A stretch of 64,000 nucleotides of DNA from Diphasiastrum complanatum (lineage: Eukaryota; Streptophyta; Lycopodiopsida; Lycopodiales; Lycopodiaceae), in the NCBI GenBank assembly GCA_029204225.1, contig CM055093.1, positions 32,127,777 through 32,191,776 of the forward strand, in the 5' to 3' direction. The notes under the pieces are model-generated. The model had not been told where the DNA came from. It was given only the letters and a program-made list of their open reading frames with translations, and did no database searches. Numbering within the stretch: the first letter of the stretch is position 1; each line of letters begins with the position of its first letter. This document shows, one piece after another, positions 1-64,000 of the stretch. The position numbers were made by a program, and so were the translations under genes.

Positions 1-2
1 CA

Positions 3-1538
3 AGGCAAGAAGAGGAATGGATCCAAGCAATGGATCTTGAGTTTGAAGCACTTATGAAGAACAACACATGGAGATTGGTGGAGCTTCCAAAGGGCAAAAG
101 TGCAATTGGATGCAAATGGATCTTCAAGGTAAAGACAAATCAAGATGGATCTATCAACAAGTTGAAGGCAAGGTTGGTGGCTAAAGGTTATGCTCAAGAG
201 CATGGCATTGACTATGAGGAAACCTTTGCACCCGTGGCAAAGATGGTGAGCATAAGAGTAATCATTTCCCTTGCAACTCTTTATGGATGGGATCTTTGGC
301 AATTAGACATTTCTAATGCTTTCTTGAATGGTGATCTTGAAGAGGAAGTCTACATGGAGCAACCCGAGAGCTATGTTTCTCATAGCAAGCCTAATCATGT
401 GTGTTTTCTACAAAAAAGTTTGTATGGTCTTAAGCAAGCACCAAGGAGTTGGTATGCTAGGCTTAACTCTTTTCTACTTTCTCAAAACTTCACTATGAGT
501 GAGTATGATCATTCACTTTACTTTAGAATTAGTGCTAATGATGTTACAATCCTTCTAATTTATGTGGATGACATTATTTTAAGTGGAGGGAACAAGGAAG
601 ATATAGAAGATATCAAGAAAGCACTAAAAAAGGAATTTGAAGTGCATGATCTTGGTCTTTTGAGCTATATCTTAGGAATAGAAGTAATTAGAACTTCTCA
701 AATCACTTTTATTTCACAAGAGAAGTATGCTATTTCTATTCTCAATAGATTTCATATGGTAGATGCAAATCCTATTGATACACCTATGGAATCACATGTA
801 AAGCTAACTATAAGAGGTAATGAAAGATCCTTCGAGGACATTACTCTCTATAGGAAGCTAATAGGTTCTCTTATATATCTAACCATCACAAGACCTGATT
901 TATCTTATTGTGTTGGTAAATTAAGCCAATTCATGCAAGATCCTAGCATAGAACATTGGAAACTAGGAAAGAGGATCTTGAGATACATCTCGGGAACAAA
1001 AGATTTTGGCATTGTTTATAGAGGCTCATCACCTAACTTATTTGGTTTTTCAGATTCAGATTTTGCAGGAGACCTTATGGATAGAAAATCCATAAATGCA
1101 CATGCTATTTTCATAGGTGATGGAGCTATCTCATGGATGTCGAAGAAACAAGCAACTATATCACTTTCTTCTAGTGAGGCCGAGTACAAAGCTTTGACAT
1201 CATGCACAAAGGAGATGGTGTGGATCAAGAGGATGATTATGGAGCTTCATTTGCTGGATTTTTCAGAGAGTCCAATCATCTTTTGTGACAACCTTTCAGC
1301 CCAAAGTCTAGCAAGCAATCCGGTTTTCCATGCAAGGAGCAAACATATCGAGGTGGCTTACCATTTTGTGAGAGAACAAGTGTTGGCAAAAGAGATCAAG
1401 CTTGAACATGTCCCATCAAAGGAATGTGTGGCTGATATCTTTACCAAAGCATTGGGAAAGGACTTATTTTTCAAGCATAGAACAAGTCTTGGTGTACTTT
1501 CTAAATCTATGCTAAAACTAGTTGAAGAGGGAGTGTGA
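3..1538 (+). CDS. Ty1/copia Pol, reverse transcriptase and RNase H part (5' end outside window)
   Basis: The open frame runs in from the left edge (codon phase starts at base 3) and stops with TGA at 1536. Counting from the Met at 30, residues 1-250 are a copia reverse transcriptase (RVT_2): the TW-LV-LPKG opening, the WQLDISNAFLNGDL block, SLYGLKQAPRSW and the catalytic YVDD at about 178-181. A copia RNase H follows at about 338-475, with GFSDSDFAGD, SLSSSEAEYKAL and HARSKHIEV. The domains make retrotransposon cDNA in virus-like particles. The frame has no internal stop over 500 codons, so this copy is fairly young. KSINAHA replaces the usual KSTSGY-type RNase H loop. Gag, protease and integrase lie upstream of the window. 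Confidence 0.93.
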   Translation, partial: RQEEEWIQAMDLEFEALMKNNTWRLVELPKGKSAIGCKWIFKVKTNQDGSINKLKARLVAKGYAQEHGIDYEETFAPVAKMVSIRVIISLATLYGWDLWQLDISNAFLNGDLEEEVYMEQPESYVSHSKPNHVCFLQKSLYGLKQAPRSWYARLNSFLLSQNFTMSEYDHSLYFRISANDVTILLIYVDDIILSGGNKEDIEDIKKALKKEFEVHDLGLLSYILGIEVIRTSQITFISQEKYAISILNRFHMVDANPIDTPMESHVKLTIRGNERSFEDITLYRKLIGSLIYLTITRPDLSYCVGKLSQFMQDPSIEHWKLGKRILRYISGTKDFGIVYRGSSPNLFGFSDSDFAGDLMDRKSINAHAIFIGDGAISWMSKKQATISLSSSEAEYKALTSCTKEMVWIKRMIMELHLLDFSESPIIFCDNLSAQSLASNPVFHARSKHIEVAYHFVREQVLAKEIKLEHVPSKECVADIFTKALGKDLFFKHRTSLGVLSKSMLKLVEEGV

Positions 1539-1977
1539 AAAATTGTCAACTAGTAGTATTTTCCTAACTTGAGATTTTGTAGGCCTATGGCCAAATAAAA
1601 GTTAGAGATAGGTTCATACATGTATGTAGAGGCCCAAAGTATGTGTACACTACTTTTGAGGTCACATTAATTAGAGGAGGTCGAGTGTGGAGCTCTTCTA
1701 TTGGCTCATAATTTGGTGCATTCCTATTTGACCAAATTTCTAGGTATATGGGTGAATCCTATTGGACCCCAATTTTAGCCTATCATAAGACAAGTGGCCA
1801 AGAGGCACTATGGCTGCTATAAATAGCCATCTCCACGAGTATGTACACATCTCATTTTCATTCTATTGAATGAATGTTATGCTCTTTGAAGGTCCATCTT
1901 CTTCTCTCTCACTTTTTTGTTCATATCTTGCATTCTAGCCACTAGAATTGTGATTTCTTTGTTGCTATGGCTTCACA
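1534..1977 (+). repeat. 3' LTR of the copia element
   Basis: A purine run (GAAGAGGGAG, about 1524-1533) overlaps the end of pol and serves as polypurine tract. The LTR then opens TGTGAA and can be closed at TTCACA (1972-1977), a perfect 6-base terminal inverted repeat, giving 444 bp. A TATA box and pyrimidine-rich U5-like DNA lie inside. The 5' LTR is outside the window, so identity and target duplication cannot be checked. An alternative is a longer LTR ending at 2449, directly before the next PBS. Confidence 0.65.
1818..1826 (+). promoter_or_regulatory. TATA box in copia LTR
   Basis: TATAAATAG lies about 285 bp into the LTR, followed within 100 bp by ATGAATG/AATG-rich and TC-rich DNA, the usual U3-R layout of a copia promoter. 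Confidence 0.5.
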
Positions 1978-2449
1978 CGTGTGAAATGCAGGTTGTAGGC
2001 TCTGAAGTACGGACAGGGACAGCAAGTTTCTGTTTGTGGAAGCTTATGATCAGATTTTGATGTTTAGTTGATGTTTAGTATGCTTAACATCACAATTTCT
2101 ATCATTTTTTCAATCTAGATGTGCATAACTTCCATGGCCAAGATCTTTATGAAACTTTAGCATCTTTTGGATCTGAGTTTTTCACAGTAAAATGGTAGAA
2201 AGCCCTTTGTCCACAAGTGAGGCTCACTCTCCTTGTGAGTCGAAGATACCTATTATTGAAGACTAGCACTATGGTGATGATTTGGAACAAGGTGCCCACA
2301 AATTACATGGAAGCTCAAAAATTTGCTTGAGGCTTTATTAGATCTTGCACATGATGTGTCTTAGAAAAGTGATCTCTCTTTTTGGTTATCAGAGTGATTG
2401 TTGATTGCTTGTAAATCAGCTAACTAAACTACTAGCAAGATCCTAGACA
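1978..2449 (+). other. Unassigned DNA ending at a copia PBS, probably LTR
   Basis: There is no coding potential. The segment ends CTAGACA directly before a PBS, so at least its right part should be the U5 end of a second copia element's 5' LTR. No clear left end or TATA box was found; it may be a truncated LTR or part of a longer LTR starting at 1534. Confidence 0.4.
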
Positions 2450-2461
2450 TGGTATCAGAGC
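2450..2461 (+). other. Copia primer-binding site (initiator tRNA-Met)
   Basis: TGGTATCAGAGC is the standard plant copia PBS, complementary to the 3' end of initiator Met tRNA. It follows an LTR-like ...ACA end and fixes the start of the second copia internal region. Confidence 0.8.
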
Positions 2462-3618
2462 CTGGGAGAGGAGCAGTTCTATGTTAGTTGAAAGCCGAAT
2501 TTTGGGAGAATTCGAGGAATCATATTAATGATTGATAAAGCAAGCAAATCTGACAGTGTATGTTGAGAGAAATGAGTTCTCAGGATGATCAATAATCCAA
2601 CTTCGGAGCTGAGCTATAAAAGCTTCAATATCTTGAGCTTTTTTTTGGGCAACCTAAGCAGGGTGGTGAATCTTTAGAGATTGTAGAGAGTCTCTAAAAG
2701 AAGTTCAATATATCCATCAACTAGGGTTTACCTCTAAAAAATATGGGATATCTCTCTATAGGATATGCTTTTCTGAGTTGTAAAGCTCGACACTTGGGCG
2801 CTTTAGTAAGGCGAACCTGCCTTCAGAAGGCCGTGGCTGAGAGAGAACATTTGAGCCGATTCAGAATCAACCGTAGCTGGAATCTAGCAAGGAGGACCGT
2901 AGCAGGTCACGGGAGGAGGAACGAGCTCGCGCTTGCTGATCCAGGGAGCTACATTAGTGTTTTGAGGTCTCTACCGAACCCAAGGAAGCCGTTTGGCATG
3001 CCAGATTGTTGCTTGTTGTTGGATCAATCATCTCCTACATCGATGGCTGAAGTATCAAGGCATATGGATCTTCGGATCATGATCAATGGCATTGATATAG
3101 TTGAAGTAAGCCATGAAAGGGCTAAATGGAGTTGAATGGTAAAACTAGCCTTCACTTCATTAAAAAATTTTAAAGTGAAAGGGACCCTGAAGGTTAAATT
3201 CATTTGAAGAAAAGTTTTACTTCAAGGTGAAGAAATAGTGCATTTTTTCAAAGGCCCTTATCTTTTAGCTCATTTTTTCGTTTAAGGCCGTCCAAAAGCC
3301 AAAGTCCTCCAAATTAAGGGCAGAAAAGGACTGAACCTTGCAAGTACAACATCTCCCGGATAGAGTGATTTTTGCACTGCAAGGAGAAAGCGCATCAAGG
3401 GGCAAACCACACCATTTCAGGGGCAAGGTAGATGCCGATCCCGCATTTGAGCATTTTTCAAAAATTCCACCGAATTTGGTGCGTTAGGCCAAATTGAGTG
3501 GCGGGAGGGCCTGAAACTTTTTTGGTTAGACTTTAAAGTTGACTTTTAGAAGTTCAAATTGCTCTATAAGCTTGTCATTGGGCTTCATTAAGGCGCTATA
3601 GGAGCAATTATTGATGAA
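2462..3618 (+). other. Untranslated leader of copia element 2
   Basis: This is about 1.15 kb between PBS and gag. A 130-codon frame at 2743-3135 resembles no known domain and lies in the leader, so I do not call it a gene. Nothing else was recognised. Confidence 0.5.
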
Positions 3619-4422
3619 ATGGCAAGATTAGGGGAATCCGTGCTTGGAGAAGCTAGCAAGTCGGATGAGGTGTCCATTTATAGCATTTGGAAATTCAAAA
3701 TGAAAAGAATTTTCATGGAAGAGGAGCTGTGGGACATCATCACTGGGGTGGAACAATGACCAACTGCAACTCTAGTTGATATTCGTGCATTTGGCAAAAG
3801 GGCGCAAAAGGCCTTATCCTTGATAAATTTGTTAGTGAAGGATCATGTCATTGCCCACATTAGTGAAGCTGTATCAGCAAGAGGTGCTTGGGATGCACTC
3901 AAGACACAGTTTCAGATGGCGAACCCCTCTCAAATGATGTTTTTGAGGACTAAACTCATAAATGTTCGCATGGCGGAGAATGAGGATGTAGGGTCCTATT
4001 TTACACGAATAAAGAAGTTAAGAGACCAGTTGACAACTATTGGAGAGCCAATAAGGGATGTTGAGCTAGTTCACACAACTATGAATGGCTTATCCAAAAG
4101 TTTCCAAATGTTTTCAAGTGGCATTGCTTCGAGGGAGAGGCTACCAACATTTGAAAATCTTCACAACATCATATTACAGGAGGAACAAAGGCGTGAAGTG
4201 GTAAAGACTCGACTACCCTCATCGGAAGAGCAAGCAATGCTAGCCAAAGGGAAGCATAAATATAAGAAGCAACCCAAGAAGTCGAATGTGGAGGATGACA
4301 ATCAAGGATCCACATCAGGCAAGAAGAAGAAAGACAATTGTTTCTATTGCCAAAAGCCTAGACATTGGGCAAGAGATTGTCGCAAGAAGAAGGTGGACAT
4401 TAAGAGGGGCAAAGTGAAGTAG
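3619..4422 (+). pseudogene. Copia gag (UBN2 type) with in-frame stop
   Basis: The frame starts at ATG 3619. It begins with the gag N-terminal signature (WKFKMKRIFMEEELWDIITG), is cut by TGA at 3757-3759, and continues in the same frame through the UBN2 capsid-like helices (AWDALKTQFQM, SYFTRIKKLRDQL, ENLHNIILQEEQRR). A basic tail carries one zinc knuckle, CFYCQKPRHWARDC, which keeps CX2CX4HX4C but has Arg where Gly normally precedes His. The frame ends at TAG 4420. Gag would package element RNA. The internal stop makes this copy defective, and the next ORF continues in the same frame directly after the TAG. Confidence 0.85.
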
Positions 4423-5489
4423 TTGACCAATCTTGTCGAGGAAGAGGATGATAGCGATAACAAAGATCAAGGCACAACATTTGCGACAACATTAGCATTG
4501 CAACATTCCATTGATCACATGCATTGGTACGTGGACTCAAGAGCAACAAGACACATGACTGGCAACAAATCATGGTTTAAATACCTGGAGCTTATTGACG
4601 ATGGAGATATAGTTGCACAACGAATGGCGATGAGTGCCAAATTCATGGAGTTGGTGCAATGCCTATTCAATTTCCTGATGGACATGTGAAGGTAATTGAA
4701 AATGTGTTGTATGTTCATGGTCTTCAGGAGAGTCTATTATCTATCGGTACAATGATAGATCATAAGTTGAAGGTAGAGTTCAACAACAAGAAATGCTAGA
4801 TCAACAATGTGAAACAAGGTTTCAAGGTGATTGTTGATGGCTTTAGGGATAAAACTTGTGGTTTGTACAAGTTAAATGTTGTTAAGTTACGAAGTGCAAT
4901 GCATTAGCATCAACATCTATATCACAAAAGTGATTTATGACATAGACTTATGGGGCATTTGAACTTCAAGAGCTTGAGGCCACTCATAAGCTCAAGATGG
5001 TAATAGGTCTACCTAGCTTGGATGACAAAGAAGAGTCCATTTGCAAGGAGTGCGTGCTAGGCAAGTTACATAAGATGAAGTTCAACAAAGAAGGAGCAAC
5101 AAGGGCAAAACGAGTGCTTGAGTTGATACACTCTGACCTATGTGGGCCAATGAAGGTAATGTCTATTGGTGGAGCATTTTATTTTCTAACCTTCATTGAT
5201 GATTACCCACGAAAGACCTGGATCTACACCATTAAGCAGAAGTCCTGACACATTTGGATGCTTCAAAAGCTTCAAAGCATTGGTGGAAAATCAGTCAGGT
5301 GCCAAGATCAAGATACTTAGGTCAGATCGTGGTTGTGAGTATCGTTCCACAGCTTTTATTGACTTTTGCAAGGAGCATGGCATTAAACAGGAGTTTGCAC
5401 AGGTTGATACACCTCAACAAAATGGGGTAGTTGAAAGAAAGAATTGTACCATTGTCAAAGCTGGTAGACAAGCTCGATGGCTCCAATAA
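4423..5489 (+). pseudogene. Copia protease and integrase, multiply broken
   Basis: Protease is seen as WYVDSRATRHMT near 4525-4560; the catalytic DSGA reads DSRA, which should inactivate it. Frame then changes near 4620 into FPDGHVKVIENVLYV-like sequence with further stops to about 4990. The GAG-pre-integrase motif (MGHLNFKSL, then CKECVLGKLHKMKF) and integrase core follow: HSDLCGPM (first Asp), TFIDDYPRKTW, a shift near 5245, then ILRSDRGCEY (second Asp) and TPQQNGVVERKN (catalytic Glu). Coding stops near 5470, where the sequence switches to a gag N-terminus. RT and RNase H are absent. This is a decayed internal region with at least three frame breaks. Confidence 0.85.
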
Positions 5490-5580
5490 CCATCTATGGA
5501 AACTCAAAATGAAGGTCATGCTGATGACCAATGAATTATGGGAAATAGCTGTAGGTATAGAACTACTTCGGAAGGTATTG
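5440..5580 (+). pseudogene. Copia gag N-terminal fragment fused behind the integrase
   Basis: A second frame reads SKLVDKLDGSNNHLWKLKMK followed by an ELWEIAVG motif, the start of a copia gag. It begins where the integrase frame ends and stops being recognisable near 5575, where gypsy DNA of opposite orientation begins. It is therefore a junction fragment from another copia copy, probably joined by recombination or nested insertion. No target-site duplication was seen. Confidence 0.7.
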
Positions 5581-6599
5581 TCAGAGCACATTTCTGTCCG
5601 TTGGTGTTTCAACTCCCCGGTGTAATTGGGATCCACTTCTGCCACATCCACAAGGACTGGATCATCGCCTTCCAGGAACTTACAATAAAACATCTCATTT
5701 AGGATTTTGCGTTCCCTAGAAGTTCTGTCACGCATCCGCAGGTACAATGCTAGGTCCGCTCCTGACTCCATGGACTCATTGGGGTTGTACCACCATTTGG
5801 TAAGGTGAATCCTGGTGGGTTTAGTCTTAGCGCCCCAAGGTTGTAGTAACCAATTTTGCAGGCAGTAGGCATAGTGGCCGGCCAATCTAATGATATCATC
5901 TTTCTGGTGCACAGCAACAACTGAGAACCTACATAAGCTTTCGCAGGAATCTTTGTAGTTTTCAAAACTACCTGGGATGAGTGGCCATGTGAATCTGAGG
6001 GCGGAACTCGTGGATGGTCATAGCTCAAAAACCTGGATATCAAGCGGAAACTCCATGGGCGGTAGATATAAGCTGTAAGCATCAAAAATTTTGTAGAACA
6101 GACTGTCCGACAAAATTTTCTTGCAGTGCACAGGGTAAGCGGGTAAAGGGTTGCGGGAACTCTGAGGCCTGATTGGTCCTCTTGCAACTTCTTTTCTCTG
6201 ATACTCATGTAACTGCCTAGCTAGCATGGCTACGGTAGTTTCGGTTGTAGCTAGTTCCACCTTGGTGTTGGCTAGGATCTTTTCCTGCCCTTTATAACCC
6301 TCCCTATGGCTTATCTGTCGTCTTTCACTAGCCTCCTTGAGGTCATTGTACTTCTGCTTCCAGGTATCTTGCTCTTTATTGGTGCTAACCAACTCGTTAG
6401 TGGCTCTGATTTGTAGGTTCTTTTGTTTCTTCAATTCTTCTTTCAGACGTTGGATTTCTATGTTGGTCCTCTGTCCTTCCTTCAGTACGAACCTCATCAG
6501 TTTTCTATGGCGTTGCTCGGGCTGATTACTGCTCTGTGGGTCTTCCATTCTCTTTTCGGCAGTGAATTCCATCACCTGTGTTTTGGCATTTATATACAT
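5580..6599 (-). pseudogene. Gypsy 3' ORF: coiled-coil protein of unknown function, one internal stop
   Basis: The frame starts at ATG 6599. Residues about 30-145 are charged and heptad-like (RTNIEIQRLKEELKKQ, QKYNDLKEASERRQ), predicting a long coiled coil. A TGA at 6018-6020 interrupts it, but the same frame continues for about 140 codons with well-formed sequence (HLTKWWYNPNESMESGADLA, YLRMRDRTSRERKILNEMF, EGDDPVLVDVAEVDP) until the junction near 5580. The composition looks coding on both sides of the stop. It lies 3' of the integrase in sense orientation, where additional or env-like ORFs sit in some gypsy elements, but I see no signal peptide or membrane anchor. Function is unknown. Confidence 0.65.
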
Positions 6600-6764
6600 G
6601 AATATACAATGTGTTGAATGTACTAAAAATCTTTAAGCTGTACACCCCCTCTCCCCTTCCGTGTGTATCTATTGGGTTCATGCTAGGGCAGAGTTTTACT
6701 ATGTACTTAGGCCGTGTGCATTAACCCATGGGTTATGCTACTATGGTGTGAACTAAAACAAGTC

Positions 6765-7343
6765 CTAGATAGTTCGTGGCTCATTAACTGATGTAATTGG
6801 ACTAGGAGTTGGGGATTCTCTAGACCTACTTGGTTTACTGATCCACCGAACTCCATACCATGCTTGGGCTTTTAGGATTGTCCATAACTTCGCAACAATG
6901 GTTATGGGCAAAATGACTACCCTACCTGGCTCACATTGCCAGTAATGATCATGGTCGTAGGCTATCACCGCTAGACTATCAGCACGTTGGTTCTGTGATC
7001 GTGGAATATGCATCCATTTGATGTGAGAAAACTCTCTAGTGTATTCGTTGATGGCAATTGCATAGGCCTGTAAGGTCCTGCTTTTGAGTCGGTATACGCC
7101 AGTCATACCTCGGATTAGGAGTTGTGAATCCCCCATAATTCGGAGGTTGCTTATAGTTTGCGCAACTCCCATGGTCATTTGTAGGCCGATTAGAAGGGCT
7201 TTGTATTCGGCAGTGTTGTTTGTGAATCCTTTCCCTAATAGGACTCCTATACTGGCTAGTTCAGTCCCATTGGGATTCTGCAATACTGCTCCTATGGCAC
7301 CTTCTCTATTCGAATGTCTGCAGGCTCCGTCTACCTTCAACAT
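6765..7343 (-). CDS. Second RNase H domain (RVT_3 / archaeal-like) downstream of integrase
   Basis: This 192-codon frame begins MLKVDGACRH and matches a ribonuclease HI fold: D5 (VDGA), the TNNTAEYKAL block with E46, D72 in IMGDSQLL, and D122 in NQRADSLAVIA, with HIPRSQN before the last Asp. All four catalytic acids are present. It is distinct from the RNase H fused to the reverse transcriptase at about 9.0-9.4 kb, so the element has two. It lies ~250 bp downstream of the integrase stop in another frame. Its job would be removal of genomic RNA or primer during reverse transcription. The upstream start is uncertain because a break from the integrase frame is possible. Confidence 0.8.
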   Translation of the reverse strand: MLKVDGACRHSNREGAIGAVLQNPNGTELASIGVLLGKGFTNNTAEYKALLIGLQMTMGVAQTISNLRIMGDSQLLIRGMTGVYRLKSRTLQAYAIAINEYTREFSHIKWMHIPRSQNQRADSLAVIAYDHDHYWQCEPGRVVILPITIVAKLWTILKAQAWYGVRWISKPSRSRESPTPSPITSVNEPRTI

Positions 7344-7593
7344 ATATGTCCCAAGTTCCTAGGTGAGTTCCATATCCCAACAATAATCTTTTTGTATTTT
7401 TCTTGATTTTATGAATTTTTGTTTTGGTTTTTTGCACCCTTCCATTCAACGTATATGTACAAGGTCACTAGGGCTACTTTTGATTCTCTGAGTGTTCCCA
7501 GTATTCGGGATGCTTCTAGGTCATTCACTCCGATACCTGAAAAGGTGGACATGAAAAAGTGTTACATACTGTACAGGTGACTTCGGCTTCTCT

Positions 7594-10500
7594 TTAACTA
7601 CGGTAAGCTTTTATCTTGTTTATGTTGGTTCGGTGCTTAAAAATTTCACCGTTCAACTCGGCTAGCCTAACCGTGTTGTTTTCATACAGTTTCGCTATTA
7701 CATATGGACCGTTCCAATGTGGCCCCAACTTTTGAGGCATTAGCTCGTGTCTAACATCATAGAACAACACTAACTGCCCCTGCCTGAACTGATAATTGCG
7801 CATGTTCCTATCATGAATCTCCTTCATGCATCTTTTGTGGGTTTCTTGGTGACTTAGAACAGCTATTCGGTGCTCATCCAGGTCTTGTAAAGTGTCCAGT
7901 CGGTGTTGTATTGATTCTTTCTCTCCTAGGTCGTGCTTCATGGCAAACCACAAGGATGGGAGCTCTATTTCTATTGGAAGTACACATTCTTGGCCATACA
8001 CTAGAAAAAAGGGCGTGTGGTTGGTACTGGTCTTATAGGTGGCATTATATGCCCACAATGCCGAATACAATTTTTTGTCCCAATCCCTCTGTCGGTCTGA
8101 TACAGTTTTCCTTAGAGTACCCACTAATTGTTTGTTCGTGCTTTCAACCTGACCGTTGCCTTGAGGGTGGTAGGGTGTGCTTTTCCGGTGCTTGATTGTC
8201 AACTGATCGGTCAAAGCATTGATAGTTTTGTTTAGGAAGTGGGTACCCCTGTCAGAGATGAGTTCTCTGCTTGTACCGAACCGGCCTATCACCTGTTCTA
8301 GTAAGAACCAAGCGGTTTCTTTTGCATTGTCTTTGGCCACAGCCAGTGCCTCGGCCCACTTTGTGAAATAGTCAGTGGCCACTATGATATAATGTTTCCG
8401 ACTAGATGAAGCTGGGTGTATTGGGCCAACGAAGTCGATGCCCCATTTTTCAAAGGGGAGACATGCCTGTATTGGAATTAACGATCGCACCCTATTATCC
8501 GTCTTGTCAACTCGCTGATAGGTGTCGCAGTTCCGGGCATGTAAATGAGCATCTTGGAATAGTGTCGGCCACCAGTAACCCGCCCTCAGAATTTTTTGCC
8601 CTGTGAGCTGGCCGGCAAAGTGGCCCCCACAGGCAGAATCGTGACACTCCTCTAGTATAAATTTGGCTTCTTCAAGAGTGACGCATCTTCGATACAACCC
8701 TTCTACACCTCGTCTGTACAACGTGCCCCCTATTAAGGCAAACTTTAGGGCTTGTAGACTTAGCTTTCGTTTTTCTGGAATCGTCATACTGCTGGGTGTC
8801 TCTAGTGTGGATAGGTAGGTTGCTGAAGCTGTATACCACTCAAGAATTGTGTCAACGTCTACCCTCAAAAGTTCTCTTAAGTGATCAGTCTCCCACTCAT
8901 TGTTTGTTTCAGTAACCCCTCCCAGCTCGCAAATACAATCGTTTAACCCCTGCAGTTTAGGCGGCTTGCTTTGGAGGGTGTAGTCAAATTCCTAAAGGGA
9001 GATTATCCACTTCATTAAGCACTCAGAAGGTTCTAGTTTATTCATCATCAAGGTGACTGCAGTACTCTTGGTAAAGAAAGTCACTTTTCGATGCAATAGG
9101 TAATGCCTTAGTTTGGCAGCAGCGTAAGCTATCCCCAAACAAATTTTCTCAGCGTTACTATAATTAAGTTTGGCTTTGTTTAGTTTTCTCCCTATAAAAA
9201 TAATAGGGTGATATTTTTTGTCCCAAATCTGGGCCAGACAACAGTTTATGCACGTGTCCGTGGTGCTCATGAAAATGAAGAACTCCCTGTCGTACATAGG
9301 CGGTTTCAATATTGGAGCGTTAGCCAAAGCTACTTTTAATTCCTGAAAAGTCTTCTCACATGCCTCGTCCCAGGTCCACTCCACGTTGGTTTTCAATAAG
9401 CCAGTCATCCGGTAAGTACGCGTGACATAGGCCATCACATATCTTTTGTAATAACCGCTCGAGCCTAAGAATGTCTGAAGTTGGGACACCGTAGTTGGTG
9501 CCATCATGGCTAGGAGCATAGCTATTTTTTCTGGATCAGTTGCCATTGTGTACTTGCTAATGACGTGTCCTAACAGTACCCCGTAAGGAACTCCGAATAG
9601 GCACTTGTTAGCATTCAAAGCTATACAGGTTGTTGCGCACTTCTGAAAACACTTCTCTAGCATGGTAAGATGTTTAGTGACAGTGGTTGCCCCACAGAGG
9701 TCATCTATAAAAATTTTGAGGTTTTCGTCTAAGATATCCTCGAAGTGCTTGTTCATAAACCTCTGATAGGTTCCAGGGGCATTAGTCAATCCAAAGGGCA
9801 TGACGTGGTAAGCGAAAATCCCAAATGTGATTGTGAAGGTAGTCTTCAATTTATCTTCTTCTGCTATGGCTATCTGATTATAGCCCGCGAAACAATCCAT
9901 GAAAGAACATCGGTCTCTTCCCGCCATTTCTTCCAGGACTTGGTCTATGAACGGCAATGGGTAGTAGTCCTTCTTAGTCTGTTTGTTCAACCTCTTATAA
10001 TCCACACATACGCGAATGCGTGTAGAGTTCTTCTTGGTGCGAGGTACTATTGGGGAGCACCACTCAGTGTTCTCTACCGAAAATACTAGACCAGCATTTC
10101 GAAGTCTCTCGAGTTCAGTGTATACTCCTTCCTTTAGGTGGTAGGGTATCCGACGTTGTTTTTGTCGTATAGGTTTGGCTCCCTCCTTCAGTGGTATTGT
10201 ATGAGTCACTAGATCGGGTGGAATCCCCTTTAAATCTGAGTAGTACCAGGCAAAAATATGCTGGTACTTTCTACACAGCCGTTCGTATTCTTCTTTTTCT
10301 CCAATGCCTAGGGAAACACCTATTTTGATGTTCTTGGGCTCTTCTAGGGTTCCTAGGTTTATCAGGCAAATATCGGCATCTCGAACTTTGGGAGGCCGCT
10401 CTTCTGGAGTGTTCCACTCTAATTTCAGTACTGATCTCATGTTTGGTTCATCTTCACTCGTAGTGGACTCATCATCGTCCTCACTACTCGTGACCTCCTC

Positions 10501-11004
10501 CCACTCAGACGAACGTATGGGTGCTCTTTCTAACTGAGGCACCTCGGGATAACCGTCGACTATGGTACGCTCTCTACCCCCTCCAGAAATTAGTACTCCT
10601 GCGAAAATGTCGACTGTGCAGTTGCTAAGCCTGAGCCATGGCCGTCCTAGCAATATAGAGTACCCCCGGTTCCCGGCGTACATCCTCATGACGTAAAAGT
10701 CCACTTGAATGATCTTGTTAGCCACGGTAATGGATACATTCTTAAGCTCGCCCTCTGGTTTGATCACAGAGTTGTTGGCTAGCTTTACGGCTATCAAGGT
10801 AGCGGGTTCTAGAGTAAAACCAAAGCAGTCTGAAAGTTCTAGACTTATGATGTTAACTGCTGAACCGACATCAACTATGGCCCCTGAAATGACTAGGCCA
10901 TCTATGAGTACATCTACCTTAGGGCAGTAGCGATCTAACAAATCCGCATCTACTTTCCCTATTGTAGGTGGCTCCAATGTTTTGGTCGTGGGTGGTTTCA
11001 TCAA
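7594..11004 (-). pseudogene. Gypsy pol: protease, reverse transcriptase, RNase H, integrase, one internal TAG
   Basis: The frame opens at 11004 directly after the gag TGA. The protease active site is DVGSA (residues 45-49), with ILLGRPWL later. RT spans about 290-460: VCVDYKRLNK, SFMDCFAGYNQI, MPFGLTNAPGTYQRFMN and FIDD at 432-435 in place of the usual YxDD. RNase H follows to about 665. A TAG at 8992-8994 stands where EFDYTLQ would normally be preceded by Gln, so CAG to TAG is likely. The same frame continues to the integrase: zinc finger H76, H83 and C114 (counted from 8868), with the last Cys replaced by Tyr (CDTY), then D145, D206 and E242, a DD35E core. Mostly intact but defective. Confidence 0.9.
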
Positions 11005-12066
11005 TCATTTGACCGTGCGTTTAATAGTGGGTGACAACTGTACTAGTTGCCAGAGCCCTATTTCCAATTTTAGATTCTCTAGGGCTTGACCTAGGTCAAT
11101 ATTCCCTCTCTTCAAGTTTAGGTCTATATCCTTCCTAAATCTGCGTGTTTGGGTCATGGTTCTCTTAGTTTCTAGGCCGGTTTTCCCTTTTCTCGGTCCT
11201 AGGAATTTGGGATGTCTACGCCCTTCCAAGACGCTAACCTCACCTTGCTCTTTGGGCAGTGGATCCTCGTAGATGGGTGTAGGTTCGAATAGTGGCTTCT
11301 CAATGACCACTGGGTTATCTACCTCCGGTGGTGTTTTTGGTGTAGGCTTGGGTTTCCTGGGAGATAGCTCCGTTTGGAGGTTACTCCGGGTCACTACGAA
11401 AACCTCTTTCATGCTCGTGGGTTCCTCCAGTTTCTCCACGACGATGAAGTTCACGGGTGGCCGGTCATCTTCTATGCATGCCTTCCCTTTATCCACCTGG
11501 CTAATCCTGGGTCCGTGTTGTATGTATTGAGGTGGCCTTGATGGCCCCGCCGTTCTGTCCTCCTGGGGTCTATGGTTCACTGGCCCAGGCATCCTATTCC
11601 CAGTGTTTAATGCGTCTCTACGTACCCAACATCTATCCTCCAAGTGTCCAGGCCTCTTGCAGTACCCACAAACTTGGTTGGGACAGTTTCGATTTAAATG
11701 ATTCCCTCTATAGTGTCTACACACTAAGGGATTCAGTCCCTCTATGGGGTGTCTCTGACCCAACAAATTTTGGTGTCGTTTGAGAAAATTTACATCTGCT
11801 GCTAAGTTTTGCATATTCTCACTCATCACGTCCATGTATCCCTTTAGCATGGCTCGCATATCGCCTAGTTCTACGTTAGAGCCTGTGCTCTCATAGCCTC
11901 TATCGGGCATCTGTGCCTGGAGCCTTCGTGCATCTTGTGTTTGCACGTTCCTGCCTTGTCGAGGTCCAATAGCTTGTATGAGGTGGGGTTTCACTATGGG
12001 GTGTGCTCCTATAGCTGCGATTGGGCCTCCTCTCCACGTTTCCGGGCTTAGATTCAAGCTGTTCAC
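11005..12066 (-). CDS. Gypsy gag, C-terminal part with zinc knuckles
   Basis: This frame carries the linker and nucleocapsid part of gag. Two knuckles stand in tandem: CRHYRGNHLNRNC, whose second Cys is Tyr here but intact in copy 2, and CGYCKRPGHLEDRC, an intact CX2CX4HX4C. Acidic and proline-rich sequence follows. It ends in TGA at 11005-11007, and pol continues in the same frame at 11004. At its start it overlaps the other gag frame at 12063-12080: copy 2 has one more C there (41361 region), so gag was split here by a one-base deletion. Confidence 0.8.
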   Translation of the reverse strand: MNSLNLSPETWRGGPIAAIGAHPIVKPHLIQAIGPRQGRNVQTQDARRLQAQMPDRGYESTGSNVELGDMRAMLKGYMDVMSENMQNLAADVNFLKRHQNLLGQRHPIEGLNPLVCRHYRGNHLNRNCPNQVCGYCKRPGHLEDRCWVRRDALNTGNRMPGPVNHRPQEDRTAGPSRPPQYIQHGPRISQVDKGKACIEDDRPPVNFIVVEKLEEPTSMKEVFVVTRSNLQTELSPRKPKPTPKTPPEVDNPVVIEKPLFEPTPIYEDPLPKEQGEVSVLEGRRHPKFLGPRKGKTGLETKRTMTQTRRFRKDIDLNLKRGNIDLGQALENLKLEIGLWQLVQLSPTIKRTVK

Positions 12067-12770
12067 TGCTTGCGATAGGTGGATGCGTGGGCAACCGCAA
12101 TTTGTGCGTCTTCTACCACGATTGCCTTCTCTACTGCCTCAGCCAATGTCTGGGGGTTACTTTGACGTACAATCATTTGTATGTCATTCTTGAGCCCTCG
12201 CAGAAAGAAGGTCAGTAGTAATAGGGGTGGTAGTAACACAGTGGGTTCCACCTGGCGTGACAACTCTGTCAAATGATGCCAATATTGTCGGATGGTTTTG
12301 TTACTTCCTTGTTGTAGGGAAGTCAGTGTGAACAGTAGGCCATCAGTCGTTCGGTGGGGAGCATACTCAATTAAGAACAGTCTATGGAACTCCTCAATGG
12401 TGTGAATTGAGCCTTTCTGTAGACTATGATACCAGTGCCTAGCCGTTCCAGATAAAGTGGTGGCAAAAAACATCATTTCATGATGTGGGTTTGTGATGGC
12501 ACTGGTAAAGCAGGTGGTCCAAAAAGCATCAATATGCTCTTCGGCACTTTCATACGGTGCTCCATGAAACTCAGGTGTGGATCCACTAAGCTTCGGTAGT
12601 CCTCTTGTCTCTAGGGGTACTACGATTGGTTCAGTCAAACGTCGTGCCATTCTGTTGGCAACAGGTTCTATAGCAACAGGTGTTACGTTCACTAATGGTG
12701 ATTCTGTAGCGTCGGTTGGCTCAAGTTCTGGTAGTTCTTCTATAGGTTCCAACGTATCATCCAAGTCCAT
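12063..12770 (-). pseudogene. Gypsy gag, N-terminal part (Retrotrans_gag)
   Basis: It starts at ATG 12770 with an acidic N-terminus (MDLDDTLEPIEELPELEP). It contains the Retrotrans_gag capsid fold: FWTTCFTSAITNPHHEMMFF, LSGTARHWYHSL, FHRLFLIEYAPH, LTSLQQGSNKTIRQYWHHL and FFLRGLKNDIQM. The frame terminates at STYRKQ after the one-base deletion described for the C-terminal half. The same region in copy 2 (40676-41400) confirms the reading and has its own different breaks. Capsid function is inferred from the family. Confidence 0.85.
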
Positions 12771-12982
12771 TGTAGGTGGGTGAGACTCATCATTTAAGAC
12801 TGGTGGGACAAGAAACCCACGATTGCTTCTTCTAAGCCCTAAACGCTCTCTCTGGGGATTTGAAGTCTCTCCATGCGATGCTCCCTTAGACCTAGGTTTC
12901 CTTGGTATACCTATGATGTCTTGTCTAGGGTGACACTAATGATTGCTGCATAATAGATTTCTCACTTACGGATAGCAATCAA

Positions 12983-13252
12983 CTATCGTTGCACATGCAT
13001 TTTGTGATTTTCCCACGTTATCCCATAGGTCATCCATCCTTCGTCCACTAATACTGCATACGACCTAACTAATTCTACTTGGTCATTTTTCTGCTCAATC
13101 CTAATCCAACCATACCCATGTACAGTTTTCCTTGGTTCTTTGTACCAGGTGCCGTCTCTATGGGATGCTAGGGTTGGTGGGTCGTAGGGTAATGACTTTC
13201 GATTTAGGGCTCTGGTTTTCACTTTCACCCTAGGCTTCATACAAAACCCCAT
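12983..13252 (-). CDS. Small ORF upstream of gypsy gag, unknown
   Basis: An 89-codon frame (MGFCMKPRVKVKTRALNRK...) lies in the leader between PBS and gag. The equivalent DNA in copy 2 (about 40195-40485) is recognisable but carries stops. Homology in two copies alone does not show protein function. It could be a short accessory ORF or just leader sequence. No domain recognised. Confidence 0.3.
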   Translation of the reverse strand: MGFCMKPRVKVKTRALNRKSLPYDPPTLASHRDGTWYKEPRKTVHGYGWIRIEQKNDQVELVRSYAVLVDEGWMTYGITWENHKMHVQR

Positions 13253-13684
13253 TCTCTGACATGTCCCGTCACTCTGAAAGATTTCTAGTAGTACTTGGCA
13301 TCACAACCTAAACTCCCTACTGGTGAAAATTTTATGTAGTCTCTAGTCCAAATTGTATTCCAAATTGTTGAAAATAGAATGGCCTTGGCGAAGTCGGATC
13401 ACATGAAGCTAGGGTTGGATTGTGAACTCATAACGTATGTTCTAGGTGTGGGATTAGCACACATCACTGTGTGATGCTAACCACTTCGTCCTGTGATCAA
13501 CGTGGCACTAGCCGCTTGTACGGTTATGCTAGCTTGCGGCTGACGATTTTGATAGTGGAATTGTTTTCAACACACGCAATCTAGGACCTACGAAACGTGT
13601 AGACTTCTGATAGTATGACAACTAGTGCTTTGTAGTTCAACGATATGGATAACTACTCTTTCAAGCAATATCTCCTGAAAATTT
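13253..13684 (-). other. Gypsy leader between PBS and small ORF
   Basis: Non-coding on inspection. It is colinear with 39773-40195 of copy 2, including a stretch with repeated CACACAGTGATGTGTG-type short inverted sequence near 13455-13475. Confidence 0.5.
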
Positions 13685-13707
13685 TTCGACTCCCGGCAAA
13701 CGCACCA
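13685..13707 (-). other. Gypsy primer-binding site
   Basis: On the plus strand this 23-base stretch reads like a tRNA 3' end: TTCGACTCCCGGC (T loop and stem) followed by seven acceptor bases and CCA. The minus strand therefore offers a PBS starting TGGTGCG one base after the LTR. Copy 2 has the equivalent at 39750-39772 with several substitutions. I could not assign the tRNA species; it is not the initiator Met PBS used by the copia elements here. Confidence 0.7.
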
Positions 13708-15680
13708 ATGTTAGGGCCATTTTTTACGGGGGGTTGGTCCAGCCAAAACATCCTAAAAGGGTCAAGGGGCCCCACCTCTAATGGCGATTCAGCCCTACAT
13801 GAGCAACATAGGGTTTGCCACTTCCAACCCTGATGGCCTTCTCTATTGCCCCATGCTCTCCAACCGATGAGAGTTTTCCAGGCTCTCAGAGATACGGTTG
13901 CAAGGAGGGGGTGCTAGTACTTTTGGCTGCAATGATTCACTAGCTTTCTAGGGTCACGGTTATGTAAAACTTCTGATCACTAATTCGTGTTAGGATCTTG
14001 CTAATATCTCTTTCCCCATTGAATTCGGTTTACAGTTAGTAAAAATCTTACATGGGCTAGAAACCGATTTACTGTCTATGATGTGCTCGTGGGGTGCAAG
14101 TTATACGCATCGCTTTGTTTGCTAAGTGGCGGTATTTTCGCCGATCGTCGGGTCTAGGTATTTCGCTAGACAGTACCAACGACGGGTGTGACTAGTGCGA
14201 CACTTTAACCAAGGTGGTGTTTTTCAACCACGGATGGTGGACGGCCCGCTCTGGTGTTTTACAAAGGTCGGGTCCAGCTGACACACTTCATAAATGACGA
14301 AAATAAAATGCTTCTGAACTTTGATGGTTTATTGCGGTTTAAACTATCAGTTCTATCTTAGACAAGCATAGAGTAAAACACATTCACCTTTTAAAACCGT
14401 ATCCATATAAGTACTTCCAAACCATGCTAATAAAACCTGGTTACAAGCGTTATTGCTTTCACTAAATGTCGATAACTGAAAATCAATCCTTCCCTTAATT
14501 AACCCCACAACATATGACATTCATTACTATAATTCTCAACTGAACTCTAGTTCATGCTTAAAAACCCGATTCACTACCAAACCTTACAAGTAGTCACCAA
14601 TGTAAATGAGTACAACTGAAAATTACAACCATCAGCAACACTTAAATCTATAGGACCTCGGAAAAACTTGACGTAATTAGTCCCTCAACAAGCTTACTTC
14701 CCTAGACCATTCATAACAACCTCCTTCAAAGTGGAAAACCCTATCTTACACATCTCACATCCCATTCCAATTTAAGTTAAGAGCTTACAAACAGAACTTC
14801 AAGAAATGGAAGTGACTAGAAAGAAAGTTCAAGTCAAAAACTCACCTCAATGTGCAATTAGGTAGCCGTTGCGTGGAAACTCTAGTCATGAACCTTGTAG
14901 CAAAAATCAGAGCCAGGCATGTTGACGCAGTTTTCTCCACTTTATGCATGTTCGATCGAGTTGGTGTAAAAAGAGAAAATGAAGAAAATGAAAGTTTTCG
15001 GGATATGAACGGTGTGATTGAAATGTTAACGGTTCAGTTAAGAGAAAACTAAACCGAAAGTCTGTAAAAAAAAAAACAGGCCAAAAAGATGCAATGGCAA
15101 AAAAAATCAGCAACCCATCACTCACACCAAGCCCTCAAGCAAACCATCCCACTCATTCAAGATGTAAACCTACTAGTATGACAATGGACTACAACCAACC
15201 AACCAACCCTCACCATGAAATCACTCTCAACAAAAGCAATTCTCTCAACACATTACTCTCAACACACATTTTACACACACCCCCTCAACACTAACTCTCA
15301 ACACTAACTCTCAAACCAAACCACAAACACTCAACCTATCCATTGTTATCAACTACAAGTGAGTCTACTCTCAATCCACTAACAAGCATTCAACCCCAAA
15401 CATCCATCACTCCACAAGCAACTATGCAATACAATACTTGTACCAATGCATAAGCATACTATAAGGCAAAACCACATTTAACCATCCATCAAACCAAACT
15501 TACAAGGAATCAAACCTACTCATCAACAAAGATCTCTCAAGCAAGCACCCATCTTCCAAAAGCTTTCAACTCTAAAAAACTCTCAACCAGCATCACATCA
15601 AACTATCACATCATCATCTAACTCACCCAACTATCAATCAACTACCAATCAACTATCAATCAACTCAAAGAGTGGCCTCC

Positions 15681-15687
15681 TTTTATA
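15681..15687 (-). promoter_or_regulatory. TATA box in gypsy LTR
   Basis: The minus strand reads TATAAAAGGAGGCC. Copy 2 has the equivalent TATAAAAAGGAGCC at 37290, so the motif is conserved between diverged copies. It puts ~1 kb of U3 upstream and ~2 kb of R-U5 downstream. Confidence 0.6.
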
Positions 15688-16394
15688 GTAAATCCCGAGT
15701 GTCCCCCGTCAAAATGAGGCTTTGCCAATTTTCATGCCCTTCAAGCCCTTTTGTCCATTTGTCCAACACCCATTGGCAAGTACATCAAGTGGCCTCCTTG
15801 AGGGTGTAGGGGTTGGTGCCATTTAAGGGCCCCTTCCAAAACTAGCCAAGATGCCCTCTTAGTCAAAAGCTAGAGAAAATATCTTTTAGGCCCTCTAGGT
15901 CCTAAAGCCTTGTTTACATTTATTATCCAAAAGGTGGGTGAGGACTTTTGTCAAGCCCCTATTCCACCTAAGGTGCCCTCCATTTCCTTGGTCCTTGGTC
16001 CTTTGTTCCTTTTAGCCCTTCATTTGGTTTTTCTTTCCTTTGTAGCAGGTACGGCCCGACAGCCCTTGGCTTTTGGTTTCTCGGGATTATCGACTGATTC
16101 GCGTATTTTGCCCCATTTCCCGTAATTTGCCCAATTTTACCCGTTAGGGTTTCTGCAAGTTTTCAATATTGCCCATAATTCACAGCTTGGGTTTTGCCCG
16201 ATAAGTATTCTTCTTTGATGGCTCTTTGACTGAAGGTGACTTTTCCGGCATTCATGACTAGGGCTCCCACGACAACACGGTTTCCCTGAAAAATACACTG
16301 AGTGATCATATATTAGAAAAAAATGGACTCAGTACATGGTGAGATTTTAGCACGGTCATACCGGCTATTTTTTTACAACTGGCCATTTTTTTTT

Positions 16395-16612
16395 AAAAAG
16401 CCGTAAAATATTTACCGCCATCAAGGCCGCAAAATCTGCTCTAGCCTCATTTAGGGCGGGCTGGGACCCAATTCTAGGTGGACCGACACTTTTGGCTCGG
16501 TCTTACAAAACTTGACCACAAAATATTTTTGACGGTTTTTTCAAAAGTCAGTTTCTTACTTTTAAACTGTGTCTAGCCACTTTAGGACGGGCTGGGACCC
16601 AGTTCTAAGGCA
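16395..16612 (-). repeat. Imperfect ~130-bp tandem duplication in gypsy LTR U3
   Basis: CTAGCC-CATTTAGGGCGGG followed by CTGGGACCCAATTCTAGG (from ~16440) recurs as CTAGCCACTTTAGGACGGG followed by CTGGGACCCAGTTCTAAGG (from ~16573). Each is preceded by an AAAATATTT...CCG/GACGG block. This is a U3 subrepeat of the kind that often carries enhancer elements. Confidence 0.55.
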
Positions 16613-18510
16613 AATTTGTGCCGAAGTTTTTCTCTAATAATTGCAAACTTAAACTTCAATATTAGCCCGATTTTCCGTGCGAAAATATCGACTAACACTT
16701 GGGTAGAGATCTACACTAGATTTAGCCAATGTACAAGGCCTTTTCACATTAAGTCTATGAGATCTATTTTTTGATTTTATGTGAAGGTGAACAAGAAGTA
16801 CAAGGAAAGCGGTGAGCTAGCTCTTGTCAATAAGGAGATCAATAAATTTACTACCATGGAAAGTGCTTAAGGAATTAGAAAGATAACTGAGAGATATGAT
16901 TTTGATAAATTTGACATATGATGAGGACATCAACTTTTGAAAGGGTGGGTGGATATTGTCAAGCCGACACTGGTGCCAAGTTCCTAAGGTTGTGGTCAAC
17001 TTCTGGCGAGTCTACCAAGCTCCATTTAGTGTGTACCACTTGACATCACCTAGGCATGACTAAATAAACTTGTGAATAAATACAATCTAGAGATAGAATG
17101 GAATTTATATAGAAAGAAAATATTATACTGAGAAAAGCATGTGCTACCATTCTAGCGTAATGCATTTGTTGTGAGGAGAAGAGCTAACGATGACAAAATT
17201 ATAGGGAGATGTGGTTATGGCCCAAACATGAACTTCAGCCAGCAAGCTTAAGCTCCACTTGTTGGAAAGTTGTCTTGGTGATGGTGGTTGTGGCAGCTCT
17301 TAGCAGTCATGTACAATTTTGTATTGTACCTTTATGCTGTAAAGTTAGCTTCCACGCCACTAGCGCCATCATTGTTCCTAGTGGCAACAACACCACTGCT
17401 GCTCCTGGCGCCACTGACACCAGTGATGCTCCTGGCGCCATTGCGACCAGAATCCAGCCGACGCCAAGTTCTTATGGCTTAAAAACTTTCATCAGATCTA
17501 CCGAAGTCCAGAGGGCTCGGATCGATGTGCCCTCACACGATCTAGGCATGATTAAATGAAACCTGGAATTCAATAAATTTTAGAGAGAGAAAGATGTGCT
17601 TTACCAACTTGGGCTGAGCACTTGTTTTGAGGGGAGGTGGCAAATCCCACCATAATTATAGGGGGATGCAGGTCGTGATGTAGGGCGAGCTCCCCTTGCT
17701 TGAATGTTGTCCTGGCACCCGCCTTGGCATGCCAACACCCCGAAGACTAGGATTGGTCACACACTTGAAATGTAACCTTCTCAGATTTATTAATAAAGTG
17801 GGATTTTTCTCAAATTGACTCTGATTACCTTCTGGGTTTCAGTGTTTGGTAAAAGCGCCAATTGTAAGGCTGCTTCAAATCTTTTTGATCTGGCACATAG
17901 CTGAGAGTCGTATCACGGGACGCTAGCGATAAGCCGTTGGGACTATTCGGTCTGGGACGCTAGTGACAGATTGTCAACTATATTCGGTCCAAAAACTGGT
18001 TGTCATCATATCTATCGTGACTTGCAATTCTGAGTGTTCTTTGCATGAATGTGAACTGGTTAAGCTCTTGGGGAATGAGCTCTAACCTTTTGGCTGAGTT
18101 GGATGGCTTGCTTGGGTGGAAGTTACTTGTTTATGGCTATCTAGTCTGGCGTGGCACCATGTTGGCTTCCAGCATTTGTGACAAAGGTTTGAGTTGGTTG
18201 AGTCTAATGTAAGTCAGATGACGTGCTTGGCATGGATGTTACTCATTTGTAATGAAGCTTCAAGTTTGTTGAGTTTGTTGATATAAGTCGAGCGGCTTGC
18301 TTGGAGGGAAGTCACCTATGTCGGGACCTCCAATCTGGCATGACGCCATGTTGGATCTCAACGTTGGTTCCCGAATTTCAAGGTGGTTAAGTCTGATCTT
18401 TGTTGGTGAGTTGGCTACTTGTATGTTGCGTGGGGTTCAGATGACAAGTGTTGAAAACCAGGAAGCTACGTCGTGGTTCCTGGCTCCCTTTGGGATGCTT
18501 GCGCTACATG

Positions 18511-18522
18511 TGGTATCAGAGT
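18511..18522 (+). other. Copia-type PBS of the non-coding element
   Basis: TGGTATCAGAGT follows an LTR end CGCTACA with two spacer bases. It differs from the standard initiator-Met PBS only at the last base. Confidence 0.7.
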
Positions 18523-18596
18523 CGACTAGCCGGTCAGCTATGCGGGTCTCACAGGGATGGCCACTGTTTGGGGTTTCAGTAAGACAACTGTTGTGC

Positions 18597-18985
18597 AAGG
18601 TGCTACCCACAGTGTAAGCACGAGTGCGTCCATGGTCAGGGTATAGTTGGCATAACGAGGGACTTGCTGTGACAAGGTGTTGCCCTCAAGGTGTAAGCAC
18701 GGTCAGGTTTCACAGTTCGGGCCTTGCGCTGTCTGCACGTAGGACAGATGAAACAAAGTGCTGCCTAGGTAGATGAAAGCACGGTCCGTGCCTTGTGGGG
18801 TGCGGGGCGACATATTCGAACTATACGGGTTAACCATTGATAGAAAGATGCTGCTCGAATTTAGGTGTAAAGCACAAGTGGTTTGCTGTCGGTGCGAAAT
18901 AGCTGCCGATCGTGTAGCTAAGAGGGCTATCGACCAGATTTGGTGGGGCATTATTGAGGCAATGTGCTGTTTAATGGTGAAAGCA
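18597..18985 (+). repeat. Five spaced GTGCT...AGCAC inverted-repeat units
   Basis: Units near 18600, 18678, 18761, 18850 and 18965 each show GTGCT (or GTGTT/ATGCT) followed 10-14 bases later by AAGCAC, spaced 80-115 bp apart, just downstream of the PBS. The first and third can form a 5-bp stem. The copies are diverged and the intervening DNA differs. Confidence 0.5.
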
Positions 18986-21388
18986 CGGATAATTGGATGG
19001 GTGTTTTTCGTGGGCTGATTTTGTGATAGATCTGTATGGGCACGGCTAGGCAAAGGTCCTTGGTAGGGCTATCTCAAAGGCAGACCTTGTCTTTGTTACC
19101 TGTTAGTAAACCTGCTTGAGTGTCTTGCTTGTATGTAATCGTGGTGAATCTTAGTACTCGTGATTTGCATAGTTTGCATGATTGCTTGTGATACAAGGAG
19201 TTGTTAAGCTTGAAAAAGAGCTTTTTTTTTTGAAGGCTGATACCATCAAACAAAGAGGATTACAGAGTCCATGGGGCAGATTCGCAGTTCAAGTACTCTC
19301 AAATGAATGGCAATGAAACGACTCAATGTTTGCAAAGGATGGATGGCTAGCCTGTTACTTGGGTTAGTCTAATTTGCGACAATGCCCACCAGACACAAGC
19401 AGGAAGTCAAAAGTTGGAAAGGGCAATTTCATGGGAGATTTTCTCGGGAGCAGTTGGTCTTCATTGGGAGGGTTACCTTCGGAACTGTAACTCACTAAGC
19501 ATGGGTGATATCCAATTTTGGTTGAGTTTTTCCTTAGAGGGAAAAGGCTAGGATCCTCTTCAAAGATTGGCAACAAGTTAGATCAAGCCATAATCATAGC
19601 GAATGGAAAGCAAAGTTTTGGAAAAGCTTTTAGCCAAGAATTCTATTCTAAGTCTAGTTTGCTATTTTTAGAAGTGAGGCGGAACTATCACACCCCCCCC
19701 CCCCCTCTCTTGGTGCAAAATTTGAATGCCAATTGACCAAAAATGGGGACAAATTCGCAACCTAGTCATAGTTCCACAAGTAGACTGGAGAACTTTGGAC
19801 CTAATAATTTGACAAGTTATTATTGTGAAAAGAAATCTTGTTATAGACTTTTTCTGGACCAGTAATGTTGAGGAGACGTAATGAGTACGCTGACTTATGT
19901 TATGTGTAAACGAAGGAGCTGTGAAAGTTAAGATTTTCATGAGAGACATAGTACTTTGAACAAACACTAAGGGACAGTTCGTATCATGAATCGGGGACAA
20001 GTGCAAACTCTGGGTGTATGTGTCTGGTTCAAAGATAGCTATTCGAAGGCAAGCGAGACGTACACCTTTTGTTTTGAGTGTACGGCCACTGAGCAGTGAC
20101 AAAATTGTGAAAGTCATGTTTTGCACGAGAGACATGGTGCTTCAAACAAACGTGAAGAGATAGTTCATATTTGGATCAGACTTGTACAACCATCAGACTC
20201 TAGACCACCTGAGGCTGAGTCAATGGTTACATTTGTTTTGGTTCAAAGACAACTGCTTCAAGCTAAGTGAGAGGTGCATTGCGGTGTACTCAACCATTGC
20301 CTACCTTAAGGATCCAAATCCACAAAGTGGGTGATAAAGATAAATCATCTGGCTCAGGGAGCTTTGATAGCTCTGCAGAAATGATCAAATCTGGAGCTTA
20401 GGGAGCTCAACACAAAGTGCGACAAGGGCAAATCTGGAGCTCAAAGGAGTTCCAAAGTCAAAGTTAGAAGCAACATGGGTGGATGTTTCAAAAAAAGCCT
20501 TTGTCACCAGTTAATAAGGTTTTCAGGATTTATGTAAGCGACATAAAATCTACGCTTTTCCCAGACAAAGTGATGTTTCAAGTTATGCATTTTCCAATAT
20601 AAAGAGTTGAGCCTGCGACTTGTGGTGTGCTAGCTATAGTGTTAGTAAAAGTGGCCAGTAAATTGAATATTGTGCCAAGTAGCATAAAAGTAGTTAAGTA
20701 TAATTGGGAGACACCTTTTGCACTAACTTGACATATGATAAGGACATCAAATTTTGTAAAGGTGGGGTGGATGTTGTAAAGCTAGCTTCCAGTGCAAGCT
20801 TTACTCCTGGCGCCACTAGCACCAGCATTGTTCATGGTGCCAGCAGCACCACTGCTGCTCCTGGCGCTAGTGCTACTCCGGACGCCATTGCGACCATAAT
20901 CTAGCCGACACCAAAAATACTTTGGTGATGAATGTATGCCATGTAGATTTGTGGTTTTGCCTTTGAATTTGACATTGATCTTGATTATCGATCTATTGTT
21001 GATCTAAAGTGCAAACACAAAGTTTAGGAGATCTTAATCACACATTAAGACATTCCCACACGTGTGAATTTTCACATCCATGACCTTTATTTGCTCTCTC
21101 TCTATAGAGAGCGTGCACTTGTCCAATGTTTCCGAACTTTCCAAAATGTTGACCGCTTAGGTAGGTTTTGAATTCAAAAAACCGTCAACTGCAAGTCATC
21201 ATGATTTTAGGGCACACATGGCCCAGTGAAGAAGTATGAATGTGTTTTCCTCGAGAAGAGCATACATTGAGATGGGTTTTTGATTTTGTAGACAGTTATG
21301 CACTAAAACCAGCTTGCCCTAAGTAGCTCAGGTGCAAGAGAAAAGTAAGCACCGCTTTCACATTACCCAATGCTTTCCACGTCTCATG

Positions 21389-21391
<3 letters not shown>

Positions 21392-21434
<43 letters not shown>
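21392..21434. repeat. (CT)n microsatellite
   Basis: Uninterrupted CT dinucleotides over 43 bp. Confidence 0.98.
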
Positions 21435-21438
<4 letters not shown>

Positions 21439-22618
21439 TCTCCCTCAGGATGCATCAGGGTTCGAAGGGGGAACGCGACCACTCATCGGGAGTGCTCTGG
21501 CGCTCGCTCGCGCTCCCTCTCTCTCTTTCTTTCTCATCGTTGTGCGCGCATCGCACAGTTTGAGGCGTTTCGGCTCAGATCTTGCGTTTGCTGGTCTATC
21601 TGTTCTGGACGGAACCGAGGTCTACTCCTCAGTCATTACAAGGTACCCTTGTCTATCTTTTCTAAACGCTTGCTCTTGTGATCTCTTTTGAGGGTTTGTT
21701 GATCACGACGCTGAGCGATTGAATTTTCCACATTCAGAAAGTAAGAGGCTGCAGACACAGCCTGCCTTGCTTTGTGGTCAGCTTCTTGCTGCGCTTTGTA
21801 CTCAATGGTTTGACAATATTAGACCTCTGCGTTTCACCATTTTCTCTTTATTTGTAGATCTCTCTCAACTCTGCTTAAAGGAATTGGAGCTTTGTTGCTC
21901 GTTTTCTCAGCATGGGCTTCAATTGATGCCCTTCACTTGTTACCAGTCCCTGGCAATGTTGTCATCAAACGTTTGAAACGCATTTCAAACGTTTGAAAAT
22001 ATCCTCCAAATGTTTAGAAAGTACTACCCACTTTTTAAAAAAAAATGACCATTGCAAGTCATAACATCAAAATGGGATCGGTTACAATGCATCTCATCAT
22101 TCACAGCTCGGGAGTAACATCATAATAAAAGACCTTTTCTATCGGAGAATATGTTTCAAATGAGCAAAGGCAAAGGTTTTTGCTATTTAAGGCTCTAAAC
22201 TAACTAAGTAACTTGGTAGCTACTAGTAGTCCTTGGGGGACCTAAAATGGGCTCAGGATTCTCTTTTTTTGAGGTTCTCGTGACCTGACGCTAAAAAAAA
22301 AACCACATAATAAAACCCATGTTTGAAAGGCTTTCAAGCGTTGGCATTTCCAAACGTGATTGGTTGCAATTATGAGCCCTAGTTAGGCCACAACATGTGT
22401 AAACCAGGATTGGCAACCTTTCTTGTTCTTCAACAGTGTGATGGATGTAATTAATCCGTACAGGAATTAGCTGTGATTTATTTTGAAGTACGTTCTTGAG
22501 TTCTTGACCATGTCGCCACAAGGACGGTCATGAGGGTATCTCTAGCCTCTCAGCTTAAGTTGGTGATGACTAGAGTCCATGTTTGAGTATGTACTTGGTT
22601 TGTTTTACCCATGTAAGA

Positions 22619-22862
22619 TTTGGCCCCCCAACTTCAGTTAGTGTGTGGCTGAATACATTGTTAACATTCATTTTATTGTGGATTGGTCCCTCAACTCAGG
22701 TTGGACGAAGACTTGTGGTTATAGATAGTGGGTTGGCACCTCAACTTAACATTGTTGTTAGTGCATGACTGACCTTCGTGGTTACGAGCCATTTAATTCT
22801 TTTTAGAGTGGATTGGCTCCTCAACTATTTCTGATGGATAGCCGAGCCTCGTGATGTTGGTG
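22619..22862 (+). repeat. Four degenerate 50-80 bp repeats
   Basis: TTTGGCCCCCCAACTTCAG, TTGGTCCCTCAACTCAGG, TTGGCACCTCAACTTAAC and TTGGCTCCTCAACTATTT open four successive units near 22619, 22683, 22733 and 22812, three of them preceded by GTGGA or GTGGG. Old tandem repeats, function unknown. Confidence 0.5.
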
Positions 22863-23085
22863 TATTTGATTAACTTATGCCATTTGTGATGTCATTAATG
22901 TAGAAAGCATGCAAGGAAAGAAATGCAATAGAATAGGCATGTAAAGTGAAGCGCATGCTAGATTTCAAACTACACATAAGATGCATTTACACCGAGAGGA
23001 GATGAGAGGAGAAAGACTAGCTTGCATTAGGAGAGAAATCTCCTATAAAATCCACAATGCCTTCCAATGAGAGGGCTACATGTAT

Positions 23086-23088
<3 letters not shown>

Positions 23089-23137
<49 letters not shown>
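23089..23137. repeat. (GA)n microsatellite
   Basis: Uninterrupted GA dinucleotides. Confidence 0.98.
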
Positions 23138-23138
<1 letters not shown>

Positions 23139-23425
23139 ACTTATTAATGTCTTTTCCATGCCAAAAGGCATATAAGACGAACTGCTAGTACATCACATAA
23201 GATGGAAACCAAACGGATCAATGCCGTCAAAGCAACATGACTAAAACAAATCTAACTAAGAAGAGATTTTATAACCATGATTATATGGTACGCATACCAT
23301 TTACAAGTCAATTGGACATCTCTTCATTTCTCTAACTTTGATTTTATTTCAAAATTCAGACTCTCGTTAACCATAGGATTACGATCTACAAATCTATTAC
23401 TACCATCTTGATAAATAAGTCGTTT

Positions 23426-23923
23426 CTAGTGCCTTTTTGCGTCCTTGCACTTGCATGAAGGTAAGATTTTCTTCCAAGTAGATGTATCCCGCAATTTAGA
23501 TCTCTTCCCCAAAACTGCATGCCAATGAGACATTGAGGCGAAGCGGATGACAAGACTCTCTGGGTCCTTCTTAGGGTGCCATGCAGTTTCCATACCTGTG
23601 GTATGGTGCTGGAGATTCTCCCCCATAAACTTCTTAGCTTCTTCAACAACATCTTGGGAGTTAACATGGACATTAGCTTTCTGCTCTCGTAAACGGCTCT
23701 TAGTGGATGTGGCTGAGATAAATGAAGGTGAAGGCGATGGTGGAGGAATAGCTGTAGTTGAACCTTTGAGTACATTTGCCCAAGGTTGGACAGCCGTATG
23801 GTGCTGTTCCGCCGGACTTTCGAGCAGAGCAGAGGCAGATGACACCCCCCCCCTTCCGATTCTTGGCCACAGTTCACGCTCACAAAATCTTTTCAACCAG
23901 CGAATAGTAGTTCTGCAAAGCAA
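23426..23923 (-). CDS. Unrecognised ORF, possibly LINE ORF1-derived
   Basis: A 165-codon frame has coding-like composition: GVSSASALLESPAEQHH, QPWANVLKGSTTA, a Pro/Ser-rich stretch, then DVVEEAKKFMGENLQ and a basic C-terminus (DPESLVIRFASMSHWHAVLG, RSKLRDTSTWKKILPS). The last part faintly resembles the RRM-like segment of LINE ORF1 proteins, but I cannot confirm it. No RT or endonuclease lies nearby. A second frame across the same DNA is equally long, so the call is weak. Confidence 0.3.
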   Translation of the reverse strand: MLCRTTIRWLKRFCERELWPRIGRGGVSSASALLESPAEQHHTAVQPWANVLKGSTTAIPPPSPSPSFISATSTKSRLREQKANVHVNSQDVVEEAKKFMGENLQHHTTGMETAWHPKKDPESLVIRFASMSHWHAVLGKRSKLRDTSTWKKILPSCKCKDAKRH

Positions 23924-24197
23924 CGATCTCTACAAGCCAAAAACGATGCAAGGCAACTTATGAGAGCGATGTTTGCAGCTTGTCATCGAAAGAGGAATTC
24001 AGATCTGCAGAGGGGCTGGAGCAATTTACACAAGATACATATCTGTTTGAGGCTTGTAACAGGGTGCACTCAGGTGGTGCAACAACAATAGCACAGTGCA
24101 TCCTCAGGTGGCACAACAACAACAGTACGGGTGTCCTTGGGTGGAAACATCAGGTGCGAGCAGCAACGCCGCCCAGTGCGCCATTGTGTTGGAAAAG

Positions 24198-24199
<2 letters not shown>

Positions 24200-24244
<45 letters not shown>
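24200..24244. repeat. (GA)n microsatellite
   Basis: Uninterrupted AG dinucleotides; it produces artefactual RERERE/SLSLSL frames. Confidence 0.98.
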
Positions 24245-24247
<3 letters not shown>

Positions 24248-25702
24248 CTGAAACAACAATTGAGTACTTGGTTCCTGGAAGTGGAAGTGAACCATCAACT
24301 CCTTAGAAGTGGAAGTGAAATACCAGGCAAAAAAATACCCATGGCCCAATGTTGTAGGACCTACCCATGTAGTCTAATCTTCTTAGTGGACTCAACTTAA
24401 CTAAAAAATAAGGCCCAAGTCATGATTGGCTTTTACAGCATTGATCACAATTGCGAGACCATGTCTTTACAAGTTAGGTATCTAATAATTGCATGAGCAA
24501 TACTTTTTGACAACTTGTGTGAAGTCATACTTGTAGAGACTGTTTATCTTTGTTTGTAATTCACTGGATTAGTATATCTCTGTGCAATGTTTTTTTTGCC
24601 TCTTTCCAGCTGATCAGGATGTTGTTCTTCTGATGCATTGATCGATCATCTCTGATCTTAGTCTTTTTATCGATTTTTTTTGTCAATCCTTGTTGTGGAT
24701 TGCTGAAGATCTGGATTGTTTTTGCAGCAGATCACGATCCACTGCAACTATGTATAGATGTAGATTGTCATCCTTGCAAGAACCCACTTCCCCCAACTTC
24801 TTCTCCATTATTGGGATTTTGAACTGACATGTACAAAACCGAACATAGACGACCCAAAAAGCGCGAAATCCATCTATGGTTCTATAAATCTTAGAAGCCC
24901 GTTCCGACCATTTTGGGTCAGAACTTGCTGTACGTTCCGTACAGTGCGTTCCAGAATGTACTGGATCGGAACTTTAAAAAAAGGAGTTAAAAAAACAGGT
25001 GGTGAACAGATGAGCATTTGTACTTTACAGAAGTTTTCATTGGTGGCTTCCTGTGACTATCATCTCCTTCATGAAGTCATGAAATGATGCTGTTGACTGA
25101 ACTGACTGCTCACTACAGCTGGTTGGGCCTTGGTTTTTTATGAGCTTTATCTCTCTTGATTCCATCATTCACTACAGGAAAAATAAGTAAATCTTCAGTC
25201 TGTTTGTTGATGACATTCATTCCAAAACAGCCCTTACCCTTTTTCCTTGGCATAATAATGTACTTGAGCTCTCAACAGATTGCAGCTTTTAAGGTTCTTC
25301 TGTCAGCACACTTTTAAAGAAGTGTTTCTGATTAGGGAAATATGATGTGGCAAACCATGTTAGGAAATGAATTTGGACATTTGAATGAACCTTGAATGAA
25401 GGAGATGACTTTGCCACCAAGTTTTGTGCCCTAGCACGGCCTCATCCTCTTTTCCAGCACCTCTTTTGGCTATTTTAAGCAAGTGCACCCCTTCTTCAAG
25501 ATCGTGAATGCTTGAAGCTCTGAACCTTTAATCTACTAAACCTGTAATCTGCTGAAACCGGGGTCGGACCGAATCCTTCGTTAAATTTTTTTTAATTTTT
25601 TGGGGTCCCCGTTCCGGAATGGAATATATAGTTACACGCGTTCCAGAACGAGTATATAGTTTCATTCTCCTCTCTCTCTATCTTTTGTTGTGCTATTTTT
25701 GC

Positions 25703-25710
25703 TATAAATA
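25703..25710 (+). promoter_or_regulatory. Candidate TATA box upstream of the GeBP-like gene
   Basis: TATAAATA lies ~590 bp before the ATG at 26301. A plausible 3' splice site (GTAACAG before GCGCGATTG, near 26270) lies between, so transcription may start near 25735 with a 5' UTR intron. Weak without transcript data. Confidence 0.35.
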
Positions 25711-26300
25711 CAGCTTGACTCGTAATATTTTCATGCGTACTCTGGTAGATCTGCAATAAATGTGAACAATCGTGATTTGATGTATCTCAGCGATGTGGCA
25801 AATTGTTGATGGTTAGGGTTGATTGGCTGCACCACTACGGCACCCAGTGAACCTACAATACAAGTGTGAGTGCTGAGCTAGTCTATGCAGCTGGGTTTTG
25901 TTCTCATAATAACTTATGGGATGAGCAGGTGGTTTTGCCACATAACAACATCCTCCCATTTTCAGTATCCAGACAGATTTCAGCCAAAGATAGATATCAT
26001 GATATATGTCTGCTCGACTGGCAGCAACCGTTCATAAGATCTTTTGAGGCTCTTAAGACTCAAAGTGCTATGTGGGTTGACATCTTCTTGGGGCTATGAA
26101 AGTTTCTGACCAGTGTTCCTTCGAAGGATATAATTAGGTTATTGCTTGACAGTTGGAAGGTTCTTTTAATTTCACTTACCAAACAAATTTTTTTGTGGTG
26201 AGGGATTTTGGCTTGGCCGCACCATATTAATACTAGATAAGCTTCTCAAAAGATTTTGACTGTAACAGGCGCGATTGAGGAGGTGCTCTCTTTTGTACCA

Positions 26301-27941
26301 ATGATGAAACCAAACTACTCACCATCTTACTCTGATGATAGTTCCAGCAAGAAGAGCGATAGTGAATCAGCAGGTTCAGAGTATTATGACAGAGAAAATG
26401 TTCTGGAGACTGAAGATCTCATTCCCCAGAAAATCAGCATGGTTAAATATGTACAAAGGCCAGTGGAGAGTGTTACTGAATCAAGCAGCAAAAACAGTGA
26501 TGACACAGCCAACACTGGCAACAGAGTGCAAACTGCTATGCACAGTGGTCCTATTGCACAGGCGCAAGTGGGAAAAAAGAGGAAAGTGGCGAAGGAAGAG
26601 GTAAATGTAGCTACAAGTAAAGAGCCTAAAATGTGGAGGCATGAAAGTGCCAGAAAGGTTGAATCTCAGACTCTCAACACATCAGATCCAAATCTGAATT
26701 TACAAGCAATGAAGAAAGAAGGGCTTCAGACACAGAAGGCTAGCAAAGAAGTGGGACAAGATCGGAAGAAAAAAAAACTCCTAGATGGAGTGCAGGTTAA
26801 AAGTCCGGTAAAACATCAAGAGCTGCCAATTATGCAGAAGTCTTTGGATGAGCATAATACATATAAAGCTTTAGAAGAAGAAGATTTAAATATTAAAGCT
26901 AAGAAGCCATCTCATTCATGGTCATCAAAAGATGAGATACTTCTTGCGACTTATTTTTTGAGAGATTTGAAGTCTGGTGTAACTTTTCCTCCAAAAAAGA
27001 ACGGGAATTACTGGGAAGATTTGTGCAAACGGCTCAAAGGAAGATTAGACAAGGATTGGTCAAAAGATCAGATTCACAATAAGTACAGACGAATGAAAAC
27101 GAGATACTATGTTTTGACACAAAGGATGCAGTCTCAAAACTCTAAACTGCCCATGTACAAGGGTGCTGAGGAGGAGAAACTCTATGAAATTCTCCAGCAA
27201 ATATGGGGAACTATGGAAACACAAAGTCCAAAACTTTTACATCAAAAAGCTACTGATACTCCGCAAGAAGACGATGATCTCAATGAAGAGGCTTTGAATG
27301 AGGAGGATAATGAAGAGAAGAGTGATGACAAGTTCTCTGAACCAGGGATGCTTGCTCCAATTTCTTCTAGTGGAAAATTTAAGCCAAAATCTAACCTGGT
27401 TTCTGCTTCTAAGTTCAAGGCCTTGGAAATTGGTCTGAAGTCTATGGAGGATGCTGGAAACAATGTGGCAGGAAGGAACCTTTTGCCAGTCTTTCAAGAT
27501 AATCGACATTTTCCAAATAGAAACGCAATGTATGATACACTTCAAGCTGCTAACAGTCGTTTGATAGAGGGGATGCAGAAAAGTTTTGTCACAACTCTTA
27601 AAGAGGAGCACAGCAAGGTTCATTTTCTAGTTGAAAAAACCTTAAAACAATTTGAGGAGAAATTTAGATGGCTTTCTGAGTTGGTGACAGCATTCATGCC
27701 ATTAGCTGGGGTTGGAACACAGTCACCATGGATTTGGGGAGGCTTTTCAGATGGTGTGGTTCCTTCTGGTATGTTGCAGTTAGAAGACAGTGAAAGCACA
27801 TGTTTGCTACAGCAGCAATTGTTAGAGCAGCAATCTCGAGAAACTAAGGTTCTTGTAAAACGGATGCAGCTGCTACAAAGGATCCTTCATCAAAAACAGG
27901 AAGACCTGAAGTTGAAGCTGATAAGGAACTCAAACAGCTAA
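26301..27941 (+). CDS. GeBP-like / DUF573 transcription factor
   Basis: A single uninterrupted frame of 546 codons runs from ATG 26301 (the open frame continues upstream to a probable splice acceptor near 26270) to TAA 27939. The N-terminal 200 residues are charged, Ser-rich and disordered, with nuclear-localisation-like clusters (GKKRKV, RKKKK). The conserved domain at about 203-300 begins SWSSKDEILLATYFLRDLKS, continues with KDWSKDQIHNKYRRMKTRYY and closes YEILQQIWG; this matches the GeBP/DUF573 DNA-binding domain, including the final IWG. An acidic linker (EEALNEEDNEEK) and a Gln/Leu-rich C-terminal helix (LLQQQLLEQQSRETKVLVKR) follow, plausibly a coiled coil for dimerisation. GeBP proteins are plant nuclear regulators. 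A divergent trihelix protein is the main alternative. The best candidate for a functional host gene here. Confidence 0.75.
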   Translation: MMKPNYSPSYSDDSSSKKSDSESAGSEYYDRENVLETEDLIPQKISMVKYVQRPVESVTESSSKNSDDTANTGNRVQTAMHSGPIAQAQVGKKRKVAKEEVNVATSKEPKMWRHESARKVESQTLNTSDPNLNLQAMKKEGLQTQKASKEVGQDRKKKKLLDGVQVKSPVKHQELPIMQKSLDEHNTYKALEEEDLNIKAKKPSHSWSSKDEILLATYFLRDLKSGVTFPPKKNGNYWEDLCKRLKGRLDKDWSKDQIHNKYRRMKTRYYVLTQRMQSQNSKLPMYKGAEEEKLYEILQQIWGTMETQSPKLLHQKATDTPQEDDDLNEEALNEEDNEEKSDDKFSEPGMLAPISSSGKFKPKSNLVSASKFKALEIGLKSMEDAGNNVAGRNLLPVFQDNRHFPNRNAMYDTLQAANSRLIEGMQKSFVTTLKEEHSKVHFLVEKTLKQFEEKFRWLSELVTAFMPLAGVGTQSPWIWGGFSDGVVPSGMLQLEDSESTCLLQQQLLEQQSRETKVLVKRMQLLQRILHQKQEDLKLKLIRNSNS

Positions 27942-30900
27942 TAGAAATATACTGTGGACACAGTGCAATCCTCTTTATCTCCAAATGTGTTGTTAAGGTC
28001 AGCTGTGCAGGGCTAATATGTGCCTGGAGTTTTCCTGAGGATGGCAAAGGCACAGTTAACATATGAGGATCAGATGGAGGAATTTTGAATTTTTCTGTGC
28101 ATATTGTTTTTTATGAGTGCTTCTAGTGATTTTACTGGTGAATTGAACCTATGAAACTTAGGTAACCTTTAGACGTTTACTAATGTGTTAAAATTGATGG
28201 CTTTATTAATAGATATCTTGCTACTTAATGGCTAGAATTCACGTCTTCTCATGTTTGGAAAGCAGACTTTAAGTTTTTCCATTTTACTATTGCAGAACGA
28301 TTTTTGAACATAAATGATGCAATTAAAGGCACTGTAGAAAAGCATGAATGTTCAGAGATGCCATGATGTTATCCATGGCAAACTATGCCCATCACAATTG
28401 TTTGGAAAGAAATCTATGAAGCTAATGTGGACATATCTTTGTATGTCCAGCGTGGACCTACTTTTGGTTGTTGATGCAGTTTGTATCGGGGAGTGGATAG
28501 TGACCTTTGCACTGGGTAAAATGGGTATAAAATAAAGGCAAGGCCATTAGCTCAAGCCCTAATTGAATGGCCGTTGAACCTGGTATCATTGAGCCCAGTC
28601 GAAAGCTCATATATAAATTATTCCAAGTGCAAAAGATCGGCATGTTACTATGGCTGATCTTTTTTCATGGCGCATGCTTTTTGACTTTTTATAGGTTGTA
28701 ATATCCTCTCCATCTTCTTTATCAATTTTTTCTTGGCCATAATTTGATTTTGATAGATTTTTATGGACTGAAACTTCATAGTCTGCCAGTATGCCGCCTT
28801 CAACATTTGCTCTAATGTCTCATGTTTAAGTTTATTAACCAGTAGAACCAATTGCATTGAACCTGGATGCTCAAGGCACAACAACTCATCAATGCTTGAG
28901 GAATGGCAATCTTTGTAAAATAATGCATCTCAAGAAATCGTAAGATGATGCGAGAAGCTTTCATGCATGGAGTTCTGGTCTTGTATTTTTTGAGTGGACT
29001 TGATCAAGTTAAAGTTTGCCCATCCTCTTTTTTATATTTGATTCATTGACCCATTTTGAAAAACATTTTACCACTGTGTTGTTCCTTGTGCACGGAATAA
29101 AACTTGTTTCATATGTACAAAAAAAATCAATTGCGTGCATATAATAAGTACTATCAATGTAGAAGATTAACAAAATTGTGTACAGTATGCAGGGGCTTTC
29201 CCCACGCTCCATATGGTGTACAGTACGGGAGTGATGTTATGGATAAACTTGTTCTGTATTGATTGGAGCAATTATTTGGGTATGACATTTGGTGTACCAT
29301 TTCATACAAATTTGGTCTTTTAATAAGGCCAGTTGTTTCTCACCTAGTGGCTGAGTAGTCACCAATGCTTAGGTGAGTGAAATTGTGTTCTAGTAGTGAC
29401 TTAGAGACTTAATGTATTTTGCAAAATATTTCTTGTCATTAGCTTTTAGATAACCAATACATTTTGAGGTTTTGGAGATTAAGACAACCAAACAAGTATG
29501 CTAATACAAGCTCTAAAACCTAAAATATCAATGAAGACCTATTAGGCATTATATGTGTGCTTCAAACATAAGACACCAAGTTTGCTGAAGCAACACAACT
29601 AATGTCTTGAAACATCTTTGAATGAAATCTCTGCTGTCGAAAATCATTATTGAAGGCCATAAAAGGTTTCGATACATGCGTGCCACATGGCCGATATGCT
29701 CTGTGACATGTTTTGGAATTCCATTGGAAAGCCTTCTATACTCTTTTTGCACAGGTTTTCTCACTACCCTGAAAATCTTTTCCTTCCTAATTCTCTGAAG
29801 TTATTTGTAGCTTTTAGTCCCTTCTGTTTGTTTAGGTTTCTCAATGTCGATATCAAGGATGACTGATGATTGACTGATATTATTTGATTGCTTTCAGTTC
29901 CTCCCTTATGTTTGTTTAAGTTTCTCAATGTCGATATCAAGGAAGACCGATGATTGACTGATTGTGTGCTTGAGATCCTTGTGTAACTGTATTTATTCTC
30001 TGTGATACCTTTCACAATTGGGGTTTCTCCTAGCAATGTGCTAGCTGCGAGCCTAGGGCTATTTTTTGTGACTATGGCTAAGGAAGCAAGCCAAGCTTGT
30101 GTCACCACTTACTCTCCAACGGCCTTGATTGTATCATTGAAATTATTATTTGATTTAAAATTGTGCTACCAGTTTTGTTTTCACGTCCGTTCTATGCTAC
30201 CATGGATTTTGAGTACAATCTACTTTCTCACCATTGCCTTCATTTCCACCACATGATCATTAGATTCGAGAAAAAAGAACAGGCAATCTAACACATACTC
30301 TCATAACCTTTTTCATTATACATACAATCTAGAGAGCATAAACAAACTAGTAAATACCAAAATTGGTTTTGAAAACAAGAAGGAATTGGTTTAAGGCTTA
30401 AGATTATCGGTACAAGTGCGAAGGCCCTAAATTTGACATGTCAAATTCCTTCTACAATTATTTATCTACATAGAAACTGTAAATCATTCCTTAGAAGTAG
30501 TGCATCATTTACAGATAAAGCAATAATAATAAAGCTGGGGCCTTCGAGCTTTTTTTAGACATTTCAATTTGTTGTACTTAACACAGTGACCAAAAAAAGA
30601 CGATCTAGAGACCCATTCTTTTTAGAAAAATTCTAATGCTTTCTAAAGAAAATGCCAATATCTAAAATGGTTAACAAATATATGTTGTTGTGCTTAAAAT
30701 TTTTTTTACTTTATTAAAAATTATGACAATGATTCTAAGAAAAATTATAAAATTATTTTTTCTATGTTAAAATTTGTACATATGAAAAAAACCATTAAAA
30801 GTGAAAACATAATTAAATTGAGATTCTAAACATATTGAGATATTTAATTTTTACTTTCGGAGAGTTGTTATGATCCTTAATATTGTATTATTTTTAAAGT

Positions 30901-33199
30901 TGGTAGCTACGAAGATAAAAATATGGATATTTGCAAAATGAGAATCTTATTTAGTTTTTATTAATTATTAAATTCTTGAAAAAGTAGATATATTTAGAAT
31001 TGTACAAAATATATGAAATTTAAAAATAATAAGTGACTAGTATTTTATAGATTTTATATCAACAAGCTAAAAATTTCAAACCTCCTAAAGTCTCTTACCT
31101 TTAGATACACGAATAGGTTGCCAAGAGAGGCATTAATTAGAAAGACATCACATGTTTCATCTTTTGGAAAGAAATTGAGTATGGAGCTTTTGAGAAACTT
31201 TGCTAGTACTTGTTATGTACACCTTTTTCTAAAGGCTATATCCAGGGAGGATGTGAGAACTACAAAGGTATTTTTGTAGTCTGTGATAGAAAAAGTAAGG
31301 GGAATAGGTATGTGTAAAAGAGTGTTATTGCATATAGAAATTTCATCATTGGTGAGGGTTTTACTCATGAGAGGAGTGAAAAAGTGAGGAAAGATTCTGT
31401 AAAGTCGTCAAGCCCTAAGGTTGTTGATTTTTTTAATGTTAATGAGGTTGAATCATGAGCATATTCAACACCTAGTGTAAGGAGTGCACATAGGCAGAGC
31501 AAAGGAATGTTTTCTTCTAATATCTATGTGCTGGCTTCTATTCTTGAGTATTGTACTCTTGGTAGGTGTTTGGCAAATCTTGGTGTGAGAAGAAGAAATT
31601 TTTTTCATGGATCTTGGTGGTTACCAAGAATGGAAAGAACTACTCAACAGAGGTTTAGAAGGGCTCAAGCTAGCATTCAAGAGGTGGTATGCACGACATT
31701 TTGGTGACCTATCTATTGTGGAGATCTCATCTACTCTCATATTCATGTGGAATGAATATTGTCTCTATTTTTTGCACGTTGGTAATCATGCTATCTCTTC
31801 ATTGTTTGTGAGCTTGAGGGGGAACACATTACCTTATACTTTCATGATATTTTAGGGACAAATACCTGTAAAATCCAGCATGCTACTATGGTGAAGAAAA
31901 GTATGTAAGATCTACCTGAAAAGGTTGAGCATAAATAGTTGCTTTGATCTATCTACGAAGGCTAGTTGTGAGGTTTCTTGGTCCATCCAAACCTTTGTGA
32001 TAATGAAAAATTAGATCAAGCACTTGAACTCGCACTTCGTAGATGACATAACAACTGTAGCTTTCAATGTTGATTTCCAAGGTCCAACTCCATCTTCCTC
32101 AAGCGATGCACATGCAATTGTTATCTTCATTTCCAAATGATTTCCACCAAGCTTTGACTATGAAATTTTGCTTTCAATGGTCGGTGATGTTCCATGAACA
32201 TTTCCAAAATCTGGTACTAAAGATGTGTCACAATATCATCCTTGCCAAACACCAAAAAACTACACTAGGATTTTGCATAGCATGACTAAGCTCATAAACA
32301 CAATGGTTAGGCCTAGTAAACATAAAACAAACGAGGCTTCCAAAATAATTTTCATAAAGAACGTCTTTTTTTTTTTTGTCATGAACCATTTTAGACACGT
32401 GTGGGAGTGCACTTGTGCTCACGTACATACATCTTTCCTCTATAGACAAAAAAATAAGATTCTTTTGAGAACTTTGGAAAATTATCTCCACTGAAACTCA
32501 TAGTAGAAATTTGGATTTTCGGCCTTTGTAAATGGAGCCTATCACTTCCTCGCTTTCTTCCTTTCTTGATTTAAAAAAAAAAAAAGTTGATTGTCTAGCA
32601 AAATGTGCATGTGGACAGTCAATATATTGGCTGCACATGCACCTTATCTAGTAAAGAATTTGAGGCTTAGGTGCCAATCTCCCATTGGTTGTTGTCATGA
32701 GCGTTTTGGTGTAGGGTTCAAATTCTTGAGAAACACATGAAGGTTTTGTATATGAAACTGACTCCAAAATACAAACAAAAGGCAAGCAGGTGGCTTTTCT
32801 GTGTATATAATTAATTGCATATACACTTGGAGATGCATTTGTTTCAACATCAAGATCATCATAACTCAGCTTAAACATTACAAGAGTAAAAACTAAATGT
32901 GATCAATGATTTGCTTTGGCTTGTGAAAACACAAACCATATGTCCCTCATAACTTGAAGAGGACTCCACTTAATCAGATCAGAAATCTGTCACACTCACC
33001 ATTTTCACATGTCAGAGAAACCTAGAAATTGTACATGTATCTGCTAGCGCAACGTGTGTAGAAAGTTCATAACAAAATATTTTTTAATTATCAGCTCTTC
33101 ATTGCACACTTTACCATTAACCATGAATAGGAACCTAACTCAGCATTGTACATCTCCTCAGTAGACTCAAACATCTCCACGCACACACACGCACAGAAC
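27942..33199. other. AT-rich non-coding interval, 3' UTR then intergenic DNA
   Basis: The first few hundred bases should be the 3' UTR of the GeBP-like gene; an ATAAAATAAAGG stretch near 28530 could be a distant polyadenylation signal. Beyond it, 30.4-31.1 kb is very AT-rich. Short frames at 28.3-32.9 kb show no domain, and I see no LTR, PBS or transposase. A minus frame at 29764-30108 merely spans a tandem repeat. Confidence 0.5.
29830..29968. repeat. Two-copy ~80 bp tandem repeat
   Basis: TTCTCAATGTCGATATCAAG starts at 29839 and again at 29921. Each copy is followed by GATGAC or GAAGACC, then GATGATTGACTGAT. Confidence 0.8.
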
Positions 33200-33660
33200 C
33201 TGGGAGGGGTCAAAGGGATTCTTCGGAGCACAATTGACATGGTAGCTTCCATCATCATAGTTAGGCCAAAGTCCGTGAATCTGAAAGTCTGCAGCAGGTT
33301 TTCCAGTGATTGGATAGCAACAGCTTCTCTTTGTGTCGCAGTAAGAACCTGGCCACTGAGCACACACTGATCCATTGCATCAAAATACGCATAGGACATG
33401 CGAAACATATCTTTCAAAATTCTCAACCATAATTCAGCAAACAGTCAAGCATCTCTCTCATGTAACAAGCTAACGATCATTGCATGATGAAGATCCAGTA
33501 ACAGTAGGTAAATTCTACATGCCCAGTTCTGCCAAATAGTGCACACATTATCTCTCAACGAAGAAGAAGAAATCTAAGCTTTTGGCTTCCGCACACAGGA
33601 TAGCATGCCCGATCATGCAAACACAAAGCAATGCGGTTTGCAATGGGGATGTTTGCCCAC
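33200..33660 (-). pseudogene. S-like RNase T2 gene relic, exons 1-2 only
   Basis: Exon 2 (33355-33200, 52 codons) has a CAG acceptor before TGG and a CAG/GTTCTG donor. It encodes WPGSYCDTKRSCCYP, then the first catalytic motif DFQIHGLWPNYDDGSY with its His, then NPFDPSQ. Exon 1 lies upstream at about 33660-33554: a hydrophobic signal-peptide core (ALLCVCMIGHAILCAEA), then KSLDFFFFVE, the family's usual lead-in to WPGSYCD. Its 3' end lacks a GT donor (AG/ATAATG) and seems one base short. The second catalytic motif (HEWxKHGTC) and all later exons are absent down to 32.5 kb. Family enzymes are secreted or vacuolar RNases. Here the gene is broken. Confidence 0.75.
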
Positions 33661-33714
33661 GCCGATAGTTGCCGATGCTGCTCCTACTCTCTCCTCCCAT
33701 GCCTTCCAGATCTC

Positions 33715-33766
33715 TCAACACTTCCATTCAAAATGTCATCTCTCTCTCCATTCAAAATGTCATCTA

Positions 33767-33804
<38 letters not shown>

Positions 33805-33847
33805 TCTCTCTCAACTCACCAGATCTCTCAACACTTCCATTCAAAAT

Positions 33848-33893
<46 letters not shown>
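33715..33893. repeat. CT microsatellites with duplicated flank
   Basis: CT arrays at about 33764-33812 (interrupted) and 33852-33893. The 5' flank AGATCTCTCAACACTTCCAT, continuing TCAAAATGTCATC, occurs before both arrays, and its last part a third time near 33750. Confidence 0.9.
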
Positions 33894-33896
<3 letters not shown>

Positions 33897-33911
33897 TCAC
33901 ATTATTGCTAT

Positions 33912-33932
33912 TTTTTGGTATAGAAACCCTAA
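33912..33932. repeat. Terminal direct repeat, 3' copy (relative to Rep)
   Basis: TTTTTGGTATAGAAACCCTAA. It matches 35931-35952 except for one substitution and one indel, in the same orientation. It lies 19 bp beyond the end of a CT array. Confidence 0.75.
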
Positions 33933-33938
33933 AAAATT

Positions 33939-33972
33939 AACCCTAACTTTAACCCTAACCCTAACCCTAATC
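33939..33972. repeat. Telomere-type CCCTAA tract
   Basis: Four CCCTAA hexamers, three perfectly tandem at 33953-33970 and one separate unit at 33941. The period is 6 (TTAGGG on the minus strand), not the 7-base TTTAGGG common in plants. Confidence 0.9.
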
Positions 33973-34185
33973 CATCTAACCCAAATCTTGCATTTCATAC
34001 AAGCTAAACAAAACATTGTATACAATCTCAACAAAACGTAATTTTGCATCTTCCTTCAAAATAAAAGTACATAGTTTCACATTCATATCTCATGAAAGCT
34101 GTTCACAAAACAACAAAATTCTGCTTAGAGTCTTCCAAAACAAGAGTGCTGACAATCTTCCAAAACAGCATAGTGCTCGCATGGC

Positions 34186-35238
34186 TCACAATGCCTCAGA
34201 TTCGCACTCACTCAAGCTAACATATCCATATTGCACATCATTTTCACCAAGTCCATCATTTCCACCATCATTCTATAGAATAGGCTCAAAGGATTTGAGC
34301 CCACTAGCCTCGTCCTGCATCTTCAAACCATACAAGTTATCAAACCTCGGAGCACAACTTTTAAAATATCGAAAATCTGCATCTTCTGGAAAAAAAGATT
34401 GCCATCACATCATCCATGGTCACAAGGCTTGGTGCCTTCATAGCCTTCCAGACTGCAGCAGCTCTCACCATGTCCATTCCTTTTCCCTGGAATGGTGTCA
34501 CCCATGTGGTTGCTGGATAATACTTGCCTGTCCTTAGCATAGCCAATAAAACCTGAGGAATGGTTGAACTAACTCTACTTTTCATATGATAAACTGAAAA
34601 TATAAATGCTCGCTCAAACAGATTAACAGGGGTTAAAGATACACGACTTTTAATCTCAAAAGCACCATACTTAATGTACTCTTCACGACCTTTATTTATA
34701 TCATTCTGATCTACACCATACATAACGCACTGAAAATGATCCTTTCCAAAATCCTTCAAACAGTATCCAATCATTCCATGCCAAGTATGAATACTCTTTT
34801 GCCTCAGGTACCTACACAACACCAAGTTTCCAGGTGGATCTTCTTTTGTCCAACCCAAATATTGCTTCAACAAGTGATTGACCTTTAGTACAGAAGATGC
34901 AAAGCACTTACAAATCATCTGAAAATGCAGATTCATTAGCATACCTCCTCTCTCAAGCCCACATAAACCAACAATGCATTCATTCCTCAAGAATTTCTCA
35001 ATCACACCTATAAGCTTTGGATCAACATCACAACCAGCAATCCCCATTGTTACACTTAGTTCATGCACTTTTTGGGTTTCTCATACCGCTTCACAAGCTT
35101 GAAGTCAGCACACTTTTTTACCTTCAATTTCTCACTACCTGCAAGAATTCTAAACTCATCATTAGCCTGTCCATTGATTCCACACTCCAGAACTCTCTCA
35201 TTTGCCTGCTTTCGAACCATTGTCAATCTGCCAAACAC
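34186..35238 (-). pseudogene. Rep-like HUH endonuclease (CRESS Rep type), frameshifted
   Basis: The central frame (35068-34361) holds the Rep domain: motif I-like LSVTMG (residues 4-9), metal-binding motif II with E39 (ERGG) and H48-F49-Q50 (MNLHFQ), and motif III with one catalytic Tyr, GYCLKD (Y102, K105). This pattern is shared by CRESS-type Reps. Residues 109-220 form a second conserved region (YGAFEIKSRVSLTPVNLFER, GKYYPATTWVTPF). Upstream, a 60-codon basic frame (35238-35056) joins through a frame change near 35065. Downstream, a 7-base T run near 34393 shifts the frame; the other frame continues to TAG at 34273 and, past it, an acidic tail to TGA 34186. The enzyme would nick and join single strands; this copy is inactive or nearly so. 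Confidence 0.75.
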
Positions 35239-35304
35239 ATCAGAAAGGTGAATCTGCTGTTTTACTTACAACTCAGATTATCTCTGTAACAGCCTATCCA
35301 TCAC

Positions 35305-35372
35305 TCACACACACACATACACACGTCAGCTCACACACGCACACACACACACGTCAGCTCACACACATGCCT
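35305..35372. repeat. CA-rich array with two CACGTCAGCTCACACAC units
   Basis: ACACGTCAGCTCACACAC is present at ~35321 and again at ~35349 within (CA)n, just upstream of the Rep N-terminal frame. Confidence 0.85.
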
Positions 35373-35539
35373 ACTGGCCTCACTCCTCTCTATCCGTTGT
35401 GAAGAAAGCTTTTTGCTTTTACAGTTGTGATCAGAGTGGTCAGAAACATATATACATTTGGCACACACACAAATCAAGAGTATCCTTGGCAACAAATCAA
35501 TGTCTCCCTGGCAGCAAAGGCAGCTCCGTGTTTCCTTGG

Positions 35540-35806
35540 CAGCACCACGTTTCCCTCCACGTAGCTCCAAGCTCTCAACCTTTCCTCCACGCAGCTCCAA
35601 GCTCTAAGGAGATGACAACGATGGCGATCACAATGGCAACGTCTACACCCACGCAGCTCCAATGGCAACGTTTACACCCACGCTTCCTCCAGCAACGTTT
35701 CGCGACCTCCAGAAATTTCCACCACGTCGCATCAACTCATTTCCAGCACGTGGCATCAACTCATTTCCAGAAATTTCCAGCACGTTGCATCAACTCATTT
35801 AATGCA
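35540..35806. repeat. Short repeats in the Rep upstream region
   Basis: CTCCACG(T/C)AGCTCCAAGCTCT occurs twice (35555-35610), (C)ACGCAGCTCCAA recurs near 35651, and (G)CATCAACTCATTTCCAG recurs three times at 35729-35800. This region has no better coding assignment. Confidence 0.6.
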
Positions 35807-35875
35807 ATGTGACTAGTCCTAGGGCTACGTGGCCCAATCAAAACGCATAAAACGTGTTTTCTCTATCACTGTTGA

Positions 35876-35878
<3 letters not shown>

Positions 35879-35922
<44 letters not shown>
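35879..35922. repeat. (CA)n microsatellite
   Basis: Uninterrupted AC dinucleotides ending 9 bp before the 35931 direct repeat. Confidence 0.98.
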
Positions 35923-35923
<1 letters not shown>

Positions 35924-35930
35924 ACTGGTG

Positions 35931-35952
35931 TTTTTGGTATACAAAACCCTAA
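35931..35952. repeat. Terminal direct repeat, 5' copy (relative to Rep)
   Basis: TTTTTGGTATACAAAACCC then TAA. See the copy at 33912. The core GTATAC here is palindromic; in the other copy it is GTATAG. Confidence 0.75.
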
Positions 35953-37109
35953 TTTTACAATACATCAATTTGCATTACATCATCTCATTCTAAAACAAGA
36001 TCTTAGAGCAATTGATTCCAAACCAATAATACATCATATTTTTTACAATTTTGTCCTATACCGTCGGCGTTTGGGAGAAAGGCGAATCTCCTAGTTTATA
36101 AAATTGAGAGGAAAATTGCCCCCTCTCTTTTTGCCATCTTACACTTGACCAAATAGATGGCTTTCTAACAACTGATTTTTTCTAACAAATGCTAACATTG
36201 TGAGAATATTTCAAATATTCTACAAAGCTCTCTCAATGTTTTTTCAAATTAAAAAAATAAAGGATATGTTTCGCAAAGTGAAATAAAACAAATGAATATA
36301 AAATCAATAAACAAAATACAATCTATGACCAATGATTTCTTTTCTGATGAATAACAATAATGATCTTTCTAAATTCTTAGCAAAGATCGAGTTTTACTTG
36401 TAAAATTGAATGAAGAAAATTCGTTTCAGCACAAAAATATATATTAATTCAAAAAAGGGCTATTGATTTGAGGAAAAGAATGAATGTTATCTATTATAAT
36501 TGTGCCTTAGTAGTGCATTATTCAACAAAAAGTTTTTTATAAGTCATAACAATAGTAGTTTGCAATTGATTTTCTATGACCTACGCGCATAATTTGTTTT
36601 AACAATTCATGAATATTAAGAATCAATGCTAGGAATTAAATATTGACTTCTATATCATGTTTGAAGTTATGTTCCTATTGACGCTTTCATTTGGTAGTTT
36701 TTTTCAAGCTTTCATTGGACATTTTAAAATAGGGCAATTGTAGTAATTGAATCGTTGCACGTTTTGACCAATTGAATCATCCATTAGAAATTTGTTTATG
36801 TTTGAACAAAGAATTTAATCAAATTACGACGTTTGATCAAAGAAACTTTTTCTTCTTTAAATTAGGTGGTGTTTCCAAATATCTCTAGTAGGTTTTGTCT
36901 TGTCAAACAATTGACTTCTTTTTGTATACGATTCATAATACTTTTAAGCTTTAGATTAGCTAATAGTTTTTCAATACCATCTTTGCCAACCACTGTTTCT
37001 CTATTCATGAATTTATTAAAATCTCAAGAATAAAAAGAGCAAGGCATAGTTTTGTTCTAAAATTTATCTTGACCATCGTATTTAAACTAATTGGGTTTTT
37101 ATTTTAAAT
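35953..37109. other. AT-rich DNA, no feature recognised
   Basis: Read in both directions it shows no ORF, LTR end or PBS. The homology to the gypsy LTR begins abruptly near 37110 (GGCATCTTGGCTAGTTTTGG). Confidence 0.5.
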
Positions 37110-37289
37110 AGAATGGGTTATGGCATCTTGGCTAGTTTTGGAAGAGAGCCTTGAATGCACCACTCCCCCACTCTCTTATGGAGGCCACTAGGTGTACTAT
37201 CAATTGGGTTGAGGACAAATGGCAAAGAGGGCTTGAAGGGCATGAAAATTGGCAAAGCTTCATTTTGAAGGGGGACACTTGGGTTTTCC

Positions 37290-37297
37290 TATAAAAA
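37290..37297 (+). promoter_or_regulatory. TATA box in gypsy copy 2 LTR
   Basis: TATAAAAA in CCTATAAAAAGGAGCC; conserved at the same place in copy 1. Confidence 0.55.
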
Positions 37298-38040
37298 GGA
37301 GCCAACTCTTTGTATTTGAGAGTGTGTGAGGTTATGTGTGTTGAGAGTTAGCATTTTTGTTGGTGGGATTTTGAGAGATAATTTTGTTTGGTGAGAGAGA
37401 TGGATTGTGCTTTCCTTTTCTTCGATGCTTGAAATGGATGTTTGGTGAATGCTTAAGTTGGAGAGTTCAATATTGATTCTTGTTCTCACTTTATGTAATA
37501 CTTGTGGATCAATGCCTGGTTAGTAATGCTTGTTTCATAGTTGTTGATGCATCGTTAGTGTATTTACATTTATGTTGAGGCAGAGGGTGAAGGGTTTACC
37601 CTCTCGTTTGTTGTAAGGTGGATGGAGAGAAGGTTTGTATTTTGATTGTGACAATCAGACCTACCAGCGATCTAGCAACTTGTCACGGCCTAGTGATCCA
37701 TTTACACGTCTGCCACATGGCCCCACAACATGTTTGCGGGCTGTTGCAGCCCATTTGCGGCCTATTGAGAGTTGTACCATCCTATTTTTGGTCTGTTTAG
37801 GCGTTCTCAGTCCTGCCTATGACCTGTTGAGGCCCTGCCGATGCCGAAACCTGCTGCCTGTGCCTTATTCTCTCTTTAACAAGCTGTACCAGTCATCCAT
37901 CGACTCTACAGATCTGTCTGCAGCCTGTCTGCAGCTCCCATTGCTGTTCAGAGGCACGTATTTGCTGTCTTGCGACCTGCCACAGATGCCCATCACTGGA
38001 AATCACAAAAAAATCAGAAGTTTTTACTTTTGATCATTGC

Positions 38041-38245
38041 CCACATCCTGCAAAAGACTGCCTGCCTGCCTCCGATCTGTTGTGGGCTGCCTGCCTGCCT
38101 GCAGACCTGCTTGCCCTGCTAGAACTGCGACCTGCCTGCGTGCGGACCTGCTTGACCTACCTGTCTGCGACCTGCCTACCTGTCTGCGACCTACCTGCCC
38201 CTGCGACCTACCAGCTGACCCTGCGATCTGTCAGCTAACTGCCTA
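38041..38245 (+). repeat. CCTG/TGCC-rich degenerate array
   Basis: Interspersed CCTGCCTG, CTGCGACCTGCCTG and ACCTGCTTG units over ~200 bp, strikingly GC-rich against the AT-rich surroundings. It lies in copy 2's LTR with no counterpart seen in copy 1. No coding role. Confidence 0.7.
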
Positions 38246-39749
38246 CTGTCTGTTGAGACATGTCTGCGACCTTGCATCAGAAAAATCAGACCTGCAATTC
38301 TGATTTCAACCAACCCTCGCTGGAGCCCTCTCAGACTTGTTTGCAAGCTGCCTTTGTTCAGTGAGTTGCCGATTCTTCCGCCAATCTGAGGTTGATTACC
38401 TGTTCTCTGTTCTAATCCGCATGTTGGCTTGAATGGCAAATTCTCAAGCAGCTCTTTGAAGGACGAAGGCAAGGCTACCTCAAACCAAAAGCAGCATTCA
38501 TGACTAGTGCCTTTACGATTTTTGGTTTCTCTCTCACACTGAGGTATGGGTTTACCTCACATCGATTTTGATTCTCGTGTTTACTTGCTTTCAATTAGAA
38601 TGTGGGTGCTTGACGTCCGTACTTGGTTTCACTCATTGAATGAATGATAGGATACTGAGAGTGCATTGTGTAACTGTATGAGGACCTAATCATTTCAATA
38701 ATTCCACATTTACCATGTCCCTATCGGGACCTAAATGATTGTGGTCTTTTTCTTGAACAGTTAGACATTGGGATCAAGTCTATGCATATTTGTGGGTTTA
38801 CCGGTAGTATGAACTCATAATCACTTGCTTGCAATGTTGTTTGCTTGAGTTCAGTAATTGCAAGTACCTAACTAGTGAATGGATTATCGTAGAGTATGGG
38901 TCGATTGTGCATTATAGTGAATCGTTTTTAACACAAATTCAAATTCAGTCCGGAATCGTAATATTTTATAAACAGCTACGGCATGGCTAATTAGAACGAT
39001 GATTGCCTATTTCCAACTTGTTTAGGGAAAGTGTTAAGTAAATAAATTTTGTTTCGTACTGATTTAGAATGTGATGTACGGAGAGAATTGTAGGTTGGGT
39101 AGTTTATATTTTGCTGGGTTAGATTTATTAAACGGCTATAAGGAATCATCAAGTTTTTTGAAGTGTTTCTTACGGTTTTTGTCATTATGAAGCGTATTAA
39201 TTGGACCCGACCTCTGTGAAACACCAGAGCGGGCCGTCAACCATCCGCGGTTGAAATACACCACCTTGGTTAAAACTGTCACACTAGTCACACCCGCCGT
39301 CGGTACTGTCTAGTGAAATACCTAGACCTGACGGTCGGCGAAAATACCGCCGCTTAGCAAACAAAGTGGTGCGTATAACTTGCACCCCACGAACACATCA
39401 TAGACTAAAATCGGTTTTCAGCCCATGTAAGATCTTTACCAATTGTAAATCGAATTCACTGGGAAAAGAGACGTTAGCGATCAGAAGTTTTTGCGGAACC
39501 ATAATTCTAGGAAGCTAGTGAATCATTGCATAAAAAATACTAGCACCCCCTCCTTGCAACCGTATCTCTGAGAGCCTAGAAAACTCTCATCGGTTGGGGA
39601 GCACGGGGTAACAGAGGAAGCCCCCAAGATTGGATGTGGCAGGACCTTCGTTACTCACGTAGGGCATAGCCACCATCAGTAGTGGTGCCCCTTGACTTTT
39701 TCAGGACGTTTTGGTTGGACCAATCCCCTGCCAGAAATGGCCCTAACAT

Positions 39750-39772
39750 TGGTGTGTCTACCAGGAGTCGGA
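39750..39772 (+). other. PBS of gypsy copy 2
   Basis: It starts TGGTGTGTCTACCAGGAG one base after the LTR end and matches copy 1's PBS with several substitutions. Confidence 0.65.
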
Positions 39773-40675
39773 AAATTTTCAGGAGATGTTGCTTGAAAGA
39801 GTAGTTATCCATATTGTTGGACTACAAAGCACTAGTTGTCATACTATTAGAAGTCTACACGTTTCGTAGGTCCTAGATTGCGTGTGTTGAAAACAATTCC
39901 ACTATCAAAACCGTCAGCTGCAAGCTAGCATAACCGTACAAGCGGCCAGTACCACGTTGATCACAGGACGAAGTGGTTAGCATCACACAGTGATGTGTGC
40001 TAATCCCACACCTAGAACATACGTTATGAGTTCACAATCCAACCCTAGCTGCATGTGATCCGACTTCGCCAAGGCCATTCTATTTCTAACAGTTTGGACT
40101 AGAGACTACATACGATTCTCACCAGCAGGGAGTTTAGGCTGTGATGCCAAGTACTACTAGAAATCTTTCATAGAGTGATGGACAGGTCAGAGAATGGGGT
40201 TTTGTATGAAGCCTAGGGTGAAAGTGAAAATCAGAGCCCTAAGTTGAAAGTCATTACCCTACGACCCACCAACCCTAGCATCCCGTAGAGACGGCACCTA
40301 GTACAAAGAACCAAGAAAAACTGTACATGGGTATGGTTGGATTAGGATTGAGCAGAAAAACGAGCAAGTAGAGTTAATTAGGTCGTATGCAGTATTAGTG
40401 GACGAAGGATGGATGACCTATGAGATAACGTGGGAAAATCACAAAATGCATGTGCAACGACAGTTGATTGTTATCCATAAGTGAGAAATCTATTATGCAG
40501 CAATCAATAGTGTCACCCTAGACAAGACATCATAGGTATACCAAGGAAACCTAGGTCTAAGGGAGCACCGCACGGAGAGACTTCAAATCCCCAGAGAGAA
40601 CGTTTAGGGCTTAGAAGAAGCCATCGTGGGTTTCTTGTCCCACCAGTCGTAAATGATGAGTCTCACTCACCTATA

Positions 40676-42078
40676 ATGGACTTGGATGATACGTTGGAAC
40701 CTATAGAAGAACTACCAGAACTTGAGCCAACCGACACTACAGAACTACCGTTAGTGAACGTAACACCTGTTGCTACAGAACCTGTTGCCAGCAAAATGGC
40801 ACGATATTTGACTGAACCAATCGTAGTACCCCCAAAGACAGGAGGACTACCGAAGCTTAGTGGATCCACTCCTGAGTTTCATGGAGCACCGTATGAAAGT
40901 GCCAAAGAGCATATTGATGCTTTTTGGACCACCTGCTTTATCAGTGCCATCACAAACCCACATCATAAAATGATGTTTTTTGCCACCAACTTTATCTGGA
41001 ACGGCTAGGCATTGGTGTCATAGTCTACAGAGGCTCAATTCACACCATTGAGGAGTTCCATAGACTGTTCTTAATTGAGTATGCTCCCCACCGAACGGCT
41101 GATGGCCTACTGTTCACACTGACTTCCCTACAACAAGGGAGTACCGAAACCATCCGACAATATTGGCGTCGCTTGATAGAGTTGTCACGCCAAGTGGAAC
41201 CCATTGTGTTACTACCACCCCTATTACTACTGACCTTCTTTCTGCGAGGGCTCAAGCATGACATACAAATGAATGTACGTCAGAGTAACCCCCAGACATT
41301 GGCTGAGGCAGTAGAGAAGGCAATCGTGGTAGAAGACGCACAGATTGCGGTTGCCCACGCATCCCACCTATCGCAAGCAGTGAACAGCTTGAACCTAAGC
41401 CCGGAAACGTGGAGAGGAGGCCCAATCGCAGCTATAGGAGCACACCCCATAGTGAAACCCCACCCCATACAAGCTATTGGACCTCGACAAGGCAGGAACG
41501 TGCAAACACAAGATGCACGAAGGCTCCAGGCACAGATGCCCGATAGAGGCTATGAGAGCACAGGCTCTAACGTAGAACTAGGCGATATGCGAGCCATGCT
41601 AAAGGGATACATGGACGTGATGAGTGAGAATATGCAAAACTTAGCAGCAGATGTAAATTTTCTCAAACGACACCAAAATTTGTTGGGTCAGAGACACCCC
41701 ATAGAAGGACCGAATTCCTTAGTGTGTAGACACTGTAGAGGGAATCATTTAAATCGAAATTGTCAAAACCAAGTTTGCGGGTACTGCAAGAGGCCTGGAC
41801 ACTTGGAGGATAGATGTTGGGTACGTAGAGACGCATTAAACACTGGGAATAGGATGCTTGGGCCAGTGAACCATAGACCCCAGGAGGACAGAACGGTGGG
41901 GCCATCAAGGCCACCTCGATACATACAACGCGGACCCAGGATTATCCAGGTGGATAAAGGGAAGGTATGCATAGAAGATTACCGGCCACCCATGAACTTC
42001 ATCGCTGTAGAGACACTGGAGGAATCCACGAGCAGGAAAGAGGTTTTAGTAGTGACCCAGAGTAACCTCCAGATGGAG
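40676..42078 (+). pseudogene. Gypsy copy 2 gag, frameshifted and truncated
   Basis: It starts at ATG 40676 with the same acidic N-terminus as copy 1. An extra A near 40989 and a 2-base loss near 41030, both visible against copy 1, throw the frame out and back; the good frame resumes by 41173 (ELSRQVEPIVLLPPLLLLTF). Two intact zinc knuckles follow: CRHCRGNHLNRNC and CGYCKRPGHLEDRC, so copy 2 keeps the Cys that is Tyr in copy 1. The linker breaks off at 42078, followed by unrelated DNA that supplies a stop at 42103. Confidence 0.85.
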
Positions 42079-44331
42079 AAATTGGAACCTATCAAAAATA
42101 GGTGAAAAGTGAAAACAAAAACTTTTCCTACTTCTAGTGCATGACTACACCTATCAATATTGAACAAAACAGTAGTGATGAAAATCACGTTCAATCTTTA
42201 GCAACTAACTTTGAAATCGCTAGAAACTAAGTGATTATGTAGCCAAACATAAAGCATTGAATTCTCAGACAATCTCTATCAGTTACAAAACATGATAGAG
42301 ATGTTTGATTGATTCAGTAAGAAAACAATTTAAATGCAAATGAGCGCAAGTAATAGCGGATCAAAATCGCGCACTCTAAGCTATTTCTGAGTAACTGAGA
42401 ATAAGTCTGAAATAAGTAGTAGCACAGTAGCAACTCTAGAATGCTCAAGAGTGTTCAAGCTTGAAAGCTTGATAGAGAGCTAACTACAACTTCAATACTT
42501 CTGATCGTGATAATGATCTGCTTGACAAAAGCACTGGAAGTGTTGTGTATAACATCCTCTATCGTGAAATGTTGTAGGATAGGAATTTGTTGCCTTGACA
42601 GCTCCTAAAACTGATATATAAAATACAAATAAAATTGTGGAATAGGATTTCAATTGTGAATGTGTATATATTACCATCCAGAAAAGGAGATACAATCTTA
42701 CATGTAAACAGCCCATTTATGGGATTTTTATTGATATCAATATAGATTCTTACAATCAAGTTGTGTCCATAGTACAATATTGCATTGCAATTTTTCTAAA
42801 TTGATTAAAAAAAAATTTCTTGTTTTCATCTTGAGTAATGATGATGGATATGTATTTTCTGATAGTAAATCTCAATGTTCTTCCATCAGTTGGATAGTTT
42901 CGCCAATATCTCTACATTTGATCTCAAGCTCATGTCTTTTACGTACCTACATAAAGTTAACACAAAGTATGTTACACTTAGTATAAAGATTATACAAGCA
43001 AATTTTGAAAGAAATTATACATAAAGAATAGAGTGTTTACAGCTACTTACGAGTTTACCATTTGAAATGAATTTGAAGTTTGAAAGTATATCATCTTGTA
43101 GGAGCAATAGTTCCTACCTGATGTAATTTAGGCTCCAATCTTCTTCCACATCAACATGTCAAAAGTGCATCATTGTATATTATTTCAATTTTTCTTCTAG
43201 AATGTTCACTGTCGTCCAAGTCTTGATCGAGTGGCACCCATTTACTCCTGCTTTTTTTCCATATTTGATAATGGAAGCATAGGCTCAACATTTGCTTTTC
43301 TATTTGATAGCGAAAGCACATGGAAGACATTTTAATTCTGCATTCTATCTCTCCATCTGATTTTTTGTCCCAACCTTCATCCATAAGTTCAGATAATAAA
43401 CTATCTAATAAATTTTTGCATACAAACATTGTTGGGGTTGTACATTGACACTTGAAAAGAAATCCACAATATGTTCAAAGAAATAAACCAACTTATTCAG
43501 ACTATTTTTGAACCCGTGCTTATCTTAAATAAATTTTTTATATCATTATATAGCTTGAAACGAAATGATTATACTGCAGCATCTGGAGCAACCCATTCAT
43601 CACTTCCGAAACTAGGTAATGGAATTGAGACTATTTGCCCATAATTTTCTTTTATGTCAGGAATTACATTGATTCATAGAATTGTGGTGTAGATCTTGCA
43701 TAACCTAGACATTCTAGTTCTTGATGTTCTTGGGTTGTCCAAGAATAAAAAAATGGGTGTTTCTTGATCTTTTTTATGTCAATATGTTGTTTAGTATTTA
43801 GTTTTTTGTTTCTTGCTTTTACTTCTGTTGATCTGTAGATAAATCTGAGCATCTTGCTTGTTTCTTTTTAACGTTTTAGAAGTAATTAGTAGCAAGAACC
43901 AATTGGAATTCATTAGCATTGCATGCATATCTATAGATGAATGGTTTAAGTTGCATGTTTGATTGTGTCCTTGCAACTGGAGTAAACGCTACCCGAGCAT
44001 CCCACTGACAGGCTGGAAAATATACTACAATGAACCCACGTCTTTCTGCCTGATCTGGCTTGTAATGAGAAGATCACATTAAGAGAGCCAACCGCCTAGA
44101 ACGGGCAGAAACACCCAGATTCTAGAGATAAGAAATCAAGAAACGAAGAAAAACCAAGAAGCGAAGATCGCTTCATAGATTCTGTCAGTGATAGAATCTG
44201 TGAATACTCACCTCCAAACTCCATTTAAGAAAGAAATATTTCTCCCTGAGAATGTTTGAAGTAGTAAGTGTTTCGAGTCATATCAATACTTTCCAAAATT
44301 TCATGCATAAATACAAGACTCCGATGTTGTT
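42079..44331. other. Unassigned AT-rich interval
   Basis: No domain recognised. A minus-strand frame at 43429-43151 (92 codons, ending KWVPLDQDLDDSEHSRRKIE then IIYNDALLTC) has coding-like composition and could be an exon or gene fragment, but I cannot name it and saw no confirming neighbour exons. Confidence 0.4.
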
Positions 44332-44916
44332 ATGACTCTATTATTGAGTCTGTTTGAAATCTATGAAAATTGGGTCATGACAATTTCGATCCAGGAGCAT
44401 TTAACTCTATCAAGAGTAATATTATTACTTCTACAAGAAAAAATCAGAAGATCAGCTTCCTTTCCAGGCTCAAAATCAGATCCACAAGCACTATATTCAA
44501 AAAATCAGAAGTTCAGATCCAAAAAAAAAGAGCAATATGCAGCCAAGGTCGAATTCTAGCTCACGGTCGAATTTTGGCTCTAGGTCAAATTTTAGCTTTG
44601 GGTCAAATTTGAACTCTTCATCCTTCCAACCAAAGCGGAAACTATTATGCACATACTGCAAGAAAACTAGACATGAAATCAAGGACTGTAGAACTTTGAA
44701 ACATAATAATGAAAAGAAGAAGTAGTACCAACAACAAGCACATAGTGTTTCAACCATTTTTTGACCCAGCAGCAAGAGAAAGATGAAGCAGCTTTTATGA
44801 CCAAGGTCAGAGAATAATAGGATATCAATTCTTGGAATCTTGACTCTGGAGCAACACAACACATGACTCACCACAAAGACCGGTTCAAGGACTACGAATT
44901 ATACACCCACTCTTGA
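44332..44916 (+). pseudogene. Copia gag C-terminus and protease remnant
   Basis: The frame from 44332 shows the gag helices (LLLSLFEIYENWVM, LTLSRVILLLLQEKIRRS). A frame change leads to a Ser/Asn-rich tail and a zinc knuckle, CTYCKKTRHEIKDC (44658-44699), again with Arg before His. At 44830-44916 a further frame reads SWNLDSGATQHMTHHKDRFK, an intact copia protease active site (DSGA), ending at TGA 44914. No integrase or RT follows. Confidence 0.75.
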
Positions 44917-45273
44917 GTTGTGCAACTTGGAGACAACTCATCTCACACAATCCAGGTACTTGCAGGTGTGTTAGCCAAATTGATCCAAATCTACCTAAAC
45001 CCACTTAGCAAGCTTTGATTTATGAATCCGCTCCCTACACCCTCATTATTGGAGAACTATAGCTAATTGCATGACCTTCATTTTGAAATTCTAGAGATGA
45101 TAGTTCCCTCCATCGAGCCTTTCAATTAGAGAAGATAGACCCATTCTAGCTGAGCAAAATTGTTGGTAGTAATAACGATTTAGGAATACTGTTGGTTGCG
45201 CGCTTGTTGGTTCGTTGTCTTGATAGAAACAAGACTAATAATCTGCAATGAGAAGCAAATTACTTGGATGCCC

Positions 45274-45288
45274 GTTGTGATACCATGT
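45274..45288 (-). other. Degenerate copia PBS and LTR end
   Basis: The minus strand reads TGACA then TGGTATCACAACGGGCATCC. It resembles the copia PBS TGGTATCAGAGC with changes after base 8 and directly follows an ...ACA LTR-type end. The LTR would extend rightwards from 45286; its far end was not found. Confidence 0.5.
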
Positions 45289-46582
45289 CAAAAATAGTGG
45301 GTTTGTGTGGAAGCTGGGTGAGCTTGGTGCCTGGATTGGAACCGCCACAGTTAGCAGTAGAATGTTCAAACTGAATTGATTCAACAAATGCAAGTGAACT
45401 ATAACATTTGTGAGACAAAGAATTGCAGTCTGATTAATATCAACAATGAGTACAATGCCTAAAGTAATTACTTTAGTTGATCGTTGTGTGTGATAACACT
45501 GGCAACAAAAATATATCTAGTCAATTACTTGCATTTAATGTTATCTTCTATATTAATTACAACCGCCTTGTAACTGTAAATACATGTACACTGTAGGCGG
45601 GGACTGTCAACGTGAAGTCGTTGGGCCAATTTCTGATCAATAGTATTAAAATTTACAATGAGTCGGATTTTATACAAAGGATTAAAAAATTTACATGGGG
45701 TCGAAAAATATGCTGAGGGTCAAATTTTTTTGGGGTCAAATGAACTAGACCCGATCCGATCCAAGATCTGAACACGCCAGGATAATTTAGTGAGGGGTCA
45801 GAAAATCTGAACCGATCCAACCCGGCCTAGGGTCGAAAAAATCTTTTATTCAAACTCAAAAAACTGCAAAAATACACTATTTTTTTTTGACTTTTTGAGA
45901 CCCTTAATGGTTTCCAATTCTAATCAAACTTCATCATAGCCTTAGGAAATCATAATTACACCTCTGAAAATGTGACGATAAATATTAGCCATGGATTTTA
46001 TGAAAATCACCAAGAACATTGAAAAAACCATGTTTTTGATTATTTTTCAACTTTTTTTGCAATTTCTTGTGGATCAAATCCACATGCAAGTGCAATCAGC
46101 CAGATCTATTGTAATTAAACTACATGCAAGCACTAAAAGTTCTGGTTTTAGTCAATCATGGTACATATAGCCCATTTCTAGCCCCAAAACCACCCCATTT
46201 TTGGCTAAAAATCACTATCTAAGCAGCTTTTTGACTTTTCAACTAGCATGCAATCATTAGAATCAATCATAATGACAATAGAATAGCAATTACAATCATG
46301 GAAAACATTCAAGATCAGTATCTTTGATGAATTTCGAGCAAAAACATTGAACTCTAATTGAAAACTCTAAAAAAAAATCGTCAAAATTCATTGATTTCCA
46401 TCATTTTCTATGGAAAAAGTTCATAATCATGACAAATAGGCTAAAAGTACATCAAAATCAGAAGAGCCACCTACTTGGAGCTCAATTCCACCACCTAGAA
46501 GCAAAAAATAAAAAAAAGGATCCACCAAAAAGCTACAAAAAGCAAGAAGTCCGACTCCACCTTCTGATTGATGTAATCCTTA
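45289..46582. other. LTR-like and leader DNA without ORFs
   Basis: The left part belongs to the minus-strand LTR ending at 45286; the right part is leader of the minus-strand copia with PBS at 46583. No gag was found in either. Confidence 0.4.
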
Positions 46583-46594
46583 GCTCTGGTACCA
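46583..46594 (-). other. Copia PBS (one mismatch)
   Basis: Minus strand TGGTACCAGAGC, one base from the consensus initiator-Met PBS, one base after the LTR end. Confidence 0.7.
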
Positions 46595-46595
46595 T

Positions 46596-47050
46596 TGTAA
46601 TGATGCGCCAAGTAAAGATATTCTAAAATCTTGTTACATGCAACCAAAAGGACACCTGCGGACCCAACCAACAAGAAATGGCTAGTCAAAACCCTAACCA
46701 CTTCACCCCCAAGCCAAGGTGACTGATTGCAAGAGATGAGGGGATCATGGCTTCTGAAATCAGAAAAAACAATGAGGAGATGGGCAAGTTCCAATAGGTT
46801 ATATAATCTCCAAAAGCTAGAGAATATTCTCTCTAGGATCCCCCTAATCCTATCAAAAGCATTTGACCTCCTATTCTTGCACAAAAGCTATCAATCACCA
46901 TGCAAAAGTTCCATAGGTCCAATTAGAATACATGGGCCCTCAGAAGATTATTAATTACAATAACGTCCAAGTTCGGAATGATGTGGCGTAATTAATAACC
47001 TTATACATTGGAGTATCAGCTATCCATGTTCGGAATTATTCCGAATCCCA
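46596..47050 (-). repeat. Copia LTR, family A, minus orientation
   Basis: On the minus strand it opens TGGGATTCGGAATAATTCCG and closes ATTACA before the PBS, 455 bp. It is homologous along its length to 48.33-48.75 kb on the plus strand, with shared blocks such as GAGGGCCCA and GGGGGTGAAG. Confidence 0.65.
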
Positions 47051-48320
47051 TATACTGGACATGGACGTAATTAAAGGCTAATGCAGACATATATAATCAA
47101 CATAACCCCTTGCAATGGGCCTCAAATACATTATGAATTAATTTATTACCTAAGCATGCCATATGTTGAAGAATGTGTATTTGAATAGTGGAAGTTTTAC
47201 AAAGTTGTCATAGTTCTTCTTGTTTTTAAGATATGTTTACAAGCTGAGAACACAACAAAATAGAGCCTTGACTATAATCAAGATGGATTTTACATGTCTG
47301 AAGCTAGTGTAGTGGATCTTGTTTAGTAGATATGTCAAGTTACAAGCACAAAATTGCAATCAAGTCATTGTAAATGGTTTAATGTCCGAAGGTTGTGCCC
47401 ATAGACTTCACAAAGTTTAGCTTTAGATACGTTCACTAAATGGAGTCTCAATTATGAATCATCTATTACAACCATTAGAAGATAGGAAACGTGTCCCAAA
47501 GTTTTTATTTAGATTAGGATGATCATCAAATAGTCCGGATTTGACATCCTGAAGTTGATCTAAAAATTGGATTTTGAGAACTTGTGCCCCCCATCCTAGT
47601 ACCACAATTGCAATTTACTCTTAGTGAGCACAATATTTCAAACCATCGATTGTCACTAGTTCCTAGGACCACTATGAATATGTAAGACTAATCATTATGG
47701 CGGTTTAGCTCAATTTGTTCGATATGCTAGATACATTAGAAAAAATGACTATTAAGATTTTTTTTTTTCAACTAGTTTGTGATGAGAGATGAGAATGGAT
47801 TTGACTTAACGACCTTCGATTTGTGAGTTGTATGTTCTATCTTGTAGCCAAAATCAAACAAATATTTTATGTACTAATTCGGGTCAAAATCAATAAGATT
47901 ACATCAAGATACATGCTGCCAAAGTTGGACTGGTATAGTGTTTCAAGAAAAATGAATCGATGGGGGTCCCAAACACTTGCATTTATGTTCAAAATAATCC
48001 ATACTCAAAACTACCATCGGATTTGGCTTCATAGGTCCACCAAGGACTAGCAAGTTCAATGTCAATAAAAAGTGACATGCCATGTGTCAATACACACCTC
48101 TTCAACCAAGGAAATCCTACTCGAATTGGACAATTTCTAGGGCATGAATTTATGTACTCTTTATCAAACTCCAGGGCTTCATTTTTTGAGCTATTTGTTT
48201 CTATCAGAAGCCTATATATTCTTTGGGCCCAAATTGATCATATGTTATAAAATCAAAGTTGTCTCAGACAACATAGACCTAGACTAAGGCAAGCCCTAAA
48301 ATTCAATCTAAGACATGCCA
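47051..48320. other. Spacer between the two inverted LTRs
   Basis: AT-rich, with no ORF or RNA gene recognised. Confidence 0.5.
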
Positions 48321-48324
48321 TAGA

Positions 48325-48760
48325 AGATTCAGAATAATTCTTGATGTGGATATTTGGTACTCCAATGTACCAGTTTATTAGTTACATGTCATCATTCTGA
48401 ACTAAGTCAGAAATGTAATTGATAAGCTTTTGAGGGCCCAAGCATTCCAATTAGGACATGTGGAGTAGTGAATGGTAATTGACAACTTTTATGCATGTTG
48501 AGGAGATAGAAAAACACTTGAATAAGGATTTAGTAGAGGATTAGAATCTTGGAAGGTATATTCCTAGACTCCATGGATCTATATATACCTACAAGAACTT
48601 GCCCTTCTCAACTTCTGAATTCTAGTATTGAGTTTCCAAAAACCTCTTCTCTCTTATATTCAGTCGCCATGGCTCGGGGGTGAAGCTTATTGGGGTTTGA
48701 CTTTCAGTTTCTACTTGGTTGGATGATTTGACTCCATAGCAGTCCCTTTGGCGTATGAGC
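48325..48760 (+). repeat. Copia LTR, family A, plus orientation, diverged
   Basis: It matches the minus LTR in order: ATTCAGAATAATTC, GGTACTCCAATGTA, GAGGGCCCAAGCATTCCAAT, TATATATACC (TATA region), CAGTCGCCATGGCTCGGGGG then TGAAG, and CTTGGTTGG. No PBS follows, so it is solo or truncated. Confidence 0.65.
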
Positions 48761-50654
48761 AAGATCTTAAGGATCTACACTTAGTGATCTTTACACAGAA
48801 CATTATCCAACTCTGACTTGTGTACTCTTTGTGAACTTGTAGAATGACCTCGTTTTGAGCTTGTTTGGTCTATTTGGCCAAAATGCAACTAGAAATTCCA
48901 TGTGAAATGATCTGATTTGCAATTGTTATATGAATTGGCCTAGCTTGATCAAATGTACTTCATTATCTAAGAAGTTTGTTTCAACTATTAGGTGTGTCTT
49001 TGAGATTAAGATTTATATCCCATTCACCCAAAGGATAACAAATACCACCATTAAAGCTAAAAGAAAATCCTAAGACTTATTGTCGACTCATGGCCCAATT
49101 GCTCAAAAGGAAGGCGAAGAAAACTTGTAGATAAGATTATTATAATATACTACATTGTTATGCATAGTTGTTGTACCCATATTCATGGCGAGGGCAAGAA
49201 CAATATAGTAGCCTCATGGAAATGTTGTAAAAGGCTTGTAAAAATTTTTTGATTACATATATTGGCCATCTACCTTATTGGCGCTCTCGGTCAGTTACTT
49301 TGGACACAATTTGATGCAAGCAAATAGTATTTGACAAGGCAAACCTTTGGGAATAGGTGGTTCAACAATAAATACCTATGATGCATCCTTTAAGTGGCCA
49401 AAGTTGACCCAGCTATTGAATGAAAATGAAAAAATTTTATAAACAAATTACGGGGATGCAACCCTTGCATTAGAATCTAATGAAATTTGTCAAATAAGTA
49501 GAAAGTCAAGCAATGAACACTTGACAACTCAAAAAGGTTGAAAGTTTACATTGTCTGCACAACTGATTTTGAGCTATCAAAAGTGTTTTACTATGTGTTA
49601 TTTTGAAAGTCAATGGCTGAATATTTGAAATTGATTCCTCTATCTGACATTTTAGATTATGAATTCATAATAGTCAAATATATGTCATGCTACCTTGTTA
49701 ACTTGCCAAAGTTGTCTTATGCATACTCGAGAAGACATGTCTAGAAAAAAAAAAATTCTACGCTAGCATTAGAATGTTTTGTGCTGATTCTATATTCTTT
49801 ACACATTCTCTAGGTCATGTTCCTAGAGGAGGGCTATCATTGTTGTTGTTGATTAAATATCTATGTTTCAACTAGAGCATTTGATTATTAGCCTTCAATG
49901 TCCACGACAATGATGAAGCATGTTGAGGATACCTCCTCCTAATGCTGGGATGTAGGGGAGTGTTTAGGGCTGCTGCCCCTCCTCCCTAGGGGGTGAAGGG
50001 CACTTTGTGCTAATGATCATATGTAAAAGTGATTAACATAGATATTTATACATTTTATATAATGATTGAATGATAATTCATGGGGTTCAACTCTCCACTT
50101 CAACATTTTTGTAGAGAGTATCAATTTTGACCCAAAAAAATGAAAAGTGATAATTTTATAGTGATTTTTTTAGCTTCTATAATTAAGAGAGTATCTCAAT
50201 TGGTAGCTAAAAAGTCAATATTTGTATGTTTACAAGAATTTTTCACTCAACATGGGGTGAAGGCAGTCAATTGCGCCTAATCATGGAATCAAGAAAATGA
50301 CATTTTTTCTTCAACCTACGATACCTTCAATTAAGACAACTTCCAGGTCACCAGTCAATGATGTTTCTAATTTTAGAGTCTAATGATCATTTGCAAGAGA
50401 TGTATGTATCTTTATGTCCTGGCTATGTCTTGCAATGTTCTAGCTTGAACGCAACACATTTCTCTTCAGATTGAAATTTAGTAAATCTGTTGGAAGTGCC
50501 TCGTAACCTGTTAGAGGACGATCATTCAACACCACATGTGGATGATAAAGAGAGAATATCTTGAGTAGAGAATGACAATAAGAAGCTTTGACAAAGAAGA
50601 AGAAGAAAAAGATGAAGATCCCAATGGATGTTGGTCCTACATCTTAACCTCATT

Positions 50655-50658
<4 letters not shown>
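48761..50658. other. AT-rich intergenic DNA, no feature recognised
   Basis: Inspected on both strands; only short random frames. Confidence 0.5.

Positions 50659-50714
<56 letters not shown>
50659..50714. repeat. (GA)n microsatellite
   Basis: Uninterrupted GA dinucleotides, about 220 bp downstream of the transporter stop codon. Confidence 0.98.
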
Positions 50715-50716
<2 letters not shown>

Positions 50717-50934
50717 CAAGCATATTGTTGCTCAACTTTTTTTAGTAAATTGTTACAAGTAGGGGCGAGTCAATTCAATTGCTTACTTCTTGTGGAAGTG
50801 GTACACTAAAGAACCTAGGAGTGGATACAACTTCAAACTTGACTACACTTATGCTCAAATGTGCATTGTCAATACTATTGTACATGATCATGCTAGTGCA
50901 CAGTATTGTGTGCATAAGTTGATATCAACTACTC

Positions 50935-52331
50935 TCATACATTTGCAAAAAGCTTATAGTTTTTTGCATCAAGAGCAATTTGGCGGATGGAAGAAACACA
51001 GCCCATGATTCCAACAGGTGTGTAAACGAAGATGATGGCAGCATTGATCCAAAAAATGTAAGTTCTAAGTGATGGCCTAAAGACTACATTATAAAGAATT
51101 ATAGGAAGAACAAAATCAAGGGGTATGAATCCAAGTGCACCTATCAAAGCATTTAAATCCCCAAAAAATGGCAACATTGCAGCTATCAGTGCACCAAATG
51201 CCACAACTAGTGATCGTAGCAACAACCTTGGAATCACGTTTCGAATTGCATATTTACCTCTCTCCACTTTTGAAAATCTAGCCTCTATAACTTCAAATGT
51301 TGGTTGTGAATATACCTTCACACATATAAAAAATACATATTAGAATATGTTTTGTGAAAATCATGCATTCAAAAGCAAATATATATATAAATCATCTTGG
51401 AACTTACCAAAGCTATAACTAGCAATTGTAGTATGACACAAATGGCAGCCACAACAACTACCCACTTAGGAACCACTGGGAGACCATTGCTTGGTACAAA
51501 ATTTAAGAATATGTTGCCTGAAGACTGATTGCCAAATGCCCAATATCCAGATATGCCAGCAGAGAAAAATGTGGTCAACACTATACAATAGCAAAGTAGC
51601 AATGCTTTGAACATCTTTCCAGAAATAGGTGGAGCCAAGGTAGCCTACAAGATGGATGAAAATATTAGAAGCTAATCAACGTACAAAGCACTTCACAAGC
51701 ATGCAAACTTGAAATTGATCTAAGTATGGATAAATGACCTTGTAGTCACCAAAAACTTCTCATGAACTTCTTATTCTCAAAATATTAACTTTAGTAGATG
51801 TATTATGAATCATTTAAATGGAAAAAGTTAGCTAAAAAAATTTTGAACCTGAATCTCAGGGATGATACTAGTTCCATAAGCTGTTGCAATCACTGCAATT
51901 CCATTGAAGGCATTGAAAGTTTTGCTCACAGTAGTTCCAAGTAGTGAGTACTCTTTTGGTGGAGCAAGCTTTGAATGACCTAATTCATCCACAATGCAAT
52001 AACATGGAAAAGCAATAAGATCTAACTAGCAAAAGTTATGTCATACATTGAAAACTTGGTTGTCCTCCATTCTTGTTGAGTTTTGTACATAACAAATGAC
52101 TTGATAGAAAGTAAGTATAGCCAACCTGCGTATATGGAGCCACCAACAATGCAAAGGCTATAGCCAAATGCAAGTAAACTTGACAACAGAGTGAGATGCC
52201 TCAAAGAGTGAAAGGATGGCATCTGAGAAAAGACCATGATGACGACTGACACGATTATAATGAATTGATAGAGCTTTAAAGTTCCCGTCGGATTATAAAT
52301 AAGATAAATGAGCTGCATTCCAACCAACACC
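50935..52331 (-). CDS. GABA transporter-like (AAAP family) gene, 3' four exons
   Basis: Four exons with clean borders: 52331-52126, 51979-51849, 51644-51408 and 51315-50935 (stop). Acceptors CTAG, TTAG, GTAG, GAAG; donors CAG/GTTGGC, CAG/GTTCAA, TTG/GTAAGT; phases agree. The joined product has LYQFIIIVSVVIMVFSQMPS, FHSLRHLTLLSSLLAFGYS, GIAVIATAYGTSIIPEIQ, SAGISGYWAFGNQSSGNIFL, RNVIPRLLLRSLVVAFGALI, MLPFFGDLNALIGALGFIPL and a C-terminus ending LFANV. This strongly resembles plant GABA transporter 1-like H+-coupled amino-acid carriers; 6-7 hydrophobic segments are visible. The 5' exons (roughly the first 150-170 residues) are not found up to 54.6 kb, where copia DNA begins. The gene is either 5'-truncated or split by a long TE-filled intron. 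Confidence 0.85.
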
Positions 52332-52539
52332 CTAGTGAAGCATTAAAATACAATCACCTATTGCCCATTTCTCATTTCTTTGAAAAAAAAATTGAAAGGA
52401 GGCGGCAAAAAGTTCACAATCATAGCTTTAAGAATGCTTGGAACACACAATGCTAAAAATAGATGAAAACTTGAAGAGTTTTAAGAGTACGTGATGAGAG
52501 CGACAAGATATACATTGAATTGAATTGCCATTATTTATG

Positions 52540-52800
52540 TGTAACATGCAATTAAAGTGTAGTGCATGAATTCATTTGCACCAACCCAACCCAAAGGAGC
52601 TTCAAAACACATTTATAGGAACCCAAATGCTTTGTAATATTCCATCTAAGAAATACAAATCTACACTTGACCAATGCAATTATCTTCTTCAAGCTCTCAA
52701 TCTTTTCTAGTGAATCATGTGCTATCATTTCAGCTATCATTTGAGCAACTCCAGAATAGACTATTTTGTGGAAATCCACCTTCTCTTATGTTAATTATGA
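52540..52800 (-). pseudogene. Possible copia RNase H tail fragment
   Basis: The minus frame reads AKHIEYVIINIREG near 52810, then MIAEMIAHDSLEKIESLKKI, which vaguely parallels the KHIE...IRE...ADMxTKxLxxEK tail of copia pol. The match is weak and degenerate. Confidence 0.3.
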
Positions 52801-52966
52801 CATACTCAATATGCTTTGCTTGTATGACGAAGATCTAAATCCTCAATGAGAATTAAACCATTCGGCACTTGTAGATATGACGTGACATAGTCAATATGCT
52901 TTGCTTATATGACGAAGGTCTAAATCTCAATGAGAATTAAACCATTGGGCACTTGTAGATATGACA
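52797..52966. repeat. Two-copy ~84 bp tandem duplication
   Basis: CAATATGCTTTGCTT(G/A)TATGACGAAG recurs with AATGAGAATTAAACCATT and GGCACTTGTAGATATGAC; the copies differ at a few positions. Confidence 0.85.
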
Positions 52967-54585
52967 ACATGACTCATTTTGTCGATAGATATGCTTGTAA
53001 GTAGCTTTCATGGAAAGTCATCCTTGTTGATAAGAGGCGATAGATCTTAGAATCGTAGTAGAGATGATACCTCTATAATAAAGAAAGTAGCATTGAAGAG
53101 ATTGAGTGAGGAATTTTTACAAGTCACATTAATATAGAAATAGAGATAGATTTCATTGCAAAGGAAGAGGAATCATTGCCTACAAGATCATTCCTTAAAG
53201 CCATTTCAAAAAGGATGGAAACACAAGAGTTGTTGTAGGCTAAAAATGAGTGAGCATGGATTTTGAAGTGATTATAAATGAAGAGGGCTATAAATTGTTA
53301 AAGTTTGTTGTAAAGAGAGACTAGAAGTTCTCTAAAATTGTGCTACTCAAAGGAGTGAAAAGGCGATTGAATAGCCGATGTGCATGTATAGTTGCACACG
53401 AACTGCATTTATAAAAGGGAGCAAAAATTAGCATAGAAGCACATAAATCAATGGAATCAAAATTGCTCATTTTGATGTTGAGGAGTTTGTGCTCAAATGA
53501 GAACTTCTTTTGTTGGCCCTTGTTCTTGTACAACCTCAAGAGACTACTCCACACCTCTTTTCATCATTTGGTCTCAATCATCTGCATGACTTGAGAGCCA
53601 TCCGGTTCAAAAACAATGAGTGTCTTGGGCCTTGACCTTGGTGTTCTTATTCTCATAAGCTCATATGGCAGTCACATATGTTACTATTGAGTTTCCTTTC
53701 TAATACCCACATCCTACAACTCGTCTTCCAACAGCATCTGTATTTTCTACTTTCATAAATACAAGTTTTCTCCTCCAAATCAATTAGTGATACTAGTCAT
53801 AGACAACAACTAGTCTAATGCAAATAGGTACAAGACTGTTGAAAATAAGAATGATTTTTTCTCTATGGATGCCTACTTGTAATCGATCTAAATACAAAAA
53901 CATGTGCATCAAAGAGAAACTACCGACAAAACAATATAACTTAGAAGTATATCTAAGTTTGTAAAATGGTTCCACTAGTACTATACTTAATGACTCTATG
54001 CAAAAGATATCAAGTTGGTAGTGGCATGAACCTTACAAATAAGCATGGCTCCTCTTCCTATTCCATAACATTCTCCTCTAAGCAATTGCTATATACTACT
54101 AGCTAAGAGAAAGTCAAAATACATAAAAAGAAATGTTCTAGCATTCTTTATGTTTTCAAAATATTGTCCATAGTCTTGTCCCCACTATTCAAGATTGGTA
54201 CTCTCTAAGCCCTTTCAACCTTGAATACTCTTACAAGTGGTTGTGTGTATGTGGCAGCCAAGGCTCAAACCAGCTAGATCTATTTAGATAGACCCAATTA
54301 GTATTCAACTTTTTCAAACAATACATTCCTTTTATATCTAATACTACTTTGAACAAGCAATCTTTAACACCAAATTAAAACATGAGATAATTATGATTAT
54401 AACAATGCAGAATCATAGATTGCAACAGAAAAGATCAAGCCATGAGCACCAAAACCATGAAATTGCAAAGCTCAAAAGTTTCACATTAATGGTATTTCCA
54501 AAGAAAAATTATACATATACACATGTTTGGTGAAAAATTATACATATACACATTTTTGGTGGCAACACCTGCATAACCTGGGTTG
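52967..54585. other. Non-coding DNA between transporter exons and copia debris
   Basis: No transporter exon, ORF or RNA gene recognised; short CA/CT-rich stretches only. Confidence 0.45.
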
Positions 54586-54589
54586 CGGT

Positions 54590-57500
54590 TGCCGAAACAT
54601 AATGCTGACTAACTAGTGAATGAAGTGATGATGAATTTCAATATGGTTTGTCCTTGCGTGACGAACATGATTCTTTGCCAACTGGATGCCACTTTGATTG
54701 TTGCTATGTACTATCATCAAATTTTCTTATTTCAACCCGATTTCTCTCGTGATTTGTCTTGACCATCTTCTGCTTTTTGCTAGACCATGAAAGGTGATTA
54801 CCAACAAATTGAAATATGTAACACGTATTTGATCTTAGATCATCATAATTACATCTCCAATTTGCATCAACAAAGTCTTGAATTTTAGGTAGATTATGTT
54901 GCCTCTTGTACACTAGACCATAATTGAAATGCATTTGACTGCCTTCCAATGCACTTCAGTGGGTACTACCATGAAATGCTAACAACATAGCATATATCTA
55001 GTCTATAGTTGTAGTGAGATGAATCAAGCTTCTTGCAACTGCTTGTAAAAGATACCATCAAATGACTTAGAGTCATCAAACTTAGAATGAATGATGTAGC
55101 TCGAACCTGTGTAGCTACTCTTTGACATACTTTGCTTGTGTCAACCCTATCTCATGTCTCTTTTGTCACACCTCAACTCCAAGAAAATAATGCATAAGAT
55201 TTAGATCAATCATTAGAAATTGATTTTGAATATAAGTTTTGATCATCTCCATTGCACCTTGAGCGTTGTCTTGTGCATCCCTACGTACGGACCATCGACG
55301 CGCTGGTTCTTGGGTTGCTCGTGGGCGGGTATAAACTACCCCCCACAACTACAACGTGCACTTTGCGCACTAGTCTAAGGCTCCCTTTGGAAATGGGAGG
55401 GAGGAGTACTTTGTACTCCCCCCTCATTGAATACCATTTTCTTCCCACGACCCCACCAGGTTCCTTTTTCAAAGTTTTGTTCAAAAATCAAAACTCCAAG
55501 TTTAAAACTTAGTATATTAAGTGGAAAACTAGAAGTGGTTTGAGCCTAAAAATTTTGCTTAAAATATTGGTTCAAGGCTGCCCTCGCCACTTTGTCCTTT
55601 GACAACTCTCTCTATACCTGCAAAGTTCTATAGGAAATAGAAGCCTAAGGATCCAAAATCTTAACTATTCAATCACACAAAACATTCTCAAAAGAAAGAG
55701 AGAGATGGCTAGAAACCCTCTTGTAGAAACTCGTGGAAAGCCAAGGAGAATAGTCAATATTGCTTACAAAAGTGTCTCATACAAATGGGATGCACATATA
55801 TATATAGTCCAAGATGACTATCTAACTTCATGACTATTGGCTATCCAACTACTAGACTATTGGCTATCCAACTACTTGACTATTGAATATCCAACTTTCT
55901 ATAAGTTACATAGAAAGAATAAGGTACCTCCAATATGTCAAGTTGGGGTACTTACTGTCACAATTAGGCCTAGTGGACCCATGCTTCCCTACCAACTTAA
56001 TTTCATACTAACTTAGCTAACTCTAAGTTTAGTAGGCCTAATATAATAAATGACCATGGTTACACAACTCTCGACCTTTTGGGTCAAAGTAACCTCTGGT
56101 AATGTAAGCAATTCCATTTACATTCTAACACCCTCCTTAAATGGGAATGCATAACATAATATGAAGTAACTCCTTGAAAGAGAAAAATGCAACTTGTTGT
56201 CCGAACTTCATGTCGCCCAATAAACTTCGCACCAAAGTAGTCGAAATCTCATCTCCAATCATGTCCAACATATAAAAGAAAAAGAATGCGTAATAATGAA
56301 GCATCAAGTCGAAGGGTGAGGATTTGCATGCTCCATCTAAAGTAGAGAACCAACATAAACTCGACAATAAGTCGAAACATGGACTTGTACTCCATCATAG
56401 GCTCCCACATCATTTGAAAAAAATTCTTACCATAAAGGCAATAAAAAAGAGTACCAAGCTCTTTTGGCAACACGTCCTCCCAAACCTTACCGTCAATGAC
56501 TTGCTCACATAGAATAGGCAATGTTGGTATCATAATGAAGAGTAAGTGTAGAACCAAAAAAATCAGCAAGAGGTACTGATTTTAAAGAGGCACGTGCCTT
56601 CCTTTCGTAGTAAGACATTTCTTTGTTGTCCTGCAAAGTCTCCACTAGCCGACAATGAACTGTTATGGGTTGTTCAACACTTTGCTGCCCAAAGTGTTCC
56701 CAACATGGACCATGTTGTCCATGATCCTCCGCAGGCCATTCCCGAAGCATAATGGACTGCTCATGATGTAAAATGGGCTGTAAATGACCAAGAGAAGATG
56801 ACGGAACCTGGTATCCAGCGTCTTTATCATAAAAATTTGGCAAACTATCAAGAGATGCATCAACGATGGTGTCATCAAAGTTATCCCTCGAAGAGGCATG
56901 GGATGACATAGAAGATTCTTCAAGTAAAGAAAAATTCTCTCCAAACAAATGCTCGCTCTTAATACTTTGAACAAAAGTACTAATTGACATATGTTGACTC
57001 CCTCCTTGATTAGTACAAAACAGTTTCAAAGAGTGCTTGAATTTGTCAGCCTTTGGCAAAACATCAAATTGAAAAGGTTTCGCATGAAACTTTTCACTAG
57101 TGCATCCATCACATGCATCAAATTGGGGCAACTTGAAAAAAGAAGATTGCTTTAACATCTGTTCAATGTATCATTGTTGAGTCCCATGTGGAAGATCAAC
57201 AAGAACCCAAGTGTGGTTCTTCATGAGTGAGTTGTACTCTTCTTGCATCGCATCCTCCCAACATTTTGCTCCTCTGGCCTGCACCATCCTCAATAGAAGT
57301 AAGAGCAAAATCAGAAAAATTAGCAAATTCTACTAATTTAGTAGAGGCACGAGTCTTCCCCTAATAAAAATGATCCACTTTGTTGTCTTGCAAAGTCTGC
57401 AACAACCATTTAGGGACTGGTTTGGGCTGTCCAATAGCCTTACCTTTGTCAACACTTTGTTGTCCAAAGTGTTTTGAAATTTGACCTTGTTGTCCAATAG

Positions 57501-58040
57501 TTTTCCGAACTTGGACCTTGTTGTCCAATGTCTTCAACAAGCTGCTCTTCACCATTTCTTCATGAACTATGGGCTGCAAAATTGAAGAAGTAGTGGACTG
57601 TCCACTAGAAGTTGATGGCAGTCCCTTCTCTTCATGATTAGATGGCAAAACCAAATCTAAAAATATTTCAACATATGCATCATGGGGGAAGTCTCCTTTC
57701 ATGACATGAGTGGCCGCAACATCATAGGAGGTCTTTTCATCAAAATGAACATCATGACTCACTATGATTTTATAAAAAAAAAATGTGACTTGTAAAAAAA
57801 GATTTTGGAACCTTGGCTTTTTAAGAGTTAGTAACCATGAGTTAGTGCCTACAATATCATCTCCTAGGGCTTGTGACTTGATTGGGAGACAAGCCCTAGC
57901 TGTATGGCACCTCATTTGAAAATATGTGAATGAATAGAAATATGTATGCATGCCACCCTTATGAAGATGATAATAAGATTTATCCAAGGCAATCAAATGA
58001 AAAAAAGTATCTAAAAACGCAACACAAAGCACATAACATT
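54590..58040 (-). pseudogene. Copia pol, heavily decayed and rearranged
   Basis: Reading leftwards on the minus strand: an integrase C-terminal motif (IVSHDVHFDEKTSY, ~57.76 kb), a linker with HFGQQSVDKGK, the start of RT (CWEDAMQEEYNSLMKNHTW, ~57.2 kb), then a piece of earlier integrase again (CDGCTSEKFHAKPF, ~57.1 kb) and a second version of the linker (HFGQQSVEQPITVHCR, LVETLQDNKE, ~56.65 kb). RT returns at ~55.2 kb (FLMIDLNLMHYFLGVEV), followed by RNase H (FVDANWRCNYDDLRSN, LSWSSKKQKMVKTN, ~54.75 kb) and SNNQSGIQLAKNHVRHART near 54.66 kb. Stops and shifts are numerous. The repeated linker shows that two related copies were recombined. The inactive element sits upstream of the transporter exons on the same strand. 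Confidence 0.75.
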
Positions 58041-58412
58041 TATACTTTGTAAGATAGTAGGAAGTAAGATTCTTTTAACATTCAAAGCAAGTTAACATAT
58101 ATAGAGGTAACAATTAGAAAGGTAGGCTATATTTACAAGAAAGACATAAGACTCTTCATGCAAGAGGTTAAGCACCACAATTAGGCTTAGAATATGAAAT
58201 TTAAATGAAGTGTATTTTTTCATATGCCATTTTCATTGTCTAGCTTTTAGATGGAAAATTTAAGCATTTAGTCATTCAAAACATGTTATATAAAAGTGTG
58301 TGATTACAAAAATTTGGGCTCCAACTAAGTTTAACTTATTTATTTAACTTTTAAACTTGAACTCAAATTGTTTAACAATTTTATTTTCAATGAGACATTT
58401 TGGTTAATATGA
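58041..58412. other. Spacer, no feature recognised
   Basis: AT-rich DNA between the decayed copia and the tandem duplication. Confidence 0.5.
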
Positions 58413-58486
58413 AAGCTTGCATGTGCTCTTCTTTTAATGGCATATCAGTTTAAGTAAGAGGACTTTGGTTTTTTCCAGAGATTCAT

Positions 58487-59104
58487 TGTTGGAAAATGAA
58501 CTTCACTTTCCTTCATCCCTGGATACTTCCACGTGGGACGAATCAGATCTTGCAAAGGTGGCCGCAAGTACAGTTTGCTCAAATGGAAGTTGACAACTGC
58601 AACTAATCAGCGCTTAAGCGCAGCCCCTTTGTTACAAGACCAACTCAAAAGAAAATGTATGAAAGAATATATATTTTCTCTGCCAATGGACAGAAGCAGA
58701 GAGATAGGAAAAACTGATAGCGCAAAATACAGTAGAATAGTTTTTGCAATTAGATATGCGGCAAAATGCAAACTCTCCTTTAAGAAGTTTTTTTATAAAG
58801 CAATAGATCATCTTCTATCAGTTTTGCGCTGTGTATGCATGAATACAAGTATTATTTATGTGATCACTGTTACTCTGATGAATGAATCATATTGTCTCCT
58901 CAATCAGTACATAACTATAAGGTTGCAAAAAATCTAAAGACGAAATATCAGAAACTAACTGGCGTTTTTGCACTTTTTGCATTCTCTCTCTTCGGGATTT
59001 TTGCATTTTTTCTAGTAGAGCTAAAATGTGCTTAAGTGCATAGAATTCATGTAGTTTCGCATTTTTCGCCTTCCCGAAAAATGCGACAATTGCAGAATAA
59101 TGCA
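58487..59104 (+). repeat. Copia family B LTR, unit 1 5' copy
   Basis: It runs from TGTTGGAAAATG to AATGCA, 618 bp. The right end is fixed by comparison with 61824-62418, where homology stops at the same place. No PBS follows; the LTR joins pol directly. Confidence 0.75.
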
Positions 59105-59927
59105 TGCTAAATCCGGATGATCGAGAAGATCAACAAGCAGTTGAGCAACAGGAGCTGCAGACCCCACAACAACCAGTACAAGCTGAACATCGGAAGAGTC
59201 TTGATGAGCCAAGACGCTCTGCCAGAATTCGACAGAAAGCTATCGAGAAAACTGCAGCAAACAGCTGCGATGAAAATCGATATCTAATGACAACAGAACC
59301 CGAAACGTACTCAGAAGCTATTACAACTCAGGAATCAGAAGAATGGGAGAAGGCAATGCGGGAGGAAATCGACTTAATGGTATAAATATGGAGTAGACTA
59401 TCAGGAGATATTTTCTTCTATGGTAAAACAGTCTATTATTTGTCTCCTATTTGCTTTAGCAGTTAAGAATTTCTTAATAGTCCATCACATTGATATCAAG
59501 ACTACATTCCTACATGGTTTTCTTGATGAAAAAATTTACATGAGACAGCCAGAATGCTTCTTTGATCCAAAATTTCTTGATCTATGTTGATGTAGCTGCT
59601 TCAAAGAATGCAAATGAGATCGTGTGGTTGAGACAATTGTTAAATGAGCTAGGAGAGCAATAAGCAGAACCTACTGTCATGTATATGGACAATACCAGCG
59701 CAATCTCCATGACTCAAGATCATGTCTTCCATTCCAAGACAAAGCATATTCAACTCAAGTACCATCATATCAGAGATCTTGTGCAAAAACGGGAAATTCA
59801 GATTGAGTATGTGAAGACCACAGAAATGACAACAGACCTTCTGACGAAGCCCCTTACAAAATAGTTGTTTGAAAAACATAGGAAAAACATGGGATTCGAC
59901 TGAAGGAATCTTCAGTTCAAGAGGGAG
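59104..59927 (+). pseudogene. Copia pol remnant, unit 1
   Basis: It begins LNPDDREDQQAVEQQELQ, then EPRRSARIRQKA and PETYSEAITTQESEEWEKAM, the linker before copia RT. After a break, VHHIDIKTTFLHGFLDEKIY gives the early RT block; then a deletion jumps to NEIVWLRQLLNELGEQ, a stop, and the RNase H tail (MDNTSAISMTQDHVFHSKTK, IQLKYHHIRDLV, TTDLLTKPLTK). A purine tract AAGAGGGAG ends at 59927. Gag, protease, integrase, the RT core with YVDD and the RNase H core are missing. Confidence 0.8.
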
Positions 59928-60303
59928 TGTTGGAAAATGAACTTCACTTTCTTGCATCCTTGGATACTTCCATGCGGGACGAATTAGATCCCGCAAAGGT
60001 GGCCGCAAGTATAGTATGTTCAAATGGAAGCAGACAGCTGCAACTAATCATCGCTTAAGTGTAGCCCCTTTGTTACAAGACCAACTCAAAAGAAAATGTA
60101 TGAAAGAATATATATTTTCTCTGCCAACGAACAGAAGTAGAGAGATAGGAAAAACTGATAGCGCATAATAGAGTAGAACAATTTTTGCAGTTAGATATGC
60201 GGCAAACTGTGATAAAGCAATAGATCATTTTCTATCAGTTTTGTGATGTGTATGCATGAATACAAGTATTATTTATGTGAACATTGTTACTATGATGAAT
60301 GAA
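59928..60303 (+). repeat. Copia family B LTR, unit 1 3' copy, truncated
   Basis: It starts TGTTGG after the purine tract, shares a ~30-bp deletion with the LTR at 61824, and stops at the duplication junction (ATGAATGAA, then the repeated flank). Confidence 0.75.
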
Positions 60304-60376
60304 ACCTTGCATGTGCCCTTCTTTTAATGGCATATCAGTTTAAGTAAGAGGACTTTGGTTTTTTCCAGAGATTCAT

Positions 60377-60994
60377 TGTTGGAAAATGAACTTCACTTTC
60401 CTTCATCCCTGGATACTTCCACGTGGGACGAATCAGATCTTGCAAAGGTGGCCGCAAGTACAGTTTGCTCAAATGGAAGTTGACAACTGCAACTAATCAG
60501 CGCTTAAGCGCAGCCCCTTTGTTACAAGACCAACTCAAAAGAAAATGTATGAAAGAATATATATTTTCTCTGCCAACGGACAGAAGCAGAGAGATAGGAA
60601 AAACTCATAGCGCAAAATACAGTAGAACAGTTTTTGCAATTAGATATGCGGCAAAATGCAAACTCTCCTTTAAGAAGTTTTTTATAAAGCAATAGATCAT
60701 CTTCTATCAGTTTTGCGCTGTGTATGCATGAATACAAGTATTATTTATGTGATCACTGTTACTTTGATGAATGAATCATATTGTCTCCTCAATCAGTTAG
60801 AACTATAAGGTTGCAAAAAATCTAAAGACAAAATATCAGAAACTAACTGGCGTTTTTGCACTTTTTGCATTCTCTCTCTTCGGGATTTTTGCATTTTTTT
60901 TTTAGTAGAGCTAAAATGTGCTTAAGTGCATAGAATTCATGTAGTTTCGCATTTTTCGCCTTCCCGAAAAACGTGACAATTGCAGAATAATGCA
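60377..60994 (+). repeat. Copia family B LTR, unit 2 5' copy
   Basis: Nearly identical to 58487-59104. Confidence 0.8.
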
Positions 60995-61823
60995 TGCTAA
61001 ATCCGGATGATCGAGAAGATCAACAAGCAGTTGAGCAACAAGAGCTGCAGACCCCACAACAACCAGTACAAGCTGAACATCGGAAGAGGCTTGATGAGCC
61101 AAGACGCTCTGCCAGAATTCGACAGAAAGCTATCGAGAAAACTGCAGCAAACAACTGCGATGAAAATCGATATATGATGACAACAGAACCCGAAACGTAC
61201 TCAGAAGCTATTACAACTCAGGAATCAGAAGAATGGGGGAAGGCAATGCGGGAGGAAATCGACTTAATGGTATTCTCAAAAATATGGACTAGACTATCAG
61301 GAAACATTTTCTTCTATGGTAAAACAGTCTATTATCCGTCTCCTATTTGCTTTAGCAGTTAAGAATTTCTTAATAGTCCATCACATTGATATCAAGACTA
61401 CATTCTTACATGGTTTTCTTGATGAAAAAATTTACATGAGACAGCTAGAATGCTTCTTTGATCCAGAATTTCTTGATCTATGTTGATGTAGCTGCTTCAA
61501 AGAATGCAAATGAGATCGTGTGGTTGAGACAATTGTTAAATGAGCTAGGAGAGCAATAAGCAGAACCTACTGTCATGTATATGGACAATACCAGCGCAAT
61601 CTCCATGACTCAAGATCATGTCTTCCATTCCAAGACAAAGCATATTCAACTCAAGTACCATCATATCAGAGATCTTGTGCAAAAACGGGAAATTCAGATT
61701 GAGTATGTGAAGACCACAGAAATGACAACAGACCTTCTGACGAAGCCCCTTACAAAATAGTTGTTTGAAAAACATAGGAAAAACATGGGATTCGACTGAA
61801 GGAATCTTCAGTTCAAGAGGGAG
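60994..61823 (+). pseudogene. Copia pol remnant, unit 2
   Basis: It has the same deletions and stops as unit 1, with a few base differences. Here the first frame runs slightly longer (to 61362) because six bases near 61272 (ATTCTC) are missing from unit 1. The RNase H tail and polypurine tract are the same. Confidence 0.8.
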
Positions 61824-62418
61824 TGTTGGAAAATGAACTTCACTTTCTTGCATTCTTGGATACTTCCATGCGGGACAAATCAGATCCCGCAAAGGTGGCC
61901 GCAAGTACAGTATGTTCAAATGGAAGCAGACAGCTGCAACTAATCATCGCTTAAGTGCAGCCCCTTTGTTACAAGACCAACTCAAAAGAAAATGTATGAA
62001 AGAATATATATTTTCTCTGCCAACGAACAGAAGCAGAGAGATAGGAAAAACTGATAGCGCATAATAGAGTAGAACAATTTTTGCAGTTAGATATGCGGCA
62101 AACTGTGATAAAGCAATAGATCATTTTCTATCAGTTTTGTGATGTGTATGCATGAATACAAGTATTATTTATGTGAACATTGTTACTCTGATGAATGAAT
62201 CATATTGTCTCCTCAATTAGTACATAGTTATAAGGTTGCAAAAAATCTAAAGACGGAGTATCAGAAACTAACTGGCGTTCACATTTTCTCTCTTTGGGAT
62301 TTTTGCATTTTTTTTTCTAGTAGAGCTGAAACGTGCTTAAGTGTGTAGAATTCATGCAGTTTCGCATTTTTCACTTTTTTCGCCTTTCCAAAAATCGCGA
62401 CAATTGCAGAATAATACA
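61824..62418 (+). repeat. Copia family B LTR, unit 2 3' copy
   Basis: 595 bp from TGTTGG to AATACA. It lacks ~30 bp present in the 5' LTRs and is followed by unrelated DNA (TGCTTCCACATCC). Confidence 0.75.
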
Positions 62419-64000
62419 TGCTTCCACATCCTTAAATTTGTTAGCCGTTGTTGAGGCAGGAATGAGTAGTTCGCTTCATTCATATGATAGCCATGATTGT
62501 CTCTTGACTCTTTCGTTGACAAACCTTCTTCTTTGTTGTTGCTCTCTCAAGATGGCATTTTATACAAATAATTTGAGAGTTCATTTGTTTAGTCAAACAT
62601 GCCTTTGAAGGGGATTGCACATTGAAGCGTCCCAAACAAATAACCAGAGGGAGAGTTACAACTCCCTTAGATCTCCGATTGCCTTGAAGGTTGACGCACA
62701 CCCCATACTAGTGACGACACACCATATCCGCCCATCAATAGGGTCACTACCGACCCCACCCCCATGCACTAGACTTACCGCGACACCATTATGCCCAGTC
62801 AAGCCTCCGACGATAATTGGCATCCCATACCACCAGTCGTCACCTTTGGCTCTCCCTAGCATACATCTCATGGCCTGGAGGTACATCCTGGCTATTGCTT
62901 GTGCTCTCCATCCACCAACTCCCAGGTAGACTGAGTGAATGGCAAAAGGGAAGCCCCACCACTATACAGGCATAGCATAGTGGGTCCCATCAAGCACAGT
63001 CCTACCGTGACACGTGATCACCTAGGATGAAGATGCATGGCACTAAAATGTGTCGATAACACCAGACTTGTGTCTTGCCCCATGCGAGGTAGTCATTGAA
63101 GCATTGAAGCGTAAACTATTATGGTACATAACATTCCCTCCCCCATAAAAACTTCTAAATTGTGCGTTAATCGTCTATGTGGGTGTTCACCATTATAGTT
63201 GGTGACACAACTAGAGCATTATGTATTATAATGTACTTCTAAATATATGTTATCTAGTCGTTCAAGGTCAACTTGTTAGGGCATCCTTCCATGCAGTCGT
63301 TGAATGGCGAAATAGGAAGAAAATTAAGAACGGGTCATTCAACGCAGTGCTCAAGAAAACCAACATAGTCTATGAATGGAATTGGCAACTTTTCTCAAAA
63401 CCGACTTTAGAGATATAATGCAAGATGTTGACTTTTGAAATACCAATTAAATATTGATTTTGTAGGAAGTTTTACGTTTAGTGAAATATATGTAGGATTC
63501 TAAATTGTTGGCTTTTGAATATATAGAATGCATGATAATACTTCAAGAAACCACGTAAAATTTTGGAATAAGGAAGTTTCTACCTTGTAGGTGAGAGCTA
63601 GACCTTTCGCACAATTTTTTACATAAGTTACGTTTGTATACGTATTGATACGTGGCTAATTTCTAACCTTATAACACATTGTACGATGAAAATAATTGGA
63701 GTAGCTAGGTTGATGCCCAAGAAAAATAGTTGGATGCCAAAGATCTTTGACAATTTTGAAATTTCTTTTATTATGATGAATATAGTTTAGCAAATCAAAA
63801 ATAGTTTCAATTGATGCACTATCCCTTAACAGGGCTGGGTACTATAATAAACGACAATCTTTGATAGTTGTAGGATTTTAGAATGCAATATTTTTTATTT
63901 GAAGGTTTTAGAAGACATTATTTTTCAAAAGCTGACATCCATTGAAAGATAACTTAACGGGGTTGAGTTGGTTGGCTTGACATCCAAAGTTTCTTTGGTC
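62419..64000. other. Unassigned DNA to window end
   Basis: 62.66-63.05 kb is GC-richer. A minus frame at 62886-62656 reads AKGDDWWYGMPIIVGGLTGH with a Gly-rich continuation but matches nothing I recognise. The rest is AT-rich, without genes. Confidence 0.4.

Follow-up and report, generated by a model that had tools for sequence, protein, structure and literature searches.

A probable Replitron relic and its microsatellite-dwelling relatives in the Diphasiastrum complanatum genome

The stretch of DNA analysed here, referred to throughout as the window, comprises 64,000 nucleotides of Diphasiastrum complanatum (C2:32127777-32191776 of a 1.74-Gb assembly in 5,176 contigs). It contains a gene for a GeBP-like DNA-binding domain, exons of an RNase T2 and of an amino-acid transporter, and pieces of gypsy/copia-type LTR retroelements. 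GeBP-like proteins form a plant family, and because of these gene domains, the retroelement pieces and the size of the genome, the window is taken to be part of a land-plant nuclear genome. The features of the element studied here, which is encoded on the minus strand, are collected in Table 1. A piece of RNase T2 exon (33167-33379, minus strand) lies approximately 510 bp past the 3' end of the element, which was therefore inserted near a host gene. Elsewhere in the window, two near-identical 132-aa frames on the minus strand (59649-60047 and 61545-61943) are separated by 1.9 kb and possibly represent a duplicated segment or an LTR pair.

Table 1. Positions of the element, its parts and its immediate neighbours in the window
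Feature	Position	Strand	Basis
Probable Replitron element, family A, 1,987 bp	33893..35879	-	homology stops at flanking microsatellites; common terminal motifs
AATGT at 5' terminus, half of 5-bp short direct repeat	35875..35879	-	
AATGT 6 nt inside 3' terminus, other half	33899..33903	-	
Broken transposase gene	34186..35220	-	comparison with uninterrupted 344-aa counterpart in L002 and L003
Rep HUH endonuclease domain, motifs NLHFQ and YCLK	34676..35044	-	PF21859, frame residues 13-135
Replitron C-terminal domain	34391..34555	-	PF21860, frame residues 176-230
(GA)n on coding strand, directly 3' of element	33852..33892	.	
(TG)n on coding strand, directly 5' of element	35880..35920	.	
Putative older divergent Replitron relic, 3' part, holding the right-hand 18-nt repeat	35921..36049	-	homology for 35957-36041
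End of high-copy repeat cutting off the older relic	36050..36200	-	genome matches

The longest minus-strand frame listed between 33000 and 37000 is open for 239 codons (34361-35080) and carries an ERGG-x4-LHFQ motif and a single GYCLKD motif, as had been noticed in an earlier, sequence-only reading of this DNA and as the list of open reading frames and their translation bear out. In the profile search that this reading had proposed, two Pfam models matched the frame well above their curated cut-offs, Replitron_HUH (PF21859; E 7.5e-16, 59.1 bits vs 28.5) and Replitron_C (PF21860; E 1.2e-12, 48.5 bits vs 27), and these were its only matches at E up to 10, in agreement with the absence of a helicase also stated there. 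Replitrons encode a Rep with a single Tyr and no helicase, and the frame has one YCLK motif. Two other genomic copies, L002 and L003, have an uninterrupted frame of 344 aa from the first Met, in which only the two Replitron domains were recognised (PF21859 at 56.6 and 56.9 bits, PF21860 at 40.6 and 47.7 bits, respectively), with no helicase and no Helitron match in Pfam at E up to 10. Compared with these, the window gene has undergone two frame changes, near 35060-35080 and near 34361-34404. The uninterrupted copies show that an upstream frame (35056-35265), itself with no Pfam match, encodes the N-terminal portion of this gene.

Searching the genome with the DNA of 34186-35238 gave at least 46 matches (best 40 of 149 candidates scored), at least nine of them full-length at 94-100% identity, a number to which the window copy and pairs from duplicate contigs contribute. 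PF21859 was found at 93 places, all above the cut-off (129 candidates, all scored), and in none of 14 control genomes; the 93 places are not an insertion count, because some small contigs duplicate chromosome sites, and all copy numbers given here are to be taken either as minimum values or as Pfam counts in which duplicate contigs are included. Replitrons transpose by a copy-and-paste route, with which this multi-copy state is compatible. Based on protein and DNA similarity among 30 loci of the PF21859 search, four Replitron families were distinguished and labelled A to D for the present report, with the window element in family A. Family C is the nearest to it (protein identity with L002 of 54-64% across the compared frames), followed by families B (41-50%) and D (35%). 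Family B (L026-L029, L033, L035, L036, L043, L044 and L054) includes several open frames of more than 300 aa; most of its copies have (TC)n inside, its 5' ends begin AATATGTT, and in L027 and L054 the 3' end passes into an inverted repeat of itself. Family D is a single type present twice, at L055:6094-7089 (C2) and L053/L056 (C15), in a segment that is 99.7% identical over 5.8 kb. Its 332-aa frame is open, with the catalytic Tyr replaced by Arg (GRCLKD), and runs of GA, GT, TA, TC or CA that reach 5 units are absent from L055; the family is possibly domesticated, or simply dead and duplicated.

At the place of the HUH motif, 11 of the 13 readable family A rows have N-L-H-F-Q, and L005/L006 have D-L-H. 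Its divergent relatives L014-L017 have H-L-H (HLHFR in L014, a stop after HLHF in L017), and families B, C and D have H-L-H, next F, L, M or T, and then Q, with the exceptions of L028 (R-L-H) and L035 (H-L-Y). As an alternative to N-L-H, H-F-Q could serve family A as an HUQ metal motif, to judge from the residues present. Pairwise NG86 dN/dS of L002 was 0.31, 0.30 and 0.22 against L014, L015 and L017 (dS 0.47-0.53), and 0.72, 0.41, 0.35, 0.33 and 0.48 against the family A copies L006, L007, L009, L013 and L019, the last over sequence outside the HUH motif. Ratios for the youngest copies ranged from 0.5 to 3.7 or were undefined, as expected from few, decaying differences. We read these values, for which broken copies were included, as suggesting that the Asn form has also been under constraint.

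The earlier reading had placed the element in a segment of about 2 kb between direct repeats. Two 18-nt direct repeats, at 33912-33929 and 35931-35948, exist and are 89% alike, but they do not bound the element: the genome-wide copy search it had suggested did recover copies with common ends, which do not coincide with the repeats, and homology between copies stops at microsatellites instead. Alignments of L002 and L003 extend over window positions 33852-35881 and 33878-35870 (window position = L001 position + 32685). Copy alignment rules out the repeats as element ends; ends that do not coincide with them had been named in the earlier reading as a refuting outcome, but this outcome refutes the boundaries alone and not the class. 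The left repeat is internal, beginning 19 nt from the 3' end of the element, and the right one falls beyond the 5' end by about 50 nt, beside 35957-36041. The window element begins with AATGTCAACAG at 35879 and ends with AATGTGAGTTG at 33893, in agreement with the other family A copies (5' end AATGTCAACAGTGAT, 3' end AATAATGTGAGTTG), and the ends of family C are AATGTACGTTGTGATGG (L030/L031) and GAATGT[GCT]AGTTG. Comparison of the two families therefore indicates that AATGT recurs at both ends of both, giving a repeat of just 5 bp (vs the Replitron range of 5-11 bp), and the longer 18-nt repeats are not terminal. Terminal inverted repeats are absent (0/7 inverted pairs lie at element ends), the length of the element falls within 0.9-4 kb, and four end sequences had no subterminal hairpins beyond those of shuffles. 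A Replitron target-site duplication of 2-8 bp would be invisible inside a dinucleotide repeat. A telomere-like (TTAGGG)n tract at 33938-33970, about 45 nt inside the 3' end, is kept in several family A copies.

The segment at 35957-36041 matches a divergent Replitron (C3:78829700-78831400) at 80% identity, in that copy's 3' region shortly before its end. From this match and the end positions it was concluded that two Replitrons of different age are arranged head-to-tail with a TG tract between them. The stretch of the older relic down to 35921 is suggested by its end motif; similarity of the 22-nt ends alone is weak: in five comparisons 1, 5, 1, 2 and 1 of 200 shuffles attained the best score, and in the comparison with L009 the best alignment involved a different segment. 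The high-copy repeat that cuts off the relic occurs in at least 39 other places (best 40 of 427 candidates), matching to about 36050 or 36066. In L009, a non-autonomous derivative of about 300 bp with both family A ends (oriented 2880-3181, minus strand) comes after the L009 copy and shares one GA tract with it as a chain, and similar pieces were recognised by eye before L018 and after the copy in L088. Chains are seen in the window, L009, L018 and L088, the last two by eye.

An exact 3' motif, AATGTNAGTTG, was sought among L001-L054 and the window, and 14 independent ends remained after merging of duplicates (L005/L006, L019/L020, L030/L031, L032/L037 and loci repeating one place); L007/L008, L011, L012/L013 and L015-L018 lack the exact motif and are hence uncounted. 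AGAGAG follows directly in 13 of the 14, which supports residence at GA microsatellites. With the 5' flanks varying, this regularity also speaks for a rival explanation in which the 3' (GA)n is a variable (AG)n tail carried by the element and originating at the donor site by seeding or read-through, with insertion at TG|A or TTG|A, often near GA. This explanation is rather unlikely. It is opposed by the fourteenth end (L019/L020), which is followed by (TG)n and then (GA)n, and by the long GA tracts on both sides of L009's derivative, L018 and L030/L031. Among the 5' ends, which are less regular, 8 are exact and independent: four directly adjoin a long GA tract (L009's derivative, L011, L018 and L030/L031), and the others have short GA (L004), GA 5 nt away (L002), only GAG (L010) or TG (window).

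Further evidence on the carried tail came from L002, the site of which is a GA tract belonging to an LTR-like repeat. Its joined flanks gave 41 matches (35 candidates, all scored), 18 of which span the junction. Sixteen places were fetched (L072-L087, some of them not mutually independent; 12 are spanning matches, and in the other 4 a longer tract splits the match), and 16/16 have the GA tract at the same place and no Replitron; the tract is therefore older than the insertion at the L002 site, which again opposes a carried tail. The junction is not clean: TTG or TTA stands between the GA tract and AAGT in 15 of the 16 empty sites, and in L002 the element is preceded by ATTTG, and the 3' GA tract adjoins AAGTAACG directly. 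Because of this, the 3' GA tract may be partly carried by the element, and the carried-tail explanation gains from the likeness of ATTTG to the CTTG of most empty sites, with GA on the 3' side. Some 3 kb downstream of L002, the GA tract of a sister copy is short and interrupted. The LTR-like repeat in L072-L087 begins at about TGTGAACGAGGGAAGCGCA, and the length of its GA tract varies widely among copies. For the window copy, a search with joined flanks returned its own site and partial or simple-repeat matches (66 matches, 38 candidates, all scored). L040 was uninformative as an empty-site test, its 3' flank being itself a high-copy repeat abutting GA.

Common GA tracts that expanded by themselves after insertion at any site would also place microsatellites beside the element, and this seems improbable. 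Several GA tracts are present in the window, and tract lengths differ between duplicate copies (L005/L006 and L030/L031), as such expansion would predict; against it, (GA)4 starts at only about 0.2% of window positions per strand (0.18-0.21%), compared with 13 of 14 ends, the empty sites already have the tract, and family B lacks tracts at its 5' ends, where 0/7 adjoin a microsatellite directly and one of the seven has GA at a distance of 19 nt (one more pattern match, within L035, is not an end and was dropped). In a separate observation, a high-copy repeat beginning with small variants of AATTAGAATTAGAATTATTATTATTAACG abuts a GA tract in 10/10 fetched copies (L062-L071), whose outer flanks differ; 1,091 first-look candidates were found, of which 40 were scored. 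This repeat is a second kind of element at GA microsatellites.

A more far-reaching reading, offered tentatively and with less than even confidence, is that the Rep of families A and C targets GA/TC (occasionally TG) microsatellites and builds head-to-tail chains, with the family A protein having Asn for the first HUH His and being under purifying selection. Family A would then have an HUH transposase altered in nature and aimed at simple repeats.

An AlphaFold2 (AF2) model of the L002 344-aa protein (mean pLDDT 55.9; block means of 49-90 over residues 51-190) had circovirus, Vientovirus and nanovirus Reps as its highest solved neighbours in a fold comparison, and on this model the L002-type Rep is predicted to have a CRESS-Rep-like fold. 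In a viral library, 142 matches reached E <= 0.001, and the named ones listed include Cressdnaviricota Reps; a scan of viral contigs gave no match, and phmmer of the window frame against PDB sequences returned two chains only (best E 0.32). The fold neighbours would also suit an endogenised CRESS-DNA virus Rep fragment that is not a transposon. Reps of CRESS-DNA viruses have a helicase domain, and this origin is very improbable given that Replitron models match both domains, that uninterrupted copies are without helicase match, and that the element occurs in multiple copies, keeps conserved ends and has a non-autonomous derivative. Least credible of all is a Helitron or Helentron relic, which would likewise offer an HUH nuclease, repeated copies and no terminal inverted repeats, since Helitrons have a Rep with two Tyr and a helicase and ends of the form TC...CTRR, whereas the element has one Tyr motif, other ends, and no helicase or Pfam Helitron match.

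The feature is thus very probably a decayed autonomous, helicase-free Replitron, whose sole recognised protein is a single-Tyr HUH Rep with a Replitron C-terminal domain. Its classification as a Replitron-like single-Tyr HUH relic in the sequence-only reading holds, given the dedicated Pfam models, the predicted CRESS-Rep fold and the repeated copies in the genome. The element has uninterrupted sister copies, low dN/dS between subfamilies, common ends and residence at GA (sometimes TG) microsatellites. Under the proposed mechanism, the Rep would nick one strand at the element ends via the Tyr of YCLK, form a 5'-phosphotyrosine link and displace or copy a single strand, which would then be joined to the DNA of a GA microsatellite. 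Head-to-tail chains such as that in the window would arise as further elements insert next to ends already present; the window copy would later have been inactivated by two frameshifts.

Replitrons were reportedly described only in 2023, in what is said to be the founding report, that of Craig. Several families, uninterrupted sisters, a derivative, defined ends and paralogous empty sites make end recognition and target choice directly testable. An HUH nuclease whose first His is replaced by Asn would also be of interest for metal binding and for tools built on HUH proteins. The element differs from Reps of CRESS-DNA viruses (circovirus, nanovirus, geminivirus) in its lack of a helicase match, its repeated chromosomal copies and its Replitron C-terminal domain. 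Little was found on Replitron target choice, and among the literature titles listed none linked Replitrons to microsatellites; for HUH transposons and microsatellites, one Helitron study appeared. Microsatellite targets of Replitrons are not mentioned in the available portions of PMC10741241 and PMC13231165; no claim is made that such targets are unpublished.

The available text of PMC10741241 describes Replitrons as 0.9-4 kb in size, with an HUH endonuclease, without terminal inverted repeats, and with short direct repeats close to their ends. The window element shares the first three features and may share the last; GA-microsatellite insertion and the family A Asn for the first HUH His differ from that description. 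Helitrons and Helentrons have a different Rep family and a helicase. Those portrayed in the portion available of PMC4067079 (DINE-1) are alike as rolling-circle transposons for which no target-site modification was found, and differ in their T-rich target; a work in the references of that paper (Coates 2010) concerns a Helitron-like element that disrupts (GAAA)n microsatellites. Microsatellite preference itself is already known for other transposons, on the evidence of the same source and of the accessible part of PMC8449440. According to the latter, pineapple MITEs resemble the window element in preferring dinucleotide microsatellites and clustering by adjacent insertion, and are unlike it in being Mutator-like, with terminal inverted repeats and (TA)n targets.
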